From Lentzea sp. NBRC 105346 (lineage in GTDB: Bacteria; Actinomycetota; Actinomycetes; Mycobacteriales; Pseudonocardiaceae): a DNA stretch of 64,000 bases. Positions 1-64,000 of this stretch are shown here, in pieces (the stretch's first letter is position 1; every line of letters starts with the position of its first letter). The notes beneath the pieces were generated by a model, which saw only the letters and a list, made by a program, of their open reading frames with translations, did not search any database and was not told the DNA's origin. The stretch lies in NCBI RefSeq assembly GCF_030269605.1, contig NZ_BSTQ01000012.1, forward strand, positions 62,001-126,000. The letters are read 5' to 3'. Both the position numbers and the translations under genes were made by a program.

Positions 1-497
1 TCGGTGCTCCAGCCGTACCACCGGATCTTGCCCGCGGCGACCAGTTCCTCGCACGCGTCCCGCAGCTCGAGAGCCAGCGGGAACTCCAGGTTCGTCAGGT
101 GCAGCTGGTAGACGTCGATGCGGTCGGTGCCGAGCCGCCGCAGCGACGCCTCGACCGCGGACCGCAGGTACTCCGGGGAGGCGTCCTCACCGGTCGCCTG
201 CTTGGTGCCGGCATCGAACGTGTAACCCCATTTGGAAGCGATCACGACGTCGTCGCGCACGTCACGCAAAGCCTCGCCGAGCACCGTCTCCGCGTGCCCG
301 CACCCGTAGGTGTCCGCGGTGTCGTAGAGCGTCACGCCCATCTCGAACGCCCGCCGCAGGGCCCGCACGGACTCGGCGTCGTCCGCCGGTCCCCAGCCGA
401 GCGGCTGGTCACCGCCCCACCACGGACCGCCCATCGCCCATGTGCCCACGCCCAGCGCGGACACCTCGATTCCCGAACGCCCCAGTGTTCGATTCAT
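1..497 (-). CDS. Aldo/keto reductase, partial (C-terminus outside window)
   Basis: This is an NADPH-dependent aldo/keto reductase of the YajO/YccK type. Reading leftward from ATG at 497 the protein begins MNRTLGRSGIEVSALGVGTW. It shows the catalytic-tetrad motifs DTADTYG (Asp, Tyr), ASKWGY (Lys) and QLHL (His), all expected of the TIM-barrel fold. About 165 residues are visible of a usual 310-330, so roughly half lies beyond the left edge. It is divergent from the LysE gene, with 77 bp between the starts. The substrate cannot be read from sequence. Two more aldo/keto reductases lie in the window at 25454 and 60027. Confidence 0.9.
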   Translation of the reverse strand, partial: MNRTLGRSGIEVSALGVGTWAMGGPWWGGDQPLGWGPADDAESVRALRRAFEMGVTLYDTADTYGCGHAETVLGEALRDVRDDVVIASKWGYTFDAGTKQATGEDASPEYLRSAVEASLRRLGTDRIDVYQLHLTNLEFPLALELRDACEELVAAGKIRWYGWST

Positions 498-574
498 GCA
501 CCTGATGCTGGCTCCTGGAGCGCGCTCCAGGTCAACCCTGAAACCCAGTTGCACCGACCAGCGACCATCAGAGC

Positions 575-1165
575 ATGTTGGACAACCTGGCCGCGCTGAT
601 CGCGGCGTCGTTCCTGATCGCACTGTCGCCCGGACCCGGCACGGCGCTGGTCCTGCGACAGTCGGTGCACGGGCGACGCGCGGCGCTGGCCACGGTCATC
701 GGCATGGAGGCCGGGGTCGCCTGCTGGGCGATCGCCGCGGCGCTCGGCCTGTCCGTGCTGCTCACGGCCTCGGAGGTCGCCTATCACGCGCTACGCATCG
801 GCGGCGCGCTGTTCCTGGTCTACCTGGGTGTGAAGGCGTTGCTCAGCAAGCCGCACGAGCTCACCGCACCGCCGGCGAGCAGCGCGTTCCGGTCCGGACT
901 GATCGTGAACCTGGCGAACCCGAAGCTGGGCGTCTTCGCGATCTCGTTCCTGCCGCAGTTCGTGCCGTCGGACAACACGAGCCTGCTGTTGCTGTTCGCG
1001 ATGGTGTGGGTCCTAGTGGACACGGCCTGGTACCTGGTCGTCGTCGGCATTCTGCACCGCATCCGCGCCTGGCTCAGCCGCTCGCGCGTCCGCCTTGCGC
1101 TGGAAAAGATCTCGGGCGGCGTGCTGCTGGCGCTCGGAGTCCGGCTGGTACTCGACCCGCGTTGA
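575..1165 (+). CDS. LysE/RhtB family amino-acid exporter
   Basis: This is a 196-residue inner-membrane protein of the LysE/RhtB family, which exports amino acids or related metabolites. The N-terminus carries the family signature SPGPGTALVLRQS after the first hydrophobic segment, and about six membrane segments can be traced (residues 5-25, 40-62, 68-88, 110-128, 140-162, 172-193). The motif NPKLGVFAISFLPQF in mid-protein is also typical. Length is normal for the family (190-220). The 3' end overlaps the convergent zinc-ribbon ORF by 153 bp, an unusually long overlap. The transported substrate is unknown. Confidence 0.88.
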   Translation: MLDNLAALIAASFLIALSPGPGTALVLRQSVHGRRAALATVIGMEAGVACWAIAAALGLSVLLTASEVAYHALRIGGALFLVYLGVKALLSKPHELTAPPASSAFRSGLIVNLANPKLGVFAISFLPQFVPSDNTSLLLLFAMVWVLVDTAWYLVVVGILHRIRAWLSRSRVRLALEKISGGVLLALGVRLVLDPR

Positions 1166-1747
1166 GATCGGGTCGCCCCGGCGCCAGAACAGCTCGGGGA
1201 GCCCGGCCAGCTCGGCCAGGTCGTGGCACTCGGCGAGGGCCGGATATCCGCCGGCGAGCACGTGGGCGCGGATCCGGTCCAGATGGTGCGGTTCGACGAC
1301 GTGGCCCGCGACCAGGAACGGCAGCAGCAACCGCCAGGTCTGCACGACGGTCGATCGGCGGCGGTGCGGTGCCCGCATCGCCGCTCGGGCGACGCGCAGC
1401 ATGTGCTCGTTGCCGTTCATGGTGTAGGGGTGCGCCGAGTGGTCCCACGACCACCGGCGTTCCTCGGTCACCGCGCACCGCACGCATTCGACCGGACCGG
1501 TGCCGAGCTCGGCGCCGCACCGCGAGCACGCGAGCAGCGTCATCGCCCAGTCGACGCAGGTCCACGGGTACTTTCCCACGTCGGCGCCGATCACCAGCTC
1601 GGCCAGTTCACGGTCCGCGAGCTGCTCCATGGATCGGAGGACTTCCCAGTCCGCCAACCAGAACTGGTCGAGCAGCTCGGCGCAGTACCGGCATTCGGGA
1701 TAGCCGCGGCCGGCCAGCTCGCCGCACGACGGGCACGCGGAGACCAC
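1013..1747 (-). CDS. Zinc-ribbon protein of unknown function
   Basis: I do not recognise a named family. From a GTG at 1747 the protein (about 244 residues) starts MVSACPSCGELAGRG and has three CxxC knuckles: CPSC, then CRYC, then CSRC with a partner CVRC. It therefore looks like two zinc ribbons within the first 100 residues. The middle is rich in Trp, Leu and His without membrane segments. The last 50 residues lie antisense to the LysE gene and have low complexity, so the true stop could reflect erosion or a long convergent overlap. An upstream in-frame extension to 1879 exists but would run into the thiC promoter, so the GTG just before the first CxxC is preferred. Confidence 0.6.
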   Translation of the reverse strand: MVSACPSCGELAGRGYPECRYCAELLDQFWLADWEVLRSMEQLADRELAELVIGADVGKYPWTCVDWAMTLLACSRCGAELGTGPVECVRCAVTEERRWSWDHSAHPYTMNGNEHMLRVARAAMRAPHRRRSTVVQTWRLLLPFLVAGHVVEPHHLDRIRAHVLAGGYPALAECHDLAELAGLPELFWRRGDPISTRVEYQPDSERQQHAARDLFQRKADARAAEPGADAVQNADDDQVPGRVH

Positions 1748-1830
1748 TGCGGGACGTTCGCCTCGTCGCGCGCCGGGTGGGTACGGCTGGTGATCAGCCA
1801 CGCGGGAAAGAGTAGGCCCAAACCGCCCCC

Positions 1831-1860
1831 TTGGCAGCCACGGCGCGCCCTGGCTATGGT
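1831..1860 (+). promoter_or_regulatory. Probable promoter of thiC operon
   Basis: A -35-like TTGGCA (1831-1836) and a -10-like TATGGT (1855-1860) are separated by 18 bp. The predicted start, near 1867, lies just before the TPP riboswitch, which is where a thiC promoter would be expected. Both hexamers resemble housekeeping-sigma sites of actinobacteria. Confidence 0.5.
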
Positions 1861-1877
1861 CGGACGGACAACTCAAC

Positions 1878-3611
<1,734 letters not shown>

Positions 3612-3615
3612 CGGA

Positions 3616-4428
3616 ATGACCACGCCACCTCGTGTCCTCACCATCGCCGGATCCGACTCCGGCGGTGGTGCGGGCATCCAGGCCGACCTCCGCACGCTCT
3701 TCGCGTGCGGGGTGCACGGCTGCACCGCGGTCACCGCCGTGACCGTGCAGAACTCCTTGGGCGTCACGGACTTCGTGGAGATCCCACCGTCCGTCGTCGC
3801 CGCTCAGATCATCTCGGTGGTCGAGGACATCGGCGTGCAGGCCGCCAAGACCGGCATGCTCGCGTCCGCTCAGATCATCGAGGCGATCGCACCCGCGCTC
3901 GACGAGGTCGGGATCGGCGGGTCCGGTATCCCGTTCGTCGTCGACCCGGTCGCCGCGTCCATGCACGGCAACCAGCTGCTGGCCGACAGCGCGCTGGACG
4001 CGTTGCGGGGGCTGCTGTTCCCGCGCGCGACCCTGGTCACGCCCAACCTCGACGAGGTGCGACTGATCACCGGGATCACCGTGCGGGACCGCGACGACCA
4101 GCGCAAGGCGGCCGAGGCGCTGCACGCGCTCGGCCCGCAGTGGGTGCTGGTCAAGGGCGGGCACATGTGGGACGACCCCGAGTGCCTGGACCTGCTGTTC
4201 GACGGCCGGGACTTCATCGAGCTGCCGGGTCCGCGTTACGAAACCAAGCACACGCACGGGTCCGGCGACACGCTCGCGTCGTCGATCAGCTCGGCGCTCG
4301 CCCGCGGCGCGGATGTGCCGGAGGCCGTGCGGTTCGGCAAGGACTTCATCGTGAAGTCGGTCGAGGCGTCCTACCCGCTGGGCGGCGGCGTCGGCCCGGT
4401 GTCGCCGATGTGGCGGCTCGACAGGTAG
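3616..4428 (+). CDS. thiD: Hydroxymethylpyrimidine/phosphomethylpyrimidine kinase ThiD
   Basis: ThiD phosphorylates HMP and HMP-P to HMP pyrophosphate, the partner of the thiazole in ThiE. The 270-residue ribokinase-fold protein starts [24 protein letters not shown], the standard ThiD N-terminus. It also has [15 protein letters not shown] and the C-terminal [12 protein letters not shown], where the Asp is the catalytic base and the Gly-rich stretch the anion hole. It lacks the C-terminal ThiE or TenA domain seen in some fused ThiD proteins. Its last 58 bp overlap the convergent TetR gene. Confidence 0.96.
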
Positions 4429-4916
4429 TGCTCGTACATGGCCCGGAGATCGGTGGTCTCCGGGTCGAGCAGCCACACCGTCAGCGCGCCTTCCAGGAAC
4501 GCGATCAGCTCGGTCGCGCCCGCGTCACCCAGTTCGGCCGCGAAATGCCCGCGCAGCAAGCGGTTGCGCGCCCGGAACCGGTCTCGCACCGCCGAGTCGG
4601 TCGCGATGTGCTCGGCCTGCAGCACGGTGTGCAGTGTCGCGAGTCCCTTGTGCGCCATCGTGTACTCGGCGTCCTCGAGCAACGCCTCACGCAGGCTCCG
4701 GCTACCGACCCGCGCGGCGGCACGCGCGTCGAACTCGTCCAGGACGGCCTTGAGCAGGTTCTCCTTCGAACCGAAGTGGTGGATCACCGCGGACGGCGTC
4801 ACGCCGGCGATCTTGGCGATGGCCGCGACACCCGTGCCCGCGTACCCGTTGCGCCCGAACAGCTCGATCGCGGCGTCGACGATCTCGCGGCGTCGCTCGA
4901 CGCCGCGCTGCTGCAC
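4371..4916 (-). CDS. TetR-family transcriptional regulator
   Basis: This is a 181-residue TetR-type repressor. The helix-turn-helix is at residues 8-52 (RREIVDAAIELFGRNGYAGTG, then VTPSAVIHHFGSKENLLKAV). The C-terminal ligand domain has no recognisable subfamily. GTG at 4916 is chosen because it follows AAGGGA by five bases and fits the usual TetR N-terminus. An in-frame ATG at 4976 would add 20 residues and overlap the start of the divergent SRPBCC gene. It probably controls itself and the divergent gene through the 58-bp gap. It overlaps the thiD 3' end by 58 bp. Confidence 0.85.
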   Translation of the reverse strand: MQQRGVERRREIVDAAIELFGRNGYAGTGVAAIAKIAGVTPSAVIHHFGSKENLLKAVLDEFDARAAARVGSRSLREALLEDAEYTMAHKGLATLHTVLQAEHIATDSAVRDRFRARNRLLRGHFAAELGDAGATELIAFLEGALTVWLLDPETTDLRAMYEHYLSSRHIGDTGPTPPPSG

Positions 4917-4974
4917 CTGTCCCTTGATCCCGACGATGAAAACAACTTTACCGAGCCCATTAGACTGAACAACC

Positions 4975-5400
4975 ATGCAGGAAAATGAGGTCAGGACAGA
5001 GCTGGTCATCCCCGCGCCGATCAACGACGTGTGGGAGGTGCTGGTGGACTTCTCCGCCTATTCCACGTGGAACCCGGTGATGGAGTACATGCTGGTGGAC
5101 GGCACGCGCACGAAGGTGCGGGCGGGTAAGGGCACGCCGTTCGCACGGGACTTCGAGGGCGAGATCACCTCGAAGGAGCCCTACGTGCTGAGGTCGCAGG
5201 GCGGTGATCCCGAGCAGTTCTTCGGCAGGCACCGCTGGGAGCTGCACGAGCACCCCGGCGGCACCCGCCTCGTGAACGCGGAGGAGTTCAGCGGTCCCAT
5301 GGCCGAGGCCGTGCTCGCCCAGACCCGCGACGTGCTCGTTCGTGAGTTCGACGCCTTCAACGAGGCCCTACTTGCTGTCCTCGCCGACCAGCGTCTCTAG
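4975..5400 (+). CDS. SRPBCC (START-like) small protein
   Basis: This 141-residue protein has the SRPBCC helix-grip fold: VIPAPINDVWEVLVDFSAYSTWNP at the N-terminus, then strand-rich sequence and a long C-terminal helix. The family binds hydrophobic ligands and includes polyketide cyclases, but the role here is unknown. A -10-like TAGACT at 4961-4966 lies 8 bp before the ATG, so the message may be leaderless. It is divergent from the TetR gene, which likely controls it, and overlaps the convergent MarR gene by 33 bp. Confidence 0.85.
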   Translation: MQENEVRTELVIPAPINDVWEVLVDFSAYSTWNPVMEYMLVDGTRTKVRAGKGTPFARDFEGEITSKEPYVLRSQGGDPEQFFGRHRWELHEHPGGTRLVNAEEFSGPMAEAVLAQTRDVLVREFDAFNEALLAVLADQRL

Positions 5401-5820
5401 CGCGTCGAGGGCGCTGACCAGCGCGGCCTGGTGCTCCGGCGCCAGCTGCTCGATCCGGCGCTGCAGTTCGCGCACGCGGGCGGACCGCACGCCGGACACC
5501 ATCGTCTCGCCCTCGGGCGTCGGCGTGGCGAGCCAGGCGCGGCCGTCCTGCGGGTCCGGCTCGCGCTTGACGTAGCCGGCCTCGACGAGGGCGGCGACGA
5601 TGCGGGAGAGCGTCGGCGGGGCGACGCCCTCCTTCGTCGCGAGGTCGCCCAGCCGCATGGGCCCGCAGCGGGCGAGGGTGGCCAGCGCGGAGACCGCGCC
5701 GGGGCCGAGTCCAGGGGATCCGGTGCGGCGCAGCAACCGGGCCAGCCGGCCGATCGCCAGGTACAGGCGCGCGGTCGCGTCCTCGACCTCGGCGTCAATG
5801 GGGGCCGTCACGGCTCTCAT
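5368..5820 (-). CDS. MarR-family transcriptional regulator
   Basis: This is a 150-residue winged-helix regulator. It has the MarR core: a dimerisation helix ([14 protein letters not shown]), then RLGDLATKEGVAPPTLSRIVAALVEAGYVKREPDPQDGRA at about residues 55-95, ending in the wing with the DxRA-like DGRAWLA. The ATG at 5820 is preceded by AGGAGG, which decides the start over the longer upstream frame. No dedicated target is visible. It is followed on the same strand by nothing, since the SRPBCC gene converges on it. Confidence 0.88.
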   Translation of the reverse strand: MRAVTAPIDAEVEDATARLYLAIGRLARLLRRTGSPGLGPGAVSALATLARCGPMRLGDLATKEGVAPPTLSRIVAALVEAGYVKREPDPQDGRAWLATPTPEGETMVSGVRSARVRELQRRIEQLAPEHQAALVSALDALETLVGEDSK

Positions 5821-5909
5821 GTCCTCCTGTGGTGATGAGCTCGCGCCGCGCGCGGCCACGCGTGCGGCGGGGTAATGCTCAAGGTTACCCATCGCCCAGG
5901 GAAGACGGC

Positions 5910-6863
<954 letters not shown>

Positions 6864-6867
<4 letters not shown>

Positions 6868-7856
6868 GGTGTTCCTCCCTTGAGCAGTTCGAGGACCCGC
6901 GCCGCCGTCAGCGGCGCCAGCAGCAGACCGTTGCGGTGGTGACCGCACGCGGCGATGACGCCGGGCTCCAGCCAGTCGACGATCGGCACGTTGTCCGGGC
7001 TGCCCGCGCGGAACCCGACCGCGCACTCGGCGAGCGCGTACTCGGCGATGCCCGGCAGCACGGTTTCCGCGTCCCGCAACAGGTCTCGCACGCCGGCGAC
7101 CGTCACGTCGGTGTCGAACCCGGCTTCGTACTGGGTGGCGCCGACGACGACCCCGTCGTTGCGCGGCACGATGTACACCGGCCGCCCGGACACCGAAGCG
7201 CGGATCGTGTGCGTTGGTGGCGGCAGCGCCCCGGAACGTCTTGTCAGGCGCAGGATCTCGCCCTTCACCGGTCGGATCACGTCCTTCAGCGCCGGATGCA
7301 GGGCTCCGCTCCACGCCCCCGCCGCGATCACCGTGAACCGTCCGTCCACATTGGAATTGAAGGTGACCCCGGTCTCGACGCAAGCCTTGCGCAGCGCGGA
7401 AAGCAGCTCGCGGTTGTCCACCGCCAGATCTCCCGGCGCGAACACCCCGCCGCGCACCGCCGGCCCCAACGCCGGCTCCACCTGTCGGATCGCCCTATTG
7501 TTCAACAATTCTACTTCACCATTGTTGAACAATCCCTCAATACGACGAAGTTCGGCCAGGTCGCCGGGCAAAGTCCCGACCACGATCGTCCCATTGTTGA
7601 ACAATTCTACGTTCAGCTCAGCGGCGAACCCCGGCCACCGAGCCAGCGCCGCAACACCTTGCGCGGTAACGGTTTCCTCACCCGGCCAAGCCTCTGAGAC
7701 GGGCGCGAGCATGCCGCCCGCGACGACCGAACCGCCGTGCGGCGAGCCGAGATCGTGCACGTTCACGGAGAACCCGTCGCGCGCGGCGAACCACGCCACG
7801 GACAGGCCGATGACACCGCCGCCGAGGACGGACACTTCTACGGTCAAGGCATTCAC
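6864..7856 (-). CDS. thiO: Glycine oxidase ThiO
   Basis: ThiO is an FAD-dependent oxidase that turns glycine into dehydroglycine (iminoacetate) for thiazole synthesis. The 330-residue protein opens with the dinucleotide-binding motif VLGGGVIGLSVAW, carries VIAAGAWSG in the middle, and ends with the DAO-family CGHHRNGLLLAP motif. The annotated GTG at 7856 sits only two bases from the GGGAG of the riboswitch. A TTG at 7847 has better spacing (10 bases) and may be the real start. Codons for residues about 84-120 are unusually AT-rich and encode three related patches, ELFNNG, GLFNNG and ELLNNR (see the repeat at 7497). Confidence 0.95.
7497..7605. repeat. Three 13-bp near-palindromes inside thiO
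   Basis: The 13-mer ATTGTTCAACAAT occurs at 7497-7509. Its reverse complement ATTGTTGAACAAT occurs at 7521-7533 and 7593-7605. The copies at 7497 and 7593 are both followed by TCTAC. Each copy is itself palindromic apart from the central base. They stand out as AT-rich islands in a high-GC gene and are translated in frame as (E/G)L(F/L)NN. They could be protein-binding operators, a small palindromic mobile unit, or a local duplication. Confidence 0.9.
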
Positions 7857-7860
7857 GCTC

Positions 7861-7948
7861 CCTGCGCCGGCATGACCCGGATCAGGTTCGACGGTCGGAG
7901 CGAACCACGCTCCCTCTCAGCCCGGTGTTCTCCAGGCTCCCGTGCGGA
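7861..7948 (-). promoter_or_regulatory. TPP riboswitch controlling thiO-thiS-thiG
   Basis: Read on the minus strand, the element has CACGGGAGCCTGGAG, then CCGGGCTGAGAGGGAGC, a short hairpin with GTGGTTCGCTCC, and then ACCTGATCCGGGTCATGCCGG with GCGCAGGGAGC at its 3' end. These are the conserved THI-box segments. The terminal AGGGAG doubles as the ribosome binding site of thiO, so repression by thiamine pyrophosphate is expected at translation. Confidence 0.95.
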
Positions 7949-7957
7949 CCAAGCCCC

Positions 7958-7974
7958 ACCGTAACGGTTACCGT
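7958..7974. promoter_or_regulatory. Overlapping divergent -10 regions of thiE and thiO operon
   Basis: The 11-bp palindrome GTAACGGTTAC (7961-7971) gives a -10-like TACCGT on the plus strand (7969-7974), 7 bp before the thiE GTG. On the minus strand it gives TACGGT (7963-7958), just before the thiO riboswitch. No convincing -35 is seen for either. Confidence 0.35.
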
Positions 7975-7980
7975 GCGAGC

Positions 7981-8628
7981 GTGCCAGGACTCGACGGAAA
8001 CCTGATCAGGCAACGACTCGCCGACGCGAACCTGTACCTCTGCACCCCGAACCGCCCGGACCTCGCGGAGTTCGTGGACGCGGCGCTCGCGGGCGGCGTC
8101 GACATCGTGCAGCTGCGCGACAAGTCGTTGGAGGCCAAGCAGGAGATCGCCGCGCTCGAACAGATCGCGGGCATCTGCGAGGATCGGGGTGCGCTGCTCG
8201 CCGTCAACGACCGCGCGGACGTCGCGTACGCGGTGAAGGCGGACGTGCTGCACCTCGGCCAGGACGACCTGCCGGTGGCGATCGCGCGCCACGTCGTGGG
8301 CGAGAAGATGGTCATCGGCCGCTCCACGCACGACGTGGACCAGATGCGCGCCGCGTCCACCCAGCACGGCGCGGACTACTTCTGCACCGGCCCGTGCTGG
8401 CCGACGCCGACGAAGCCGGGCCGCCCGGCCCCCGGACTCGATCTGGTCAAAGCCACCAGGGGCTGCATCCGCCCCTGGTTCGCCATCGGCGGCATCGACC
8501 AGTCGAACCTCAGTCAGGTGCTCGAGGCCGGCGCGACCCGCGTCGTCGTCGTGCGCGCCATCACCGAGGCCGAGGACCCCAAGACCGCGGCAGAGTCGTT
8601 GAAATTTGAACTAAATCGCGTACGCTGA
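7981..8628 (+). CDS. thiE: Thiamine-phosphate synthase ThiE
   Basis: ThiE couples HMP pyrophosphate to thiazole phosphate to give thiamine phosphate. The 215-residue TIM-barrel protein has [43 protein letters not shown], and a [13 protein letters not shown] segment matching the pyrophosphate-binding GPxxPTxTK motif. It ends with FAIGGI and RVVVVRAI. The GTG at 7981 lies 7 bp after a -10-like TACCGT, so the message may be leaderless and independent of a riboswitch, unlike the other thi genes here. No thiL is seen in the window. Confidence 0.95.
8599..8626 (+). promoter_or_regulatory. Promoter for leaderless dioxygenase gene
   Basis: TTGAAA (8599-8604) and TACGCT (8621-8626) are 16 bp apart. 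The expected start falls at about 8634, exactly on the GTG of the next gene. The promoter lies inside the last codons of thiE. Confidence 0.5.
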
Positions 8629-8633
8629 GAGGC

Positions 8634-9392
8634 GTGACCGCACCTGTCCTGTACCTGAGCCACGGCGCTCCTCCGCTGGCTGACGACGAGCGGTGGACCA
8701 AGGAGCTCCGGGACTGGTCCGCCGCCCTCCCGCGCCCGGAGGCCGTCCTGATGGTCTCCGCGCACTGGGAGGAGGCGCCGACGACGATCGGTGCCACCAC
8801 GACCGTGCCGCTGACGTACGACTTCTGGGGCTTCCCACAGCGCTATTACCAGGTGAAGTACCCGGCGCCCGGCGCTCCGGAGCTGGCGGACGACGTCCGC
8901 AAGCTGCTCGGCCACGTCGCCCAGGACGAGACGCGCGGGCTCGACCATGGCGCGTACGTCCCATTGAAGGAGATGTTCCCGGACGCCGACGTGCCGGTGC
9001 TGCAGATGTCCATGCCGACGCTGGACCCGCGCGAGCTGCACGAGATCGGCCGCAGGCTGGCGCCGTTGCGCGACCAGAACGTCCTGATCGTCGGCAGCGG
9101 CTTCATGACGCACAACCTGAGCTGCGTGAACTTCCCGGCGGGCCCGGACTACGAGCCGCCGTCGTGGTCGAAGGAGTTCGACGACTGGGCGAACGAGCGG
9201 CTGAGCGAGGGTGACGTGGACGCGTTGCTGGACTTCGAGGTGAAGGCACCCGCGGCCGGGATCGCGCATCCGCGCACCGAGCACTTCGCACCGCTGTTCG
9301 TGGCACTCGGCGCGGCGACGCACGAGAAAGCCCGTACCAGCGTTGAAGGCTTCTGGTACGGGCTCTCGAAACGGTCTGTTCAGTTCAGCTGA
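8634..9392 (+). CDS. DODA-type extradiol dioxygenase family protein (LigB fold)
   Basis: This 252-residue protein belongs to the class III extradiol dioxygenase family (YgiD/DODA), which opens catechol-type rings with a non-heme metal. Metal-ligand and active-site motifs are visible: LYLSHGAPPL near the N-terminus, VSAHWE, LDHGAYVPLKEMFPDADVPV around residue 105, and GSGFMTHNL around residue 160. Length is normal. It stands alone, probably with its own promoter and no leader. The substrate is not identifiable; members act on caffeate, L-DOPA or related catechols. Confidence 0.88.
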   Translation: MTAPVLYLSHGAPPLADDERWTKELRDWSAALPRPEAVLMVSAHWEEAPTTIGATTTVPLTYDFWGFPQRYYQVKYPAPGAPELADDVRKLLGHVAQDETRGLDHGAYVPLKEMFPDADVPVLQMSMPTLDPRELHEIGRRLAPLRDQNVLIVGSGFMTHNLSCVNFPAGPDYEPPSWSKEFDDWANERLSEGDVDALLDFEVKAPAAGIAHPRTEHFAPLFVALGAATHEKARTSVEGFWYGLSKRSVQFS

Positions 9393-10544
9393 TCATCCGG
9401 TCACGAGGCGCAGGCCGTAGCGCTGCAGGATCGGGTTGACTGGCTGGAAATACGTGGTGCCGCCGGAGGTGCAGTTGCCGGAACCACCGGAGGTCACGCC
9501 CTGGGCCTGACCGAAGCCGGTGCCCGCCACCCACGAACCACCGGAGTCACCCGGCTCCGCGCAGGCGCTCGTCTTGGTGAGGCCGCGCACCTGGCCCTGC
9601 GCGTAGTTGACGGTCTGGTTGTAGGCCTGGACCCGGCCACAACGCCAGCCGGTGGTCGAGCCGGAGCGGCAGATCGTCGCGCCGATCGCGGCCACGGTCG
9701 AGCCCTTCACGATCACGTTCGCGCCTCCGTAGTGGTTGACCCACGGGCGAGGCGTCCAGTTCGAGTTGGTCCGGACCCACGCGTAGTCGTTGCCGGGGAA
9801 CACGCTGGCCGCGAAGGTGCCCTGGGAGACGCGGTTGTAGCCCTGGGTCGCGGTGCCCGCGCGACCACAGTGGCCGGCGATCACGAAGCCGCCCTGGACG
9901 GAGAACCCGAGCGAGCAGCGTCCGCCGCCCATGTAGACCGCGTCACCGCCGCGCAGGTCGTACAGCGGCGTCGGCGACTCGGTCACCTCGGCGACCTGGA
10001 CCGCGGGGCTGATCGACCGGACGGTCTTCAGGAACGCCTCGGTGGCGGCGTCGCGCTGGGTCTTGTTGACCTCGACCACGACGCTGTTGGTCTGGTCGTC
10101 GACCCGCCAGCTCGTGACGCTCGACGGCGCCTTCAGCACGTCCAGAACAGTCTTGGTGCCGTTGAGTTGCTGCTGCGAGTACTTGACGGTCCTCACATCG
10201 GCGCCGTCGACGGTAACGCCGGGCTTGGTTGAGGCGATCTGCAACTTGCCGGACGACTGGTCGATCCAAGCGCCGCCGAACGCCTCGCCGAGTTGAGACT
10301 TGGCGGAGTTCTCGATGGAGCCGGACCGCTCATCGCTGGCGAGACGGACGCGTGCTTGATCGGCGTTCAGGCCCAGATCCCGCTGGACCGCCTGGAGCAA
10401 CTCGGACGGGTAGCTCTCCGTGTTGGAACTGGTAGCCCCGGCGGGTGCGGCAGGGTCCGCAAACGCCGGTACGCTGAGAGCAGTCACGACTCCGGTGGCG
10501 AGCAACACGGCACCGGTTAAACGGGCCGCACTCGTGCGGTTCAT
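9393..10544 (-). CDS. Secreted S1 protease, alpha-lytic/streptogrisin type with pro-region
   Basis: This is a 383-residue secreted serine protease precursor. It has a signal peptide (1-29, cleavage near AFADPA), an alpha-lytic-protease pro-region (about 45-195) that assists folding, and a mature chymotrypsin-fold domain beginning near residue 195. The catalytic triad is visible as His225 (IAGHCG), Asp253 (NDYAWV) and Ser334 (PGDSGGSW). Cysteines pair as expected for the family: 210/226, 292/302 and 328/358. There is no C-terminal carbohydrate-binding domain. It likely digests extracellular protein. Confidence 0.96.
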   Translation of the reverse strand: MNRTSAARLTGAVLLATGVVTALSVPAFADPAAPAGATSSNTESYPSELLQAVQRDLGLNADQARVRLASDERSGSIENSAKSQLGEAFGGAWIDQSSGKLQIASTKPGVTVDGADVRTVKYSQQQLNGTKTVLDVLKAPSSVTSWRVDDQTNSVVVEVNKTQRDAATEAFLKTVRSISPAVQVAEVTESPTPLYDLRGGDAVYMGGGRCSLGFSVQGGFVIAGHCGRAGTATQGYNRVSQGTFAASVFPGNDYAWVRTNSNWTPRPWVNHYGGANVIVKGSTVAAIGATICRSGSTTGWRCGRVQAYNQTVNYAQGQVRGLTKTSACAEPGDSGGSWVAGTGFGQAQGVTSGGSGNCTSGGTTYFQPVNPILQRYGLRLVTG

Positions 10545-10901
10545 CAGACGTCTCCCTCATCTTCGGGTGCAGGGGTGCCCGAGAGCTGGTTGCAGGGACC
10601 TCTCTCGGGTGCTCTAGGGGGACGGGTGGTGGGGCGGCGGCAGGGGTCGCCCCACCCCTCCAACTCTCGTTTCCTCGTTCTTCCGGGCGCTGCGCGTCAG
10701 TGGATCAGCCACGAGCTGCATCACGCCCTCCTCCCAGGCCTCCTCGAACAGCCGATCCGTGTCGCCCATTCGAGTGAAGTTATGAGCCTGTTATCTATAA
10801 CGGCAGGGGCCAACTGTGGTCGAAGTGTGTCACAGCTCACGACTGATCAACTGCGCTCCGTAGCCCTTGACAGTTAACGCGACCACGAATCGGTGAAACG
10901 A
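10545..10901. other. Intergenic region upstream of the S1 protease
   Basis: These 357 bp hold no supported gene. An AT-rich stretch at about 10783-10803 (reading TTATAGATAACAGG on the minus strand) is the best place for the protease promoter. It would leave a leader of more than 200 bases. A TTGACA at 10867-10872 on the plus strand has no matching -10 and no gene to serve. A weak hairpin GGTGA...TCACC (10892-10906) sits at the end of the upstream membrane-protein gene. Confidence 0.5.
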
Positions 10902-11384
10902 TCACCTAATGGTGGTGACAGTTGACGAAGGCGCTGAGCTGCTGGAAGGCAGCTGAGATGACGGGGGTTCGGTCGTAGTGGTGCGTTCGGCGGGCGACTG
11001 AGTGGTCGCCGGAGTGGACTCCGTCGGCCGGACCGTTTCCTTGATCGTCTCGGTGGATCTTTCGATCACCTTTTGCGTTTCCGTCGGGATCGGCTGCTGG
11101 GCCTTCACCGGGGTGCCCTGGACGATCCGCACGCTCGCCACGACGGCCACCACGGTGAGCGACACGAGCAGTCCGCCCACGGCGACCACCTGCCACCGCT
11201 TCTCGCGCTCCATCGAGCGCTGGTAGAGAACGGCGCCGATGGTGGTGGCCAGGCTCGCGACCACCGCTCCGATGACGGTGCCGACGACGTTGAGGCGCAG
11301 GCTCAGCAGCGCCGCGGTGACGGCGGCGAGCACGCTCGCGACGATCTTGGTCGGGGTGATCTTCTCGGTCTTCTCCGCAGTCAT
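10902..11384 (-). CDS. Small membrane protein with Ser/Thr/Pro-rich tail
   Basis: I do not recognise a family. The 160-residue protein has three probable membrane segments (about 12-30, 33-52, 66-88). A low-complexity C-terminal tail follows, rich in Thr, Ser, Pro and Glu (TPATTQSPAERTTTTEPP and more) and probably extracytoplasmic. It begins MTAEKTEKITPTKIVASVLA. It is divergent from the dehydratase gene and upstream of the S1 protease on the same strand, separated by 357 bp, so a joint operon is unlikely. Confidence 0.75.
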   Translation of the reverse strand: MTAEKTEKITPTKIVASVLAAVTAALLSLRLNVVGTVIGAVVASLATTIGAVLYQRSMEREKRWQVVAVGGLLVSLTVVAVVASVRIVQGTPVKAQQPIPTETQKVIERSTETIKETVRPTESTPATTQSPAERTTTTEPPSSQLPSSSSAPSSTVTTIR

Positions 11385-11449
11385 GGCAAAAAGTGGGACG
11401 CCCGGACCACTTCTTCGGTTGGGCCGCGGTGACGTGCATCATCGGAACC

Positions 11450-12370
11450 ATGCGACTGGTGACGATCTCCGACATCGAAGCGGCCGCCGAGGCCATCTCA
11501 CCCGTGGTCCTGCGCACGCCGCTGCTGCCGTGGGGCGACGGGCAGCTGTGGCTCAAGCCGGAGAACCTGCAGCCGATCGGCGCGTTCAAGATCCGCGGCG
11601 CGTTCAACGCCCTGTCCCGCCTGCCCGAGGGCACGAACGTCGTCGCCTACTCCAGCGGCAACCACGCCCAGGCCGTCGCCTACGCCGCGAAGCTCGCCGG
11701 GGTGAAGGCCACGATCGTCGTGCCGGACAACACGCCGCAGCTCAAGATCGACGCGACCCGCTCGCACGGCGCCGACGTCGTGCTCGTGCCGATCGGTCAG
11801 CGCGAGGCGCGGGCCGAGGAGCTCGTCGAGGAGCTGGGCGCCGCGCTCATCCCGCCGTTCGACCACCCCGACGTGATCGCCGGGCAGGGCACCATCGGCC
11901 TGGAGATCGTCGCGGACCTGCCGGACGTCTCGACCGTGATCGTTCCCGTCAGCGGCGGCGGGCTCATCTCCGGCATCGCGACGGCCGTGAAGTCGCTGCG
12001 GCCGGGCGTGCGGGTCATCGGGGTCGAGCCGGAGCTGGCCGGGGACGCGGCGGAGTCGTTCCGCGCGGGCGAGCTGGTGCGGTGGTCGCCGCAGGACCGG
12101 GCGCGCACGATCGCGGACGGGCTGCGGGCCGAACCGTCCGAGCTGACGTTCGCGCACATCCGGAAGTACGTCGACGACATCGTCACCGTGTCCGACGAGG
12201 AGATCGGGGCGGCGGTGGCGCAGATCGCGCGGCGGACCCGGATCGTCGCCGAGCCGAGCGGGGCGACCGTCGTGGCCGCCTACCCGAAGGTCGCGAACGG
12301 CAAGACCGTCGGCGTCGTGTCCGGCGGCAACATCGAGCCGGCCCTACTGGCCCGCCTGCTGAGCTCCTGA
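11450..12370 (+). CDS. PLP-dependent threonine/serine dehydratase family protein
   Basis: This fold-type II PLP enzyme deaminates L-threonine or L-serine, or racemises serine in related members. The 306-residue protein has the PLP-lysine motif GAFKIRGAFNAL, the substrate loop YSSGNHAQAVA and the phosphate-binding SGGGLISG. It has no C-terminal ACT domain, so it is the catabolic, non-isoleucine-regulated type, in keeping with its short length. The ATG at 11450 matches the family N-terminus. The 3' end overlaps the convergent MFS gene by 27 bp. Confidence 0.92.
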   Translation: MRLVTISDIEAAAEAISPVVLRTPLLPWGDGQLWLKPENLQPIGAFKIRGAFNALSRLPEGTNVVAYSSGNHAQAVAYAAKLAGVKATIVVPDNTPQLKIDATRSHGADVVLVPIGQREARAEELVEELGAALIPPFDHPDVIAGQGTIGLEIVADLPDVSTVIVPVSGGGLISGIATAVKSLRPGVRVIGVEPELAGDAAESFRAGELVRWSPQDRARTIADGLRAEPSELTFAHIRKYVDDIVTVSDEEIGAAVAQIARRTRIVAEPSGATVVAAYPKVANGKTVGVVSGGNIEPALLARLLSS

Positions 12371-13828
12371 GAGCTCGTGGGTGCCCGGCTTGATGTGCGT
12401 CGGCGGACCCTCCACACCGAGGTGCATGCACTCACCGGTGTGCGGGCACTCGTCCGGCTCAGCCGGGACGTCGAGGACCTTGTTGTCGACGCCCAGCGCC
12501 ATCAGCCCGCCGGCGGCCGCGGCTATCGCGCACAGCACTAGGGCCATCTGCCAGCTCGACGTGAGGGCGGCCGGGTCGCTGTACCGGTCGCCGGTCAGGC
12601 CGACGACGCTCGGCAGGACCGCGACCGCCAGCAGGCTGCCGGTTCGGGCGACCGCGTTGTTCACACCCGACGCGATGCCCGCGTGCCGGTCCGGCGCGGC
12701 GGCCAGCACGGTGGCGGTCACGGGAGCGACGACGGCGGCGAGGCCGACGCCGAAGACGAGCACGCCCGGCAGCACGTCGGTCAGGTATGACGAGCCCGGG
12801 ACGGCGTTGCGCAGCAGCAACATGCCCGCCCCGACCAGCATCGGCCCGATCACCAGCTGGGCCCGCGGACCGTACTTCTGCGCGAGCCGGCCGGACTGGG
12901 CCGACGTCAGCAGCATGATGATCGTGATCGGCACGCTGGCCAGGCCCGCCGCCGTCGGCGAGTAGCCGGCCGACACCTGCAGCTGCAGCACCAGCAGCCA
13001 CATGACCGCGCCCAGCGCGCCGTACATGAGGAACGTCAGGCCGTTGGACAGCACGAACGTCCGGTCCCGGAACAGCTCCGGCGGCACCAGCGGGTCCGAG
13101 CTGCGCGCCTGGACCACGCCGAACACGATCAACGCGACCATCCCGAGCCCGGCCCAGAGGTAGGACTGTTCGACGATCCCGCCGGTCAGCAGGGCCAGCC
13201 CGATCGCGCCGACCCCCGAGCTGACGTAGTCGGGATGGCCGGCCTCGTCGTCTTTCGACTCGGGCACCGATTTCAGCGCGAGCCACACGCACAGCGCGGC
13301 CACGGGCAGGTTGATCAGGAAGGCCAGCCGCCACGACCACACCTGCACGAGCAGCCCGCCGACGAGCGGCCCGATCGCGGTGGCCACGCCGGACAGCCCG
13401 GACCACGCCCCGATCGCCCTGGACCGGGCGTCGCGTCCGAACGAGGACTGCAGGATCGCCAGCGCGCCGGGCGTGAGCAGAGCCCCGCCGATCCCCTGCA
13501 GCACGCGCGCGAGGACCAGGGTCCACACGTTCGTCGCGACACCGCACAGCAGTGACGAGAGACCGAACCAGACGACGCCGATCACGTAGACGCGCCGCCG
13601 CCCGAACCGGTCCCCCAGCGATCCAGCGACGAGGATCAGCGAAGCCAGGGCGAGCAGGTACCCGTTGAGGATCCACTGGAGATCCGTGACGGACGCCTCG
13701 AGCTCGTCACCGATGCGCGGCAGCGCGACGTTGACGATCGTGGAGTCGAGCATCGCCATGCCCGACCCGATGATCGTGGTGGCCAGCACCAGGCGAGCGC
13801 GCGGCGTCCCCCAGGCGATGTCGGCCAC
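12344..13828 (-). CDS. MFS drug-efflux transporter, DHA2 (EmrB/QacA) type
   Basis: This is a 494-residue proton-driven exporter with 14 membrane segments. The N-terminal LDSTIVNVALPRIG is the DHA2 motif in helix 1, and GSLGDRFGRRRVYVIG is the loop 2-3 motif of the superfamily. The hydrophilic C-terminus contains two cysteines and histidines (CPHTGECMHLG), an uncommon tail that may bind metal. It starts 6 bp after the dasR gene ends... that is, it lies upstream of dasR in position but is transcribed after it on the same strand, so dasR read-through is possible. The substrate is unknown. Confidence 0.92.
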   Translation of the reverse strand: MADIAWGTPRARLVLATTIIGSGMAMLDSTIVNVALPRIGDELEASVTDLQWILNGYLLALASLILVAGSLGDRFGRRRVYVIGVVWFGLSSLLCGVATNVWTLVLARVLQGIGGALLTPGALAILQSSFGRDARSRAIGAWSGLSGVATAIGPLVGGLLVQVWSWRLAFLINLPVAALCVWLALKSVPESKDDEAGHPDYVSSGVGAIGLALLTGGIVEQSYLWAGLGMVALIVFGVVQARSSDPLVPPELFRDRTFVLSNGLTFLMYGALGAVMWLLVLQLQVSAGYSPTAAGLASVPITIIMLLTSAQSGRLAQKYGPRAQLVIGPMLVGAGMLLLRNAVPGSSYLTDVLPGVLVFGVGLAAVVAPVTATVLAAAPDRHAGIASGVNNAVARTGSLLAVAVLPSVVGLTGDRYSDPAALTSSWQMALVLCAIAAAAGGLMALGVDNKVLDVPAEPDECPHTGECMHLGVEGPPTHIKPGTHELSGAQQAGQ

Positions 13829-13834
13829 GGCGGT

Positions 13835-14590
13835 CTACTGCGGACGGTTCAGCGTGGCGACGAACTTGTACCGGTCGCCGCGGTACACCGACCGCACCCA
13901 CTCGATCGGGTTGCCCTCGGTGTCGAACGAGTGCCGGGACAGCAGCAGCATCGGCAGGCCGATGTCCGCGCCGAGCAGCTCGGCCTCCTCGGGCGACGCG
14001 AGCGCCGTCTCGATCGTCTCCTCCGCGTGTCCCATCTCGACACCGAACCGCTCGCGCAGCACCTGGTACAGCGAGGCGCCGGGCGCCAGGTACCGGCGCA
14101 GCCCGCGGAACCGGCCGAGCGCGAGGTGGGTCGTCTCGATCGCCATCGGCTCGCCGTCGGCCAGACGGAGGCGGTGCAGCCGCAGCACCTTCGCACCGGG
14201 ACGGACGCCCAGCAGCCGGGCGAGCTCCGCCTCGGCGGGCTGTTCGGACGCCTCGATCAGCTTCGAGGACGGCACCCGGCCCTGCGCCTTCATGTCCTCT
14301 GTGTACGAAGACAGCTGCAGTCGCTGTGCGACCTTCGGCTCAGCCGCGAAGGTCCCCTTGCCCTGCACGCGGAGCAGCCTGCCCTCGACGGTCAGCTCCG
14401 CAAGCGCTTGGCGCACCGTGGTTCGGGAGACGTCGAACTCCGCCGCCAGTGATCGTTCCGTCGGGATCGGCGACCCCGGCGGCAACGCGCGCAGCAGGTC
14501 GAGCAGATGCCGCTTGAGACCCCAGTACTTGGGCTCGCGCTGCGCACGGGTCCTGGCGTCCACGCCCGATGCAGGCGTCGTCTCCAGCAT
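13835..14590 (-). CDS. dasR: DasR, GntR/HutC-type regulator of amino-sugar uptake
   Basis: The 251-residue protein matches Streptomyces DasR along its whole length from memory: [20 protein letters not shown], then [20 protein letters not shown] (winged helix, residues about 30-75), and a UTRA effector domain with [12 protein letters not shown] and the terminal [18 protein letters not shown]. DasR is released from DNA by glucosamine 6-phosphate. The ATG at 14590 follows GAGGAGG. It is divergent from dasABC, and DasR-type operators occur before dasA and nagA in this window. Confidence 0.96.
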
Positions 14591-14749
14591 GGCCTCCTCC
14601 TCGAACTTCACAACCACGCCTGTCAAGGATGCCTTGTCCGTGCCGATTCGTGCGCTCGAACCCCCGATAACCCGCGAGAAGGGCGCATCAAGCGGTTGAA
14701 AATCGACACGCAAATGATCGGATGACTTCGCAACGACTTGGCATCGGCC

Positions 14750-14801
14750 TTGACAGGATCTGTGGCGCGGCACACGCTAAGCCGCATTGGTCTGAACCAC
14801 T
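14750..14801 (+). promoter_or_regulatory. dasA promoter with dre-type DasR operator
   Basis: A TTGACA (14750-14755) is followed after 17-18 bp by a weak -10 (CACGCT, 14773-14778). ATTGGTCTGAACCACT (14786-14801) matches the Streptomyces dre consensus ACTGGTCTAGACCACT at 13 of 16 positions. It lies at the expected transcription start, so bound DasR would block initiation. Confidence 0.8.
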
Positions 14802-14846
14802 TGGGCGTTCCGGCGCTGGAGCCGGGCTTGCTGAAAGGGCGCGACT

Positions 14847-16130
14847 GTGAAGGGCTGGAGAGGACTCGCTGCCGGTGCCGCCGCACTGGCGGTAGCCGTG
14901 GCCGGATGTGGCACGAGCACCAACAGTGGCAGCGGCGACTCAGGAGGAGAGAAGACGCTGACCGTGTGGCTGATGGACGGCTCCGCGCCGACCACGCTCA
15001 CGGACGCCTTGAACAAGGAGTTCGAGGCGAGCAACAAGGGCGTCAAGGTCAAGTACGAGGTCCAGAAGTGGAACGGCATCCAGGAGAAGCTGACCACGGC
15101 GCTCAGCAGCAACACTCCCCCGGACGTCATCGAGCTCGGCAACACGCAGACCGCGGGCTTCGCGGACGAGAAGACGCTGACCGACCTCACCGCGGACAAG
15201 GGCCAGTTCAACGGTGGTGAGTGGCTGAGCGGTCTCGAGGACTCGCTCACCCTGAACGGCAAGAAGTTCGGTGTGCCGTTCTACGCCGCGAACCGCACGG
15301 TCATCTACCGCACGGACCTGTTCCAGGCCGCGGGCATCGCGAACCCGCCCACGTCGCGCGCCGAGTGGATCGACGCGATGAACAAGCTGAAGGCGGCCAA
15401 CGCCTCGAACCCCGAGTTCCAGGCGCTGTACCTGCCGGGTCAGTCCTGGTACTTCCTGCTGTCCCTGCTCTGGGACGAGGGCGGCGACGTCGCCAAGGAG
15501 TCCGGTGGCAAGTGGACCGGCGCGCTCGACTCGGCGCAGTCCAAGGCCGGCTTCGAGGCGTACAAGTCGCTGGTCGACGCGTCCGGCACGAAGGCCGCGA
15601 AGGACACCGACGAGGCCAAGCCGCAGCAGTACGAGGTCTTCGAGACCGGCAACGTGGCCATGATGATCGGTCTCCCGTGGGAGCTCGGCAGCGCGGTCAA
15701 GGACAAGCCGGAGCTGAAGGACAAGACCTCGGCGTTCCCGATCCCGTCCAAGACGGCGGGCAAGACCGCGCCGGTCTTCCTGGGCGGCTCGAACCTCGCC
15801 ATCCCGGCGAACAGCAAGAACGCCGACATCGCCAAGAAGTACCTGGCGCTGCTGAGCAGCAAGAAGTACCAGGACATGCTGGCCGAGGGCGGCGCCGTTC
15901 CGGGTACCTCGAAGGACACCTCGAAGCTGGAGTCCAACGCGGTCGGCAAGGCCCTCGCGAAGGCCGCGCCGAACGGCAAGGTCACCCCGACCACGCCGAA
16001 GTGGGCGGCCGTCGAGGCCGGCCAGAACCCGCTGAAGGACGCGCTGACCGCGTACCTGACGGGTGCCAAGCCGCTGGACACCGTGGCGAAGGAAGCCAAC
16101 GAGGCCATCAGCAAGGCACTGGGAAGCTGA
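14847..16130 (+). CDS. dasA: DasA, chitobiose-type sugar-binding lipoprotein
   Basis: This is the extracellular solute-binding protein of an ABC importer. The 427-residue precursor has a lipoprotein signal ending AVAGC, with Cys21 lipidated, then a family 1 solute-binding fold (LTVWLMDGSAPTTLTDALNKEF). The sequence and its position between dasR and dasBC fit DasA, which binds N,N'-diacetylchitobiose in Streptomyces. GTG at 14847 follows AAAGGG. It is the first gene of the operon and is controlled by the dre site 46 bp upstream. Confidence 0.93.
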   Translation: MKGWRGLAAGAAALAVAVAGCGTSTNSGSGDSGGEKTLTVWLMDGSAPTTLTDALNKEFEASNKGVKVKYEVQKWNGIQEKLTTALSSNTPPDVIELGNTQTAGFADEKTLTDLTADKGQFNGGEWLSGLEDSLTLNGKKFGVPFYAANRTVIYRTDLFQAAGIANPPTSRAEWIDAMNKLKAANASNPEFQALYLPGQSWYFLLSLLWDEGGDVAKESGGKWTGALDSAQSKAGFEAYKSLVDASGTKAAKDTDEAKPQQYEVFETGNVAMMIGLPWELGSAVKDKPELKDKTSAFPIPSKTAGKTAPVFLGGSNLAIPANSKNADIAKKYLALLSSKKYQDMLAEGGAVPGTSKDTSKLESNAVGKALAKAAPNGKVTPTTPKWAAVEAGQNPLKDALTAYLTGAKPLDTVAKEANEAISKALGS

Positions 16131-16140
16131 CGACCGGATA

Positions 16141-17136
16141 ATGACGGCCGTCAAGACGACCGAGTCGGCTGCGCCGGCGGGATCCGTCCCGCCGGCGCTG
16201 CCGCCTGCCGTGACGGGCGGCGCGCGCGAGCGCCGTCGTGGCGGCGCCTTCGACCGGGCGCTGCCCTACCTCCTGCTGGCGCCCGCGGTCATCGCGATCC
16301 TGTGGCTGATCGGGTTCCCGGTCGTCTCGGTGTTCGTGACCAGCTTCCGGCAGCTGAACCTCGGTGAGCTGTTCCGCGGCGAGATCGTGTGGACCGGGTT
16401 CGACAACTACGCCGAGATCCTGCAGGACGAGCGGTTCTGGGACGTGACGGTGCGGACGATCGTCTTCACCGTCGCCGTCGTCGCCACCTCGGTGATCGCC
16501 GGTCTGCTGATCGCGCTGCTGATGCGCTCGCTCAGCCCATGGGTGCGGATCGTGCTGCAGGTGACCATGCTGTGCGCGTGGGCGATGCCGATCCTCGCGT
16601 CCGCGACCGTCTACATCTGGATGTTCGACCAGACGTACGGGATCCTGAACAAGACCCTGGTCAAGCTCGGGTTCGACTCGTTCGCCGGGCACTCGTGGTT
16701 CTCGTCGGGCGCGTCGACGCTGACCGTGGTCGGTCTGCTGATCGTGTGGCAGGCGATCCCGTTCCTCGCGTTCTCCCTCTACGCCGGCCTGCTGGGCATC
16801 CCGCGCGATCTCTACGAGGCCGCGGGGATCGACGGCGCGAGCGGTGTGCAGACGTTCCGCGCGGTCACCTGGCCCGAGATCAAGTCCCTGCTGATGATGG
16901 TGACGTTCCTGTCGACGCTGTGGGACTTCAAGGTCTTCGCCCAGATCTGGGTGTTCAAGGAGGGCGGTCCGAGCGGCGAGAGCACGACGCTCGCCGTGCT
17001 GCAGTACCTGGAGGGCATCGCGAAGGGCCACTTCGGTGTGGGCGCGGCGGTCAGCGTGGTCATGATGATCATCCTGGCGCTGCTGACGTTCCAGTACCTG
17101 CGCAGGCTCCTGCGGACCGAGGAGGGACAGCTGTGA
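16141..17136 (+). CDS. dasB: DasB, ABC sugar permease
   Basis: This is a MalF-type inner-membrane permease of 331 residues. Six membrane segments are visible, the first at about residues 42-62 (LPYLLLAPAVIAILWLIGFP). The coupling-helix EAA motif is at YEAAGIDGASGVQTFRAVTWPEI, where the ATPase docks. It starts 10 bp after dasA. Its stop overlaps the dasC start (GTGA). Confidence 0.94.
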   Translation: MTAVKTTESAAPAGSVPPALPPAVTGGARERRRGGAFDRALPYLLLAPAVIAILWLIGFPVVSVFVTSFRQLNLGELFRGEIVWTGFDNYAEILQDERFWDVTVRTIVFTVAVVATSVIAGLLIALLMRSLSPWVRIVLQVTMLCAWAMPILASATVYIWMFDQTYGILNKTLVKLGFDSFAGHSWFSSGASTLTVVGLLIVWQAIPFLAFSLYAGLLGIPRDLYEAAGIDGASGVQTFRAVTWPEIKSLLMMVTFLSTLWDFKVFAQIWVFKEGGPSGESTTLAVLQYLEGIAKGHFGVGAAVSVVMMIILALLTFQYLRRLLRTEEGQL

Positions 17137-17948
17137 GAAGGCCGGTGGCCAACGTCTTCGGGCTCGTGCTCGCGGCGTTCTTCGCGTTCCCCACCTACTG
17201 GATGATCACGTCCGCGCTGAAGCCGAAGGGCACGCTGCTCACCAGCGGCTACGACCTGGTGCCGTTCAAGGTCACGGCCGTGAACTTCGTGACCGCGTGG
17301 ACGAAACAGGGCTTCCTGTCGTCTCTGGCGAACAGCCTGACGGTCACGCTGACCGCGGTGCTGGCGTCGATCGTGGTCGGTCTGCTCGCCGCGGTCGCCA
17401 TGTCCCGCCTGCGGTTCCGTGGCCGCAAGGGCTTCGTGCTGCTCATGCTCGTCGCCCAGATGGCGCCCTTCGAGGCGTTGCTCATCCCGATGTTCCTGAT
17501 GATGCGCGACCTTCAGCTCTACGAACACCTGACGTCGCTGATCCTCGTGTACTTCGCGGTCACGCTGCCGTTCTGCGCGTGGACGTTGCGCGGCTTCGTC
17601 AACGGCATCCCGATCGAGCTCGAAGAGGCCGCGATGGTCGACGGCTGCGGTCGGTGGGGCGCGTTCCAGAAGGTGACGCTGCCGCTGCTCGGCCCCGGCC
17701 TGGTGGCCACGTCGGTGTTCGCGTTCATCACGGCGTGGAACGAGTTCCTGTTCGCCAAGGTGCTCATCCGCAGCCAGGACCGCGAGACGCTGCCGGTGTT
17801 CCTGTCCGGGTTCCAGACGGCGTTCGGCACCGACTGGGGTGGCGCGATGGCCGCCTCGGTGTTGTTCACGGTGCCCGCGCTCGTGTTCTTCCTGATCGTC
17901 CAGCGGAAGATGGTCGCCGGTGTCACGGCCGGCGCGGTGAAGGGATAA
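17133..17948 (+). CDS. dasC: DasC, ABC sugar permease
   Basis: This is a MalG-type permease of 271 residues, partner of DasB. It has six membrane segments and the EAA loop ELEEAAMVDGCGRWGAFQKVTLP. The GTG at 17133 overlaps the dasB stop by four bases and follows GGAGGGACA. No ATP-binding gene follows, so energy must come from a shared ATPase, as MsiK does for DasABC in Streptomyces. Confidence 0.94.
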   Translation: MRRPVANVFGLVLAAFFAFPTYWMITSALKPKGTLLTSGYDLVPFKVTAVNFVTAWTKQGFLSSLANSLTVTLTAVLASIVVGLLAAVAMSRLRFRGRKGFVLLMLVAQMAPFEALLIPMFLMMRDLQLYEHLTSLILVYFAVTLPFCAWTLRGFVNGIPIELEEAAMVDGCGRWGAFQKVTLPLLGPGLVATSVFAFITAWNEFLFAKVLIRSQDRETLPVFLSGFQTAFGTDWGGAMAASVLFTVPALVFFLIVQRKMVAGVTAGAVKG

Positions 17949-17951
17949 CGC

Positions 17952-19364
17952 GTGGAGCAGTTGGCCGCAGCCGTTCTACTGCCCGGATTCCACGGAACGA
18001 CCGCCCCCGACTGGTTGCTGCGCCGGGTGTCCGACGGCCTCGGTGGCGTCGTCCTGTTCGGCCGCAACGTTGTTTCCGACTCGCAGGTGACGTCGTTGTG
18101 CTCGGAACTGCGTTCCGCGCGTCCGGACGTGGTGATCGGCATCGACGAGGAGGGCGGCGACGTCACCCGCCTGGACGCCGGTCGTGGTTCGGAGGTGCCC
18201 GGCAACCACGCGCTGGGCGCCGCGAACGACCTCGACCTGACCCGTGAGGTGGCGGCGTCGATCGGCGCGCGCCTCGCGGCGTGCGGGATCTCGCTCAACC
18301 TGGCGCCGTCGGCGGACCTCGTGCTGACACTGGAGGACCCGATCATCGGCGTCCGCTCCTTCGGTTCGGATCCCTCGTCGGCGGCCCGGCACGTGGCGGC
18401 GTTCGTCGAGGGCATGCAGACCGTGGGCGTCGCCGCGTGCGCCAAGCACTTCCCCGGCCACGGCGCGTCCACTGTGGACTCACACGAACAGCTGCCGGTG
18501 CTGCCGCGGACGGTTGACGAGCTTCGTTCAGTTGAGCTGGTGCCCTTCCGCGCGGCGATCTCGGCGGGTGTCCGGTCGATCATGACCGGCCACCTGGTCG
18601 TGGCCGAGTGGGGTTCGGCGCCGGTGACGTTGAACCCCAAGGCGATCTCGGTGCTGCGTTCGGAACTCGGCTTCACCGGCGCGATCATCACGGACGGCCT
18701 GGACATGAAGGCCGTCGGCGGCGATCTCGCACAGGGCGCGGTTCGTGCTCTGGCCGCGGGCGTGGACGCCCTGTGCCTGGGCGGCGAGCCGCTCGACGAC
18801 GACGGCATGCAGTGGCTGGTCGACAGCATCGTGGCGGCGGTGAAGTCCGGTGAACTGTCCGAGGAACGCCTGACGCAGGCGGCCACGCGGACGCTGGCCC
18901 TGGGAACGCCGCCCGCGCGGGTCGACGCGCACGACGCGGAGATCGGCATGCTGGCGGCCCGTCGTGCCCTGTCGGGCTCGGTGTCGTTGCGAGGGCCGCT
19001 GCTCGTCGTCGACCTGGTGGTGGCGCCGTCGATCGCGGTCGGCGACGTGCCGTGGGGCCTGGGCCCGTACCTGCGGGAACTGCGTCCGGACACCCAGGTG
19101 ATCGCGTCCGCTTCGGTGACCGCCGAAGAGGTTGCGAGCGTCGCCGATGGGCGGACGATCGTGGTGGTGACCAGGGACGCGCACCGTCATGAACATGCTC
19201 GCCAACTGGTAACTTTGTTAACTAAGCTTGGTCTGGACACCGTGCACGTGGAGACCGGCGTGCCGGGTCCGGACCTGGGCAGCGGCGCCCGCATCGACAC
19301 CCACGGCGGGTCTCGGGTGAGTCTCCGGGCCGCTGCAGAGCTGATTGCGAAAGGCACGACATGA
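17952..19364 (+). CDS. GH3 beta-N-acetylglucosaminidase (DasD/NagZ-like)
   Basis: This intracellular family 3 glycoside hydrolase probably splits imported chitobiose to GlcNAc. The 470-residue protein has the NagZ-type motif AKHFPGHGASTVDSH, carrying the His/Asp acid-base dyad, and the nucleophile motif ITDGLDMKAV. IDEEGGDVTRL lies in the barrel. No signal peptide is present, which fits a cytoplasmic role like Streptomyces DasD. It starts 3 bp after dasC and overlaps the SIS gene by ATGA. Confidence 0.93.
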   Translation: MEQLAAAVLLPGFHGTTAPDWLLRRVSDGLGGVVLFGRNVVSDSQVTSLCSELRSARPDVVIGIDEEGGDVTRLDAGRGSEVPGNHALGAANDLDLTREVAASIGARLAACGISLNLAPSADLVLTLEDPIIGVRSFGSDPSSAARHVAAFVEGMQTVGVAACAKHFPGHGASTVDSHEQLPVLPRTVDELRSVELVPFRAAISAGVRSIMTGHLVVAEWGSAPVTLNPKAISVLRSELGFTGAIITDGLDMKAVGGDLAQGAVRALAAGVDALCLGGEPLDDDGMQWLVDSIVAAVKSGELSEERLTQAATRTLALGTPPARVDAHDAEIGMLAARRALSGSVSLRGPLLVVDLVVAPSIAVGDVPWGLGPYLRELRPDTQVIASASVTAEEVASVADGRTIVVVTRDAHRHEHARQLVTLLTKLGLDTVHVETGVPGPDLGSGARIDTHGGSRVSLRAAAELIAKGTT

Positions 19365-20395
19365 CTTCTCAGCCCGGTCAGCACATGGCAGCCGAGATCG
19401 CCCAGCAGCCCGAGATCTTCAGTTCCCTGTACGAACGCCGCGCCGAGTTCGCCTCGGTCGCCTCAGCGATCCGCGCCCGCGCCCCGCGCTTCGTCCTCTT
19501 CGCCGCGCGCGGCTCGTCCGACCACGCGGCGATCTACGCGAAGTACCTGACCGAGGTGCTGCTGGAACTGCCCGCCGGTCTGGTGTCCGCGTCCACGACG
19601 ACGTTGTACGGCGCCGAGCCGGACCTGCGGGACGTGCTGCTGGTGACCGTGTCGCAGTCGGGCGGCTCCCCGGACCTGCTCGAGGTCACGGCGTCCGCCC
19701 GCCGGCGCGGCGCTTTGACGGTCGCGGTGACCAACACGGCCACCTCGCCGATCAACGCCGCCGCCGAGCTGTCCGTGGATGTCGGCGCGGGCGTTGAGCA
19801 CGCCGTCGCCGCCACCAAGACCTACTCGGCGACTCTGCTGGCTTTGTATCTGCTGGTCGACGCTGCTCGTGGTGGTGACGGCTCCGCCGCCGCTTCGCTA
19901 GGCGAGTTGGCTTCCTCGGCTCTGGCTTCTCCTGGGATCGACGAGGTTGTTGGGCGGTACCGGTTCGTCGACCGTGTGCTGACCACCGGTCGGGGTTACT
20001 CATACCCGACGGCTCTCGAAGCGTCTTTGAAGCTCGCCGAGACGTCGTACCTGGCGGCGCGGGCCTATAGCGGGGCCGATCTGTTGCACGGGCCTGTTGC
20101 GGCCGTGGACGCTGAGACGGCCGTGCTGGCGGTTACGTCGGCGGGTAAGGGTGGCGACGCGTTGCGGGATGTTCTGGAGGCCGTGCACCAGCGTGGGGCC
20201 GACGTGACCGCTGTTGGGTCTGCGGCTGACAAGGTGGCGGCGGCGCACCGGATTCTCGTGCCGGAGACGGCTGAGGAGGTGGCGCCGATTCTGGAGATCC
20301 TGCCGATTCAGCGGCTGGCGCACGGGTTGGCGCTGGCGCGGGGCGGGGACCCGGACAACCCGCGTGGCCTCAACAAGGTGACGCGCACGCTCTGA
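19361..20395 (+). CDS. SIS-domain protein, probable glucosamine-6-phosphate deaminase
   Basis: This 344-residue protein has two SIS sugar-isomerase domains like the C-terminal half of GlmS but lacks the glutaminase domain. ARGSSDHAAIYAKYLTE and TVSQSGGSPDLLE are the phosphosugar-binding motifs of the first domain, and LKLAETSYLAARAYSGADLLHGP marks the second. Such proteins (NagB-II/AgaS type) commonly deaminate glucosamine 6-phosphate to fructose 6-phosphate. That fits its place with dasABC, GH3 and nagA and would control the DasR inducer level. It is the last gene of the dasABC operon. Confidence 0.88.
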   Translation: MTSQPGQHMAAEIAQQPEIFSSLYERRAEFASVASAIRARAPRFVLFAARGSSDHAAIYAKYLTEVLLELPAGLVSASTTTLYGAEPDLRDVLLVTVSQSGGSPDLLEVTASARRRGALTVAVTNTATSPINAAAELSVDVGAGVEHAVAATKTYSATLLALYLLVDAARGGDGSAAASLGELASSALASPGIDEVVGRYRFVDRVLTTGRGYSYPTALEASLKLAETSYLAARAYSGADLLHGPVAAVDAETAVLAVTSAGKGGDALRDVLEAVHQRGADVTAVGSAADKVAAAHRILVPETAEEVAPILEILPIQRLAHGLALARGGDPDNPRGLNKVTRTL

Positions 20396-20404
20396 CGTGG
20401 TTGA

Positions 20405-20440
20405 CGAATGCCCCGGCGGGTGCACCCGCCGGGGCATTCG
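20405..20440 (+). terminator. Hairpin terminator after the das operon
   Basis: A perfect 36-bp inverted repeat (5' half CGAATGCCCCGGCGGGTG) starts 10 bp after the SIS gene stop. It has no T-run, as is common for actinobacterial terminators. Confidence 0.8.
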
Positions 20441-20461
20441 CGTCTCTGGAGCGGGCACCAA

Positions 20462-20540
20462 CGGACAACTCGGGCGTGGCGAACGGACAACTCGGGGGTG
20501 CTGAAAGGGCGACACGCGGCCTGCACGGACGACACGCCGC
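20462..20540. repeat. Degenerate tandem repeat, about 22 bp, four copies
   Basis: CGGACAACTCGGG occurs twice exactly (20462 and 20484). Two diverged copies follow: GGGCGACACGCGG at 20507 and CGGACGACACGCC at 20526. The spacing is 22, about 22, and 19-20 bp. It lies between the das operon terminator and the nagA terminator, with no gene in the 300-bp gap. The function is unknown. Confidence 0.7.
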
Positions 20541-20701
20541 CGGGCGTGGGCGGGGACCCCGAGCAGGCGCGCTCACCGAACGGGCGCAGCCCGTGCGTCG
20601 ACGAGGCCCGGAATGTCAGTGCCGCCTGGAAGAATTCGCGCGGGGGGATCCGTGGCGGGGGACGCCTGCGTTAGCGCGCGATCTGGGCCGCCCCAGACAT
20701 G

Positions 20702-20737
20702 CGAAAGGGGCCCTCGCCGCGGCGAGGGCCCCTTTCG
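20702..20737 (-). terminator. Hairpin terminator after nagA
   Basis: A perfect 36-bp palindrome (half CGAAAGGGGCCCTCGCCG) lies 6 bp beyond the nagA stop, on the side toward the das operon. It is probably bidirectional. Confidence 0.85.
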
Positions 20738-20743
20738 TGTTCG

Positions 20744-21928
20744 CTACTGACCAGCCGTGGCGTAGCTGGCCGACTTGGGCAGCGACGGGTTGTCGGCGTC
20801 GTACGCGACCGCCCCGTCCACCCAGACCTTGCGAGGGCGAAGGTCCGAGTCCCACCACACGAGGTCAGCGACAGCGCCGGGCGCCAACCGCCCCAACCCC
20901 GACTCCCCGATCACCTCAGCGGGCACGATCGTCGCCGAAGCCAACGCATCCTCAACCGGCACCCCAACGGACACGATGTTGCGGATCGCGCGGTCCAACG
21001 TCAGAGCGGACCCGGCGATCGTGCCCTCAGGCGACCGAGGCACACCGTCGTCAGTCAGAACAACGTCGGCACCTCCGAGCTGGTACCGCCCAGGAGGCAT
21101 CCCAGCAGCGGCAACGGCATCGGTCACGAGAGCAACCCGCGCACCGGCAGCGTTGAACACCAGGCGGCAAACGTCCGGGCCGACGTGCGCGAGATCGGCG
21201 ATCAATCCGAGAGTGAAACGATCGTCCACCAAAGCAACACCGGGAACCCCTGGCTCCCGGTGTCCTAGTGGCCGCTGCGCGTTGAACAGGTGGGTCACCA
21301 TGCGCGCCCCCGCGTCGGCGGCGGCTCGCGTCTGCTCCCCGGTGGCGTCGGAATGTCCCACCGCCACAAGGACGCCCGCGGAAACCAAACGCCGGACCGC
21401 GTCCAACCCGCCGGGCTGCTCCGGCGCCAGCGTCACCATCCGCAAAGCCGACCCGAGCTCCAGCAGAGCATCGATCTCCGACGGCCCAGGAGCGACCATC
21501 AAAGTCGGGTCGTGCACGCCGGCGCGTTTTGGTGACAGGAACGGCCCTTCGAGATGCACACCCAACGGCCGGGCACCGGAAGCCAAGGAAGCCGACGCCG
21601 CGAGAACGGCACGGGCCTGACGCAGCGCGACCGGGACCGGCGCGGTGATCAGGGTCGGCAGGAACCGGGTCACACCTGTGGACGGCAGAGCACCTGCGAC
21701 GGCCCGCATCGCGTCGGCGTCGGCCTCGGCGAAGTCGACGCCGACGAATCCGTTCACCTGCACGTCGACGAGACCGGGTGTCAGCAGACCGTCGGGCAGG
21801 ACCTCGGCGCCCGCGGGGGGCTCACCGGTGATCACTTCGACGATTCGACCGTCTCTGATCCGCACCGAGGCAGGACCGACGATCGTGCGACCGAGCAGCG
21901 CCTGCGGGGCTGCGACAACGGCGTCCAA
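20744..21928 (-). CDS. nagA: N-acetylglucosamine-6-phosphate deacetylase NagA
   Basis: NagA removes acetate from GlcNAc-6-P to give glucosamine 6-phosphate, which is the DasR effector and the substrate of the SIS deaminase. The 394-residue amidohydrolase has LTPGLVDVQVNGF, the metal motif LGVHLEGPFLS (Glu), VGHSDAT (His), MVTHLFNAQRPL (His) and the catalytic Asp in LVTDAVAAAG. I chose the TTG at 21928 because it follows CAGGGAGGGA and lies just downstream of a DasR operator. The longer ORF would place the operator inside the coding sequence. Confidence 0.93.
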   Translation of the reverse strand: MDAVVAAPQALLGRTIVGPASVRIRDGRIVEVITGEPPAGAEVLPDGLLTPGLVDVQVNGFVGVDFAEADADAMRAVAGALPSTGVTRFLPTLITAPVPVALRQARAVLAASASLASGARPLGVHLEGPFLSPKRAGVHDPTLMVAPGPSEIDALLELGSALRMVTLAPEQPGGLDAVRRLVSAGVLVAVGHSDATGEQTRAAADAGARMVTHLFNAQRPLGHREPGVPGVALVDDRFTLGLIADLAHVGPDVCRLVFNAAGARVALVTDAVAAAGMPPGRYQLGGADVVLTDDGVPRSPEGTIAGSALTLDRAIRNIVSVGVPVEDALASATIVPAEVIGESGLGRLAPGAVADLVWWDSDLRPRKVWVDGAVAYDADNPSLPKSASYATAGQ

Positions 21929-21940
21929 GATCCCTCCCTG

Positions 21941-21982
21941 AATGGTCCAGACCATTATGGCGACAAGACGGGATCCCGTCAC
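21941..21982 (-). promoter_or_regulatory. nagA promoter with perfect dre-type DasR operator
   Basis: AATGGTCCAGACCATT (21941-21956) is a perfect 16-bp palindrome and matches the dre consensus at 13 of 16 positions. It overlaps a -10-like CATAAT (minus strand, 21959-21954) that is 17 bp from GTGACG (21982-21977). A separate 14-bp palindrome GACGGGATCCCGTC (21967-21980) lies in the spacer. Confidence 0.8.
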
Positions 21983-22061
21983 GTACTCGTTAGAAGATAA
22001 CTGATTCTAAGGTCAACTCGTTATTCATGACCCAATGTCACGATACGAGACAGATGTAGCC

Positions 22062-22090
22062 CATACTGTGGGTTAGACATCCGAGGTCTA
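22062..22090 (+). promoter_or_regulatory. Promoter and candidate operator of the GntR gene
   Basis: A -10-like CATACT (22062-22067) is followed at the expected start point by the interrupted palindrome TAGACATCCGAGGTCTA (22074-22090). This site agrees at 12 of 17 positions with the palindrome before the fucose operon at 33337. Autoregulation is inferred. Confidence 0.5.
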
Positions 22091-22106
22091 TCGAACAGAG
22101 GGTGCC

Positions 22107-22781
22107 GTGGCGGTTACTGACGACGCGATCCTGCGCGTGAAGGAGATGATCGTCTCCGGCGAGCTCAAGCCGGGCGATCGGCTGCCGAGAGAGGCCGACC
22201 TGGCCGAGCGCCTCGGGCTGTCCCGCAACTCCCTGCGCGAGGCGGTCAAGGCGTTGTCGCTGGTCAGGGTGCTGGACGTGCGTCAAGGTGACGGCACCTA
22301 CGTGTCCAGCCTGCGCGCGGACGACCTGCTCGGCGCACTGAGCTTCGTGCTCGACCTGCACCGCGGCGAGGACTCGTTGCTCGAGGTGCTGCAGGTCCGG
22401 CGGATCCTCGAACCCGCCGCCGCCGCGATGGCCGCCCAGCGCATCGACGTCGAGGAGATCAACAAGCTGCGGGCACTCTGCGACGCGACCGAGCACGCCA
22501 AGTCGGTCGAGGAACTCGTCGAGCACGACCTCGAGTTCCACCGCGCCATCGCGCAGTGCTCGGGCAACGCCTACCTGGCGCAGCTGCTCGACACCCTGGC
22601 CGGCCCGACCGTGCGGGTGCGCATCTGGCGCGGAATCACTCAGTCGAACGCGGTAGACCGAACGGTCGCCGAGCACCGCGCCATCGTGGACGCGCTCGCC
22701 GCCCACCAACCGGAGCTGGCGCGCAGCTGGTCGACCGTGCACGTGGCAGGCGTCGAGCAGTGGTTGTCAGATCTTGCCTGA
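22107..22781 (+). CDS. FadR-subfamily GntR regulator, probable fucose-operon repressor
   Basis: This is a 224-residue regulator with an N-terminal winged helix (LKPGDRLPREADLAERLGLS, then RNSLREAVKAL, residues about 20-55) and an all-helical FCD effector domain. The metal/ligand residues are visible in EHDLEFHRAIA and AEHRAIVDAL. FCD regulators usually sense sugar acids or carboxylates. A shared palindrome at its own promoter and at the head of the fucose operon suggests it controls that operon. Start GTG at 22107 is preceded by AGAGGG. Confidence 0.88.
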   Translation: MAVTDDAILRVKEMIVSGELKPGDRLPREADLAERLGLSRNSLREAVKALSLVRVLDVRQGDGTYVSSLRADDLLGALSFVLDLHRGEDSLLEVLQVRRILEPAAAAMAAQRIDVEEINKLRALCDATEHAKSVEELVEHDLEFHRAIAQCSGNAYLAQLLDTLAGPTVRVRIWRGITQSNAVDRTVAEHRAIVDALAAHQPELARSWSTVHVAGVEQWLSDLA

Positions 22782-22807
22782 CTTGACAACGGTCTGAACG
22801 AAAGCGG

Positions 22808-23689
22808 TCAGGCCTCGCGCAAGTGGTCAAGCACCACCTGCACGGCGGCCTGGCCGTCGGCGCGATGCCGCACGACCGCGGACACCGTCCGGTACACCGG
22901 CTGCTTCAACGGACGCAGCGCCACGCCCGGCCGGCGCGCCAGCGACGGCACCAGCGCCAGCCCCAGGCCGGCCTCCACGAGCCCGCACATGACACCGAAG
23001 TCATCGCAGTAGGCCTGCGGGTGCGGCACGAACCCCGCGGCCCCGCAGGCACGCTGGGTCAGCTCGTGACAGGACGCGTCGGTGCGCGGCATGATCCACG
23101 GCCGGTCGGCCAGCAGAGCCAGGTCCACGGAGTCCTGCTGCACCAACGGATCGTTCAGCGGCAACGCCACGCACACCTGCTCGATCAGCAGCTCGTGCGA
23201 CTCACACGACACGGGCACGTCGCGCGGCATGATGTTGTACGCGTGCACGACCGCGATGTCGATCTCGCCGCGGCGCAGCGCGGGCAGCGATGCCTCGGGC
23301 TCCATCTCGTGCACCACGAGCTCGATGTCCGAACCGTGCGCCGCTCGCAGCGAACGGATCGCCCGCGGCAGCAAGGCGACCGCCGCCGAGACGAACACAC
23401 CCAGCCGCACCGCGCCCGACACCCGCGTCCGCAACGACGCCAGGTCGGCCTCGGCCGCGGCGAGCTGATCCAGCACGAGCTGCGTGTGCGCCGCGAGCAC
23501 CTGCCCGGCCCGCGTGAGCGTCAACCGGCGGCCGTCGCGGGCCACCAGCGCGACGCCCGCCTCCCGTTCCAGGGCGGCGAGCTGCTGCGACACGGCGGGC
23601 GACGTGACATGCAATGCCTCCGCGGCGGCCGTGACCGTCCCGTGCACGGACAGCGCGTGCAGCAGCCGCAACCTGCGTACGTCCAACAC
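22808..23689 (-). CDS. LysR-family transcriptional regulator
   Basis: This is a 293-residue LysR regulator with the N-terminal helix-turn-helix (LHALSVHGTVTAAAEALHVT, then SPAVSQQLAALE) and a C-terminal periplasmic-binding-like effector domain. The start is GTG at 23689, immediately followed by TTG. It is divergent from dapA, with 71 bp between, and probably controls it. It converges on the GntR gene. The effector is unknown. Confidence 0.9.
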   Translation of the reverse strand: MLDVRRLRLLHALSVHGTVTAAAEALHVTSPAVSQQLAALEREAGVALVARDGRRLTLTRAGQVLAAHTQLVLDQLAAAEADLASLRTRVSGAVRLGVFVSAAVALLPRAIRSLRAAHGSDIELVVHEMEPEASLPALRRGEIDIAVVHAYNIMPRDVPVSCESHELLIEQVCVALPLNDPLVQQDSVDLALLADRPWIMPRTDASCHELTQRACGAAGFVPHPQAYCDDFGVMCGLVEAGLGLALVPSLARRPGVALRPLKQPVYRTVSAVVRHRADGQAAVQVVLDHLREA

Positions 23690-23760
23690 AAAGCTGAGCT
23701 TAACAATCAGGGCAGAACTTCTAACTGGAACTTTCCGAACGACGGGGCGAACCTGGAACC

Positions 23761-24615
23761 ATGTTCGGACGAGTGCTCGTAGCGATGATCACGCCCTTCA
23801 CCAGCGACGGCGAGCTGGACCTCGACGGCGCGCAGACGCTCGCCGCCCACCTGGTCGACCAGGGCGGCGCGGACGGCCTCGTCCTCAACGGCACCACCGG
23901 CGAGGCCCCGACCACCACGGACACGGAGAAGGAGGCCCTGATCCGGGCCGTCACCGACGCCGTCGGCGACCGCGCCAAGATCATCGCGGGCGTCGGCACG
24001 AACTCGACGCGCCACACGGTCGAGCTCGCCCGCCAGGCCGAGAAGGCCGGCGCGCACGGGCTCCTGGTCGTCACGCCGTACTACAGCCGCCCGACCCAGG
24101 AGGGCGTCGAGAGCCACTTCCGGACCGCCGCCGAGGCCACCGAGCTTCCGGTCCTGCTCTACGACATCCCCGGCCGCACCGCCACGGCGATCGAGACCGG
24201 CACCCTGCGCAGGCTCGCCGAGCACCCGAACATCGTCGGCGTGAAGGACTGCAAGGTCGACCTGCTCGCGACCGCGACCCTGATCAACGAGACGGGCCTG
24301 CGGTTCTACTCGGGCAACGACGAGCTGACGCTCCCGATGTACGCGATCGGCGGCGCGGGCGTCGTCAGCACGGTCGGACACGTCGTCGGCAACGAGATCC
24401 GCGCGATGCTCGACGCGTTCGACCGCGGCGACAACGCCGAAGCCCTGCGCCTGCACCAGGCCCAGCTGCCGGCGATCACCGCGATCATGACCCGCGAACC
24501 CGGCGTCGTCGCGGTGAAGGCCGCACTACGCCTCAGGAACCTCCCCGCGGGCCCTGTGCGCGCCCCGCTCGCCGAGGCGACCGAGGCGCTCGTCGAGGAA
24601 CTGCGCCAGATCTAG
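23761..24615 (+). CDS. dapA: 4-hydroxy-tetrahydrodipicolinate synthase family protein (DapA-like)
   Basis: This is a 284-residue class I aldolase. It has all DapA hallmarks: LNGTTGEAPTTTD, YYSRPTQEGVESHF, LLYDIPGRTATAI (Tyr) and the Schiff-base lysine in VGVKDCK (Lys162). DapA condenses pyruvate with aspartate semialdehyde for lysine and diaminopimelate. Because its neighbours are sugar-acid genes and a divergent LysR, a role as another pyruvate-dependent lyase of the same family cannot be excluded. It converges on the fucose operon end, 8 bp away. Confidence 0.85.
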   Translation: MFGRVLVAMITPFTSDGELDLDGAQTLAAHLVDQGGADGLVLNGTTGEAPTTTDTEKEALIRAVTDAVGDRAKIIAGVGTNSTRHTVELARQAEKAGAHGLLVVTPYYSRPTQEGVESHFRTAAEATELPVLLYDIPGRTATAIETGTLRRLAEHPNIVGVKDCKVDLLATATLINETGLRFYSGNDELTLPMYAIGGAGVVSTVGHVVGNEIRAMLDAFDRGDNAEALRLHQAQLPAITAIMTREPGVVAVKAALRLRNLPAGPVRAPLAEATEALVEELRQI

Positions 24616-24623
24616 AAGCAGGG

Positions 24624-25457
24624 TCAGATCGCGTAGACCCGCTGGGCCGTACCGGAAAAGATCTCGGAGCGTTCGTCGGCGGACAGCTCCGAGGTCAGCT
24701 CCTGCGCCGCATAGACGACGTCACCGTAGGACGCGGCGAGCAGGCACACCGGCCAGTCCGACCCGAACATCAGCCGCGACGGGCCGAACGCGTCCAGCAC
24801 GACCTCGAAGTACGGGCGCAGGTCGTCGATCGTCCACGACTTCCAGTCGGCCTCGGTGACCAGCCCGGACAGCTTGCACGTCACGTTCTCGTGCTCGGCC
24901 AGCGACCGCACGAGCTCGGCCCACTCGTCGACGTCGCCGGACGCGACCGGCGGCTTCGAGCAGTGGTCCAGCACGAACGACACCTGCGGCAGCGCCGCCA
25001 CGGTCTTGCGCGCGGCGGGCAGCTGGTGCGGCAACGTGAGCAGCTCGTACACCAGCCCGGCCGAACCGACCGCGGCCAGCCCGCGCCAGACCTCCTTGCG
25101 GCACAACCACTCCGGGTCCGGCTCGCCCTGCACCTGGTGCCGGATCCCGCGCAGCCACGAACCGCCGTGGCCGTCGCGCAACGCCGCGAGCGCGTCATCG
25201 ATCGACGGCGAGGTCAGGTCCGTCCAGCCCACCACGGCACTGATCACAGGTGACTGCTCGGCGATCGCGAGGAACTCGGGTGTCTCCTCGGGCACGCAGA
25301 TCGTCTGCACCAGCACGGAAGCCGAGACGCCTGAAGCATCTTCGGCATAGTCTTCGGCCGAGAAACTGCGTTTGATCACACCCATCGGCGGGTCGGTGAT
25401 CCAGTCCTGGTCGCGGACGGACAGGTCCCACAGGTGGTGGTGCGCGTCGATGATCAC
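24624..25457 (-). CDS. Amidohydrolase, probable L-fuconolactonase
   Basis: This 277-residue TIM-barrel hydrolase of the COG3618 family starts with the metal motif IIDAHHHLWDLSVRDQDWI and ends with MFGSDWPVCLL, carrying the catalytic Asp. Related proteins hydrolyse L-fucono-lactone or L-rhamnono-lactone. It is the last gene of the fucose operon and overlaps the dehydrogenase gene by GTGA. It would open the lactone made by the aldo/keto reductase. Confidence 0.88.
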   Translation of the reverse strand: MIIDAHHHLWDLSVRDQDWITDPPMGVIKRSFSAEDYAEDASGVSASVLVQTICVPEETPEFLAIAEQSPVISAVVGWTDLTSPSIDDALAALRDGHGGSWLRGIRHQVQGEPDPEWLCRKEVWRGLAAVGSAGLVYELLTLPHQLPAARKTVAALPQVSFVLDHCSKPPVASGDVDEWAELVRSLAEHENVTCKLSGLVTEADWKSWTIDDLRPYFEVVLDAFGPSRLMFGSDWPVCLLAASYGDVVYAAQELTSELSADERSEIFSGTAQRVYAI

Positions 25458-26410
25458 GGCGTCGGCACCTCCGCGCCCAGCAGTCCCTCGGACCGCAGGT
25501 CGTCCCACAGCTCCGCGGGGATCGCCGCCGAGAAGTACGCCGCGTTGCCGTGCATCTGCTCCGCGGTGCGCGACCCGATCACCACGGACACGACGGCCGG
25601 GTGGCCGAACGCGAACTGGATCGCGACCTGCGGCAACGTCACGCCGTGCCGCTCGCACACCGCCGCGATCGAGCGGGCGCGTTCGACCAGCTCCGAGGGT
25701 GCGTCCTCGTAGTTGTACTTCGCCGCATCCGGAACAACGGCCCGCGACAGCAGACCCGAGTTGAACACCCCGCACGCGACGACCGACACACCGCGCTCCT
25801 CGCACAGCGGCAGGAACGTCGTGAGCGCGGTCTGCTCCAGCAACGTGTACCGGCCGGCGAGCATCACCACGTCGATGTCGGTCTCGCGGACGAACCGTTC
25901 CGGCATCTCCCACTGGTTCATGCCGACGCCGATCGCGTCCACGACGCCCTGGGACCGCAGCTCTTCCAACGCCGGATACGCCTGGGACACCGCCTCTTCC
26001 CAGTACTCGTCCGGGTCGTGGATGTAGACGATCTCCACGCGGTCGGTGCCCAGACGCTCCAAGGAGGACTCCAGCGACCGCTTCACGCCGTCCGCCGAAT
26101 AGTCACGCACGCGCCGGAAGTGCGCGGGCACCGCGAAACCCTCGGTGTCCTGGCCTTCGCCGTCGAACGGCTCCAGCAGTCGCCCGACCTTCGTCGAGAT
26201 CACGTACTCCGACCGAGGCCGGCCCCGCAACGCCACGCCGAGGCGGCGTTCGGACAGGCCGAGGCCGTAGTGCGGCGCGGTGTCGAAGTAGCGGACACCG
26301 GTCTGCCACGCCGCCTCGACCGCGCCGAACGCCTCCTCGTCGGAGATCTCGCGGTACAGGTTGCCGATGGGCGCGGCACCGAAGCCCAAACGCGAAACCG
26401 AAACCTTCAC
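25454..26410 (-). CDS. Aldo/keto reductase, probable L-fucose 1-dehydrogenase
   Basis: This 318-residue aldo/keto reductase resembles D-threo-aldose 1-dehydrogenase. It starts KVSVSRLGFGAAPIGNLYRE and carries the tetrad motifs YFDTAPHYG, STKVGRLLEP and YIHDPDEYWEEA. In the pathway it would oxidise L-fucose to the 1,5-lactone with NAD(P). The GTG at 26410 overlaps the mutarotase stop, and its own stop overlaps the lactonase start. Both junctions are GTGA, so the three are translated together. Confidence 0.9.
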   Translation of the reverse strand: MKVSVSRLGFGAAPIGNLYREISDEEAFGAVEAAWQTGVRYFDTAPHYGLGLSERRLGVALRGRPRSEYVISTKVGRLLEPFDGEGQDTEGFAVPAHFRRVRDYSADGVKRSLESSLERLGTDRVEIVYIHDPDEYWEEAVSQAYPALEELRSQGVVDAIGVGMNQWEMPERFVRETDIDVVMLAGRYTLLEQTALTTFLPLCEERGVSVVACGVFNSGLLSRAVVPDAAKYNYEDAPSELVERARSIAAVCERHGVTLPQVAIQFAFGHPAVVSVVIGSRTAEQMHGNAAYFSAAIPAELWDDLRSEGLLGAEVPTP

Positions 26411-26718
26411 GGCAGCTCCCAAACCAGCTTCACGTCGGGGACGGCGCCGGAGTAGTCGTCCTCGACCTCCAACAGTTCCGCCATCCGAGCCTGCCACGGA
26501 ATGTTCGCCGGGTGTGCCGCCAAGTGCTCGCGCATCGCCTTGTAGTCGTCGACCTCGACGAGGTGGAACAACTCCCGGCCACTGCGCCAGATCCGCCACG
26601 AATGCACCCCGGCCTCCCGCAACGCGGTGTCCAGCTCAGCGGGAATCGTGGCGTGGATCCGGTCGTAGTCGGCCTCCTTGCCTTCACGGAGCCGGGTGTG
26701 CAGCGCGACGGTTTCCAA
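26407..26718 (-). CDS. L-rhamnose mutarotase family (RhaM-like) sugar mutarotase
   Basis: This 103-residue dimeric alpha/beta-barrel protein belongs to the RhaM/DUF718 family, which interconverts alpha and beta anomers of deoxy sugars. The family pattern is visible: VALHTRLREGKEADYDRIHA, AGVHSWRIWRSGRELFHLVE and the terminal LVWELP. The start is TTG at 26718 with GGAG six bases ahead, immediately after the permease stop. Here it would supply the fucose anomer used by the dehydrogenase. Confidence 0.9.
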   Translation of the reverse strand: METVALHTRLREGKEADYDRIHATIPAELDTALREAGVHSWRIWRSGRELFHLVEVDDYKAMREHLAAHPANIPWQARMAELLEVEDDYSGAVPDVKLVWELP

Positions 26719-26721
26719 CGA

Positions 26722-27741
26722 CTACTCCTGTTTCTGACCGGTGGCGAATCGGGTGACGACCAGCGCGAGGATGATCACCGCGCCGTAGGACGCGTTGATG
26801 TAGTACCCGGAAACGCCCTGCAGACGCAGGATCTGCTCGACCAGTCCGAGCATCAGCACACCGGACAGCGCGCCGAACAGCGTGCCCTTGCCGCCCTGCA
26901 GCGAGATCCCGCCGATGACCGCGGCCGCGAACACCTTGAAGATCATGCCCGCGCCCTGCGACACGGCGACCGTGCCGAGCCGTCCGGTCATCAGCACGCC
27001 GGCGATCGCGGCGAGCACGCCACCGATGATCAGCACGATCCACACCACGCGGTCGACCCGGATACCGGCGGCGCGCGCGGCCTCCTTGTTGCCGCCGATG
27101 GCGTACAACGAACGCCCCTGTCGCAGGTACGACATCGTGAAGATGCCGACGGCGAACAGCACGATGCAGATCCACACCGCCGCAGGCAGGCCGGCCCAGC
27201 GCGCCGCGCCGAGGTACAGGAACGACTCCGGCACGTCGAACAGCGTCTGGCCCTTGGTCAGCGCCTCCTGCAGACCGCGCAGCATCGTCAGCATGCCGAG
27301 GGTGACCATGAAGCCGGACAGACCGACCTTCAGGATCAGGAACCCGTTGAAGCCGCCGATCAGCGCGCCCGTCAGCAGGCACACCGGGATCGCGGTCCAC
27401 GCGGGCAATTCGACCCCCAGGCCGTTGGACGCGACCGGGATGACCAGCGCGATCGCCACGGCCGGCGCGATGCCGATCGTGGACTCGAGCGACAGGTCCA
27501 TCTTGCCGACGATCAGGATCAGCGCCTGCGCCAGCACGAGCAGGCTCAGCTCGCTCTGGAACTGCAGCACCGCGATCAGGTTGTCGGCGGTGAGGAACGT
27601 CGGGTTGAGCACCGCGCCGATGACGATCAGCAGCACGATCGCGGGCACCAGCGCGAGGTCCTGGTACTTGGCGAACTGGAACCGCTGCTTGTTCGGCGGC
27701 GGAGACGTCGTTTGCACTGGTGGGCTCATCGCCTTGGTCAC
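26722..27741 (-). CDS. ABC sugar permease (RbsC type)
   Basis: This 339-residue permease of the ribose/fucose importer class has about eight to ten membrane segments. It carries the typical GKMDLSLESTIGIAPA region and YAIGGNKEAARAAGI, the RbsC cytoplasmic loop motif. The start is GTG at 27741, overlapping the ATPase stop, or ATG at 27729. It works with the binding protein and the double ATPase of the same operon. Confidence 0.93.
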   Translation of the reverse strand: MTKAMSPPVQTTSPPPNKQRFQFAKYQDLALVPAIVLLIVIGAVLNPTFLTADNLIAVLQFQSELSLLVLAQALILIVGKMDLSLESTIGIAPAVAIALVIPVASNGLGVELPAWTAIPVCLLTGALIGGFNGFLILKVGLSGFMVTLGMLTMLRGLQEALTKGQTLFDVPESFLYLGAARWAGLPAAVWICIVLFAVGIFTMSYLRQGRSLYAIGGNKEAARAAGIRVDRVVWIVLIIGGVLAAIAGVLMTGRLGTVAVSQGAGMIFKVFAAAVIGGISLQGGKGTLFGALSGVLMLGLVEQILRLQGVSGYYINASYGAVIILALVVTRFATGQKQE

Positions 27742-29210
27742 TGCTCCATCCCTTCGATCGCGGCGATGAGCTCCCGGTCCTGCCAGCCGCGCGCGAACTC
27801 GCGCACGACCCGGCCGTGGAACATCACCAGAACTCGGTCGCAGACCTTCAGGTCGTCCAGCTCGTCGGATACGACGATCGCGGCCTTGCCCCGGCGCGCC
27901 TGCGCGTCGACGACCCCGAGCAACGACTCCTTCGACTTCACGTCGACGCCCGCGGTCGGGTTGATCAGCACGAGCACAGCGGGGTCGCCGGCCAGAGCCC
28001 TGGCCATGACGACCTTCTGCTGGTTGCCGCCGGACAGGTCGGACACGGGTTGGTCCGGCCCGGCGGCCTTGATGTCGTACGAGGCGATCGCGGTGCGCCC
28101 CGCGTTGTTCAGGGCGGAGCGACGCACGAACGTGCCCTGCACGCTCATCGTGGCGTTCTCCGCGATCGACAGGTCGACCACGAGCCCCTGGTGATGCCGA
28201 TCCCTTGGCACACAGCCGATTCCGGCCTTCAGGGCGGACGGCACGTCGCCGCCACGCACCGCGGACCCGTTCACGGCGATGGCCCCGGACGAGGGCTTGC
28301 GCAGCCCGTAGACGGTCTCGGCGAACTCGTGCTTGCCGCTCGACGCGCTGCCCGCGAGGCCGATGACCTCGCCGCGCGTCGCGGTGAGCGAGATGTCCTC
28401 GAACGCGTCGCCGCTCAGTTCCGCGACGGTCAACACCTCGTCGGCTGACGTCGCCCGGTCCTCGCCGCTGGGCACGTTGAGACCGCCCGCCTCGCCGGTC
28501 ATAGCCTCGATCAGGTCCGGTTTGGACATCTCGGCGACCGGCGCGGTGACGATGTGCTTCGCGTCGCGGTACACCGTGACGGTCTGGCAGACCTCGTAGA
28601 CCTCCTGCAGGTGGTGGGAGATGAACAGGAACGTCACTCCCCTGTCCTGCAACGACCTCATCCGGTCGAACAGCCGCTCGATCGCGGGACCGTCGAGCTG
28701 CGCGGTGGGCTCGTCGAGGATGACGAAGCGGGAACCCATGGAGAGTGCCCGCGCGATCTCGACGAGCTGCCGCTGCTCCACGGTCAGGTCCGCGACCTTG
28801 GAGTCCGGGCTGACGGCGACCTCGTACAGGTCCAGCAACGAAGCGGCTTCGCGACGGAGTCGCTTCCAGCTGATCAGGCCACCGCCGAAGTCCTGCCGAT
28901 TGATGAACAGGTTCTCGGCGACCGACAGCTCGGGCACCACGGTGGCCTTCTGGTACACGCACGCCACGTGCTGACGCCACGCGGCGCGGTCGGCGACGGG
29001 CGGCGCGGGTTCGCCGAAGAACGCGACCTCGCCCGCGTCCGGCACCTGCATGCCGGTGAGGACGGAGACCAGCGTCGACTTGCCCGCGCCGTTGCGGCCC
29101 ACGAGGGCGTGCGACTCGCCGGCCCGGATCTCGATGCCCACGTCGTCCAACGCGAGCGTCTTGCCGAACCGCTTCGTCACACCCCTCGCGACCGCGGCGA
29201 ATTCCGACAT
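27738..29210 (-). CDS. ABC sugar ATP-binding protein (RbsA type, two NBDs)
   Basis: This is a 490-residue ATPase with two nucleotide-binding domains. The first has Walker A GRNGAGKST (about 38-46) and Walker B VILDEPTAQ. The second has the degenerate Walker A GSASSGKHE, signature LSGGNQQKV and LINPTAGVDV, as in RbsA/MglA. The ATG at 29210 lacks a good ribosome binding site of its own. It overlaps, as TGATG, the stop of a 44-codon upstream ORF that copies its own N-terminus, so translation is probably coupled. Confidence 0.93.
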   Translation of the reverse strand: MSEFAAVARGVTKRFGKTLALDDVGIEIRAGESHALVGRNGAGKSTLVSVLTGMQVPDAGEVAFFGEPAPPVADRAAWRQHVACVYQKATVVPELSVAENLFINRQDFGGGLISWKRLRREAASLLDLYEVAVSPDSKVADLTVEQRQLVEIARALSMGSRFVILDEPTAQLDGPAIERLFDRMRSLQDRGVTFLFISHHLQEVYEVCQTVTVYRDAKHIVTAPVAEMSKPDLIEAMTGEAGGLNVPSGEDRATSADEVLTVAELSGDAFEDISLTATRGEVIGLAGSASSGKHEFAETVYGLRKPSSGAIAVNGSAVRGGDVPSALKAGIGCVPRDRHHQGLVVDLSIAENATMSVQGTFVRRSALNNAGRTAIASYDIKAAGPDQPVSDLSGGNQQKVVMARALAGDPAVLVLINPTAGVDVKSKESLLGVVDAQARRGKAAIVVSDELDDLKVCDRVLVMFHGRVVREFARGWQDRELIAAIEGMEQ

Positions 29211-29344
29211 CACACACACCCCGACCGACACGCGAGGGCACGCGACCAACCGGCCCGGAGATCGCCGCCCGCGCCACCCGGCGCGAGCACCGACCCGAAC
29301 CGCTTCGTCACACCCCTTGCGACCACGGCGAACTCCGATGACAT
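29210..29344 (-). pseudogene. Truncated duplicate of the ATPase 5' end, acting as a coupled leader ORF
   Basis: The ORF starts at ATG 29344, overlapping the binding-protein stop as TGATG, and encodes 44 residues beginning MSSEFAVVARGVTKRFG. The true ATPase begins MSEFAAVARGVTKRFG. Nucleotide similarity continues, with drift, through a GATCTCCGGGCCGG block that also occurs in the real gene at the matching distance. Reading frame is lost in the middle, and the copy stops exactly at the real ATG (TGATG, 29212-29208). This is a partial tandem duplication of about 130 bp. The old start now leads into a short peptide whose stop re-initiates the ATPase. Confidence 0.85.
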
Positions 29345-30387
29345 CACTTGTTGATCTGGTTGCCCCAGAAGGCCTTGTCGTCGACGTTCTCCTTGGTGAT
29401 CAGCGGCGCGGGCAGCTGGTCCTCGAGCCGGCCGTTACCGGTGTCCACAATGGTCGAGTCGTGGTCGGTCTTGCCGGTCTGGAACGTCTTCTTCTCCACG
29501 GCCGCCTTGGCGTAGAACAGCGCCCACTTCGCGTAGAGGTCGGCCGGCTGCGACACGGTCGCGTCGATCTCGCCCTTGCGGATGGCCTCCAGCTCCTGCG
29601 GGATGCCGTCGTTCGACACGATGAAGACGTGCTTCGGGTCGGTCGGCGGGACCAGCAGGTTCTTCTGGCGCAACAGCTGCAGCGTCGGCGCGAGGAACAC
29701 GCCACCGGCCTGCATGTAGATGCCGTTGATGTCCGGGTGCTCGTTGAGGCGGGTCTGCAGCGCGGCCGAGGCCTTCGCACCCTCCCACTCGGTCGGCTCC
29801 TCGAACACCGTGATGCCGGGGTAGTTCTGCTTCATGCAGGCGGCGAACGCCTCGGAGCGGTCGCGGCCGTTGACCGACGACAGCGAGCCCTGGAACTCGA
29901 CGACCTTGCCCTTGCCGCCGAGCTTGTCACCGAGGAACTTGCAGGCCTTCTCGCCGTACGCCTTGTTGTCCGCGCGCACGACCATGTAGGTCTTGCCCTT
30001 GTCCGGGCGCGTGTCGACGGTGACGACCGGGATGCCCGCCTTGTCCAGGCGGTCCAAAGTGGACGCGATGGCACCGGTGTCCTGCGGGGCCATCACGATC
30101 GCCTTCGCGCCCTGCGACTGCAGCGTCTGCGCGTTGGCGACCAGGTTCTCCACCTTGTTCTGGGAGTTGGTGGGGTTCAGCAGGTTGATGCCGAGTTCCT
30201 TGGCCTTCTCCGGGAAGTACTTGATGTACGAGTTCCAGAAGTCGGAGTCGGCCCGCGGGTGGTCGGCGCCGATCGGGCCGACGGCTCCGCTCGACGAGCC
30301 TGTGGCCCCGCCGCCGGTCCCACAGGCTGTCAAGACACCGGCGAGCGCGAGGCATACCGCGGCGGTGAGGCTGCTGCGACGCTTCAT
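29344..30387 (-). CDS. Periplasmic-type sugar-binding lipoprotein (RbsB class)
   Basis: This 347-residue lipoprotein precursor has a signal ending LTAC (Cys22) and a type I sugar-binding fold. Features are FWNSYIKYFPEKAKELGINL, IVMAPQDTGAIAS, VVTVDTRPDKG and FIVSNDGIPQELEAI. It is the recognition subunit of the fucose-type ABC importer. ATG at 30387 is preceded by AGGAGAG. Its stop overlaps the leader ORF (TGATG), so transport genes follow without a gap. Confidence 0.93.
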   Translation of the reverse strand: MKRRSSLTAAVCLALAGVLTACGTGGGATGSSSGAVGPIGADHPRADSDFWNSYIKYFPEKAKELGINLLNPTNSQNKVENLVANAQTLQSQGAKAIVMAPQDTGAIASTLDRLDKAGIPVVTVDTRPDKGKTYMVVRADNKAYGEKACKFLGDKLGGKGKVVEFQGSLSSVNGRDRSEAFAACMKQNYPGITVFEEPTEWEGAKASAALQTRLNEHPDINGIYMQAGGVFLAPTLQLLRQKNLLVPPTDPKHVFIVSNDGIPQELEAIRKGEIDATVSQPADLYAKWALFYAKAAVEKKTFQTGKTDHDSTIVDTGNGRLEDQLPAPLITKENVDDKAFWGNQINK

Positions 30388-30401
30388 AGTTGTTGGCTCT
30401 C

Positions 30402-31151
30402 CTAAGGCTTCGGGCGCAGACGCAACCCGTACATGCCACCGTCGACAGCGAGAATCGTGCCTGCGGTGGAACCGGACAGCGGGCTCGCCAGGTAGGCGAT
30501 CGCGCCCGCGACCTCGTCGGCGGAGACCAGCCGGCCGTGCGGCTGGCGCGCCTCCAATGCGGCCCGCTCGGCGGCCGGGTCCGGCGCCGAGTCGAGCAGA
30601 CGGCCCACCCACGGGGTGTCCGCCGTGCCGGGGGCGACCGCGTTGACGCGAATGCCCTCGCGCACGTGGTCGGCGGCCATCGCGAGCGTCAGTCCGTAGA
30701 CCGCGCCCTTGCTGGCCGAGTACAGGACGCGTTGCGGCAGCCCGGCCCACGCCGCGATGGAGCAGGTGTTCACGATCGCGGCCGACGGCGAGTTCCGCAG
30801 GTGCGGCAACGCCGCCCGCGCCACCCGCGCCATGCCGACCACGTTCACGTTGAGCACGCGCAACCACTCCTCGTCGGAGTTGGCGCTCACGTCACCCTGG
30901 GCGCCGATGCCCGCGTTGTTCACGACGATGTCGAGCCGGCCGAACCGTTCGACCACCTCGGCGATCGCGGACTGGACGCTCTCGTCGTCCGAGACGTCCG
31001 TGCGGACCCCGACCAGCGGGTCCTTCACGTCCGGGTTGAGGTCGAGCGCCGCCACGGAAGCGCCGCGGCTGGACAACAGGTTCGCTGTCGCCAGCCCGAT
31101 GCCCGAGGCGCCGCCGGTCACGACGGCGACCAGGCCCTCGAAGTCAGTCAC
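30402..31151 (-). CDS. SDR oxidoreductase, probable 2-keto-3-deoxy-L-fuconate dehydrogenase
   Basis: This 249-residue classical short-chain dehydrogenase has the cofactor motif [19 protein letters not shown], the catalytic Ser in [10 protein letters not shown] and YSASK (Tyr/Lys). The Asp in ALDLNPDV after the second strand indicates NAD preference. Place and family fit oxidation of 2-keto-3-deoxy-L-fuconate to the 2,4-diketo acid. The GTG overlaps the dehydratase stop (GTGA). Confidence 0.9.
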
Positions 31152-32452
31152 TGCCCCTCCAAAGCTGTCCACACCGGACCGTCCGGGAAGCGGTAGTCCG
31201 ACAGGGTCTCGTCCTTGAGCTGAGCGGAGAATCCCGGCGCGTCGGGCGCCAGGTACCGGCCGTCGCGCACGACCGCCGGGTCGAGGAAGTGCTCGTGCAG
31301 GTGGTCGACCCACTCGATGACGCGCTCGCCGATCTCGCCGGACACGGCCACGAAGTCGAACATCGACAGGTGCCGCACCAATTCGCACAGCCCGACACCG
31401 CCCGCGTGCGGGCACACCGGAACGTCGAACTTCTTGGCCAGCAACATGATCGCGATGTTCTCGTTCACGCCGGCGACGCGGCACGCGTCGAGCTGCAGCA
31501 CGTCGATCGCACCGGCCTGCAGCAACTGCTTGAACACCACGCGGTTCTGCACGTGCTCACCGGTGGCGACGCGGATCGGCGCGAGCGCGTCCGCGATGGC
31601 CCGGTGCGCCAGCACGTCGTCCGGCGACGTCGGCTCCTCGATCCAGTACGGGTCGTACGGCGCGAGCTCACGCATCCACCGCACCGCGGTGTCGACATCC
31701 CACCGCTGGTTGGCGTCCACCGCGACGCGCACCTTCTCACCGACGACCTCGCGGGCGAGCTTCATCCGGCGCACGTCGTCGTCGAGGCTGCCGCCGACCT
31801 TGAGCTTGATCATGTCGAAGCCGTCGGCGAGCGCCTGCCGGGCGAGACCGGCGAGCTTGTCGTCGGAGTAACCGAGCCAGCCGGGCGAGGTCGTGTAGGC
31901 GGGATATCCCTCGCGCATCAGGAACTCCGCGCGCTCGGCCTTGCCGTGCTCGCAGGACCGCAGGATCTGCAGCGCGTCCTCGGGCGTCAGCGCGTCCGAC
32001 AGGTACCGGAAGTCGACGAGGCTGACGATCTCCTCGGGCGTCATCTGCGCGAGGAACCGCCACACGGGCAGCCCGGCACGGCGCGCGGCGAGGTCCCACG
32101 CGGCGTTGACCACCGCGCCGATCGCCATGTGCGCCACGCCCTTCTCCGGGCCGAGCCAGCGCAGCTGCGAGTCGCCGATCAGCTCGAAGTACAGGTCCGC
32201 AAGCGCTTGCGCGGTCTCCGGGACGTCCCGGCCGACCACGTGCGGTGCGAGCGAATGGATCGCGGCCGCCTGCACGTCGTTGCCGCGGCCGATGGTGAAC
32301 GCGAGACCGTGCCCCTCCGGCCCGTCGTCGGTGCGCAGGACGACGTACGCGGCGGAGTAGTCCGGGTCCGGGTTCATCGCGTCGGACCCGTCGAGCTCCC
32401 GGGACGTGGGGAACCGGATGTCGAGGACGTCGAGATCGATGATTTTGGGCAT
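31148..32452 (-). CDS. L-fuconate dehydratase (enolase superfamily)
   Basis: This 434-residue protein dehydrates L-fuconate to 2-keto-3-deoxy-L-fuconate. It agrees closely with the Xanthomonas FucD sequence as I remember it: [49 protein letters not shown] and [15 protein letters not shown]. Catalytic elements are the KLKVGG lysine, metal ligands in [17 protein letters not shown] and TGEHVQNR, and the His in [12 protein letters not shown]. This gene fixes the substrate of the operon as L-fucose or a close relative. Confidence 0.96.
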
Positions 32453-32454
32453 GT

Positions 32455-33306
32455 TCAGGCCTGCCCGAGGGTCTGCCGCTGTTTGCCGAGTCCCTCGATC
32501 TCCAGCTCGACGACGTCGCCCGCCTTGAGGTAGGGCTTCGGCTCGGGCTGGCCCAGCGCGACGCCCGCGGGCGTGCCGGTGTTGATCATGTCACCCGGTC
32601 GAAGGACGGTGAACTGGCTCAGGTAGCGCACGATCTCGACCACCGGGAAGATCATGTTCTTGGTGGAGGAGTTCTGCTTGAGCTCGCCGTTCACCCAGAG
32701 CCGCAGCTCCAGGTTCTGGGGATCGGGGATCTCGTCGGCAGGCACGAGGAAGGGGCCGAGCGGATTGAACGTCTCACAGTTCTTGCCCTTGTCCCACGTG
32801 CCGCCGCGCTCGATCTGGAACTCGCGCTCGGAGACGTCGTGGGAGAGGACGTAACCGCCGATGCAGGCCAGGGCGTCCGCTTCGGACTCCAGGTAGCGGG
32901 CGGTTCGGCCGATGACGACGCCGAGCTCGACCTCCCAGTCGGTCTTGACCGACTTCCTGGGCACGAGGACCTCGTCGTACGGGCCGACCACGGTGTCCGG
33001 CGTCTTGAGGAACATCACCGGCTCGCCCGGGATGTCCGCGCCGGTCTCCTCGGCGTGGTCGGAGTAGTTCAGCCCGATGCAGATGATCTTGCCTGGCCGC
33101 AGCGGCGGTCCGATCCGGACACCCTCGGTCGCCAGCTCCGGCAGCGAGCCCGCCTCGAGCGCCTCGCGAACCCTGCTCACGCCGTCGTTCCCCAGGAATT
33201 CGCCGTCGATGTCCGAGGTGAGTCCTAGGAGGTCGTATGTGGTCCCGTCGTCGATCCGCACCGCAGGACGCTCTTCACCGACCGGCCCGACACGCAGGAG
33301 CTGCAC
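32455..33306 (-). CDS. FAH-family hydrolase, probable 2,4-diketo-3-deoxy-L-fuconate hydrolase
   Basis: This 283-residue fumarylacetoacetate-hydrolase-fold enzyme has the metal-site motifs [47 protein letters not shown] and [12 protein letters not shown]. In the pathway it cleaves 2,4-diketo-3-deoxy-L-fuconate to pyruvate and L-lactate. It is the first gene of the operon. The GTG at 33306 follows GAGGAGGGA. The operator-like palindrome lies about 30 bp upstream. Confidence 0.92.
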
Positions 33307-33336
33307 GGCCGTCCCTCCTCTGGTCAACCACCACGA

Positions 33337-33353
33337 AATACATCGGATGTATA
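33337..33353 (-). promoter_or_regulatory. Candidate GntR operator at head of fucose operon
   Basis: ATACATCGGATGTAT (33338-33352) is a perfect palindrome around a central G, of a form typical for GntR/FCD regulators. It includes a -10-like TATACA on the minus strand (33353-33348). It resembles the site at 22074-22090. Confidence 0.6.
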
Positions 33354-33419
33354 GCCCCGTACTCACGCCCGCGTCTAGAGCCTGCGAGGAAGTCGTCCGA
33401 TGACTAGGAGGTACTGGCG

Positions 33420-36290
33420 ATGAATCTGGCAGTGGCTGCGCTGCTGGTCGGAGCCCTCGTCGCGCCGATCGGACCAACCGAGCGGGTCTCGGTTTTCGTT
33501 GAGCTCACCGAGACGGCCGCGGTCGACGCGGGGACCTCCCTCGCCGCACGGGACGCCCGGTCGAGGACGCGGGAGAAGGCCCATCGGGTTGCATCGGCCG
33601 CGCGGGCGAAGGAAGTGGCGCACACGTCGAACGCCGTGCCGGGCGTCGTGTTGAACGCCGACGCCTCCCGGCTCGCCTCGCTGGCGGCGATGCCCGAGGT
33701 CAAGGCCGTGCACCGGACCGTGCCGAAGAAGATCACCAACGCGTCGGCCGTGCGGCTGACCCGTGCCGCGCAGGTCTGGAAGTCGGCCGGCGCCACCGGC
33801 GAAGGCATGCGCGTGGGCGTCATCGACACCGGGATCGACTACAAACACGCCGACTTCGGCGGCGGTTCCTTCCCGACGGCGAAGGTCGTCGGCGGGCACG
33901 ACTTCGCCGGCGACGCGTACGACGGGTCCGATCCGGACTCATTGCCCGAACCGGACAACGACCCGATGGACTGCGAGGGCCACGGCACGCACGTCGCCGG
34001 GACCGCGGCCGGGTTCGGCGTCAACGCGGACGGCTCGACCTACCGCGGTTCGTACGCCTCGGTCGACCTGGACTCGTTGCGGATCGGGCCGGGCACCGCG
34101 CCGATGGCGTCGCTGTACGCGCTGAAGGTGTTCGGCTGCGAGGGGTCGACGAACCTGACCTCGCAGGCGCTGGACTGGGCGCTCGACCCGAACGGCGACG
34201 GCGACTTCAAAGACCACCTCGACGTGGTGAACCTGTCGCTGGGCAGCGACTTCGGCGCGGCCGACGACCCGGACAGCCTGTTCGTGCGCAAGCTCGTTCA
34301 GCACGGCGTCGTCGTGGTCGCGTCCGCGGGCAACGGCGGCGACTTCTACGACGTCGGCGGCTCGCCCGCGAACACGCCCGAGGCCATCGCGGTCGCCAAC
34401 ACCCGCGACGCGTTCGCGATGCTCGACGGCGTGCTCGCCGACGGCACGAAACGCCCCGGCCAGTACAGCCTGGCGTACACCAAGCCGGTGAACCTCGAAC
34501 TACCAGTGGTCACGTTGACGTCCAATGTGGACGGCTGCAAGCCGATCGCGGAGTCGCTGGCCGACAAGATCGTCTGGCTGGAGTGGGACGACAACGACGC
34601 GACACGGGCCTGCGGTTCCGCCGGGCGGACGAACAACGCCGCCGCAGCGGGAGCCGCCGGGGTGCTGCTCTCGTCGACGAAGGACAACTTCGCCGCGGCG
34701 ATCGCGGGCAACGACAAGATCCCGGCCTTCCAGTTCACCGGCTCCGCGACCGCTCTTGTCCGGCCCGCGTTGCAGGCCGGGACGCTGAAGGTCCGGATGG
34801 ACTCGGCGATGCGGCGCACGGTGCCCGTCGTGACGCCGACGCTGGCGGACACGCTCACGCCCTCGTCGTCGCGCGGCGGCCGCGGGCCCGTCGCCGCGAA
34901 GCCGGACGTGGCCGCGCCCGGCGACACCATCTTCTCCGCCGCGGCCGGCACCGGTGACCAGGGCGTGAGCATGGGCGGGACGTCCATGGCCGCGCCGCAC
35001 ATCGCCGGAATCGCCGCGCTCGTGCGGCAGACGCACCCGGCGTGGACGGTCGAGGAGGTCAAGGCCGCGATCATGAACACGGCCTCCGGCATCATCAAGT
35101 CCGGCGACGACAATGTTTCCGGCCTACGTGAAGCGCCCATGCGAGTGGGCGCCGGTCGGGTGGACGCGTTGTCCGCCGTGGGCGCGGACGTGCTGGCATT
35201 CGCCCAGGACACGCCCGGCACGGTCGGGCTCTCGTTCGGGACCGTGGAGGCCGGCGGACCGGTGTTGAGCTTCAAGACCATCCGGTTGGTGAACAAGTCC
35301 GCGGCCATGGTGCGACTGACCGCGCGGTACGAGCCGATCACCTCGGTGCCGGGCGTGGCGTACCAGGTACCCGCGCCGTACATCGTGGTGCCGCCGGGCG
35401 GCACCGCGCGGGTCCCGGTCCTGCTCCACGTCCTCAACCCGTCCGAGCTGCGCAAGGTGGCGGACCCGACCGTCGACCTGGCGAAGGGCAGGCAGTACCT
35501 GGCCGAGGCGTCCGGACTGGTCGTGTTCTCGCGTGACGGCGGCTCGTCGCTGCGTGTGCCGGTGTACGCGGCGCCGAAGCCGGTGTCGCGCCTGAAGGTC
35601 GTGGGCGGTCACGTCGTCGGCAAGGCGTTGGACCAGCCGGGTTACCGGTCGCGGATGACCGTGCTTCGCCTGCAGGGCCGCAGCGACCAACTGCCGGCAT
35701 GCGGTCAGCTACATGAGAACTGCGCGGTCAACGAGACCGCGCGCGGCGGCGACCTGCGGTACGTCGGCGCGACAGCGACGCCCGAGTTGTTGGCTTTCGG
35801 CGTCGTGACCTGGGCGAACTGGTCGAACCTCGGCGGCAACACGTGGCCGGTCGTGCGGTTCTCGGTCGGCGACAAGAAGTTCGTGACCAGGGCCGTGAAG
35901 CCGACGGACGCCAACGGCCGGGTGCTGGAGGACGTGTGGCTGGCGCGCACGGAGACCGTCGACGGCGACGTGGTCGACGAGCAGCCGTTGAACGGTTTCC
36001 TCGGTGACGTCGACACGAACCTGTTCGACAGCAACGTGGTCACGCTTCCGGTGTCGCGTGCCGTCATCGGCTCCGGTGCGGTGACGTACACCGTCGGTGT
36101 GGGTGGCGAGTACAAGCCGCCGGGCGACGCCGACGGCCTGGTCGACGTGATCTCGACGCCGATGACGTTCAACTACGAACTGGTCGTCCCGTCACTGTCC
36201 ACTGTGGTCGGTTTCGGCTCGGAGGTGCCGCCGGGCGACCTCGTGCTGTTCCACCACAACGCGTCCGGTGACCGTGCGCAGGTGCTCTGA
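33420..36290 (+). CDS. Secreted S8 family serine peptidase (subtilase)
   Basis: This is a 956-residue precursor with a short hydrophobic signal (about 1-18), an inhibitor-type pro-region (about 20-105), and a subtilisin catalytic domain. The triad is visible: Asp136 (VIDTGID), His188 (GHGTHVAG) and Ser522 (GGTSMAAPH), with the oxyanion Asn in SAGNGG. A protease-associated-domain-like insert lies at about 360-460. The C-terminal 370 residues are beta-rich, without a recognised cell-wall anchor. AGGAGG lies 9 bp before the ATG. It is divergent from the fucose operon. Confidence 0.94.
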   Translation: MNLAVAALLVGALVAPIGPTERVSVFVELTETAAVDAGTSLAARDARSRTREKAHRVASAARAKEVAHTSNAVPGVVLNADASRLASLAAMPEVKAVHRTVPKKITNASAVRLTRAAQVWKSAGATGEGMRVGVIDTGIDYKHADFGGGSFPTAKVVGGHDFAGDAYDGSDPDSLPEPDNDPMDCEGHGTHVAGTAAGFGVNADGSTYRGSYASVDLDSLRIGPGTAPMASLYALKVFGCEGSTNLTSQALDWALDPNGDGDFKDHLDVVNLSLGSDFGAADDPDSLFVRKLVQHGVVVVASAGNGGDFYDVGGSPANTPEAIAVANTRDAFAMLDGVLADGTKRPGQYSLAYTKPVNLELPVVTLTSNVDGCKPIAESLADKIVWLEWDDNDATRACGSAGRTNNAAAAGAAGVLLSSTKDNFAAAIAGNDKIPAFQFTGSATALVRPALQAGTLKVRMDSAMRRTVPVVTPTLADTLTPSSSRGGRGPVAAKPDVAAPGDTIFSAAAGTGDQGVSMGGTSMAAPHIAGIAALVRQTHPAWTVEEVKAAIMNTASGIIKSGDDNVSGLREAPMRVGAGRVDALSAVGADVLAFAQDTPGTVGLSFGTVEAGGPVLSFKTIRLVNKSAAMVRLTARYEPITSVPGVAYQVPAPYIVVPPGGTARVPVLLHVLNPSELRKVADPTVDLAKGRQYLAEASGLVVFSRDGGSSLRVPVYAAPKPVSRLKVVGGHVVGKALDQPGYRSRMTVLRLQGRSDQLPACGQLHENCAVNETARGGDLRYVGATATPELLAFGVVTWANWSNLGGNTWPVVRFSVGDKKFVTRAVKPTDANGRVLEDVWLARTETVDGDVVDEQPLNGFLGDVDTNLFDSNVVTLPVSRAVIGSGAVTYTVGVGGEYKPPGDADGLVDVISTPMTFNYELVVPSLSTVVGFGSEVPPGDLVLFHHNASGDRAQVL

Positions 36291-36341
36291 ACACCCGGTT
36301 GGGCGGTCCTCTTCCACGCGGTTCTCGGCATACTCGGTGGA

Positions 36342-37259
36342 ATGGACCTGGTCGTCGGACTGGACGCCGGTGGCACCTCCACCAGGGCGTTGGTGCTCGA
36401 TCTCGAAGGCGTGCGCCTGGGCGCGGGACTGGCGGGCGGGGCGAACCCCAACTCGCACCCGCCGGAGCGCGCCGCCGCGCACATCGGTGAGGCGCTACGT
36501 GAGGCGTTGGACGGCCTGGACTCCCGCAAGGTGCGTTCCGGCGTCCTGGGCATGGCGGGCGCGTCGAAGCTGACCACGGACCCCGGCGTCTCCGCGCTGT
36601 TCCAGGCGGCGTGGGCGGACGCGGGCCTGAACTGCCCGATGCGCGTGATCACCGACTGCGAGGCGGCCTTCGCGACCGGCACGTCGTCTCCTGATGGCAC
36701 CGTCGTCGTCGCCGGCACCGGCTCCATCGCCGCCCGCGTCGTCGATCACCGCATGACGCGCGCCTCGGGTGGTTATGGGTGGCTGCTGGGCGACGAGGGG
36801 TCGGCGTTCTGGCTGGGGCGCGAGGCCGTGCGCGCCACGTTGCGGCTGCTGGACCGTGACGCGTCCCTGGAGGGGCTCGCGACGGCCGTGCTCTCCGTTG
36901 CCGGTGCTCGTAACCGCAATCAGCTCATTCAGGTGGTGAAGGCCGGGGCTCCGATCGACCTGGCGCGGTTCGCGCCGCTGGTCAGCGCTGCTCATCACCA
37001 CGGTGACCCCGAGGCGATTCGGATCGTGCGGGCGGCGGCACACCACCTGACGGAGATGGCGCTCGACGTCGTGACCGACTCGTCCCCGATCGTGCTGGTC
37101 GGCAGTCTGATCGTCACGCCCGTGGGCGTCGCGTTGCGGGACGAGTTGCGGGTGCGCACCGACGCTCCCGTGATCATGGCTACCGAAGGTGCGGCCGGAG
37201 CGGCCTGGCTCGCCGCGGTCGACGTGCTCGGACCGGACGCTCCGCGCCCGGCCGCCTGA
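36342..37259 (+). CDS. BadF/BadG-type kinase, probable N-acetylglucosamine kinase
   Basis: This 305-residue ASKHA-fold kinase starts with the phosphate-1 motif VVGLDAGGTSTRALV and has TDCEAAFATG, VVAGTGSIAARV and GDEGSAFWLGREAV. These match eukaryotic-type and actinobacterial GlcNAc kinases. It would feed GlcNAc-6-P to NagA. The start follows a -10-like CATACT by 7 bp, suggesting a leaderless message. A second member of this family is at 48152. Confidence 0.85.
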   Translation: MDLVVGLDAGGTSTRALVLDLEGVRLGAGLAGGANPNSHPPERAAAHIGEALREALDGLDSRKVRSGVLGMAGASKLTTDPGVSALFQAAWADAGLNCPMRVITDCEAAFATGTSSPDGTVVVAGTGSIAARVVDHRMTRASGGYGWLLGDEGSAFWLGREAVRATLRLLDRDASLEGLATAVLSVAGARNRNQLIQVVKAGAPIDLARFAPLVSAAHHHGDPEAIRIVRAAAHHLTEMALDVVTDSSPIVLVGSLIVTPVGVALRDELRVRTDAPVIMATEGAAGAAWLAAVDVLGPDAPRPAA

Positions 37260-37331
37260 TCTGGTCGATTCGGCCTACTTCGAAGGGTCGCTGTCAGTAA
37301 CGTGACGGTCACGCGTGAGCAAGGGGACGTG

Positions 37332-37847
37332 ATGACCAATCCACACAAGCTGCTCGACGACTACGAGAAGCGCACGACCGCGCTGCTCGAGCGAGCGGAA
37401 GAAGCGAAGGCCAAGATCGCGGAGCTGACCGGCACCGCCACCAGCCAGGACGGCGCGGTGACGGTGACCGTGAGCGCGGGTGGCGCGCTGCTGAACCTGT
37501 CTTTCGGCAGCAAGGCGGACGGCATGCCGAAGGAACGGCTGGCCGCCCTCGTCATGACCACCGCGAAGCGCGCCCAGGCACAGGCCGTCGGCCAGATCGC
37601 CACGATCATGGCCCCGGTGGTGGGCGAGAACAGCGACGCGATGCGCTTCGTCCAGGAGCAGATCCCACCCATCGAGGTGCCCGACGAGCCCCCACCCGTG
37701 GCGCCGGCGCAGTTCGTGGTGAACGAGGAGCAGCAGGAGAGCGTGCAGACCCGGCCGGCGCCGCGCCCGAGTCGTCCGGCACCTGCTGCAGAGAATGACG
37801 ACACGGACTTCGACCAGCGTGATCTGTTCAAGCGGGGTGGTTGGTGA
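37332..37847 (+). CDS. YbaB/EbfC-like protein with disordered tail
   Basis: This 171-residue protein has a YbaB/EbfC-like domain (about 1-115): a coiled helix (KLLDDYEKRTTALLERAEEA), strands DGAVTVTVSAGGALLNLSFG and a second helix. A Pro/Glu/Gln-rich tail follows. In actinobacteria such proteins often precede WXG100-like genes of type VII secretion loci. Its stop overlaps the next ATG (TGATG). The exact function is unknown. Confidence 0.75.
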   Translation: MTNPHKLLDDYEKRTTALLERAEEAKAKIAELTGTATSQDGAVTVTVSAGGALLNLSFGSKADGMPKERLAALVMTTAKRAQAQAVGQIATIMAPVVGENSDAMRFVQEQIPPIEVPDEPPPVAPAQFVVNEEQQESVQTRPAPRPSRPAPAAENDDTDFDQRDLFKRGGW

Positions 37848-38173
37848 TGAGCGGCGGTTTCGAAGTCGACCTCCGGGTGCTGGAGGCCCACGAGCGCGAG
37901 CTCAAGACACTCATGGCCGCGCTGCCCGACGCCGCAGAAGCAGGGGCCTCGTTGTGGAACCCGCAGGCCTTCGGGGTCATCGGCATGTTCTTCGCACAAG
38001 TTCTGAGCAACTGGACCGATGACGCCGTCGAGTACGTCGGCAAGGTCAAGCAGACCGGCGACGCGGTGGCCGAGAACTTCGCGGGCATGCGGCAGGAGTA
38101 CGCCGACAACGAGGACCAGGTGGCTCAGGCATTCGGCAAGCTGCGCGACGGTCTTGACGGGGTGGCTCCATGA
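37847..38173 (+). CDS. WXG100/ESX-like small helical protein
   Basis: This 108-residue all-helical protein fits the ESX/WXG100 pattern: two long helices with NWTDDAVEYVG in place of the WxG turn. It has no signal peptide. It lies between the YbaB-like gene and a large WXG-type protein, with ATGA overlaps on both sides. It is probably a partner or chaperone for type VII export. The assignment rests on size, fold and context rather than a strict WxG motif. Confidence 0.6.
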   Translation: MSGGFEVDLRVLEAHERELKTLMAALPDAAEAGASLWNPQAFGVIGMFFAQVLSNWTDDAVEYVGKVKQTGDAVAENFAGMRQEYADNEDQVAQAFGKLRDGLDGVAP

Positions 38174-39444
38174 GCGAGCAAGGCAATCCGCTCAACGCGA
38201 CTGAGGGCTTCGAGTGGTCGAGCCTCGTCAAGGGGTCCAACTTCGACAGTCCGACGCAGGCGTGGGACGCGTCCGGCATGTTCGGCAGTGCCGCGAACGT
38301 GATCTACGACGGCATCAAGGGTGACTGGGGCGCTGTCGCCGCCGACACGGCCGGCCTCGGGCTCGATCTGCTGGGCTTCGCCATGGACCCGCTGGGCAGC
38401 ATCCTGTCCAGCGTCATCGGCTGGCTCATCGAGCACATCGGGTTCCTGAAGGAGCCGCTCGACCTGCTCGCGGGTGACCCGGACGCCGTCACGGCCATGG
38501 CCACGACATGGAAGAACATCGCCAAGCGCCTGCACGAGACCTCGCAGAAGTACTCCGAAACCCTCGGCACGCTAGAAGGCACGCATGGAGCCGCGATCGA
38601 CGGCTATCGCAAGGCCGTGCAGAACTTCTCCCAGGTCGTGTCCGGCGGCGGCGCCCACGCGGACTCCGCGGCGCAGGCGATGACCGTGGCCGCGAGCGCT
38701 GTAGGTGTGGTGCGCGGCATCATTCGCGACCTGATCGCCAACTTCGCGGCGGACGCGATCATCAAGTTCGCTGCGGCGTCCGCGCTCGCCCCAGTCACCT
38801 TCGGCGCGTCGGAGGCGGCGTTCATCGCCGACACTGTCGCGGAGGGCGCCGTACTCGCCGGGAAGAACGCCAAGAAGGTCAGCAAGCTGGTCAAACAGCT
38901 GGAGAAGGTGGCGGACGACGCCAAGCACTCGCGCAACATGATCAAAGGCACGACGCGCAACCTCGACCAGAGCGTCAACAAGTTCAACAGCAATGCCGTG
39001 AAGCACGCGCAAGAATCGTTGAACATGGCCAAGAAGGCCCAGGCGGGCAAGCTCGGGGCCGACGACCTCGAAAAGCTGAAGGAGCTCGGCAAACGCGGCG
39101 ACGATCTGAAGGCCGCGAAGTCCGCAAAGGACGGACCGGCCGACCAACTCGGGCAGACGTGGCGCGACAACGCCCAGGACCGCTATGGCAGCACCAACCC
39201 TCGTGCCGAGGCGCTCGAAGGTCACGTCGAGACCCAGGGCGGCTTCCCGAAGGCTCCCAAGATCGTGGCGAACTCGATCGTGCAAGGGTTCAGCGATCAG
39301 GTACACCGCGAACAGGACGGCCAGGTGAAGCAGGACGACAAGGACAAGGAATGGCGTGAGTACTGGGAGGCAGAGCGGAAAGCCGCTGAGAATCCGCCGG
39401 TCCAGGGTCCTCGACGCGAGTGGCGTCTGAAAGGAAACCTGTGA
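38170..39444 (+). CDS. Large WXG-type protein, candidate type VII substrate
   Basis: This 424-residue protein has a helical N-terminal half resembling WXG/PPE-like domains. It includes SVIGWLIEHIGFLKEPLDLLAGDPDAVTA with WKNIAKRLHETSQKYSETL, and a hydrophobic stretch at about 175-225. A highly charged C-terminal third follows (many Lys/Asp/Glu, KQDDKDKEWREYWEAER). No known toxin domain is recognisable. The overlaps with its neighbours indicate one operon. It could be an effector whose C-terminus is the active part, with the next gene as partner. Confidence 0.65.
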   Translation: MSEQGNPLNATEGFEWSSLVKGSNFDSPTQAWDASGMFGSAANVIYDGIKGDWGAVAADTAGLGLDLLGFAMDPLGSILSSVIGWLIEHIGFLKEPLDLLAGDPDAVTAMATTWKNIAKRLHETSQKYSETLGTLEGTHGAAIDGYRKAVQNFSQVVSGGGAHADSAAQAMTVAASAVGVVRGIIRDLIANFAADAIIKFAAASALAPVTFGASEAAFIADTVAEGAVLAGKNAKKVSKLVKQLEKVADDAKHSRNMIKGTTRNLDQSVNKFNSNAVKHAQESLNMAKKAQAGKLGADDLEKLKELGKRGDDLKAAKSAKDGPADQLGQTWRDNAQDRYGSTNPRAEALEGHVETQGGFPKAPKIVANSIVQGFSDQVHREQDGQVKQDDKDKEWREYWEAERKAAENPPVQGPRREWRLKGNL

Positions 39445-40586
39445 CCGAGGCGCTTCTCCGCAGGGCGGCTGCCGCCGTGCTCGTGGCAGTCGCCACCGCG
39501 ACCCCGATCGGCGGGTACCTGCTTCTGCTGGAGTGGAATGACCGCAGTTCAGAACCGCTGCAGGATTACCTCGTCGGTGGAGGCGGGATCTGGCTGACCA
39601 TCGGCCTCGCCCTGTGTGTGTGCTGGAACCGCGTGACCGTGTGGCCAGTGATCACGCGATGGGCTGCTGTGCCAGGCATGTTCTTTGTGCTCGTCGCGGG
39701 TCTCAAGATCGGACTACTGACCTCTGCACCTGTCGCACTCGGCTTGCTCGCGGTGACGTGGGCGATTGCGGCTGCCGTACGACTGGTGACCACGCGTCCT
39801 GTGACCACGGCCCTGATCGCCTCCCGGCTCGAGATCCCGTTCGAAACCCGCGGTCTGAGCGCTCGCCTGGTCATACAGCAGGACCGGCTCGTCCTGGACA
39901 GCATGCGGTCACGGTGGAAGCGGTCGCGAGACGTTGTGGCAGTGCCGTGGACCGCACTGCAATCGGTGCGACTGGAGCAGGTGAACGAAGCCACCACGTG
40001 GCAGGTACTGGTCTACGCGGGAGACGACGTCGGCGCAAAGGCGCTCGACTACGACGTCTCACCGGGGCCGGCGCTGCGGATTGTCGGGACGGCACGGGAG
40101 TTGCTCGTGCCCGTGACCGGACCGGTCGGCGAGGTCGTCATCAGGGCGATCGAGGCCAGATCAGCGGGAGTCGAAGTTTCCGACGAACCGGTCGACGCGG
40201 AGCGATGGAATGCGAAGATCCGCCTGCGGTGGACGGGCGTGCTGACGCTCAGGCAGCGCCGCGCCGGGCTCCACCACCGCACCGACTACCGACCGTGGGG
40301 CCTGATCGCCGTTATCGGTTTTCTGCTGGCCCCATCGGTCACCGCGGTCATAGCGGCCGTGGCCGGACTCACCGGATTCGACGAGCTGTACGAGAACATC
40401 GCCGGCTGGAAAGGCGTGCTCGGCTTCGGTGTGATCGGCGCGGGGTTCGCGTTCCTGATTCGCCTTCCGCTTCGCCAGTACCGCGACTTCCAACAAGGCA
40501 ACGCGTTCATCGAGGCGTTTCCCGAGCCGCCGCCACCGCCGGCGCGCACGGGCACGACTCCCAAGGCGCGCAAGCGAAAGCGCTGA
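39441..40586 (+). CDS. Membrane protein with PH-like central region
   Basis: I do not recognise a named family. The 381-residue protein has four N-terminal membrane segments (about 8-30, 45-63, 70-90, 94-112). A soluble beta-rich region (about 130-275) resembles a bacterial PH domain, and two more membrane segments lie at about 287-312 and 328-350. The tail is basic and Pro-rich (PPPPPARTGTTPKARKRKR). The GTG start overlaps the stop of the large WXG protein, so it belongs to that operon. Confidence 0.65.
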   Translation: MTEALLRRAAAAVLVAVATATPIGGYLLLLEWNDRSSEPLQDYLVGGGGIWLTIGLALCVCWNRVTVWPVITRWAAVPGMFFVLVAGLKIGLLTSAPVALGLLAVTWAIAAAVRLVTTRPVTTALIASRLEIPFETRGLSARLVIQQDRLVLDSMRSRWKRSRDVVAVPWTALQSVRLEQVNEATTWQVLVYAGDDVGAKALDYDVSPGPALRIVGTARELLVPVTGPVGEVVIRAIEARSAGVEVSDEPVDAERWNAKIRLRWTGVLTLRQRRAGLHHRTDYRPWGLIAVIGFLLAPSVTAVIAAVAGLTGFDELYENIAGWKGVLGFGVIGAGFAFLIRLPLRQYRDFQQGNAFIEAFPEPPPPPARTGTTPKARKRKR

Positions 40587-40676
40587 AATTTGGAAGCCTG
40601 CCAAGCGACCTACTTTCAGGTTGTTCTGGCCCGAAACAATGGTGCTCAAGGGCCACCACCCCCTAGCTTTCCTGGC

Positions 40677-41507
40677 ATGCCAAAGAGAATCTCCAGCGTT
40701 GTCGGACGGGAGTTCGGCAACGGGATATGCGCAGCGCTGCGTGACGCCGGGCTGAGTGCTCGGCGCGCGGCCCAGATTCTGGACTGGGACGAGGCCAAGA
40801 TCTCGGCCCTGGCCAACGGGAAGGGTGGATCGACGGAGTCCGAGGTATCCCTGCTGCTCGGGCTGTGCCACATATCCGCTGCCGACTACCGGCGTCTGAT
40901 GGCGCTCTTCCGCGAGTCACGTGAGAAGGGCTGGCTCCAGTTCCCGGAGTCTGGCGTGCCCGACCAGGTTCGCACGCTCATCGAACAGGAGCGGCTGGCT
41001 AACGCGATCACGGTCTGGAGCCTCAACCTGGTCCCAGGTCTGTTGCAGGTACCCGGATACACGCGTGTTGTGACCCAGGCATTCGTCAACGTGCACGGAG
41101 GCAACGTGGAGGAGTTGGTCGCCGCCCGCACCGCCAGGCGCGAGATCATCGACTCGGGCCGCACGTTCACATTTTTCGTGCACGAGCAGGCGTTGCTGCT
41201 GCCGATCGGCAGTCCGGAAACCATGTCCGATCAGCTGCACGAGCTGATGCGCATGTTGATCCGGCCAAATGTCGACCTGCGAATCGTGCCCACCGCAGTC
41301 GGTGTTCACGCCGGCCTCGCGGGTTCATTCACCAAGCTGGCGTTCGCAACATTCGAGCCCATCGTGTACCAGGAGGGCCTCAACACCAGCCTATTCCTGG
41401 AAGACAAGGAATCCATGGCCATGTACCAACAGGTGTTGGAGGCACTCGACCAGCAAGCACTCGATGCGGAAGAATCCAAGGAGCTGATCACCAGCATCGT
41501 CACGTGA
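40677..41507 (+). CDS. XRE-family regulator with DUF5753
   Basis: This 276-residue regulator has an N-terminal helix-turn-helix (ALRDAGLSARRAAQILDWDEAKISALANG) and the C-terminal DUF5753 domain (ITVWSLNLVPGLLQVPGYTR, then FVHEQALLLPIGSPE). This pair is typical of Streptomyces and Pseudonocardiaceae and comes with a DUF397 partner. The ATG at 40677 is 7 bp after a -10-like TAGCTT, suggesting a leaderless message. The upstream extension is rejected because it covers this promoter. Confidence 0.92.
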   Translation: MPKRISSVVGREFGNGICAALRDAGLSARRAAQILDWDEAKISALANGKGGSTESEVSLLLGLCHISAADYRRLMALFRESREKGWLQFPESGVPDQVRTLIEQERLANAITVWSLNLVPGLLQVPGYTRVVTQAFVNVHGGNVEELVAARTARREIIDSGRTFTFFVHEQALLLPIGSPETMSDQLHELMRMLIRPNVDLRIVPTAVGVHAGLAGSFTKLAFATFEPIVYQEGLNTSLFLEDKESMAMYQQVLEALDQQALDAEESKELITSIVT

Positions 41508-41519
41508 GGGAGGCCCCGG

Positions 41520-41678
41520 ATGACCACCTGGCGCAAAAGCAGTCACAGCGGCGGTGGCCAGGACTGCGTCGAGGTGGGACGCGGCGTCGGCATCCGGGAC
41601 AGCAAGGCTCCGGCCACGCACCTGCCGCTCTCCCGGACCGCCTGGACGGTCTTCCTCAGGACGCTGAAGCGTCGTTGA
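41520..41678 (+). CDS. DUF397 protein (partner of XRE/DUF5753)
   Basis: This is a 52-residue protein starting MTTWRKSSHSGGGQDCVEV, the standard DUF397 opening (WRKSSxSxxxxxCVEV), followed by IRDSKAP and LSRTAWTVFL. It lies 12 bp after the XRE gene, with GAGGGAGG ahead of the start. DUF397 proteins act with their XRE neighbour and are described as bald-type or toxin-antitoxin-like regulators. Its last 23 bp overlap the convergent DUF3159 gene. Confidence 0.93.
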   Translation: MTTWRKSSHSGGGQDCVEVGRGVGIRDSKAPATHLPLSRTAWTVFLRTLKRR

Positions 41679-42306
41679 CCCGTGGGTGGCGAATCCCGGG
41701 GTGGTCGGCGGGCAGTGACCGCTTGAGCAGCCACCCCGACACGACCACACACAGCACCTGCAACGGCCAAGTCAACGCGACCCGAGCGGTGAGCAGCAGA
41801 CCGATGTGCGCCCCGAGCCACAACGGCGTGAACACGAGCACCCGCAGCACGTACTGCCCCACCCAGGCCCACGAAGCGATGCTGTAGGCGCGCAACAACG
41901 CAGAATCCCGGCGCCACCGGAACTTCTGCCCGAGCACACCCCCGACGACCACGCCGAGCAGCGGCCACCGGAACGCGATCGAAGCGGCCCACACAAGCGC
42001 GGACGCGGCGTTGGACAGGAGCTGGACGAGGAAGAGGTCCTCGACGCGCCCTGTGTAGACGGGGACAAGCGCGGCGATCACGACGAGCGCGACGGACACC
42101 AGGACGGCCCGCGGCCGGGTGCCCCGAAACCAGCGAACGAGCCCGATCACCGCGCCGACCAGGACGGCACACACGGCACCTGCGCCGATCGAGTGATCGA
42201 AGAGCAACCAACCCAGCACGAACGCCACCGGAGGCAGCGAGGCGTCGAGCGCGCCGCCGCGACCTCCGAGCAGCTGGGCGAGTTCCGAGTGGCGCACGTC
42301 CGTCAT
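41656..42306 (-). CDS. DUF3159 family membrane protein
   Basis: This 216-residue membrane protein begins ELAQLLGGRGGALDASLPPVAF, the DUF3159 signature. About six membrane segments follow, with the conserved internal WPLLGVVVG and RAYSIASWAWVGQYVLRV. The function is unknown. Related genes often sit beside DUF3710 or dUTPase genes, but not here. The minus-strand sequence just upstream (about 42335-42317) reads TTAGGTTGCCCTAAGGCAG, which partly resembles an iron-regulator box but is too diverged to call. Confidence 0.85.
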   Translation of the reverse strand: MTDVRHSELAQLLGGRGGALDASLPPVAFVLGWLLFDHSIGAGAVCAVLVGAVIGLVRWFRGTRPRAVLVSVALVVIAALVPVYTGRVEDLFLVQLLSNAASALVWAASIAFRWPLLGVVVGGVLGQKFRWRRDSALLRAYSIASWAWVGQYVLRVLVFTPLWLGAHIGLLLTARVALTWPLQVLCVVVSGWLLKRSLPADHPGIRHPRVNDASAS

Positions 42307-42360
42307 GCTTCCAGACTGCCTTAGGGCAACCTAAGTCAGGTCACAGGACCATATCGGGGA

Positions 42361-42389
42361 TTGACCACGGTGAACCACGTCACTACCGT
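42361..42389 (+). promoter_or_regulatory. Promoter of the ROK-led operon
   Basis: TTGACC (42361-42366) and TACCGT (42384-42389) have 17-bp spacing and lie 44 bp before the ROK start. AAGTTAACAGACAGG downstream holds the ribosome binding site AGGAG and might hold the operator. Confidence 0.6.
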
Positions 42390-42432
42390 GACCCGAAATC
42401 GTCTGGAAAGTTAACAGACAGGAGCTGACCCA

Positions 42433-43644
42433 ATGCGTGCCGGAAGCCCACGACTGCTGCGGGAGATCAATGACCGCGCAGCGATCGAGGCTCTGCTGCG
42501 CAACGGGCCGCTGACCAGGTCGGAGCTGGAAGGTCTGATCGGCCTCTCCAAGCCGGCCACCGCGCAGCTGCTCACCCGGCTCGAGACCGCCGACACCGTG
42601 ATCCGCAACGGGTTGCGCGGCGGCGGGCGCGGGCCGCGGGCGCAGCTGTGGTCGGTCAACGGCGCGCTGGCCCACGTGGCCGCCGTCGACCTGACCCCCG
42701 AGACCGTCGACGTCGCCATCGCGGACATCTCCGGCGCCGTGCTCACCGAGCACCGCGCCCCGATGCCCAAGACCGGCGAGGTCCTCGAGACGTTCGTCAG
42801 CGCGATCGGCAAGGCCGCCGGCCAGGCGGGACTGGCCACGCAGCAGCTGCTCCACGTCGTGGTCGGCAGCCCCGGCGCGGTCGACCCGGCTACCGGCGAG
42901 CTCGCCTACGCGCCGCACCTGCCCGGCTGGTCCGGGTTCGACGTGCCCGGCCGGCTTCGCTCGGCGCTCGGGACGAGCGTCAGCGTGGAGAACGACGTCA
43001 ACCTCGTCGCGCTCGAGGAGATGGTGGCCGGACGGGCCACCGAGGTGCGCAACTTCGTGGTCATCTGGCCCGCCGACCTGGTCGGCGCCGCCGTGGTGAT
43101 CAACGGATCCCTGCTCCGCGGCGCCACGGGAGGTGCGGGCGAGATCGACGGCCTGCAGATCCCCGACCGTGCCAACGCCGACACCGACACGGACCGCCTC
43201 GGCGGCACGTTCGGTGAACTGCTCAGCAACGTATCGATCTGCAAGCTGGCCCGTGCGCACGGGCTGGCGGCCCGCAACGGTCACACCGCGGTGCGCAAGG
43301 CACTCGCGGCGGGCCCTGCGGGCCGGGAGTTCCTGGTTGATCTCGCCAGGCGCATCGCCACGGGAGTGGCTAGCGTCGTCGCGGTGCTCGACCCGGAACT
43401 GATCCTCCTGTCGGGCGAGATCGCCCAGGCGGGGGGAACGACGCTCAACGATCTCGTTGCCGCGGAACTGCGGCAACTGGTGGTGCCTCGAACACCCGTA
43501 CAGCTCGCTCTGGTCACCGGGAAACCGGTCCGCTCCGGCGCCCTGCACTCGGCGCTCGCGGTGGCCAGGGAACAGATCTTCGGGCTCCCGGCCGCCACCA
43601 CCGAACCATTCCGCGGCCACGTTGCCGCCACGTCCCCCCGTTGA
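42433..43644 (+). CDS. ROK-family transcriptional regulator
   Basis: This 403-residue regulator has an N-terminal winged helix (IEALLRNGPLTRSELEGLIGLS, then KPATAQLLTRLE) and a ROK sugar-binding domain with VVVGSPGAVDP, VENDVNLVALEEM and GATGGAGEIDGL. The usual zinc CxCGxxGC motif of ROK kinases is absent, as is seen in some regulator-only members. It heads the importer operon, 14 bp before the binding-protein gene, and probably senses the imported sugar or its phosphate. Confidence 0.92.
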   Translation: MRAGSPRLLREINDRAAIEALLRNGPLTRSELEGLIGLSKPATAQLLTRLETADTVIRNGLRGGGRGPRAQLWSVNGALAHVAAVDLTPETVDVAIADISGAVLTEHRAPMPKTGEVLETFVSAIGKAAGQAGLATQQLLHVVVGSPGAVDPATGELAYAPHLPGWSGFDVPGRLRSALGTSVSVENDVNLVALEEMVAGRATEVRNFVVIWPADLVGAAVVINGSLLRGATGGAGEIDGLQIPDRANADTDTDRLGGTFGELLSNVSICKLARAHGLAARNGHTAVRKALAAGPAGREFLVDLARRIATGVASVVAVLDPELILLSGEIAQAGGTTLNDLVAAELRQLVVPRTPVQLALVTGKPVRSGALHSALAVAREQIFGLPAATTEPFRGHVAATSPR

Positions 43645-43658
43645 TCGAAGGAGTGCGC

Positions 43659-44993
43659 ATGCGCAAGACCACTCGTGCTGCCTTGCTGTGTGTCGCCGCG
43701 GCGCTGTCCCTGACCGCGTGTGCGGCAGGCAAGGGTGGCGGCTCCAACTCCGGTGCCGCCGCGGCCCCCGGCAAGGATGACAAGATCACGCTCACGGTGT
43801 GGAGCAACTACTCCGACCGCGAGTACGAAGAGGTCACCAAGGCCCTCAACAGCTTCAAGAAGAAGTACCCGAACATCGAGATCAAGCACGAGGGTGCGCA
43901 GGACGACGACAAGATCACCGCGGGTATCCGCAGTGGCAACCCGCCGGACGTCGCGATGTCGTTCACCACGGACAACATCGGCTCCTTCTGCTCCACGGGC
44001 GCGTTCCAGGAACTGAAGCCGTACATCGACCGCGACAAGCCGCCGATGGACCAGATCAACGAGGCCGTCCGCAGCTACACCGAGTACAAGGGCAACCGCT
44101 GCGCGATGCCCATGCTCACCGACATCTACGGCCTGTACTTCAACACCGACATGCTGTCCGCGGCCGGCCTGACCAAGCCGCCGTCGACCATCTCGGAGCT
44201 GCTCGACTACGCGAAGAAGACGACCAAGAAGGCGGCCGACGGCTCCATCGAGGTCGCGGGCTTCCTGCCGACGATGATGTTCTACAACAACCGTCCGCAG
44301 ATCTGGGCCCCGTTCTTCGGTGCCGAGTGGGACAAGGACGGCAAGTCCGCCCTGGCCTCGAGCCCCGGCTGGACCGAGATGTTCAAGTTCCAGAAGGACC
44401 TCGTCGACTTCTACGGCTACGACGCGCTCGAGCGCTTCCGCGCCGGCCTCGGCCAGGAGTACTCCGCGGACCACGCGTTCCACCAGGGCAAGATCGCGAT
44501 GATGATGGACGGCGAGTACCGCACCGCCTTCCTCAAGGCCCAGGCCCCGAACATCAAGTTCGGCACCGCGCCGTTCCCGGTCCTCGACTCCAAGAAGTCC
44601 GAGCTGCAGGGCGTCGGCTTCACCACCGGCACGATCATGGGCATCCCCAAGGGCGCCAAGAACCCCGGCGCCGCGTGGGAGCTGATCAAGCACATGACGT
44701 TCGACAAGGAGACGATCGTCTCGCTGGCGAACGGCATCAAGAACGTGCCCAGCACCAAGGAATCGCTGTCCGACCCGAACCTCCAGGTCGACGAGCAGTT
44801 CAAGACGTTCATCGACCTCGCCAAGAGCGGCAAGCTCAAGGGCAACCCGGTGACGCCGATCGGCGACGCGCACATCAAGGCCGTCGGCGACTACGCCACC
44901 GAATGGCAGTCGGGCAAGTCCACCGACCTCGCGGCCGGTCTCAAGGGAGTCGATCAGCAGATCGACGACCAGATCGCCAAGGCCGGCAAGTAA
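43659..44993 (+). CDS. ABC sugar-binding lipoprotein (family 1)
   Basis: This 444-residue lipoprotein precursor has a signal ending LTAC (Cys21), then LTVWSNYSDREYEEVTKAL, a family 1 solute-binding N-terminus. GYDALERFRAGLGQEYSADHAFHQGKIAMMMDGE is the typical second-lobe segment. AAGGAG precedes the ATG. It delivers a glycoside to the two permeases that follow. The downstream GH4 enzyme and kinase suggest a beta-linked disaccharide. Confidence 0.92.
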   Translation: MRKTTRAALLCVAAALSLTACAAGKGGGSNSGAAAAPGKDDKITLTVWSNYSDREYEEVTKALNSFKKKYPNIEIKHEGAQDDDKITAGIRSGNPPDVAMSFTTDNIGSFCSTGAFQELKPYIDRDKPPMDQINEAVRSYTEYKGNRCAMPMLTDIYGLYFNTDMLSAAGLTKPPSTISELLDYAKKTTKKAADGSIEVAGFLPTMMFYNNRPQIWAPFFGAEWDKDGKSALASSPGWTEMFKFQKDLVDFYGYDALERFRAGLGQEYSADHAFHQGKIAMMMDGEYRTAFLKAQAPNIKFGTAPFPVLDSKKSELQGVGFTTGTIMGIPKGAKNPGAAWELIKHMTFDKETIVSLANGIKNVPSTKESLSDPNLQVDEQFKTFIDLAKSGKLKGNPVTPIGDAHIKAVGDYATEWQSGKSTDLAAGLKGVDQQIDDQIAKAGK

Positions 44994-45006
44994 AGGAAGA
45001 CGGAAG

Positions 45007-45999
45007 ATGACTGCCACGCTGGAACGCGTGGACGTGCGAAGGACCGCCCCGGCCAAGGGGCGGTCCCGAGCCCGCGCACGCAACCGCTTCACGGTGCTCG
45101 CGTTCATGGCGCCGGCCATCATCGGGTTCGTCCTGTTCTTCGGGTACCCGCTGATCGCCACGGTGATCTTCTCGTTCACCAAGTACGACCTGATCAACCC
45201 GCCGGAGTTCATCGGACTCGGCAACTACACGTTCATGTGGGGCGACAAGCTCTTCTGGACGTCCATCGAGAACACGCTGTGGTTCGTGGTCGTCGTGACC
45301 ATCGCCCGCACGGTGTTCGCGCTCGGTGTCGCGTCGGTGATCGCCCGCCTGAAGTCGGGTGTGGGCCTGATCCGCACGCTGTGCTACCTGCCGTCGCTCG
45401 CCCCGCCGGTGGCCGCGACGCTGGTGTTCTTCATGGTGCTGCGCCCCAACGGCGGCCCGCTCAACAAGGTGCTGGACTTCTTCGGCGTCGACAGTCCACT
45501 GTGGTTCTCCGACCCCAGCTGGGCGAAGCCGGGTGTCACGGCGATCATGATGTGGGTCTGCGGCGACCTGATGATCATCATGCTCGCGGCGATTCTCGAC
45601 GTGCCGCAGGAACAGTACGAAGCGGCCGAGCTCGACGGCGCGGGCCCGATCCGCCGGTGGTGGCACATCACGCTGCCGACGATCTCGCCGGTGCTGCTGT
45701 TCGGCATCGTGAACTCGATCATCCTGGCGCTGCAGCTGTTCACCCAGGCGATCGTCGCCGGGTCCGCGGCGACCGGGTCGGCCGACCCGACCGGCAGTAC
45801 CAAGAACCTCGGGTACCCGCAGAACTCGCTGCTGACGTTCCCGACTTTCCTTTACCAGACCGGTTTCCGGTACTTCGACATGGGCTACGCGGCCGCGATG
45901 GCGACGGTGCTGTTCGTCATCTCGTTCGCGGTCACGATCGTGCTGGTCAACAAGATGCGCAAGAGCTCGCACGCGGAGGAAGGGGGTCCGGGCGCATGA
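45007..45999 (+). CDS. ABC sugar permease (MalF type)
   Basis: This 330-residue permease has six membrane segments. The first is FTVLAFMAPAIIGFVLFFGYPLI, and the EAA coupling loop is QYEAAELDGAGPIRRWWHITLP. It starts 13 bp after the binding protein and ends with an ATGA overlap onto the next permease. It has a long cytoplasmic, Arg-rich N-terminus. Confidence 0.93.
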   Translation: MTATLERVDVRRTAPAKGRSRARARNRFTVLAFMAPAIIGFVLFFGYPLIATVIFSFTKYDLINPPEFIGLGNYTFMWGDKLFWTSIENTLWFVVVVTIARTVFALGVASVIARLKSGVGLIRTLCYLPSLAPPVAATLVFFMVLRPNGGPLNKVLDFFGVDSPLWFSDPSWAKPGVTAIMMWVCGDLMIIMLAAILDVPQEQYEAAELDGAGPIRRWWHITLPTISPVLLFGIVNSIILALQLFTQAIVAGSAATGSADPTGSTKNLGYPQNSLLTFPTFLYQTGFRYFDMGYAAAMATVLFVISFAVTIVLVNKMRKSSHAEEGGPGA

Positions 46000-46883
46000 C
46001 CACCACGCTTCCGAACCCGGTCGTGGTCGCTCGCGAGGAGAGCCACGCGAAACCCCGCAGCCCCAGGCAGATTCTGGACTGGGTGGCGATCCACAGCATC
46101 GGCCTCGCGATGGGCCTGATCTTCGCCGCACCGGTGGTGTTCGTGCTGCTGACCGCGGTGATGTCCGACGACCAGGCGTTCACCGCGGACCTGTGGCCAC
46201 GCGAGTGGCACTGGGAGAACTTCATCGAGGTCTTCGAGAAGGCCCCGCTGGTCCGCTACCTGTTCAACAGCATGCTGTACTCGCTGCTGGCGACCCTGGG
46301 CATGCTGCTCTCGTCGATCCCGGCGGCCTACGCGCTGGCGAAGCTCAAGTGGCGCGGGCAGAACGTGGTGTTCCTGCTCGTCATCGGCGCCATGATGCTG
46401 CCGCCGCAGGTCGTCGCGGTCCCGCTGTACGACACGTGGTCGTCGCTGGGCCTGACCGGCACGCTGTGGCCGTTGATCGTGCCGTACTTCCTGTTCGACG
46501 CGTTCAGCATCTTCCTGCTGCGGCAGTTCATGCTCACCATCCCGCAGTCCTATGTGGACGCGGCACGGGTGGACGGCTGCACGGAGTTCCAGGCGCTGAT
46601 CCGGATCATCGTGCCGATGGCGCGGCCCGGTATCGCGGCCACCGCGCTGTTCTGCTTTCTCTTCACCTGGAACGACTACTTCGGTCCCCTGCTGTACACC
46701 AGCGAGGTCAAGGACCAGTGGACGTTGTCGCTGGCGCTGGCCTCGTTCAAGGGCATGCACTTCGTGCAGTGGAACTCGGCGATGGCCGTGACCCTGCTCG
46801 CGATGCTCCCGGCCGTCGTGCTCTTCGTCTTCGCACAGCGGTCGTTCGTCAAGGGAATCACGTTCACGGGAGTCAAGGGATGA
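45996..46883 (+). CDS. ABC sugar permease (MalG type)
   Basis: This 295-residue permease is the partner of the previous one. It has six membrane segments and the EAA loop region SYVDAARVDGCTEFQALIRIIVPM, and ends with the common SFVKGITFTGVKG. Both ends overlap their neighbours by ATGA. No ATPase gene is present in the operon, again implying a shared ATPase. Confidence 0.93.
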   Translation: MTTTLPNPVVVAREESHAKPRSPRQILDWVAIHSIGLAMGLIFAAPVVFVLLTAVMSDDQAFTADLWPREWHWENFIEVFEKAPLVRYLFNSMLYSLLATLGMLLSSIPAAYALAKLKWRGQNVVFLLVIGAMMLPPQVVAVPLYDTWSSLGLTGTLWPLIVPYFLFDAFSIFLLRQFMLTIPQSYVDAARVDGCTEFQALIRIIVPMARPGIAATALFCFLFTWNDYFGPLLYTSEVKDQWTLSLALASFKGMHFVQWNSAMAVTLLAMLPAVVLFVFAQRSFVKGITFTGVKG

Positions 46884-48148
46884 AACTCACCGTCGTCGGT
46901 GGCGGGTCCACCTACACACCTGAGCTGGTCGACGGCATTGCCGGCCGTCGCACCAGCCTCGCGGTGGACGAGATCGTCCTGGTCGACCCGGACGAGCACC
47001 GCCTGTCGATCGTCGGGCCGTTCAGCCAGCGACTCCTCTCGCACGCCGGCCACCCGGCGAAGGTGCGCACCACGACGTCGCTGGAGCAGGGCATCGAGGG
47101 CGCGTCCGCGGTGCTGCTGCAGCTGCGCGTCGGCGGTCAGGCGGCGCGTGCGTCCGACGAGACGTTCCCGCTGTCGTGCGGCTGCGTCGGTCAGGAGACG
47201 ACCGGCGCGGGCGGTCTGGCGAAGGCGTTGCGCACGGTTCCCGTGGTGCTCGACATCGCGGACAAGGTGCGCCGGCTGTGCGGCGAGAACACCTGGATCG
47301 TCAACTTCACCAACCCGGTCGGCATCGTCACGCGGGCGCTGCTGCAGGCGGGCCACCGCGCCGTCGGCCTGTGCAACGTGGCGATCACGTTCCAGCGCTG
47401 GACTTCCGGGCTGCTCGGCGTCGAGCCGGACGCGGTCGAGCTGGAGCACGTCGGCCTGAACCACTTGTCGTGGGAACGCGGCGTGTTCGTCGACGGCAAG
47501 GACCGGCTGCCGGAGCTGCTGGCGCAGCACGCTTCCGGCCTGGCCGAGCACATCGGCATCGACGGCACGCTGATGCAGCGCCTGAACATGGTGCCGTCGT
47601 ACTACCTGAAGTACTTCTACAACCACGACGAGGTGGTGAAGAAGCAGCTCACCGACGTGCCGCGCGCCGAAGTCGTCGCGGCCGTGGAGAAGGACCTGCT
47701 GGACATCTACAGCGACCCGACCGTCGTGACGAAGCCCGAGCAGCTCTCGCAGCGCGGTGGCGCGTACTACTCGGAGGCGGCGGTGCAGCTGGTGCACGCC
47801 CTCACCGGTGGCGCCGGCGCCGAGCGGCACGTGGTCAACGTGCGCAATGGCGGCACGCTGCCGTTCCTCCCGGACGACGCCGTGATCGAGGTCCCGGCGA
47901 CCGTGTCGGCCTCCGGCGCGGTGCCGCTGCCGGTGCGCCCGGTGGAGCCGTCCATCTCCGGCCTGATCTCGCACGTGACGAGCTACGAGTACCTGGCGCT
48001 CGAAGCGGCGATCCACGGTGGCCGCGACCGCGTCTCGAACGCGTTGCTCGCGCACCCGTTGGTCGGCCAGCACGCCATCGCAGACCAGCTGGCCGACGAG
48101 CTGATCGCGCAGAACCGCGATCTGCTGCCGTGGGTGAAGGGAGCTTGA
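46880..48148 (+). CDS. GH4 family glycosidase, probable 6-phospho-beta-glucosidase
   Basis: This family 4 glycosidase uses NAD and a divalent metal and works by a redox elimination mechanism. The 422-residue protein has the NAD motif LTVVGGGSTYTPELVDG, VNFTNPVGIVT, GLCNVAITF (metal Cys), VGLNHLSW (metal His) and PSYYLKYFYNHDEVV. GH4 enzymes of this subgroup cleave 6-phospho-beta-glucosides. ABC import does not phosphorylate the sugar, so the kinase encoded next may supply the phosphate. Alternatively, this enzyme acts on an unphosphorylated sugar. Confidence 0.9.
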   Translation: MKLTVVGGGSTYTPELVDGIAGRRTSLAVDEIVLVDPDEHRLSIVGPFSQRLLSHAGHPAKVRTTTSLEQGIEGASAVLLQLRVGGQAARASDETFPLSCGCVGQETTGAGGLAKALRTVPVVLDIADKVRRLCGENTWIVNFTNPVGIVTRALLQAGHRAVGLCNVAITFQRWTSGLLGVEPDAVELEHVGLNHLSWERGVFVDGKDRLPELLAQHASGLAEHIGIDGTLMQRLNMVPSYYLKYFYNHDEVVKKQLTDVPRAEVVAAVEKDLLDIYSDPTVVTKPEQLSQRGGAYYSEAAVQLVHALTGGAGAERHVVNVRNGGTLPFLPDDAVIEVPATVSASGAVPLPVRPVEPSISGLISHVTSYEYLALEAAIHGGRDRVSNALLAHPLVGQHAIADQLADELIAQNRDLLPWVKGA

Positions 48149-48151
48149 TTC

Positions 48152-49165
48152 ATGACCGACCGGGTGCTCGCGATCGACGGCGGGAACAGCAAGACAGCCG
48201 TGCTGCTGGTCGACTCCGACGGCAAGGTGCTCGCGCAGGTGCGCGGACCGGGCGCCTCGCCACAGGTCGTCGGCCTGCAGAAGGGCCTCGACGTGTTCGA
48301 GGGCCTGGCGCGTGAAGCGGCTGCGCAGGCTGGACTCTCCCCCGACGAGCCGATCGCCCGGCACACAGCCGCCTACCTCGCGGGCGCCGACCTGCCGCGC
48401 GAGGAAGAGGAGCTGACCGAGGCGATCGCCGCTCGCGGCTGGTCAACGTCCACAGTGGTCGGTAACGACACGTTCGCGCTGCTGCGTGCCGGTACCGCCG
48501 ACGGCGTGGGCGTCGCGGTGGTCTGCGGTGCGGGCATCAACGCCGTGGGTGTCGCCCGCGACGGTCGCACACACCGCTTCCCGGCCCTGGGCCCGATCTC
48601 CGGCGACTGGGGCGGTGGCGGCCACCTCGGCAACGAGGCGCTCTGGCTGGCCGTGCGTGCCGAGGACGGTCGCGGCAAGCCGACCGAGCTGCTGCCGGCG
48701 TTGATCGAGCACTACGGCGTCTCCACGATTCACGAGGCCGTGGAGAAGATCCACTTCCAGGAGATCGAGTTCGACCCCCACCCGTTGTGCCCCTTGCTGT
48801 TCTCGGTGGCGGCACGTGGTGACGAGGTCGCGCAGGCCGTGGTCGATCGGCTGATCGAGGAGATCACGCTGCTCGCCACCGTGTCGCTGCAGCGTCTCGA
48901 CCTGGCCGGCGAGGCCGTGGACGTGGTGCTCGGCGGTGGCGTGATGACCGGTGCCACGGAGGCCGTGCTGGGCCCGGTGCGGCGGCACGTGCTGGAGGTC
49001 GCGCCGCTCGCCCAGGTGCGGGTGGTGGATCTGCCGCCCGTGGTCGGGGCCGCGTTGCTGGGACTCGACACCATCGGCGCTTCGCCTGCCGCGGAGTTGC
49101 GCCTGCGTTCGGCGTACGACGAACACCTGCCGGCTGCGAACTTAGGAATCGCCGCGGGCTCTTAA
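48152..49165 (+). CDS. BadF/BcrA-type sugar kinase (NagK-like)
   Basis: This 337-residue ASKHA kinase has LAIDGGNSKTAVLLVDSDG at the N-terminus, GNDTFALLRAG, VCGAGINAVGV, SGDWGGGGHLGNEAL and VLGGGVMTGAT. It belongs with N-acetylglucosamine or glucosamine kinases. It is the last gene of the ROK operon, 3 bp after the GH4 gene, and may phosphorylate the imported sugar or the released aglycone sugar. It shares little sequence beyond motifs with the kinase at 36342. Confidence 0.88.
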   Translation: MTDRVLAIDGGNSKTAVLLVDSDGKVLAQVRGPGASPQVVGLQKGLDVFEGLAREAAAQAGLSPDEPIARHTAAYLAGADLPREEEELTEAIAARGWSTSTVVGNDTFALLRAGTADGVGVAVVCGAGINAVGVARDGRTHRFPALGPISGDWGGGGHLGNEALWLAVRAEDGRGKPTELLPALIEHYGVSTIHEAVEKIHFQEIEFDPHPLCPLLFSVAARGDEVAQAVVDRLIEEITLLATVSLQRLDLAGEAVDVVLGGGVMTGATEAVLGPVRRHVLEVAPLAQVRVVDLPPVVGAALLGLDTIGASPAAELRLRSAYDEHLPAANLGIAAGS

Positions 49166-49167
49166 GA

Positions 49168-49467
49168 CCCCGCTGCCGATGGGATGGATACAGCGGTAGA
49201 TCGGCGGCGGCGCCCAAAACTGAACAGTGTTTCCCACAGACCCCGCTGTAAGGGGTAGATCGGCGGCGGCGCCCCTTACAGCGGTCCCAACCCCACCATT
49301 CGCGGTAGATCGGCGGCGGCGCCGCGAATGGTGGTCCCAACCCCGCTAGCCACGGGGATTGATACAGCGGACTGATCGGCGGCGGCGCTCCCCGCGTCCT
49401 GCCGGTTCCAAGGCCCCGCTAGCGGGGGAACTGATCGGCGGCGGCGTTCCCCTGCTAGCGGTCCCAA
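49168..49467. repeat. Array of five hairpin units with a conserved 16-nt loop
   Basis: Units begin with CCCC at 49168, 49241, 49291, 49341 and 49414, giving lengths of 73, 50, 50, 73 and about 54 bp. Each contains TAGATCGGCGGCGGCG or CTGATCGGCGGCGGCG (at 49197, 49256, 49306, 49372, 49431), and most end in GGTCCCAA. In units 2 and 3 the loop is flanked by perfect 13-bp stems of different sequence (CCGCTGTAAGGGG; CCACCATTCGCGG, each with its complement). Unit 5 has a 15-bp stem with one G-T pair. Units 1 and 4 carry a 23-bp extension containing GATACAGCGG and have weak stems. Stem sequence varies while pairing is kept, so folding of DNA or RNA is being conserved. No ORF runs through it. It starts 2 bp after the kinase stop. 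Confidence 0.93.
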
Positions 49468-49470
49468 ACG

Positions 49471-49513
49471 CCCCCGGAACGACATCACGCGCCGATGTCG
49501 CTCCGGGGGTTTT
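49471..49513 (+). terminator. Intrinsic terminator after the hairpin array
   Basis: A 16-bp stem with one mismatch (CCCCCGGAACGACATC at 49471-49486, paired with 49494-49509) is followed by TTTT. It ends transcription from the ROK operon and the array. It also contains the stop of the convergent gene at 49485, so it may serve both directions. Confidence 0.8.
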
Positions 49514-49853
49514 GCGTGTTCAACGTCGGCAACTGCGGCAACGGCATCTCCGTCGTCCGCACGATGCTCGGCTGCGGCGCGGTGGTCTGCGGCGTCACGA
49601 CCGGACGCGACTGCGGCGGCGGACTCGTCGGCTTCGGCTGCGGTTTCGGCAGGCTCGAGGTGGCGGCCGGCGTGTACTCCATGGGAGGGTCGTCACCGCC
49701 GATGTTGGAGACCCCCGGTTCACCGTCGGGCGGACGCACGTCCTGCACCGGTTTCGCCCCGGTTCCCGCTCCGAGCACCACCCCGGCCACGAGGCCGAGC
49801 AGCACCACAACAGCGCTGATGGAGGTCCAGGGCAGGGGAAAGCCGGGTCGCAC
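49485..49853 (-). CDS. Small single-span membrane protein with Pro-rich exterior
   Basis: I do not recognise a family. The 122-residue protein has a membrane segment at about residues 11-30 (ISAVVVLLGLVAGVVLGAGTG). A long Pro/Thr/Ser-rich tail follows (LPKPQPKPTSPPPQSRP and more) and is likely outside the cell. Its GTG start is at 49853. The stop lies inside the terminator hairpin. It may be a cell-envelope protein, with no functional clue from its neighbours. Confidence 0.65.
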   Translation of the reverse strand: MRPGFPLPWTSISAVVVLLGLVAGVVLGAGTGAKPVQDVRPPDGEPGVSNIGGDDPPMEYTPAATSSLPKPQPKPTSPPPQSRPVVTPQTTAPQPSIVRTTEMPLPQLPTLNTQNPRSDIGA

Positions 49854-50030
49854 GGCGGCGAGGCTACTTGCGAAATGAGACAGAACGTCCGATTTTCCCC
49901 GTCTATCCCACGATCGAGTGGTAATTAGTTCGTCACCTACAGCTACAAAACCTACGATGCCGTAACTGACGGTGGCGTAGGTGGCGATTTCTTATGCATG
50001 CTGTCTGCCGTCACGAGGGAGGGGGACGCC

Positions 50031-50828
50031 GTGCTGCGCTGGAAGACTCTGGTAGCCGTAGGGGACAGCTTCACCGAGGGGATGGACGATCCGGGCGACG
50101 GCGACACGTTCGTCGGCTGGGCGGACCGGCTCGCGACGATGCTCGCCGCCAGGTCGCCGGACTTCAGATACGCCAACCTGGCGATCCGCGGCAAGATGCT
50201 GCAGGAGATCATCGACGAACAGGTGCCGCTGGCGGTGTCGCTGAAGCCGGACCTGGTCACGTTCTGCGGTGGCGGCAACGACCTCATGGTTCCGAACAGC
50301 GACCCGGACGGGATCGCGGAGCAGTTCGAGATCGCCGTCGCCGAGCTCCGCGCCGCCGGGTGCGACGTGGTGATGTTCACCGGTCCGGACACGAGGGGCA
50401 CGCCCCTGCTGCGGTCGTTGCGCGGCAAAGTCGGGATCTACAACTCGCACCTGTGGTCCATCGCCGAGCGCTACCACTGCGCGATGATCGACCTCTGGTC
50501 CATGCACGTGCTGCACGACCGCCGGGCGTGGAGCGAGGACCGGCTGCACTTCTCGCCGGACGGCCACCAGCGCATCGCGCTGCGCGTCGCCGAGTCGCTC
50601 GGGCTGCCGGTCGAAGAGGAGTGGAACGCGCCCTGGCCGCCGCCGGTCGAGGCCGAGTGGATGACGCAGCGGCGGCAGGACCTGAAGTGGGCGCGCGAGC
50701 ACGTCGTGCCGTGGATCGGACGGCTGTTGCGCGGCGAGTCCATGGGTGACGGGCTGGCGCCGAAGCGGCCGGAGTTGTTGCCGCTGGCGCGGATTCCCGA
50801 GGACGACCGGGAGACGGCGAAGCCCTGA
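50031..50828 (+). CDS. SGNH/GDSL-family hydrolase
   Basis: This 265-residue cytoplasmic esterase or lipase-like protein has the four SGNH blocks: VAVGDSFTEGMDDP (Ser, block I), the block II Gly in LAIRGKMLQEI, GGGNDLM (Asn, block III) and DRLHFSPDGHQRIA (Asp and His, block V). There is no signal peptide. I chose GTG at 50031 because AGGGAGGGGG lies five bases ahead. The upstream ATG at 49998 has no such site. The substrate is unknown. Confidence 0.92.
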   Translation: MLRWKTLVAVGDSFTEGMDDPGDGDTFVGWADRLATMLAARSPDFRYANLAIRGKMLQEIIDEQVPLAVSLKPDLVTFCGGGNDLMVPNSDPDGIAEQFEIAVAELRAAGCDVVMFTGPDTRGTPLLRSLRGKVGIYNSHLWSIAERYHCAMIDLWSMHVLHDRRAWSEDRLHFSPDGHQRIALRVAESLGLPVEEEWNAPWPPPVEAEWMTQRRQDLKWAREHVVPWIGRLLRGESMGDGLAPKRPELLPLARIPEDDRETAKP

Positions 50829-50835
50829 CGGGACT

Positions 50836-50890
50836 TGCTATGGGGGGAGCTTTCCAAGCGCTGGGCGCTTGGAAAGCTCCCCCCATAGCA
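50836..50890. terminator. Very long perfect hairpin after the SGNH gene
   Basis: Two perfectly complementary 25-base arms (starting TGCTATGGGGGGAGCTTTCC) flank the loop CTGGG, 7 bp after the SGNH stop. It probably terminates transcription. Its length and perfection also suggest a dispersed palindromic element. Confidence 0.8.
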
Positions 50891-50903
50891 CTACAAACCC
50901 AGA

Positions 50904-50947
50904 GGAGGGGTTACCGGCACTCTCCCCCGAATGCCGGTAACCCCTCC
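50904..50947. terminator. Second hairpin between SGNH and AfsR-type genes
   Basis: Perfect 16-bp arms (GGAGGGGTTACCGGCA and complement) flank a 12-base loop. It lies 116 bp from the AfsR-type gene stop and probably terminates that convergent gene. The remaining intergenic sequence to 51063 shows nothing else. Confidence 0.75.
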
Positions 50948-51063
50948 GTTCGGTGGCCTACCCCCTCGATCCCCCTTCAGCCACCTGGACACCGTCTTCC
51001 GCAAGAAAGATCCGTGCCCAGAACCAACCTCCCACGTCCGATCCCCGCCGGGCTAAACACCGG

Positions 51064-53844
51064 CTAAACATCGGATCCCACCGTTTCGAGCAACGCCCGC
51101 ACCTCGGCGGCCCGCCCCGAGTTGACCTGCTCGTACAGCCGCAGAGACTCCGCCAGCTCGGCCCGAGCGGCGACGTTCTCCCCGCGACGAACCAGCACGC
51201 CTCCCAGCACGAACCGCCCGAACGCCTCGTACAGCGTCATTCCCCCCGCGGCGGCGAGCTCGATTCCGGTTCGCGCGTACTCCTCGGCCTCGTCGAGCCG
51301 GCCGAGCTCCAGGTACAACTCGGCCAGATTGTCGATACCGCACACGTAAGCCGCGGAATCGCCGGACCGGTGATAGATCTCGACGGCCTGGAACTGGTGG
51401 CGCACAGCGGTGTCCGCGCGCCCGAGGGCCTGTTCGACCTGTGCCACGTTGTTGAGGCCGTGCGCCTCGCCCACCATGTCGCCTTCGTGGCGGGCGAGTT
51501 CGACGGACTCCCAGAAGTGCAGCAGGGCCTCGTCGTGATGTCCCAGGCGGAACAGCACGTCCGCGAGTTGGGCGAGCGTCAGCACCTGGTACCGACGCTC
51601 GCCCAGCTCGGTCGCGAGCCGGTGCGCACGACGCGCGTCCGGGAGCAGGACGGGCCTGCCCATCCGGGCGTTCGTCGTGTACGCCGCGTCCAGCATCAGC
51701 ACCTGGCCGAGGAGGCTCCCCGTCACCTCGGCAGAGGCCGTGCCGAACCCGACGAGCGCCACCCACTCCCCCGTGAGGGCGCGCACCGTCGCGTAGGGGT
51801 GCAGCAGCCTGACGATCTGCCACACCTGGTCGTGCAGACCCGCTTCGGCGGCGGCGTGCACGACCGCCACCAGGTTGGGCCACTCCTGGTCGAACCACGT
51901 CAGCGCCCGGCGCGGGGTGGCCGCGGTGGGCAGGGCCGTGCATCCGTTGTCCCGCAACGCGAAGTCGAGGCCGTCGCGCGACGGGCGGATCGCGTTGCGG
52001 ACGCGGTCGCACGCGACGAGGTAGTAGTTCACCAAGCGCCGCAAGGCATCCGGGTCGGCGACGCCGAGCCCGCGGACGTAGAGCCGCACCAGCTCGTGCA
52101 TGGCGAACCCGTCCGGCCAGGGCTCGGTGAGCAGGTTCACCTCCACGAGCTGGGATAATCGGCGTCGCGCCGAATCCAGTGGAATCCGGCACAACGCGGC
52201 CACGGCGTGCGGCGACACCGAACGTCCTGGCGCGAGGCCCACCGCCTGGAACACCTCCCCGAGTTCCGGCGGCAGGCCCCGGCAGGACAGGTCGAGGGCG
52301 CGGCGCACCCCGACCTCCGACTCCGGCAGCTCCAGCGAGCGCAGCCGGTTGCGGTCGTCGGCGAGCTCGGCGATCAGGTCCCCGACCGTCCATTCAGGAC
52401 TGATCACGAGCTTCGCCGCCGCGACGCGCAGCGCGAGCGGCAGGCACCCGCACAGCTCGGCGAGCTTGCGGCTCGCCGCCGGGTCCTCGATCGACAACGT
52501 CCTCCCCAAGACGTCGTCCACCAGCCGCACCGCGCTGTCCTCGTCGAGCACGCCCAGCCTGCGAATTCGGGCGCTGTTGCTGACCACCAGCCCCTCCAAC
52601 CGGCGCCGCGAGGTGACGAGCACCAGCGACCCCGATCCCGGTGGCAGCAACGACTGCACCTGCTCGACGCTCACCGCGTCGTCCAGCACCACCAGCACCC
52701 GCCTGCGGGCGAGCAGCGAGCGGTACAGGCCGACCCGGTCCTCCTCCTGCACGGGCACGCCGTCCGCCGGAACCCCCAGTGCCACCAGGAACCTGGTCAG
52801 CACCTCCGCCGGTTCCACCGAGCCGAGCTCGGCGTACAGCACCCCGTGTGGAAACTTCTCCGCGTGCCCGTGTCCCCACGTGATCGCGAGCGCGCTCTTG
52901 CCGACACCGGGCGGGCCGGTCAGCACCGCCACGGTCGTCGCCGTCAGGTTCCGGCTGTCGCACACGTCGTCCAGCCACCGCGTGTCGGCGCCGCGGCCGA
53001 ACAGGTCGGAAGCCGCCGCGGGCAGCAGTGCGGGCACCACGATCCCGGCGCGCGGCGCGACCGTGCGAGGTTCGGCCGAGCCGATCACGCTCAACGCCGG
53101 GTCGTCCTGCAGCACCTGCTTGTGCAGCATGCGCAGTTCGGGACCAGGATCGATGCCCAGCTCCTGCACCGCGCGGCGCTGGAACCGCTGGTAGGCGTCC
53201 AACGCGTCGGCCCGCTGACCAGACCGGTAGAGCGCGCGCATGCTGTGCGCCACCAGGCGTTCCCGGTACGGGTACTCGGTGCACAGCTGCCGCAGCTCGC
53301 CCACCAGCTCCAGGTGGCGGCCCAGCTCCAACTCGGCGTCGATCCGTTCCTCGATGGCCGACAACCGCAGCTCGTCGAGGTCCGTGGTGATCGGCTCACC
53401 GGGCACGTCGGAGAGCACCGGGCCGCGCCAGAGGCCGAGTGCCTCGCGCAACAACCCCGCGCGGATCGCGGCGGGCTTGCCACGGGCCGACGCGACGAGT
53501 TGACGGGCCCGGTGCAGATCAAGGCGCCACGGGTCGACGGACAGCTCGTACCCCGGCGGCGTGGTGCGGATGGTCGCGGAGCCGGTCGGGTCGGCCTCCT
53601 CCAGCACCTTGCGCAGCTTGGACACGTAACCGTGCACGATCGTCCGGGCGGTCGCGGGCGGGGCGTCACCCCACAGCGAGTCCACGATGTCGTCGATGGC
53701 GACCGCTCGGTTGGCCTCCACGACGAGCATCGCGAGCAGACCCCGCACACCCTTGCGGCCGAGTTGGATCGGACTGCCGTCGGCGAGCACCTGCAGGGGA
53801 CCCAGCACGCCGAACTCCAGGCCGGTCTTGCTCCGCATGCTCAC
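51064..53844 (-). CDS. AfsR/SARP-family regulator with NB-ARC and TPR domains
   Basis: This 926-residue protein has, in order, an OmpR-type winged helix (about 8-95, FGVLGPLQVLADGSPIQLG), a bacterial activation domain (about 100-250), an NTPase domain with P-loop TGPPGVGKSALA (about 310), and C-terminal TPR helices (about 640-926, LGHHDEALLHFWESVELARHEG and following). This is the large SARP architecture of AfsR, usually a pleiotropic activator of secondary metabolism. GTG at 53844 or ATG at 53838 is the start. No biosynthetic cluster is seen beside it. Confidence 0.93.
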   Translation of the reverse strand: MSMRSKTGLEFGVLGPLQVLADGSPIQLGRKGVRGLLAMLVVEANRAVAIDDIVDSLWGDAPPATARTIVHGYVSKLRKVLEEADPTGSATIRTTPPGYELSVDPWRLDLHRARQLVASARGKPAAIRAGLLREALGLWRGPVLSDVPGEPITTDLDELRLSAIEERIDAELELGRHLELVGELRQLCTEYPYRERLVAHSMRALYRSGQRADALDAYQRFQRRAVQELGIDPGPELRMLHKQVLQDDPALSVIGSAEPRTVAPRAGIVVPALLPAAASDLFGRGADTRWLDDVCDSRNLTATTVAVLTGPPGVGKSALAITWGHGHAEKFPHGVLYAELGSVEPAEVLTRFLVALGVPADGVPVQEEDRVGLYRSLLARRRVLVVLDDAVSVEQVQSLLPPGSGSLVLVTSRRRLEGLVVSNSARIRRLGVLDEDSAVRLVDDVLGRTLSIEDPAASRKLAELCGCLPLALRVAAAKLVISPEWTVGDLIAELADDRNRLRSLELPESEVGVRRALDLSCRGLPPELGEVFQAVGLAPGRSVSPHAVAALCRIPLDSARRRLSQLVEVNLLTEPWPDGFAMHELVRLYVRGLGVADPDALRRLVNYYLVACDRVRNAIRPSRDGLDFALRDNGCTALPTAATPRRALTWFDQEWPNLVAVVHAAAEAGLHDQVWQIVRLLHPYATVRALTGEWVALVGFGTASAEVTGSLLGQVLMLDAAYTTNARMGRPVLLPDARRAHRLATELGERRYQVLTLAQLADVLFRLGHHDEALLHFWESVELARHEGDMVGEAHGLNNVAQVEQALGRADTAVRHQFQAVEIYHRSGDSAAYVCGIDNLAELYLELGRLDEAEEYARTGIELAAAGGMTLYEAFGRFVLGGVLVRRGENVAARAELAESLRLYEQVNSGRAAEVRALLETVGSDV

Positions 53845-53944
53845 CCCGTCCGCGCCTCGCTGACCTTGTCACTTGGTGAGGTGCGCGAGCGTCACCCCCA
53901 GATACACGCTCAGTAAAACTTGATCGCTCAACCGCTTGGGGACG

Positions 53945-54000
53945 GCTAGCGAACGTGACGTTCGGGGACATCTATGTCCTCGAACGTCACGTTCGCTAGC
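53945..54000. repeat. Dispersed long palindrome, copy 1
   Basis: A 56-bp inverted repeat has ends GCTAGCGAACGTGACGTTCG and its complement, with one mismatch and the loop TCTA. It lies in the 231-bp gap between the divergent AfsR-type and ADP-ribosylglycohydrolase genes, so it cannot be a simple terminator. It shares about 25 bp per arm with the palindrome at 59976. Confidence 0.9.
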
Positions 54001-54075
54001 GTCCGCACCAGGGATTCCACGTGACGCGTCTTTCGTCGGTGGAACGGAGCGTGAGGAGCCCGGTAGGGTTTCACC

Positions 54076-55101
54076 GTGCCGCGTGATCCCTCTTCCGTGG
54101 TTGATCGCGGCGCCGGGTGCCTCCTCGGCGGCGCGCTCGGTGATGCCCTCGGCGCACCGGTGCAGTACCTCGGCTGGGCGGACATCCAGCGCGAACACGG
54201 CCCGCAGGGCGTGCTCTCCCCGCCGAAGCCGGCGCTGGTCACCGACGACACCCAGCTGACGCTCTTCACTGCGGACGGTTACCTGCGCGCGTGGGTGCGC
54301 GGGAAACTCACCGGCGAGTGGGAGCCCATCGAGACGGTGTGGCACAGCTACCGGCGCTGGCTGATCACCCAGCAGCAGGACGCGCCCGACGAGGGTGCGG
54401 CCGGGCTGCTCGCCGACGAACGGCTGTACGAGAGCCGCTCGCCCGGCCTGACCTGCCTGCGCGCGCTCGCGTCCGAGACGCCGTCGACACCGGAGGAACC
54501 GCACAACGAGTCGTCCGGCTGCAACGGCGTGACCAGGACGGCACCCGCCGGCTTCGCGCCGAGCGCGAGCATCGCCTACGACCTGGGCTGCCGGTTCGCC
54601 GCGCTGACCCACGGCGGCACGGGCGGCTGGGTGTCCGGTGGCGCGCTCGCGCTGCTGGTCCACCTGCTGGCGGTGAAGAACCGCCCGCTCAAGGAAGCCA
54701 TCGACCAGGTCATCGGACGCGTGTTGCGGGACGACACCTACACGGCGACCGTGCTGACGCGCGCGGTCGTGCTCGCGGAGGAGAAGCAGGAGATCCGGGT
54801 CGAACGGCTCGGCAGCGGCTGGACCGGTCCGGAGGCGCTGGCGATCGCGGTCTACCTCGTGCTTTCACACCCGAAGCCGGCGCAGTTCGCCGACGCGATG
54901 CGCGCCGCCGTCAACCACTCCGGCGGCAGCGACGCGACGGCCGCGCTCACCGGGAACATCCTCGGCGCGCTGCACGGCACCGACGCACTGCCGCGCGACT
55001 GGCTGGCCGGGCTCGAACTGGTCGACGTGCTCGACGGGATCGGCCGCGACCTCGGGCGGTCCGCGGTCAACGAGCCGTTCGAGGAAACCCGCTACGCATA
55101 A
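54076..55101 (+). CDS. ADP-ribosylglycohydrolase family protein
   Basis: This 341-residue all-helical, two-metal hydrolase is of the DraG/ARH family, which removes ADP-ribose from proteins or small molecules. Motifs are GALGDALGAPVQYL at the N-terminus, TDDTQLTLFTADGYL (metal Thr-Asp-Asp) and HSGGSDATAALTGNILGAL (metal Asp near the C-terminus). The GTG at 54076 lies 6 bp after a -10-like TAGGGT, so the message may be leaderless. It stands alone. Confidence 0.93.
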   Translation: MPRDPSSVVDRGAGCLLGGALGDALGAPVQYLGWADIQREHGPQGVLSPPKPALVTDDTQLTLFTADGYLRAWVRGKLTGEWEPIETVWHSYRRWLITQQQDAPDEGAAGLLADERLYESRSPGLTCLRALASETPSTPEEPHNESSGCNGVTRTAPAGFAPSASIAYDLGCRFAALTHGGTGGWVSGGALALLVHLLAVKNRPLKEAIDQVIGRVLRDDTYTATVLTRAVVLAEEKQEIRVERLGSGWTGPEALAIAVYLVLSHPKPAQFADAMRAAVNHSGGSDATAALTGNILGALHGTDALPRDWLAGLELVDVLDGIGRDLGRSAVNEPFEETRYA

Positions 55102-55104
55102 GCA

Positions 55105-55154
55105 GAACGACCCGCTGGAGCACGTTCCCGATAACGCACACCAGCGGGTCGTTC
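55105..55154 (+). terminator. Terminator after ADP-ribosylglycohydrolase
   Basis: Perfect 14-bp arms GAACGACCCGCTGG and its complement flank a 22-base loop, 4 bp after the stop. The long loop makes it moderately certain. Confidence 0.65.
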
Positions 55155-55218
55155 CCACACGGGTTCCGCAATTTCTTCCGTGCCAACGGATGCCCCGAGC
55201 CTCCGTTGGGCGGGCACT

Positions 55219-55953
55219 TTAGCAGACCTCCACCGGAAGTCCAGCCGTCTGCATCACCCTCCGGTCCGACGTGACGGCGAAGACCTCGCAGTTCTCTTGT
55301 GCCGCAGCCCATTCCACGCCTTCGAGGCCCATCGCGAACGCCGCCGTCGCGGTCGCGTCGGCGGTGGTGAGGTCCGGCGCGTAGACGGTCAGGCTGAGCA
55401 GACCACGAGCCGGTTCGCCCGTGCGGCCGTCGATGATGTGCTCGCCGCGTTCGTAGAACGCCGACGTGGCAACGGATCCGTCCCGCACCGCCAGCACGAC
55501 GCAGAGCTTGTCCGCATCCTCCGGGTGCCGAACGCCCACACGCCAAGGCTTTCCCGGTGTGGGCTCGCCCGCGGCGAAGACGTCGCCGCCGGCGTTGAGG
55601 CAGAAGTTCCGCGCGCCACCGCCCAGCAGGACCTCGCCCGCCCGCTCGACCGCCCAGCCCTTCACCACGGCGCACGGGTCGAGGCCGCGGCCGGGCAGGC
55701 ACAGCTTGAACGCGCCGCCGGTCGCCTCCTCGTACCACGCGCAGAGGTCGAGCACCTCGACCAGATCCGGGGTGAGCTCGTCAGGGGACAGCTCACCCCG
55801 GCCCAGCCGCGACACCTCGCTGTCGGACTTGAAGGGCGAGAACCGCGCGTCCGCCTCGCGCAGCCACTCGAATGCCTCGTCCACCAGCGAAGGGTCGCCG
55901 TCTCGCAGGTCCACCGAGATCGGCAGACCCATGATGTGCTCGACCCGGTTCAT
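55219..55953 (-). CDS. apbE: FAD:protein FMN transferase (ApbE family)
   Basis: This enzyme attaches FMN through its phosphate to a Thr or Ser of partner flavoproteins. The 244-residue protein has the ApbE motifs RFSPFKSDSEVSRL, LDPCAVVKGWAVERA, NAGGDVFAAG, IIDGRTGEPARG and the metal-binding TTADATATAAF. It lacks a lipoprotein signal. It is the last of three co-transcribed genes, 2 bp after the FMN-binding protein gene, which is its likely target. Confidence 0.93.
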   Translation of the reverse strand: MNRVEHIMGLPISVDLRDGDPSLVDEAFEWLREADARFSPFKSDSEVSRLGRGELSPDELTPDLVEVLDLCAWYEEATGGAFKLCLPGRGLDPCAVVKGWAVERAGEVLLGGGARNFCLNAGGDVFAAGEPTPGKPWRVGVRHPEDADKLCVVLAVRDGSVATSAFYERGEHIIDGRTGEPARGLLSLTVYAPDLTTADATATAAFAMGLEGVEWAAAQENCEVFAVTSDRRVMQTAGLPVEVC

Positions 55954-55955
55954 GG

Positions 55956-56384
55956 CTACTGGGCCTGGTCGATCGCGGACTGCAGCGACTGCTTGTAACC
56001 GCCGCTGGTCGCGGTCGCGCCGGACACCGTGTCGATCTTCGCGCTCTGCGCCTGCAACGCCGACTGCTTGAGCAGCGGCAACGCCTTCTTGGTCGGAGCG
56101 GTGTTCGGGGCGGTGACCACCTGGATGTCGGTGATCTTGGTGCCCTGGAAGACCGCCTGGACCTGCACGTCACCCTCGGACGTCTTGATCAGCTTGCCCT
56201 TGACGGTCTTGTTGGCTGCCTGGGGTGTGCCGGCCTGTGTCTGTGTCTGCGCCTGTGTTTGGGCCGGGGCCTCGGTGACCGGCGCCGCGACGTCGGTCAA
56301 CGGCTCCTCGGCGCCGGGCTCGAACAGCCACACGGGCACCAGGCCCGCGGCCGACAGCACGAGTACGGGAATCGCCCTCTTCAT
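55956..56384 (-). CDS. FMN-binding domain protein, membrane-anchored
   Basis: This 142-residue protein has an N-terminal signal or anchor (about 4-22), a Gln/Thr repeat linker (TQAQTQTQAG), and an FMN-binding domain at about 60-140. The domain ends with SGATATSGGYKQSLQSA, the flavinylation motif SGATxTS in which a Thr takes the FMN. It lies between the ferric-reductase-like gene and apbE. It probably carries electrons outside the membrane. Confidence 0.92.
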   Translation of the reverse strand: MKRAIPVLVLSAAGLVPVWLFEPGAEEPLTDVAAPVTEAPAQTQAQTQTQAGTPQAANKTVKGKLIKTSEGDVQVQAVFQGTKITDIQVVTAPNTAPTKKALPLLKQSALQAQSAKIDTVSGATATSGGYKQSLQSAIDQAQ

Positions 56385-56398
56385 CGTCTGAAGTCCTC

Positions 56399-57754
56399 TC
56401 AGCTCGCCAGTGCGAAGCGCTCGGCGTGCACCTGGTTCGCGGGGACACCGATCTCGGTCAGGGCCTCGAGCACGGCGTCGGTCATCGCGGGCGGGCCGCA
56501 GACGAACACGTCGCGGTCCTTCACGTCCGGCGCCAGCGCGGCGAGGTTGCGCGCCCCCAGCAGGGGGCCGTTCGGGGTGAGCACCTTCGACGACCCCGTG
56601 ACCAGGCGCAACACCGCGCCCTTTCGCTGCGCGATCTCCTGGATCTCCCGCAGCAACACGGCGTCCTTCGGGTCGTTCACCCGGTAGAGCACGACCACGT
56701 GGCCCTGGATCTCCTCCAGCAGCGCGCGCACCGGCGTGACACCGACGCCACCCGCGATGAGCAGGGCGTTCGGCTTGGTCTGGTGCATCGTCGTGAAGGC
56801 GCCGTACGGGCCCTCGGCGAAGACGCGGGTGCCGACCTTGATGTCGCGCAGGCTCCGACTGCCCTCGCCCAGCGCCTTCGCGGTGAGCCGCAGGTACCGG
56901 CCGTTCGGCGCCGCGGACAGCGAGAACGGGTTGGCCGACGACATCCGGCCCTTGGCCAGGAAGCGCCAGAGGAAGAACTGGCCGGCCTTGGCGGGCAGCT
57001 TGTCCAAGTCCTTGCCCTCGATGTAGATCGACACGACGTTGTCCGACTCGGGCACGACGGCCGCCACGCGGAACTGGTGCTTCCAGTTGCGGTACAGCGG
57101 CAGCGCGACGCGTCCGATGAGGACGGACCCGAGCGCGAAGCCCCACAGGCCCCACCAGTACGCGGTGCCGATGGCCGAGTTGCGGAACGAGCTGCCGACC
57201 ACGATCTGGTGCAGGAACGCCAGGAAGATCGCCACGTAGGTGTAGAGGTGGATGAAGTGCCAGGTCTCGTAGGCCATCCGCTTCCGCGCGAACCTCGCGG
57301 ACACGATGCCGACGACCATGATGATCACCCACGCGACCAGCGCCCGGAGGATGCCTTCCAGCTCGGTCGTCTGCCTGATCAGCTCGGCGACCGGACCGCT
57401 GTCACCGGCGTTGCCGAAGATGATGAACGTCAGGTGCCCGACCAGCATCCAGAAGATCGTGAAGCCCACCCAGCGGTGCCACGCGGTCAGCTTGTCCATG
57501 CCGAGACGGCGATCCAACCAGGGCAGCCGCGCCACCAGGAGCAGCTGGAACGCCATCGCGAGCGCGCCGTACAGGCCCATCAGCCTGCCGAGCGCGATCA
57601 GCAGGTTGCCGCTGGGCACGGCGAGGTAGAGGGCGGTCACAGCGAGGACGTTGGCGGCGAGCCCGGCGTACAAGCCCGTCTTCGCCACCGCCTTCTGCCG
57701 TAGCCCGCCCGCGCCGGCGGGCGCCGGGCGCGCGGGAAGCTGCATGGTGGTCAC
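56399..57754 (-). CDS. Ferric-reductase-like transmembrane flavoprotein
   Basis: This 451-residue protein has six membrane segments in the first 220 residues with paired histidines for heme (AWHRWVGFTIFWMLVGHL, then TWHFIHLYTYVAIFLAFLHQ). A ferredoxin-reductase-type FAD/NAD(P) domain follows, with SSANPFSLSAAP, IAGGVGVTPVRALL and VFVCGPPAMTDAVL. It would move electrons from NAD(P)H across the membrane to the FMN-binding protein. The start is GTG at 57754. It is divergent from the response regulator. Confidence 0.93.
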   Translation of the reverse strand: MTTMQLPARPAPAGAGGLRQKAVAKTGLYAGLAANVLAVTALYLAVPSGNLLIALGRLMGLYGALAMAFQLLLVARLPWLDRRLGMDKLTAWHRWVGFTIFWMLVGHLTFIIFGNAGDSGPVAELIRQTTELEGILRALVAWVIIMVVGIVSARFARKRMAYETWHFIHLYTYVAIFLAFLHQIVVGSSFRNSAIGTAYWWGLWGFALGSVLIGRVALPLYRNWKHQFRVAAVVPESDNVVSIYIEGKDLDKLPAKAGQFFLWRFLAKGRMSSANPFSLSAAPNGRYLRLTAKALGEGSRSLRDIKVGTRVFAEGPYGAFTTMHQTKPNALLIAGGVGVTPVRALLEEIQGHVVVLYRVNDPKDAVLLREIQEIAQRKGAVLRLVTGSSKVLTPNGPLLGARNLAALAPDVKDRDVFVCGPPAMTDAVLEALTEIGVPANQVHAERFALAS

Positions 57755-57880
57755 GGCGGAACTCCTATGTCGGTGACGTTGCGTCGAGCTTCTTCGGGTG
57801 AGCTGTGCCGAGGCTGTTCGCCGGCTGTCGATTTACTGTCGATAGAGCGGGGTGCCCCCCGCCTGTCGCACCATGAGCAC

Positions 57881-58579
57881 GTGGACAAGGGGAACTCGGT
57901 TCGATTGCTCGTGGTCGACGACGAACCGCACATCGCGGACCTGGTCGCGACGGTGGCGCGGTACGAGGGCTGGCAGGCCGCGACGGCGGGCAGCGGCGAG
58001 GAGGCGCTCCGCGAGGCGAGCGAGTTCCAGCCGGACATCGTCGTGCTCGACCTGATGCTCCCCGACCTCGACGGCTTCACGGTTCTCGACCGGCTGCGCG
58101 CCGCGGGCGCGATGGTTCCCGTGGTGTTCCTGACCGCGCGCGACGGCACCGCCGACCGCGTCGCCGGCCTGACCCGCGGCGGTGACGACTACCTGGTCAA
58201 ACCGTTCTCCGTCGAGGAGCTGATGGCACGGCTGCGCGCCGTGCTGCGCCGCTCGACCGGCCCGTCGTGGAAGCGCTCGGTGTTGAAGGTCGCGGACCTG
58301 GTGATGGACGAGGACACCCGCGAGGTCCGTCGCGGCGGCAAGCTCGTGACGTTGACACCGACCGAGTACGAGCTGCTCAGGTACCTGATGCGCCGTTCCC
58401 CCGCCGTGCTGACGAAGGCGCAGATCCTGGATCATGTCTGGGAGTACGACTTCGGAGGACGGTCCAACGTGGTGGAGTTGGTCATCTCACACCTGCGCCG
58501 CAAGCTCGACGACGGCCGTGAGCCGTTGATCCACACCGTGCGCGGGGTGGGCTATGTCCTCAGGCGGGCCGCGGAGTGA
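57881..58579 (+). CDS. OmpR-family response regulator
   Basis: This 232-residue regulator has a receiver domain with acidic pocket Asp13/Asp14, phospho-acceptor Asp57 (VVLDLMLPD), FLTARD and VKPFS. A C-terminal winged helix includes VKLTPTEYELLRYL-like LTPTEYELLRYLMRR and VVELVISHLRRKL. GTG at 57881 is chosen because the receiver begins six residues later. It is coupled by GTGA to the sensor kinase and divergent from the electron-transfer operon, which it may control. Confidence 0.94.
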   Translation: MDKGNSVRLLVVDDEPHIADLVATVARYEGWQAATAGSGEEALREASEFQPDIVVLDLMLPDLDGFTVLDRLRAAGAMVPVVFLTARDGTADRVAGLTRGGDDYLVKPFSVEELMARLRAVLRRSTGPSWKRSVLKVADLVMDEDTREVRRGGKLVTLTPTEYELLRYLMRRSPAVLTKAQILDHVWEYDFGGRSNVVELVISHLRRKLDDGREPLIHTVRGVGYVLRRAAE

Positions 58580-59973
58580 AATGCGGCCGCCACCTGCGGC
58601 TGGGGACTCGGCTGCTACTGGGGCTGGGCGCGCTCGCACTGGTGGTGTTCGCGATCATCGGCACGGTCATGGTCACCAGCATGCGCACGTACCTGGACGA
58701 CCGCCTCGACGAGCAGATGCGCATGGCGCAGCAGACCGCCGCCGAGGACGTGCGCAACTACGACCAGGTCACGAAGGTCCCGGTCGGCTGGTACTCGGTC
58801 GTCTACAAGATGGACGGCGACCGGATCACCGGCCGGTCCGGCGAGATCCCGCACGACGTGCAGGAGCTGGACGGTGTCGCGCTCCAGGCGTTGAAGGCCG
58901 ACTACTACGAGAGCGTCTACCTGCGCGGTGACGGCAAGTTCCGGGCCCGCGGCTGCGCCGTCTCGCCCACCCGAGTGCTGGTCAGCGCGGCTCCCGTGGG
59001 CGACCAGGACAGCACCGTCGCGCAGCTGATGACCGTCGAGATCATCGCGTTCCTCGCCGCGCTGATCACGTTGGTCGTCGGCGGACAGGCCGTGCTGCGC
59101 CGGGGTCTGCGGCCGTTGAGCGACATGGCCGACACCGCGCACCACATCACCTCGCACGACCTCACCGACTCCGCCCGGTTGCCCGTACGCGACGACAGCC
59201 GCGGCGGTGGCACGGAGATCGAGGAGCTGCGGACCGCGTTCAACACGATGCTCGAGCACATCGACTCGTCGCTGGCCGCGCGGACCATGGCCGAGCAACG
59301 GCTGCGCCGGTTCATCGCCGACGCCTCGCACGAGCTGCGCACGCCGCTGACCTCGTTGCGCGGGTACGCCGACCTGTTCCGCTACGCCGCGGCCAACGAG
59401 CCCGCCGAGCGGGAGCGGCACCTGGAGAAGCTGCGCAGCGAGGCCGCCCGGATGAGCGTGCTGCTGGACGACCTGTTGCTGCTGGCGAGGCTGGACTCGG
59501 CCGAGTCCGAGCCGTCGCTGCGCCTGGAGGAGATGGATCTCGCGCCGGTGGCCGAGGCCGCCGCGGACGCCTACCGCGCCGCACATCCCGGCAACCCGCT
59601 GACGCTGGACGCCGACACGGCGCTGTTGCGGGCCGACCCGGCGCGGCTGCGGCAGGTGCTGGACAACCTGCTCACCAACGTCGCGGTGCACACCCCGGCG
59701 GGCACCGCGATCGTGCTGGAGGTCGACAACAGCGCCCAGTCCGAGGTGGTCATCCGGGTCCGCGACGACGGCCCCGGCATCCCGCGCGAGGACCAGACGC
59801 GGATCTTCGACCGCTTCTACCGGGTCGACGACTCGCGCACGCGCCAGCGCGGAGGCAGCGGACTGGGGCTCGCGGTCGTCGAGTCACTGGTCCACGCCCA
59901 CGGCGGCACGATCGAGCTGACCAGCACCCCAGGCTCCACCACCTTCACCATCCGCCTCCCCCGGCGGCTCTAG
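58576..59973 (+). CDS. Sensor histidine kinase
   Basis: This 465-residue kinase has two membrane segments (about 12-35 and 155-175), an extracellular sensor of about 115 residues, and a HAMP domain. The phospho-acceptor is His252 (DASHELRTPLTSLRGYADL), and the ATPase has NLLTNVAVHT, VRDDGPGIP, FYRVDD and GGSGLGLAVV. The GTG start overlaps the regulator stop. The sensor domain has a Cys (RARGCAVSPTRV) but no recognised ligand fold. Confidence 0.95.
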   Translation: MKCGRHLRLGTRLLLGLGALALVVFAIIGTVMVTSMRTYLDDRLDEQMRMAQQTAAEDVRNYDQVTKVPVGWYSVVYKMDGDRITGRSGEIPHDVQELDGVALQALKADYYESVYLRGDGKFRARGCAVSPTRVLVSAAPVGDQDSTVAQLMTVEIIAFLAALITLVVGGQAVLRRGLRPLSDMADTAHHITSHDLTDSARLPVRDDSRGGGTEIEELRTAFNTMLEHIDSSLAARTMAEQRLRRFIADASHELRTPLTSLRGYADLFRYAAANEPAERERHLEKLRSEAARMSVLLDDLLLLARLDSAESEPSLRLEEMDLAPVAEAAADAYRAAHPGNPLTLDADTALLRADPARLRQVLDNLLTNVAVHTPAGTAIVLEVDNSAQSEVVIRVRDDGPGIPREDQTRIFDRFYRVDDSRTRQRGGSGLGLAVVESLVHAHGGTIELTSTPGSTTFTIRLPRRL

Positions 59974-59975
59974 CG

Positions 59976-60031
59976 ACTAGCGAACGTGACGTTTGGGGAC
60001 ATAGAGGTCCCCAAACGTCACGTTCGCTAGT
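59976..60031. repeat. Dispersed long palindrome, copy 2
   Basis: Perfect 25-bp arms start ACTAGCGAACGTGACGTTTG and flank the loop ATAGAG. It lies between the convergent sensor kinase and aldo/keto reductase genes and contains the stop codon of the latter (60027-60029). Here it could act as a bidirectional terminator. Copy 1 at 53945 lies between divergent genes. Confidence 0.9.
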
Positions 60032-61061
60032 CCGCCTGGGAGGAGGTTGCCCACAGGTCGATGCCGGACTCGACCGCGTGCTTGTCGATCTCGGCGATCT
60101 CGTCGTCGGTCAACGGCGGCGCGTCGAGCGCGGCGATGTTCTGCTCCAGCTGGTTCACGCTGGACGCGCCGATCAACGCCGACGTGACCCGCGGGTCGCG
60201 GACCGTCCACGTGAGGGCGAGCTGCGCCAGCGACTGACCGCGCCCCTTCGCGATCTCGTTCAGCGCCCGGATCCGCCCCAGGTTCTCGTCGCTGAGCAGA
60301 TCGGGAGACAGCGACTTGCCCTGTGCCGCACGGGAATCGGCCGGGATGCCGTGGAGGTAGCGGTCGGTCAGCATGCCCTGCGCCAGCGGCGAGAACGCGA
60401 TGCAGCCCGCGCCGACCTCCTCGAGCGCGTCCAGCAGGTCCGGCTCGATCCAGCGGTTCAGCATCGAGTACGACGGCTGGTGGATCAGCAGCGGCACCCC
60501 GGCGCTGCGCAGCAGCTCGGCCGCCTCGCGGGTCTTGGCGGCGCTGTAGGACGAGATGCCGACGTAGAGTGCCTTGCCCTGCTGCACCGCGCTGACCAGC
60601 GCGCCCACCGTCTCCTCGAGCGGCGTGTCGGGGTCGAAGCGGTGCGAGTAGAAGATGTCGACGTAGTCCAGGCCCATGCGCGTCAGCGACTGGTCGAGCG
60701 ACGCCAGCAGGTACTTGCGCGAGCCCCACTCGCCGTACGGGCCGGGCCACATGTCGTACCCCGCCTTGGTGGAGATCAGCAGCTCGTCGCGGTACCGGCC
60801 GAGGTCGTCCTTCAGGATCTGCCCGAAGGTGATCTCCGCGGACCCGTACGGCGGGCCGTAGTTGTTGGCCAGGTCGAAGTGCGTGACGCCGAGGTCGAAC
60901 GCCCGGCGCGCGATGGACCGGCCCAGCTCGTACGGCCGGTCCCCACCGAAGTTGTGCCACAGCCCCAGCGAGATCGCCGGCAGCTTCAGGCCGCTGCGAC
61001 CGCATCGCCGGTAGGACATCGAGTCGTAGCGCGCGCTATCCGCGAGGTAGGACATGCGCAC
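60027..61061 (-). CDS. Aldo/keto reductase (YghZ/KvBeta-like)
   Basis: This 344-residue NADPH-dependent reductase belongs to the group of E. coli YghZ, which reduces L-glyceraldehyde 3-phosphate. Motifs are SYRRCGRSGLKLPAISLGLW, HFDLANNYGPPYGSAE (Asp, Tyr), ISTKAGYDMWPGPYG (Lys) and DIFYSHRFDPDTPLEE (His). The start is GTG 61061 or ATG 61055. Its stop codon is inside a dispersed palindrome. No partner genes are linked. Confidence 0.92.
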   Translation of the reverse strand: MRMSYLADSARYDSMSYRRCGRSGLKLPAISLGLWHNFGGDRPYELGRSIARRAFDLGVTHFDLANNYGPPYGSAEITFGQILKDDLGRYRDELLISTKAGYDMWPGPYGEWGSRKYLLASLDQSLTRMGLDYVDIFYSHRFDPDTPLEETVGALVSAVQQGKALYVGISSYSAAKTREAAELLRSAGVPLLIHQPSYSMLNRWIEPDLLDALEEVGAGCIAFSPLAQGMLTDRYLHGIPADSRAAQGKSLSPDLLSDENLGRIRALNEIAKGRGQSLAQLALTWTVRDPRVTSALIGASSVNQLEQNIAALDAPPLTDDEIAEIDKHAVESGIDLWATSSQAD

Positions 61062-61304
61062 ACGATGTCACGCCCAACTGAGATACGGCCCGCGATGAAC
61101 GGACTGTCCTATCCGGAGCCGTCCATGCTTCCCGGGAACTCCGCGGACCACCCGGATGCGAGTTCGCTGACTCCGGAACCGGCCAGCGGTACACGGCGGG
61201 CGGATGGGTGATCCAGATCCTGGGGTGGTCGTTCGCAACGCTGTGGCGTCGCAGGCTTCACCGGACTGGTCCGGAAAACGTGACCACGCGTCACGTCCAA
61301 ACAA

Positions 61305-61338
61305 GACAAGGGCCCGCCCACCTGGGCGAACCCTTGTC
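61305..61338 (-). terminator. Terminator downstream of tRNA-Thr
   Basis: On the minus strand a hairpin (GACAAGGG and GCCC stems with a small internal loop) is followed by TTGTTT. It begins 8 bp beyond the tRNA 3' end. Confidence 0.75.
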
Positions 61339-61345
61339 CGCAGAG

Positions 61346-61418
61346 AGCCGGCAAGGGGAATCGAACCCCTAACCTTTCGCTTACAAGGCGAGTGCTCTGC
61401 CAATTGAGCTATGCCGGC
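61346..61418 (-). tRNA. tRNA-Thr (anticodon TGT)
   Basis: This 73-nt cloverleaf has acceptor stem GCCGGCA paired with TGCCGGC and discriminator T. The D-arm is GCTCAATTGGCAGAGC, and the anticodon loop CTTGTAA reads TGT. The T-arm is AGGGGTTCGATTCCCCT. CCA is not encoded. The first base pair of the anticodon stem is a C-A mismatch. It is transcribed leftward, toward the terminator at 61305. Confidence 0.97.
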
Positions 61419-61688
61419 CTGGCCCGTTGGCCGGAGACATCGTAAGCGCCCGATGCGGGTGCTACCTGCGACGAACGGTCTGCTCTCAGTGTGATCGGAT
61501 TGCTCCGGTTGGAGTCGCACCAGCCAACTGAGTGGATCAACCTGTGTCACGTCAGTCCCTGACCAGGTCAGGAGCGTAACCAACGGACAGTGATCATGTC
61601 GCCCTTTTCGGGTACCCCGTTCGGAGGTGGCCGATGCCACAGCAACAGTCGGGCGGAGCAACACGATCACTCTAGGGAGGTGTCCTGA
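61419..61688. other. Intergenic region between tRNA-Thr and the exporter gene
   Basis: No gene is supported here. A 15-bp palindrome CCTGACCAGGTCAGG (61558-61572) could be an operator for the exporter. A strong ribosome binding site AGGGAGG lies at 61675-61681. A CGGAGGTGG further upstream serves no visible ORF. Confidence 0.5.
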
Positions 61689-61703
61689 ATTTCCGCGAAC
61701 CAC

Positions 61704-63038
61704 TTGCACGGCCCGGCGTTGCCCGACGATCCGACCGTCCATCTCGTACTCGACCTCGCACTGCGCATCGGTGAGGTGCAGATGTCCAGCGGTGCCGGCG
61801 CCGCGGACGTCACGGCCACGATTCTCGCCGTCACGACGGCCTATGGGCTTCCCCACACCGAGGTCGACGTGATCTACACCTCGATCAGCGTGAGCTGCCA
61901 TCGCGGCACCGACCGGCCGCCCGTCACCGCGCTGCGCGTGGTGCGCCAGCGCAGCCTCGACTACACCCGGCTCGCCGACGTCGAGCAGCTCGTCCGCAAC
62001 ATCACGAGCAACGAGATCAGCGCCGAGGACGCCTTCAAGGAGCTCGACCGCGTCACCACCGCGCCGCACCCGTATCCGCGCTGGGTCGCGACGGCGGCCT
62101 ACGCGGGGATGGCGGCGGCGGTCGCGTTCCTCGTCGGTGGCGGGTACGCGGTGGCGATCACCGCGGGCGTGGTCACGGCGTTGATCGACCGGGTCGGGCG
62201 CCTGCTCAACCGCCGCGCGCTGCCGTTCTTCTTCCAGCAGCTCATCGGCGGCGCGCTCGCGACCGGAGCCGCGCTCGCCGTGCACGCGACGCATCTGCTC
62301 CCGGCGATCCGGCCGAGCCTGCTCGTGGCGGTCGGGATCGTGGTGCTGCTGTCCGGGCTCGCGCTGGTCAGCACGGTGCAGGACGCGATCTCCGGGTACA
62401 ACGTCACGGCCGCGGGACGCACGGTCGAGACGGTGCTGCTCAGTGCCGGTCTCATCGCGGGCGTCGCGCTCGCGCTGCGCACGGCCGTCCACTTCGGTCT
62501 GGAGATCACGCTCACCGACCCGTTGCCGCCGTTGATCAGCGCGGTGCCGATGCAGATCGCGGCGGGCGCGGCGACGTCGGCGTGCTTCGCGCTCGCCTGC
62601 TACGCCAAACCGCGCGCGGTGCTGGTCGCGGGCATCGCGGGCGCGGTCGGCACCGGCGCGTACGGGCTGGTCACGTCGCTGGGGCTGGACGCGCTGCTGG
62701 GCAGTGCCGTGGCGGCGACCGTCGTCGGGTTCGGCGGCGCCACGATGTCGCGCCGGCTGCGCATCCCGACGCTGGTGGTGGCGTTCTCCGGCATGGTGCC
62801 GCTGCTGCCCGGCTGGACGACCTATCGGGGCCTGTTCCAGCTCACCGCCGAGAACGACCCGGCGGGTCTGTCCACGCTGGTGTTCGCGAGCGGCATCGCC
62901 CTGGCGCTGGCCGGTGGCGTCGTGCTCGGCGAGTACCTCGCCCAGCCCGTGCGAACCGGGCTGGGCCGGCTGGAGCGCAAGTTCGCAGGTCCACGAATGT
63001 CCGGTCCACTTCGGCCAACGCGTCGTCGCTTGGAGTGA
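61704..63038 (+). CDS. Threonine/serine exporter ThrE family protein
   Basis: This 444-residue membrane protein combines the two halves of the ThrE family (DUF1212 and DUF3815). An N-terminal soluble part contains LALRIGEVQMSSGAGAADVTAT and a protease-like fold, and about ten membrane segments follow (about 130-430). It likely exports threonine or serine. The start is uncertain. TTG at 61704 is 22 bp from AGGGAGG. An in-frame ATT at 61689 has ideal spacing (7-9 bp), adds five residues, and follows an in-frame stop. A rare ATT start is possible. Confidence 0.88.
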   Translation: MHGPALPDDPTVHLVLDLALRIGEVQMSSGAGAADVTATILAVTTAYGLPHTEVDVIYTSISVSCHRGTDRPPVTALRVVRQRSLDYTRLADVEQLVRNITSNEISAEDAFKELDRVTTAPHPYPRWVATAAYAGMAAAVAFLVGGGYAVAITAGVVTALIDRVGRLLNRRALPFFFQQLIGGALATGAALAVHATHLLPAIRPSLLVAVGIVVLLSGLALVSTVQDAISGYNVTAAGRTVETVLLSAGLIAGVALALRTAVHFGLEITLTDPLPPLISAVPMQIAAGAATSACFALACYAKPRAVLVAGIAGAVGTGAYGLVTSLGLDALLGSAVAATVVGFGGATMSRRLRIPTLVVAFSGMVPLLPGWTTYRGLFQLTAENDPAGLSTLVFASGIALALAGGVVLGEYLAQPVRTGLGRLERKFAGPRMSGPLRPTRRRLE

Positions 63039-63103
63039 ACCTGTTGTGATGGCGACAACAACACAGCACGCCGAGGTCACGCGGCCCCGTTAGCCTCGGT
63101 GAA

Positions 63104-64000
63104 GTGAGCACCGACATTGGCGAGAACGGGGCGGAATTCGTAGTCGTGGCCAACCGGCTGCCGGTTGACCTGGAACGTCTGCCAGACGGCACAGAACGCT
63201 GGAAGCACAGTCCGGGAGGCCTGGTCAGCGCGCTGGAACCGTTCTTGCGCTCACACAGTGGCGCCTGGGTCGGCTGGCCCGGCGTGTCGGACACCGACGT
63301 CGACCCGTTCGAGGACGACGGGCTGCTGCTGCATCCCGTGTCGCTGAGCTCCGACGAGGTGCGCGACTACTACGAGGGCTTCTCCAACGGGACGCTCTGG
63401 CCGCTCTACCACGACGTCGTCGCGCAGCCGGCGTTCCATCGGCACTGGTGGAACGCGTACAAGCGGGTCAACCAGCGGTTCGCCGACGCCACCGCGAAGG
63501 TCGCGGCACAGGGCGCCACGGTGTGGGTGCAGGACTACCAGCTGCAGCTCGTCCCGGCGATGCTGCGCGAGCTGCGCCCGGACCTGCGGATCGGCTTCTT
63601 CCTGCACATCCCGTTCCCGCCGGTCGAGCTGTACATGCAGCTGCCGTGGCGCACCGAGATCATCCGCGGCCTGCTCGGCGCGGACCTGATCGGCTTCCAC
63701 CGGCCCGGCGGCGCCCAGAACTTCCTCTGGCTGGCCCGGCGGCTCGTCGGCCTCGAACCCAGCCGCGGCAGCGTCGGCGTGCGCACGCGGCCCGGTGTCG
63801 TGCAGGTCGGCGACCGCACGGTCCGCGTCGGCGCGTTCCCGATCTCGATCGACTCGGCCGGGCTCGACGCGGTGGCCCGGCGCAAGGACGTGCAGCAACG
63901 TGCGCGGCAGATCCGGGCCGACCTCGGCAACCCGAAGGCGATCCTGCTCGGCGTCGACCGGCTCGACTACACCAAGGGCATCGACGTGCGGCTTCGGGCC
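63104..64000 (+). CDS. otsA: Trehalose-6-phosphate synthase OtsA, partial
   Basis: OtsA joins UDP- or GDP-glucose and glucose 6-phosphate to trehalose 6-phosphate. The first 299 residues of about 470 are present. The GT20 motifs are visible: [74 protein letters not shown] and [13 protein letters not shown] (Arg and Lys contact phosphate). GTG at 63104 follows a -10-like TAGCCT by 7 bp, so the message may be leaderless. The gene continues past the right edge. Confidence 0.96.

Follow-up and report, generated by a model that had tools for sequence, protein, structure and literature searches.

REP elements are, as a rule, palindromes present in high copy number. Another kind of structured element at the 3′ ends of operons is the cluster of U-less (I-shaped) hairpins of GC-rich bacteria; parts of PMC8355165 describe such clusters without U-tracts as terminators, hold that the U-tract is unnecessary, and state that the loops of terminator hairpins are mostly short, 81% of them having 5–8 nt. 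Structured ends lacking U also exist in a Streptomyces, as part of PMC8269248 reports. Here we describe a tandem array of five related units in a window of 64,000 nt, part of the 9.4-Mb genome of Lentzea sp. NBRC 105346, whose relatives are the other members of the genus Lentzea. Like the U-less clusters, this array consists of several GC-rich stem-loops that closely follow the final stop codon of the operon and have no U-tract. In contrast to them, it has an invariant 8-nt loop core, long loops and a stem sequence conserved in most of the genus, and a separate terminator-like hairpin follows it, in the window as well as in 20 of 21 further Lentzea species with the array.

Searches of the open-licence literature (PMC) showed no description of the array among the listed titles and openings of abstracts. 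When the whole window was scanned against Rfam at gathering thresholds, only one tRNA and two TPP riboswitches were detected and no family fell at the array; a permissive scan of 48900–49700 gave three matches, all far under the cut-off. The preliminary description, which knew of no matching named family, was right in this respect. The two TPP riboswitches (1870–1985, plus strand, and 7842–7953, minus strand) lie ∼6 kb apart on opposite strands.

Structure and placement of the array

The array lies in the 3′ UTR of a group of plus-strand genes (42433–49165) for a ROK regulator, a sugar ABC transporter, a GH4 glycosidase and a kinase (Table 1), as had been proposed. Judging from their spacing, these genes probably form a single transcript; NCBIfam matches for their proteins were all under the curated cut-offs. 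The kinase stop codon (TAA, 49163–49165) is followed by two bases and then by unit 1, and the array fills the space between this codon and the terminator-like hairpin. As expected for an intrinsic-terminator cluster, the hairpins are near the stop codon, the first clean one beginning at 49243. However, TCCCAA and not a U-tract directly follows units 2, 3 and 5. At the other end of the operon, codons 1–30 of the ROK gene (42433–42522) had a third-position diversity of 0.007 compared to 0.065–0.29 in later 15-codon blocks (18 Lentzea), and the ROK leader (42330–42432) contained long invariant blocks. An operator or RNA element is likely to overlap the start or leader of this gene, judging from these patterns.

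Table 1. Coordinates of the array units, the downstream hairpin and the upstream genes in the window
Feature	Positions	Strand	Description
ROK regulator	42433–43644	+	ORF + Pfam
Substrate-binding protein, sugar ABC transporter	43659–44993	+	ORF + Pfam
Two permeases	45007–45999 and 45996–46883	+	ORF + Pfam
GH4 glycosidase	46880–48148	+	ORF + Pfam
BadF/NagK-type kinase (BadF/BcrAD family)	48152–49165	+	ORF + Pfam
Unit 1, composite	49168–49239	+	core GATCGGCGGCGGCG at 49199–49212; no simple stem
Unit 2, hairpin	49241–49290	+	13 bp; 16-nt spacer TAGATCGGCGGCGGCG; boxes CCCC and GGTCCCAA
Unit 3, hairpin	49291–49340	+	13 bp; spacer TAGATCGGCGGCGGCG as in unit 2; other stem
Unit 4, composite	49341–49411	+	extra GGGATTGATACAGCGG ahead of core
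Unit 5, hairpin	49414–49467	+	16 pairs, one G.T; loop TGATCGGCGGCGGC
Terminator-like hairpin	49470–49510	+	17 arm positions with mismatches; loop ACGCGCC; then TTTT

The sequence GATCGGCGGCGGCG occurs five times in the array, always on the plus strand (49199, 49258, 49308, 49374 and 49433). When up to two mismatches were allowed, 25 matches were present in the window, compared to 6.9 expected and 15 in the largest shuffle. Eight additional copies were found elsewhere in the genome, all of which, when read by eye, lacked such a stem. The 361-nt region folded at −193.2 kcal/mol (z −5.05), a value not equalled by any of 100 shuffles.

Not all units are alike. The array had been described as five hairpins; all five cores are present, and units 2, 3 and 5 are true hairpins of 13–16 bp, whereas units 1 and 4 are composite and keep the core on interrupted stems, according to both the fold and an arm scan, which detected no simple hairpin in unit 4. 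In the fold, the core of unit 1 was paired with its own 5′ arm (CCGCTGCCGAT/ATCGGCGGCGG). Units 2 and 3 are 50 bp each, with perfect 13-bp arms, a 16-nt spacer and a loop-closing T.G beyond the 13 pairs. The shared end boxes also proved to be a property of part of the array, since CCCC and GGTCCCAA were found at units 2, 3 and 5, while unit 4 has GGTTCCAA and unit 1 has no such 3′ box. Units 1 and 4 do share an extension; however, the repeat finder recovered 16 nt at 94% and not the intact, identical 23 bp reported earlier. The sequence GGGATNGATACAGCGG, located at 49181–49196 in unit 1 and at 49355–49370 in unit 4, includes TACAGCGG, with which the 3′ arm of unit 2 ends, and it looks like a product of slippage or template switching between units.

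A terminator had been proposed at the end of the array, and a hairpin followed by TTTT is indeed located there, but the strict terminator scan of the window returned no hits, this hairpin included. Its loop, ACGCGCC, is present in 18 of the 20 Lentzea species in which it follows the array, and its stem covaries, with three pair types at one position. Kissing between this loop and the array loop was considered and rejected by inspection, as just four pairs are possible.

Distribution in related genomes

A DNA search detected the array at the same locus, 3′ of the same kinase, in 22 of 24 Lentzea genomes including that of the window, which rules out a chance repeat or local duplication. The other 21 species have 62 hairpins in total, three in each of 20 species and two in the last one. 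The stems of these species (H1, CCGTCTCAGGGGG; H2, CCACTGCTCGGGG; H3, CCTTTCCGAGGGGG...) differ from those of the window species, which in a kinase tree is sister to the remaining 23 Lentzea (98/95). The two Lentzea without the array are nested within this tree, one of them on a long kinase branch. In one of the two, L. xinjiangensis, a long GC-rich palindrome takes the place of the array 3′ of the kinase, suggesting that any hairpin may do at this position. The palindrome region also contains a possible relic of H2.

Two covariance models were searched against genomes of the family Pseudonocardiaceae, one built from nine units (297 genomes) and a broader one built from 24 units (390 genomes). 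The broader model gave strong matches in 32 of the 390 genomes, comprising 22 Lentzea, 7 Saccharothrix and 3 Umezawaea, so the element, first described from the window alone, is not confined to it. Weak matches only were found in eight of the 390 genomes (E 0.006–0.05), and one Saccharothrix had an extra weak match (E 0.003). We treated these nine places as chance; all of them overlap ORFs of at least 120 aa, an overlap that carries little weight in GC-rich DNA. A class-wide run of 394 genomes gave, besides the window's own genome, two weak matches (E 0.001 and 0.007). These many-genome runs used stricter filters. In the window's own genome, three strong matches were detected, all in the array, and the next had an E value of 0.3. 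A dispersed or mobile repeat was thus rejected, as the genome holds a single locus and phage and plasmid collections yielded no match.

Additional cases came from the region 3′ of the kinase. One Solihabitans record has a single hairpin there, and reading 40 more 3′ UTRs of kinase orthologs revealed an array hairpin in six additional Saccharothrix and in two genomes of a further genus (g19), as well as degenerate forms in two Saccharothrix and a third case in g19 recognized by eye. Overall, 22 Saccharothrix genomes with the kinase included 13 with the hairpin, 2 degenerate and 7 with none; four of the six kinase-bearing g19 genomes were examined, one of which was without the array. In twelve other genera with the kinase (1–3 genomes each) the array was not seen, and several of them had, by eye, hairpins of unrelated sequence at the same place. 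The element is therefore dispensable, being absent from 2 of 24 Lentzea and from the 7 kinase-bearing Saccharothrix, in addition to the two in which it is degenerate.

Sequence constraint and pairing

We calculated pairwise diversity for the 21 Lentzea species, excluding the window species. The 8-nt core GGCGGCGG had a diversity of 0.000 in H1, H2 and H3 and was the most constrained part of the array, in agreement with the earlier emphasis on the loop, whereas the 5′ parts of the same loops varied freely (0.215–0.330). Values for the two arms were 0.007 each in H1, 0.037 and 0.073 in H2, and 0.183 and 0.105 in H3. For comparison, the first linker had 0.136, the terminator hairpin 0.138, the short leader 0.564 and the sequence downstream of the terminator 0.497, and kinase codon positions 1, 2 and 3 had 0.110, 0.062 and 0.336, respectively. 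The H1 stem is thus less diverse than second codon positions of the kinase. In most Lentzea, stem sequence is kept far beyond what pairing needs, although other genera and the window species have different stems. These data demonstrate constraint on the core and, inside a clade, on stem sequence. Identical stems in many genomes, with no compensatory change, had been expected of a chance duplication, and H1 is in fact nearly identical in the 21 Lentzea species; however, this identity reflects constraint and not chance, because the same species differ by 0.336 per site at kinase third positions.

The 21 loci were first found by their likeness to the window array, yet they represent 21 of the 23 other genus genomes, and the last two were read directly. 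A scan blind to loop sequence recovered 82 strong hairpins starting within 185 nt past the stop codon in these species, of which 62 contained GGCGGCGG in the loop and the remaining 20, found singly in 20 species, were the terminator. The invariance of the core within the genus is therefore not an artefact of searching for it. Both C residues of GGCGGCGG are constant across the 62 Lentzea hairpins; outside Lentzea the core occasionally varies (GGTGGCGG, GGCGGCAG).

Pairing was followed pair by pair in H1 and H2. H1 showed two changes only, both to G.T, and H2 had no broken pair wherever it was present (one species is without H2). In H3, the inner stem changes in length, and one species has a mismatch there. 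Across all genera, 67 distinct units were selected on Watson-Crick pairs only, one g19 hairpin being counted in two registers, and their remaining pairs comprised 35 G.T/T.G, 2 A.C/C.A and 8 others; when these units were merged by local context into 11 homologous groups, the counts were 25 G.T, 1 A.C and 6 others. Wobble pairs are thus accepted chiefly in the operon-strand reading, and for this reason the array most likely works as operon-strand RNA and not as an antisense transcript or as the DNA cruciform considered earlier, although a mutational strand bias could contribute to the asymmetry.

Comparison of units across four genera showed changes on both sides at 11 of 12 pairs, with 98.6% of cells still paired. 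As these units had been picked as hairpins, the covariation figure is weaker evidence; two of five measures were matched by 9 of 500 shuffles, and in another run one measure was matched by 312 of 500. Moreover, template switching is able to make and repair stems in one step (described in part of PMC8794818), so that stems that differ and yet stay paired, from which selection on folding had originally been argued, do not by themselves prove it. The case for selection rests instead on substitution rates and on the asymmetry of wobble pairs, because neither follows from template switching. On this basis RNA-level selection on the array is well supported, and the original conclusion is borne out by a different argument.

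Possible functions of the array

The array occupies one conserved place in relatives and is selected as operon-strand RNA. From sequence patterns, we give about even chances to its being a cis-acting 3′-UTR element that, through a trans factor bound to its loop, determines where the operon mRNA ends or how stable it is. Each GC-rich hairpin would display the core GGCGGCGG in its loop of mostly 13–16 nt, where it might be read base by base by a partner acting in trans, which would most likely be an RNA-binding protein. Tandem copies could increase avidity, and stems unlike one another would let each hairpin fold locally. Binding might then fix the end and lifetime of the operon mRNA, either by protecting the 3′ end or by controlling read-through past the kinase. 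We infer the partner, the avidity and the effect on the mRNA; loop binding is proposed because of sequence constraint alone.

An explanation that is unlikely but deserves serious consideration is a plain U-less terminator or 3′-stabilising hairpin cluster, in which stem stability alone counts and the loop is an inherited passenger. The position directly after the stop codon fits it, as do the U-less clusters and ends mentioned above (described in parts of PMC8355165 and PMC8269248), the palindrome that replaces the array in one Lentzea, and the other hairpins found at this place in several genera. However, a passenger loop does not account for a core that is the least variable part of all, next to a freely varying 5′ segment in the same loop, nor does a plain cluster account for an H1 stem ∼20 times less diverse than the adjacent terminator hairpin (0.007 vs 0.138). 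At mostly 13–16 nt, the array loops are also longer than the 5–8 nt typical of described terminator hairpins (PMC8355165).

Rather improbable is a trans-acting RNA or sponge, in which the 3′ UTR would be cut into hairpins and their loops would act as seeds that base-pair with CCGCCGCC sites of a second RNA, or would titrate that RNA. Such a role is consistent with the presence of the same loop several times on one transcript and with the base-specific conservation of eight loop positions, both C residues among them. The 5′ arm and loop of H1 also resemble the antisense of ROK codons 82–92 (42678–42706 in the window, and orthologous positions), with 25 of 29 positions matched in two species, 12 of them exact and consecutive; outside the array, nothing in 2.4 million positions of highly redundant DNA matched better. 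A 12-mer of H1 occurs outside the array at seven places in 24 genomes, two of which are this same ROK site. Within the upstream 8 kb, H1 had its highest-scoring antisense match at the ROK site in at least 14 of 16 Lentzea (12 located 6.47–6.50 kb upstream and two more recognized by sequence), and the scores of this match beat all 30 shuffles in 10 of 16, though these were simple shuffles and related species.

However, the ROK site is not conserved, and changes there break the pairing. Third-position diversity was 0.203 in codons 82–92 compared to 0.172 in codons 31–300, and array units of Umezawaea, Saccharothrix and the window had no antisense match in their own operons that stood out from shuffles; some of the units in that scan were GGCGGCGG stretches within the kinase gene, a few of which exceeded their shuffles. 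Because third positions of the site are no better conserved than those of the gene as a whole, and other genera and the window lack the match, ROK antisense pairing was dropped as a general mechanism, and the likeness may be a coincidence. Antisense matches of H3 were within the shuffle range, while H2 beat its 30 shuffles in 3 of 15 species, with a best place that recurs ∼6.9 kb upstream in 8 of 15. In addition, the C-run loops of 6C RNA, read in six genomes, do not fit the array loop, and CCGCCGCC, with 41 occurrences in the window, is too common to name a target.

We consider a hairpin/G-quadruplex switch very unlikely. Here, the G-run of the 5′ arm and the loop segment GG-C-GG-C-GG would fold into a two-tier quadruplex while the C-run of the 3′ arm has yet to be transcribed. 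GG is present within 8 nt of the 5′ arm by the loop in every member of all 11 homologous groups; in 8 of these groups every member has GGG, and CCC occurs in one; the ungrouped count was 30 GGG and 1 CCC among 32 arm classes, though these classes split homologous stems. The first quadruplex loop would be free in sequence, as observed. However, the orientation of the G-runs may reflect common descent, a 13-bp GC stem should win at equilibrium, and one-base loops should tolerate a change of C to U. Since the C residues of GGCGGCGG never change in Lentzea, base-specific recognition by protein or RNA is the better reading. A DNA-level element (a cruciform, a recombination or replication site, or a functionless template-switch repeat) could explain the perfect palindromes and units 1 and 4, which resemble recombination or slippage products, and template switching can generate stems (part of PMC8794818), but it is highly improbable given the 35 : 2 (25 : 1 merged) excess of G.T over A.C, the single genomic locus, the lack of matches in phage and plasmid collections, and rates far under those of kinase third positions.

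Combining a quadruplex with a bound loop leads to a more speculative model, which we regard as improbable, in which each unit is a two-state RNA device that adopts a quadruplex during transcription and then a hairpin showing GGCGGCGG to a dedicated factor. If it were true, three to five units might count or time the passage of polymerase and decide the fate of the 3′ end of the sugar operon, and the array would represent an undescribed class of actinobacterial 3′-UTR control array. Returning to the preferred reading of a loop-bound cis element, few bacterial 3′-UTR elements with a sequence-specific loop are known to us, and actinobacterial RNA-binding regulators are poorly known. The fixed 8-nt core, the clade-specific stems and a constraint stronger than that on kinase second codon positions make the array a bait for a binding factor. 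Because rates, wobble asymmetry and losses are all measurable at this one locus, it is also well suited to distinguishing selection from template switching.

Comparison with known elements

REPs and BIMEs (REPs in part after PMC3733652) resemble the array in being palindromes of tens of bases located 3′ of operons, and protection of mRNA has been proposed for REPs; however, REPs occur in high copy, and the array is one locus in its genome. The earlier suggestion of a REP-like element was therefore abandoned, the covariance-model search of the window's own genome having revealed this sole locus and not many dispersed copies. The 6C RNA, a multi-hairpin sRNA of actinobacteria, likewise has tandem hairpins with a common loop motif, but it has two C-rich loops and its own locus, whereas the array has G-rich loops and is part of a 3′ UTR. 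6C RNA (RF01066) was found elsewhere, once per genome, in each of the 11 genomes searched.

In attC, TIGR and CRISPR arrays, as in the array described here, constant segments alternate with variable ones. Unlike theirs, the variable parts of this array are complementary to one another and are kept at one place in relatives. The feet of attC sites consist of an R″ box (GTTRRRY) and an R′ box (RYYYAAC), and no GTTRRRY foot was visible by eye at the CCCC end of the units. In TIGR-Tas systems, the Tas protein carries a Nop domain; PF01798 had no match in the window's own genome, compared to matches in 4 of 14 control genomes. CRISPR arrays have identical repeats and unrelated spacers, in contrast to the mutually complementary arms seen here, and the CRISPR scores in Rfam were under the cut-off. 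On these features, none of the three array types fits. ANTAR-target RNAs are paired hairpins with hexanucleotide loops, a size that differs from the 13–16 nt of most array loops. Plain terminators formed by hairpin clusters (PMC8355165, PMC8269248) explain the place of the array but not its core.
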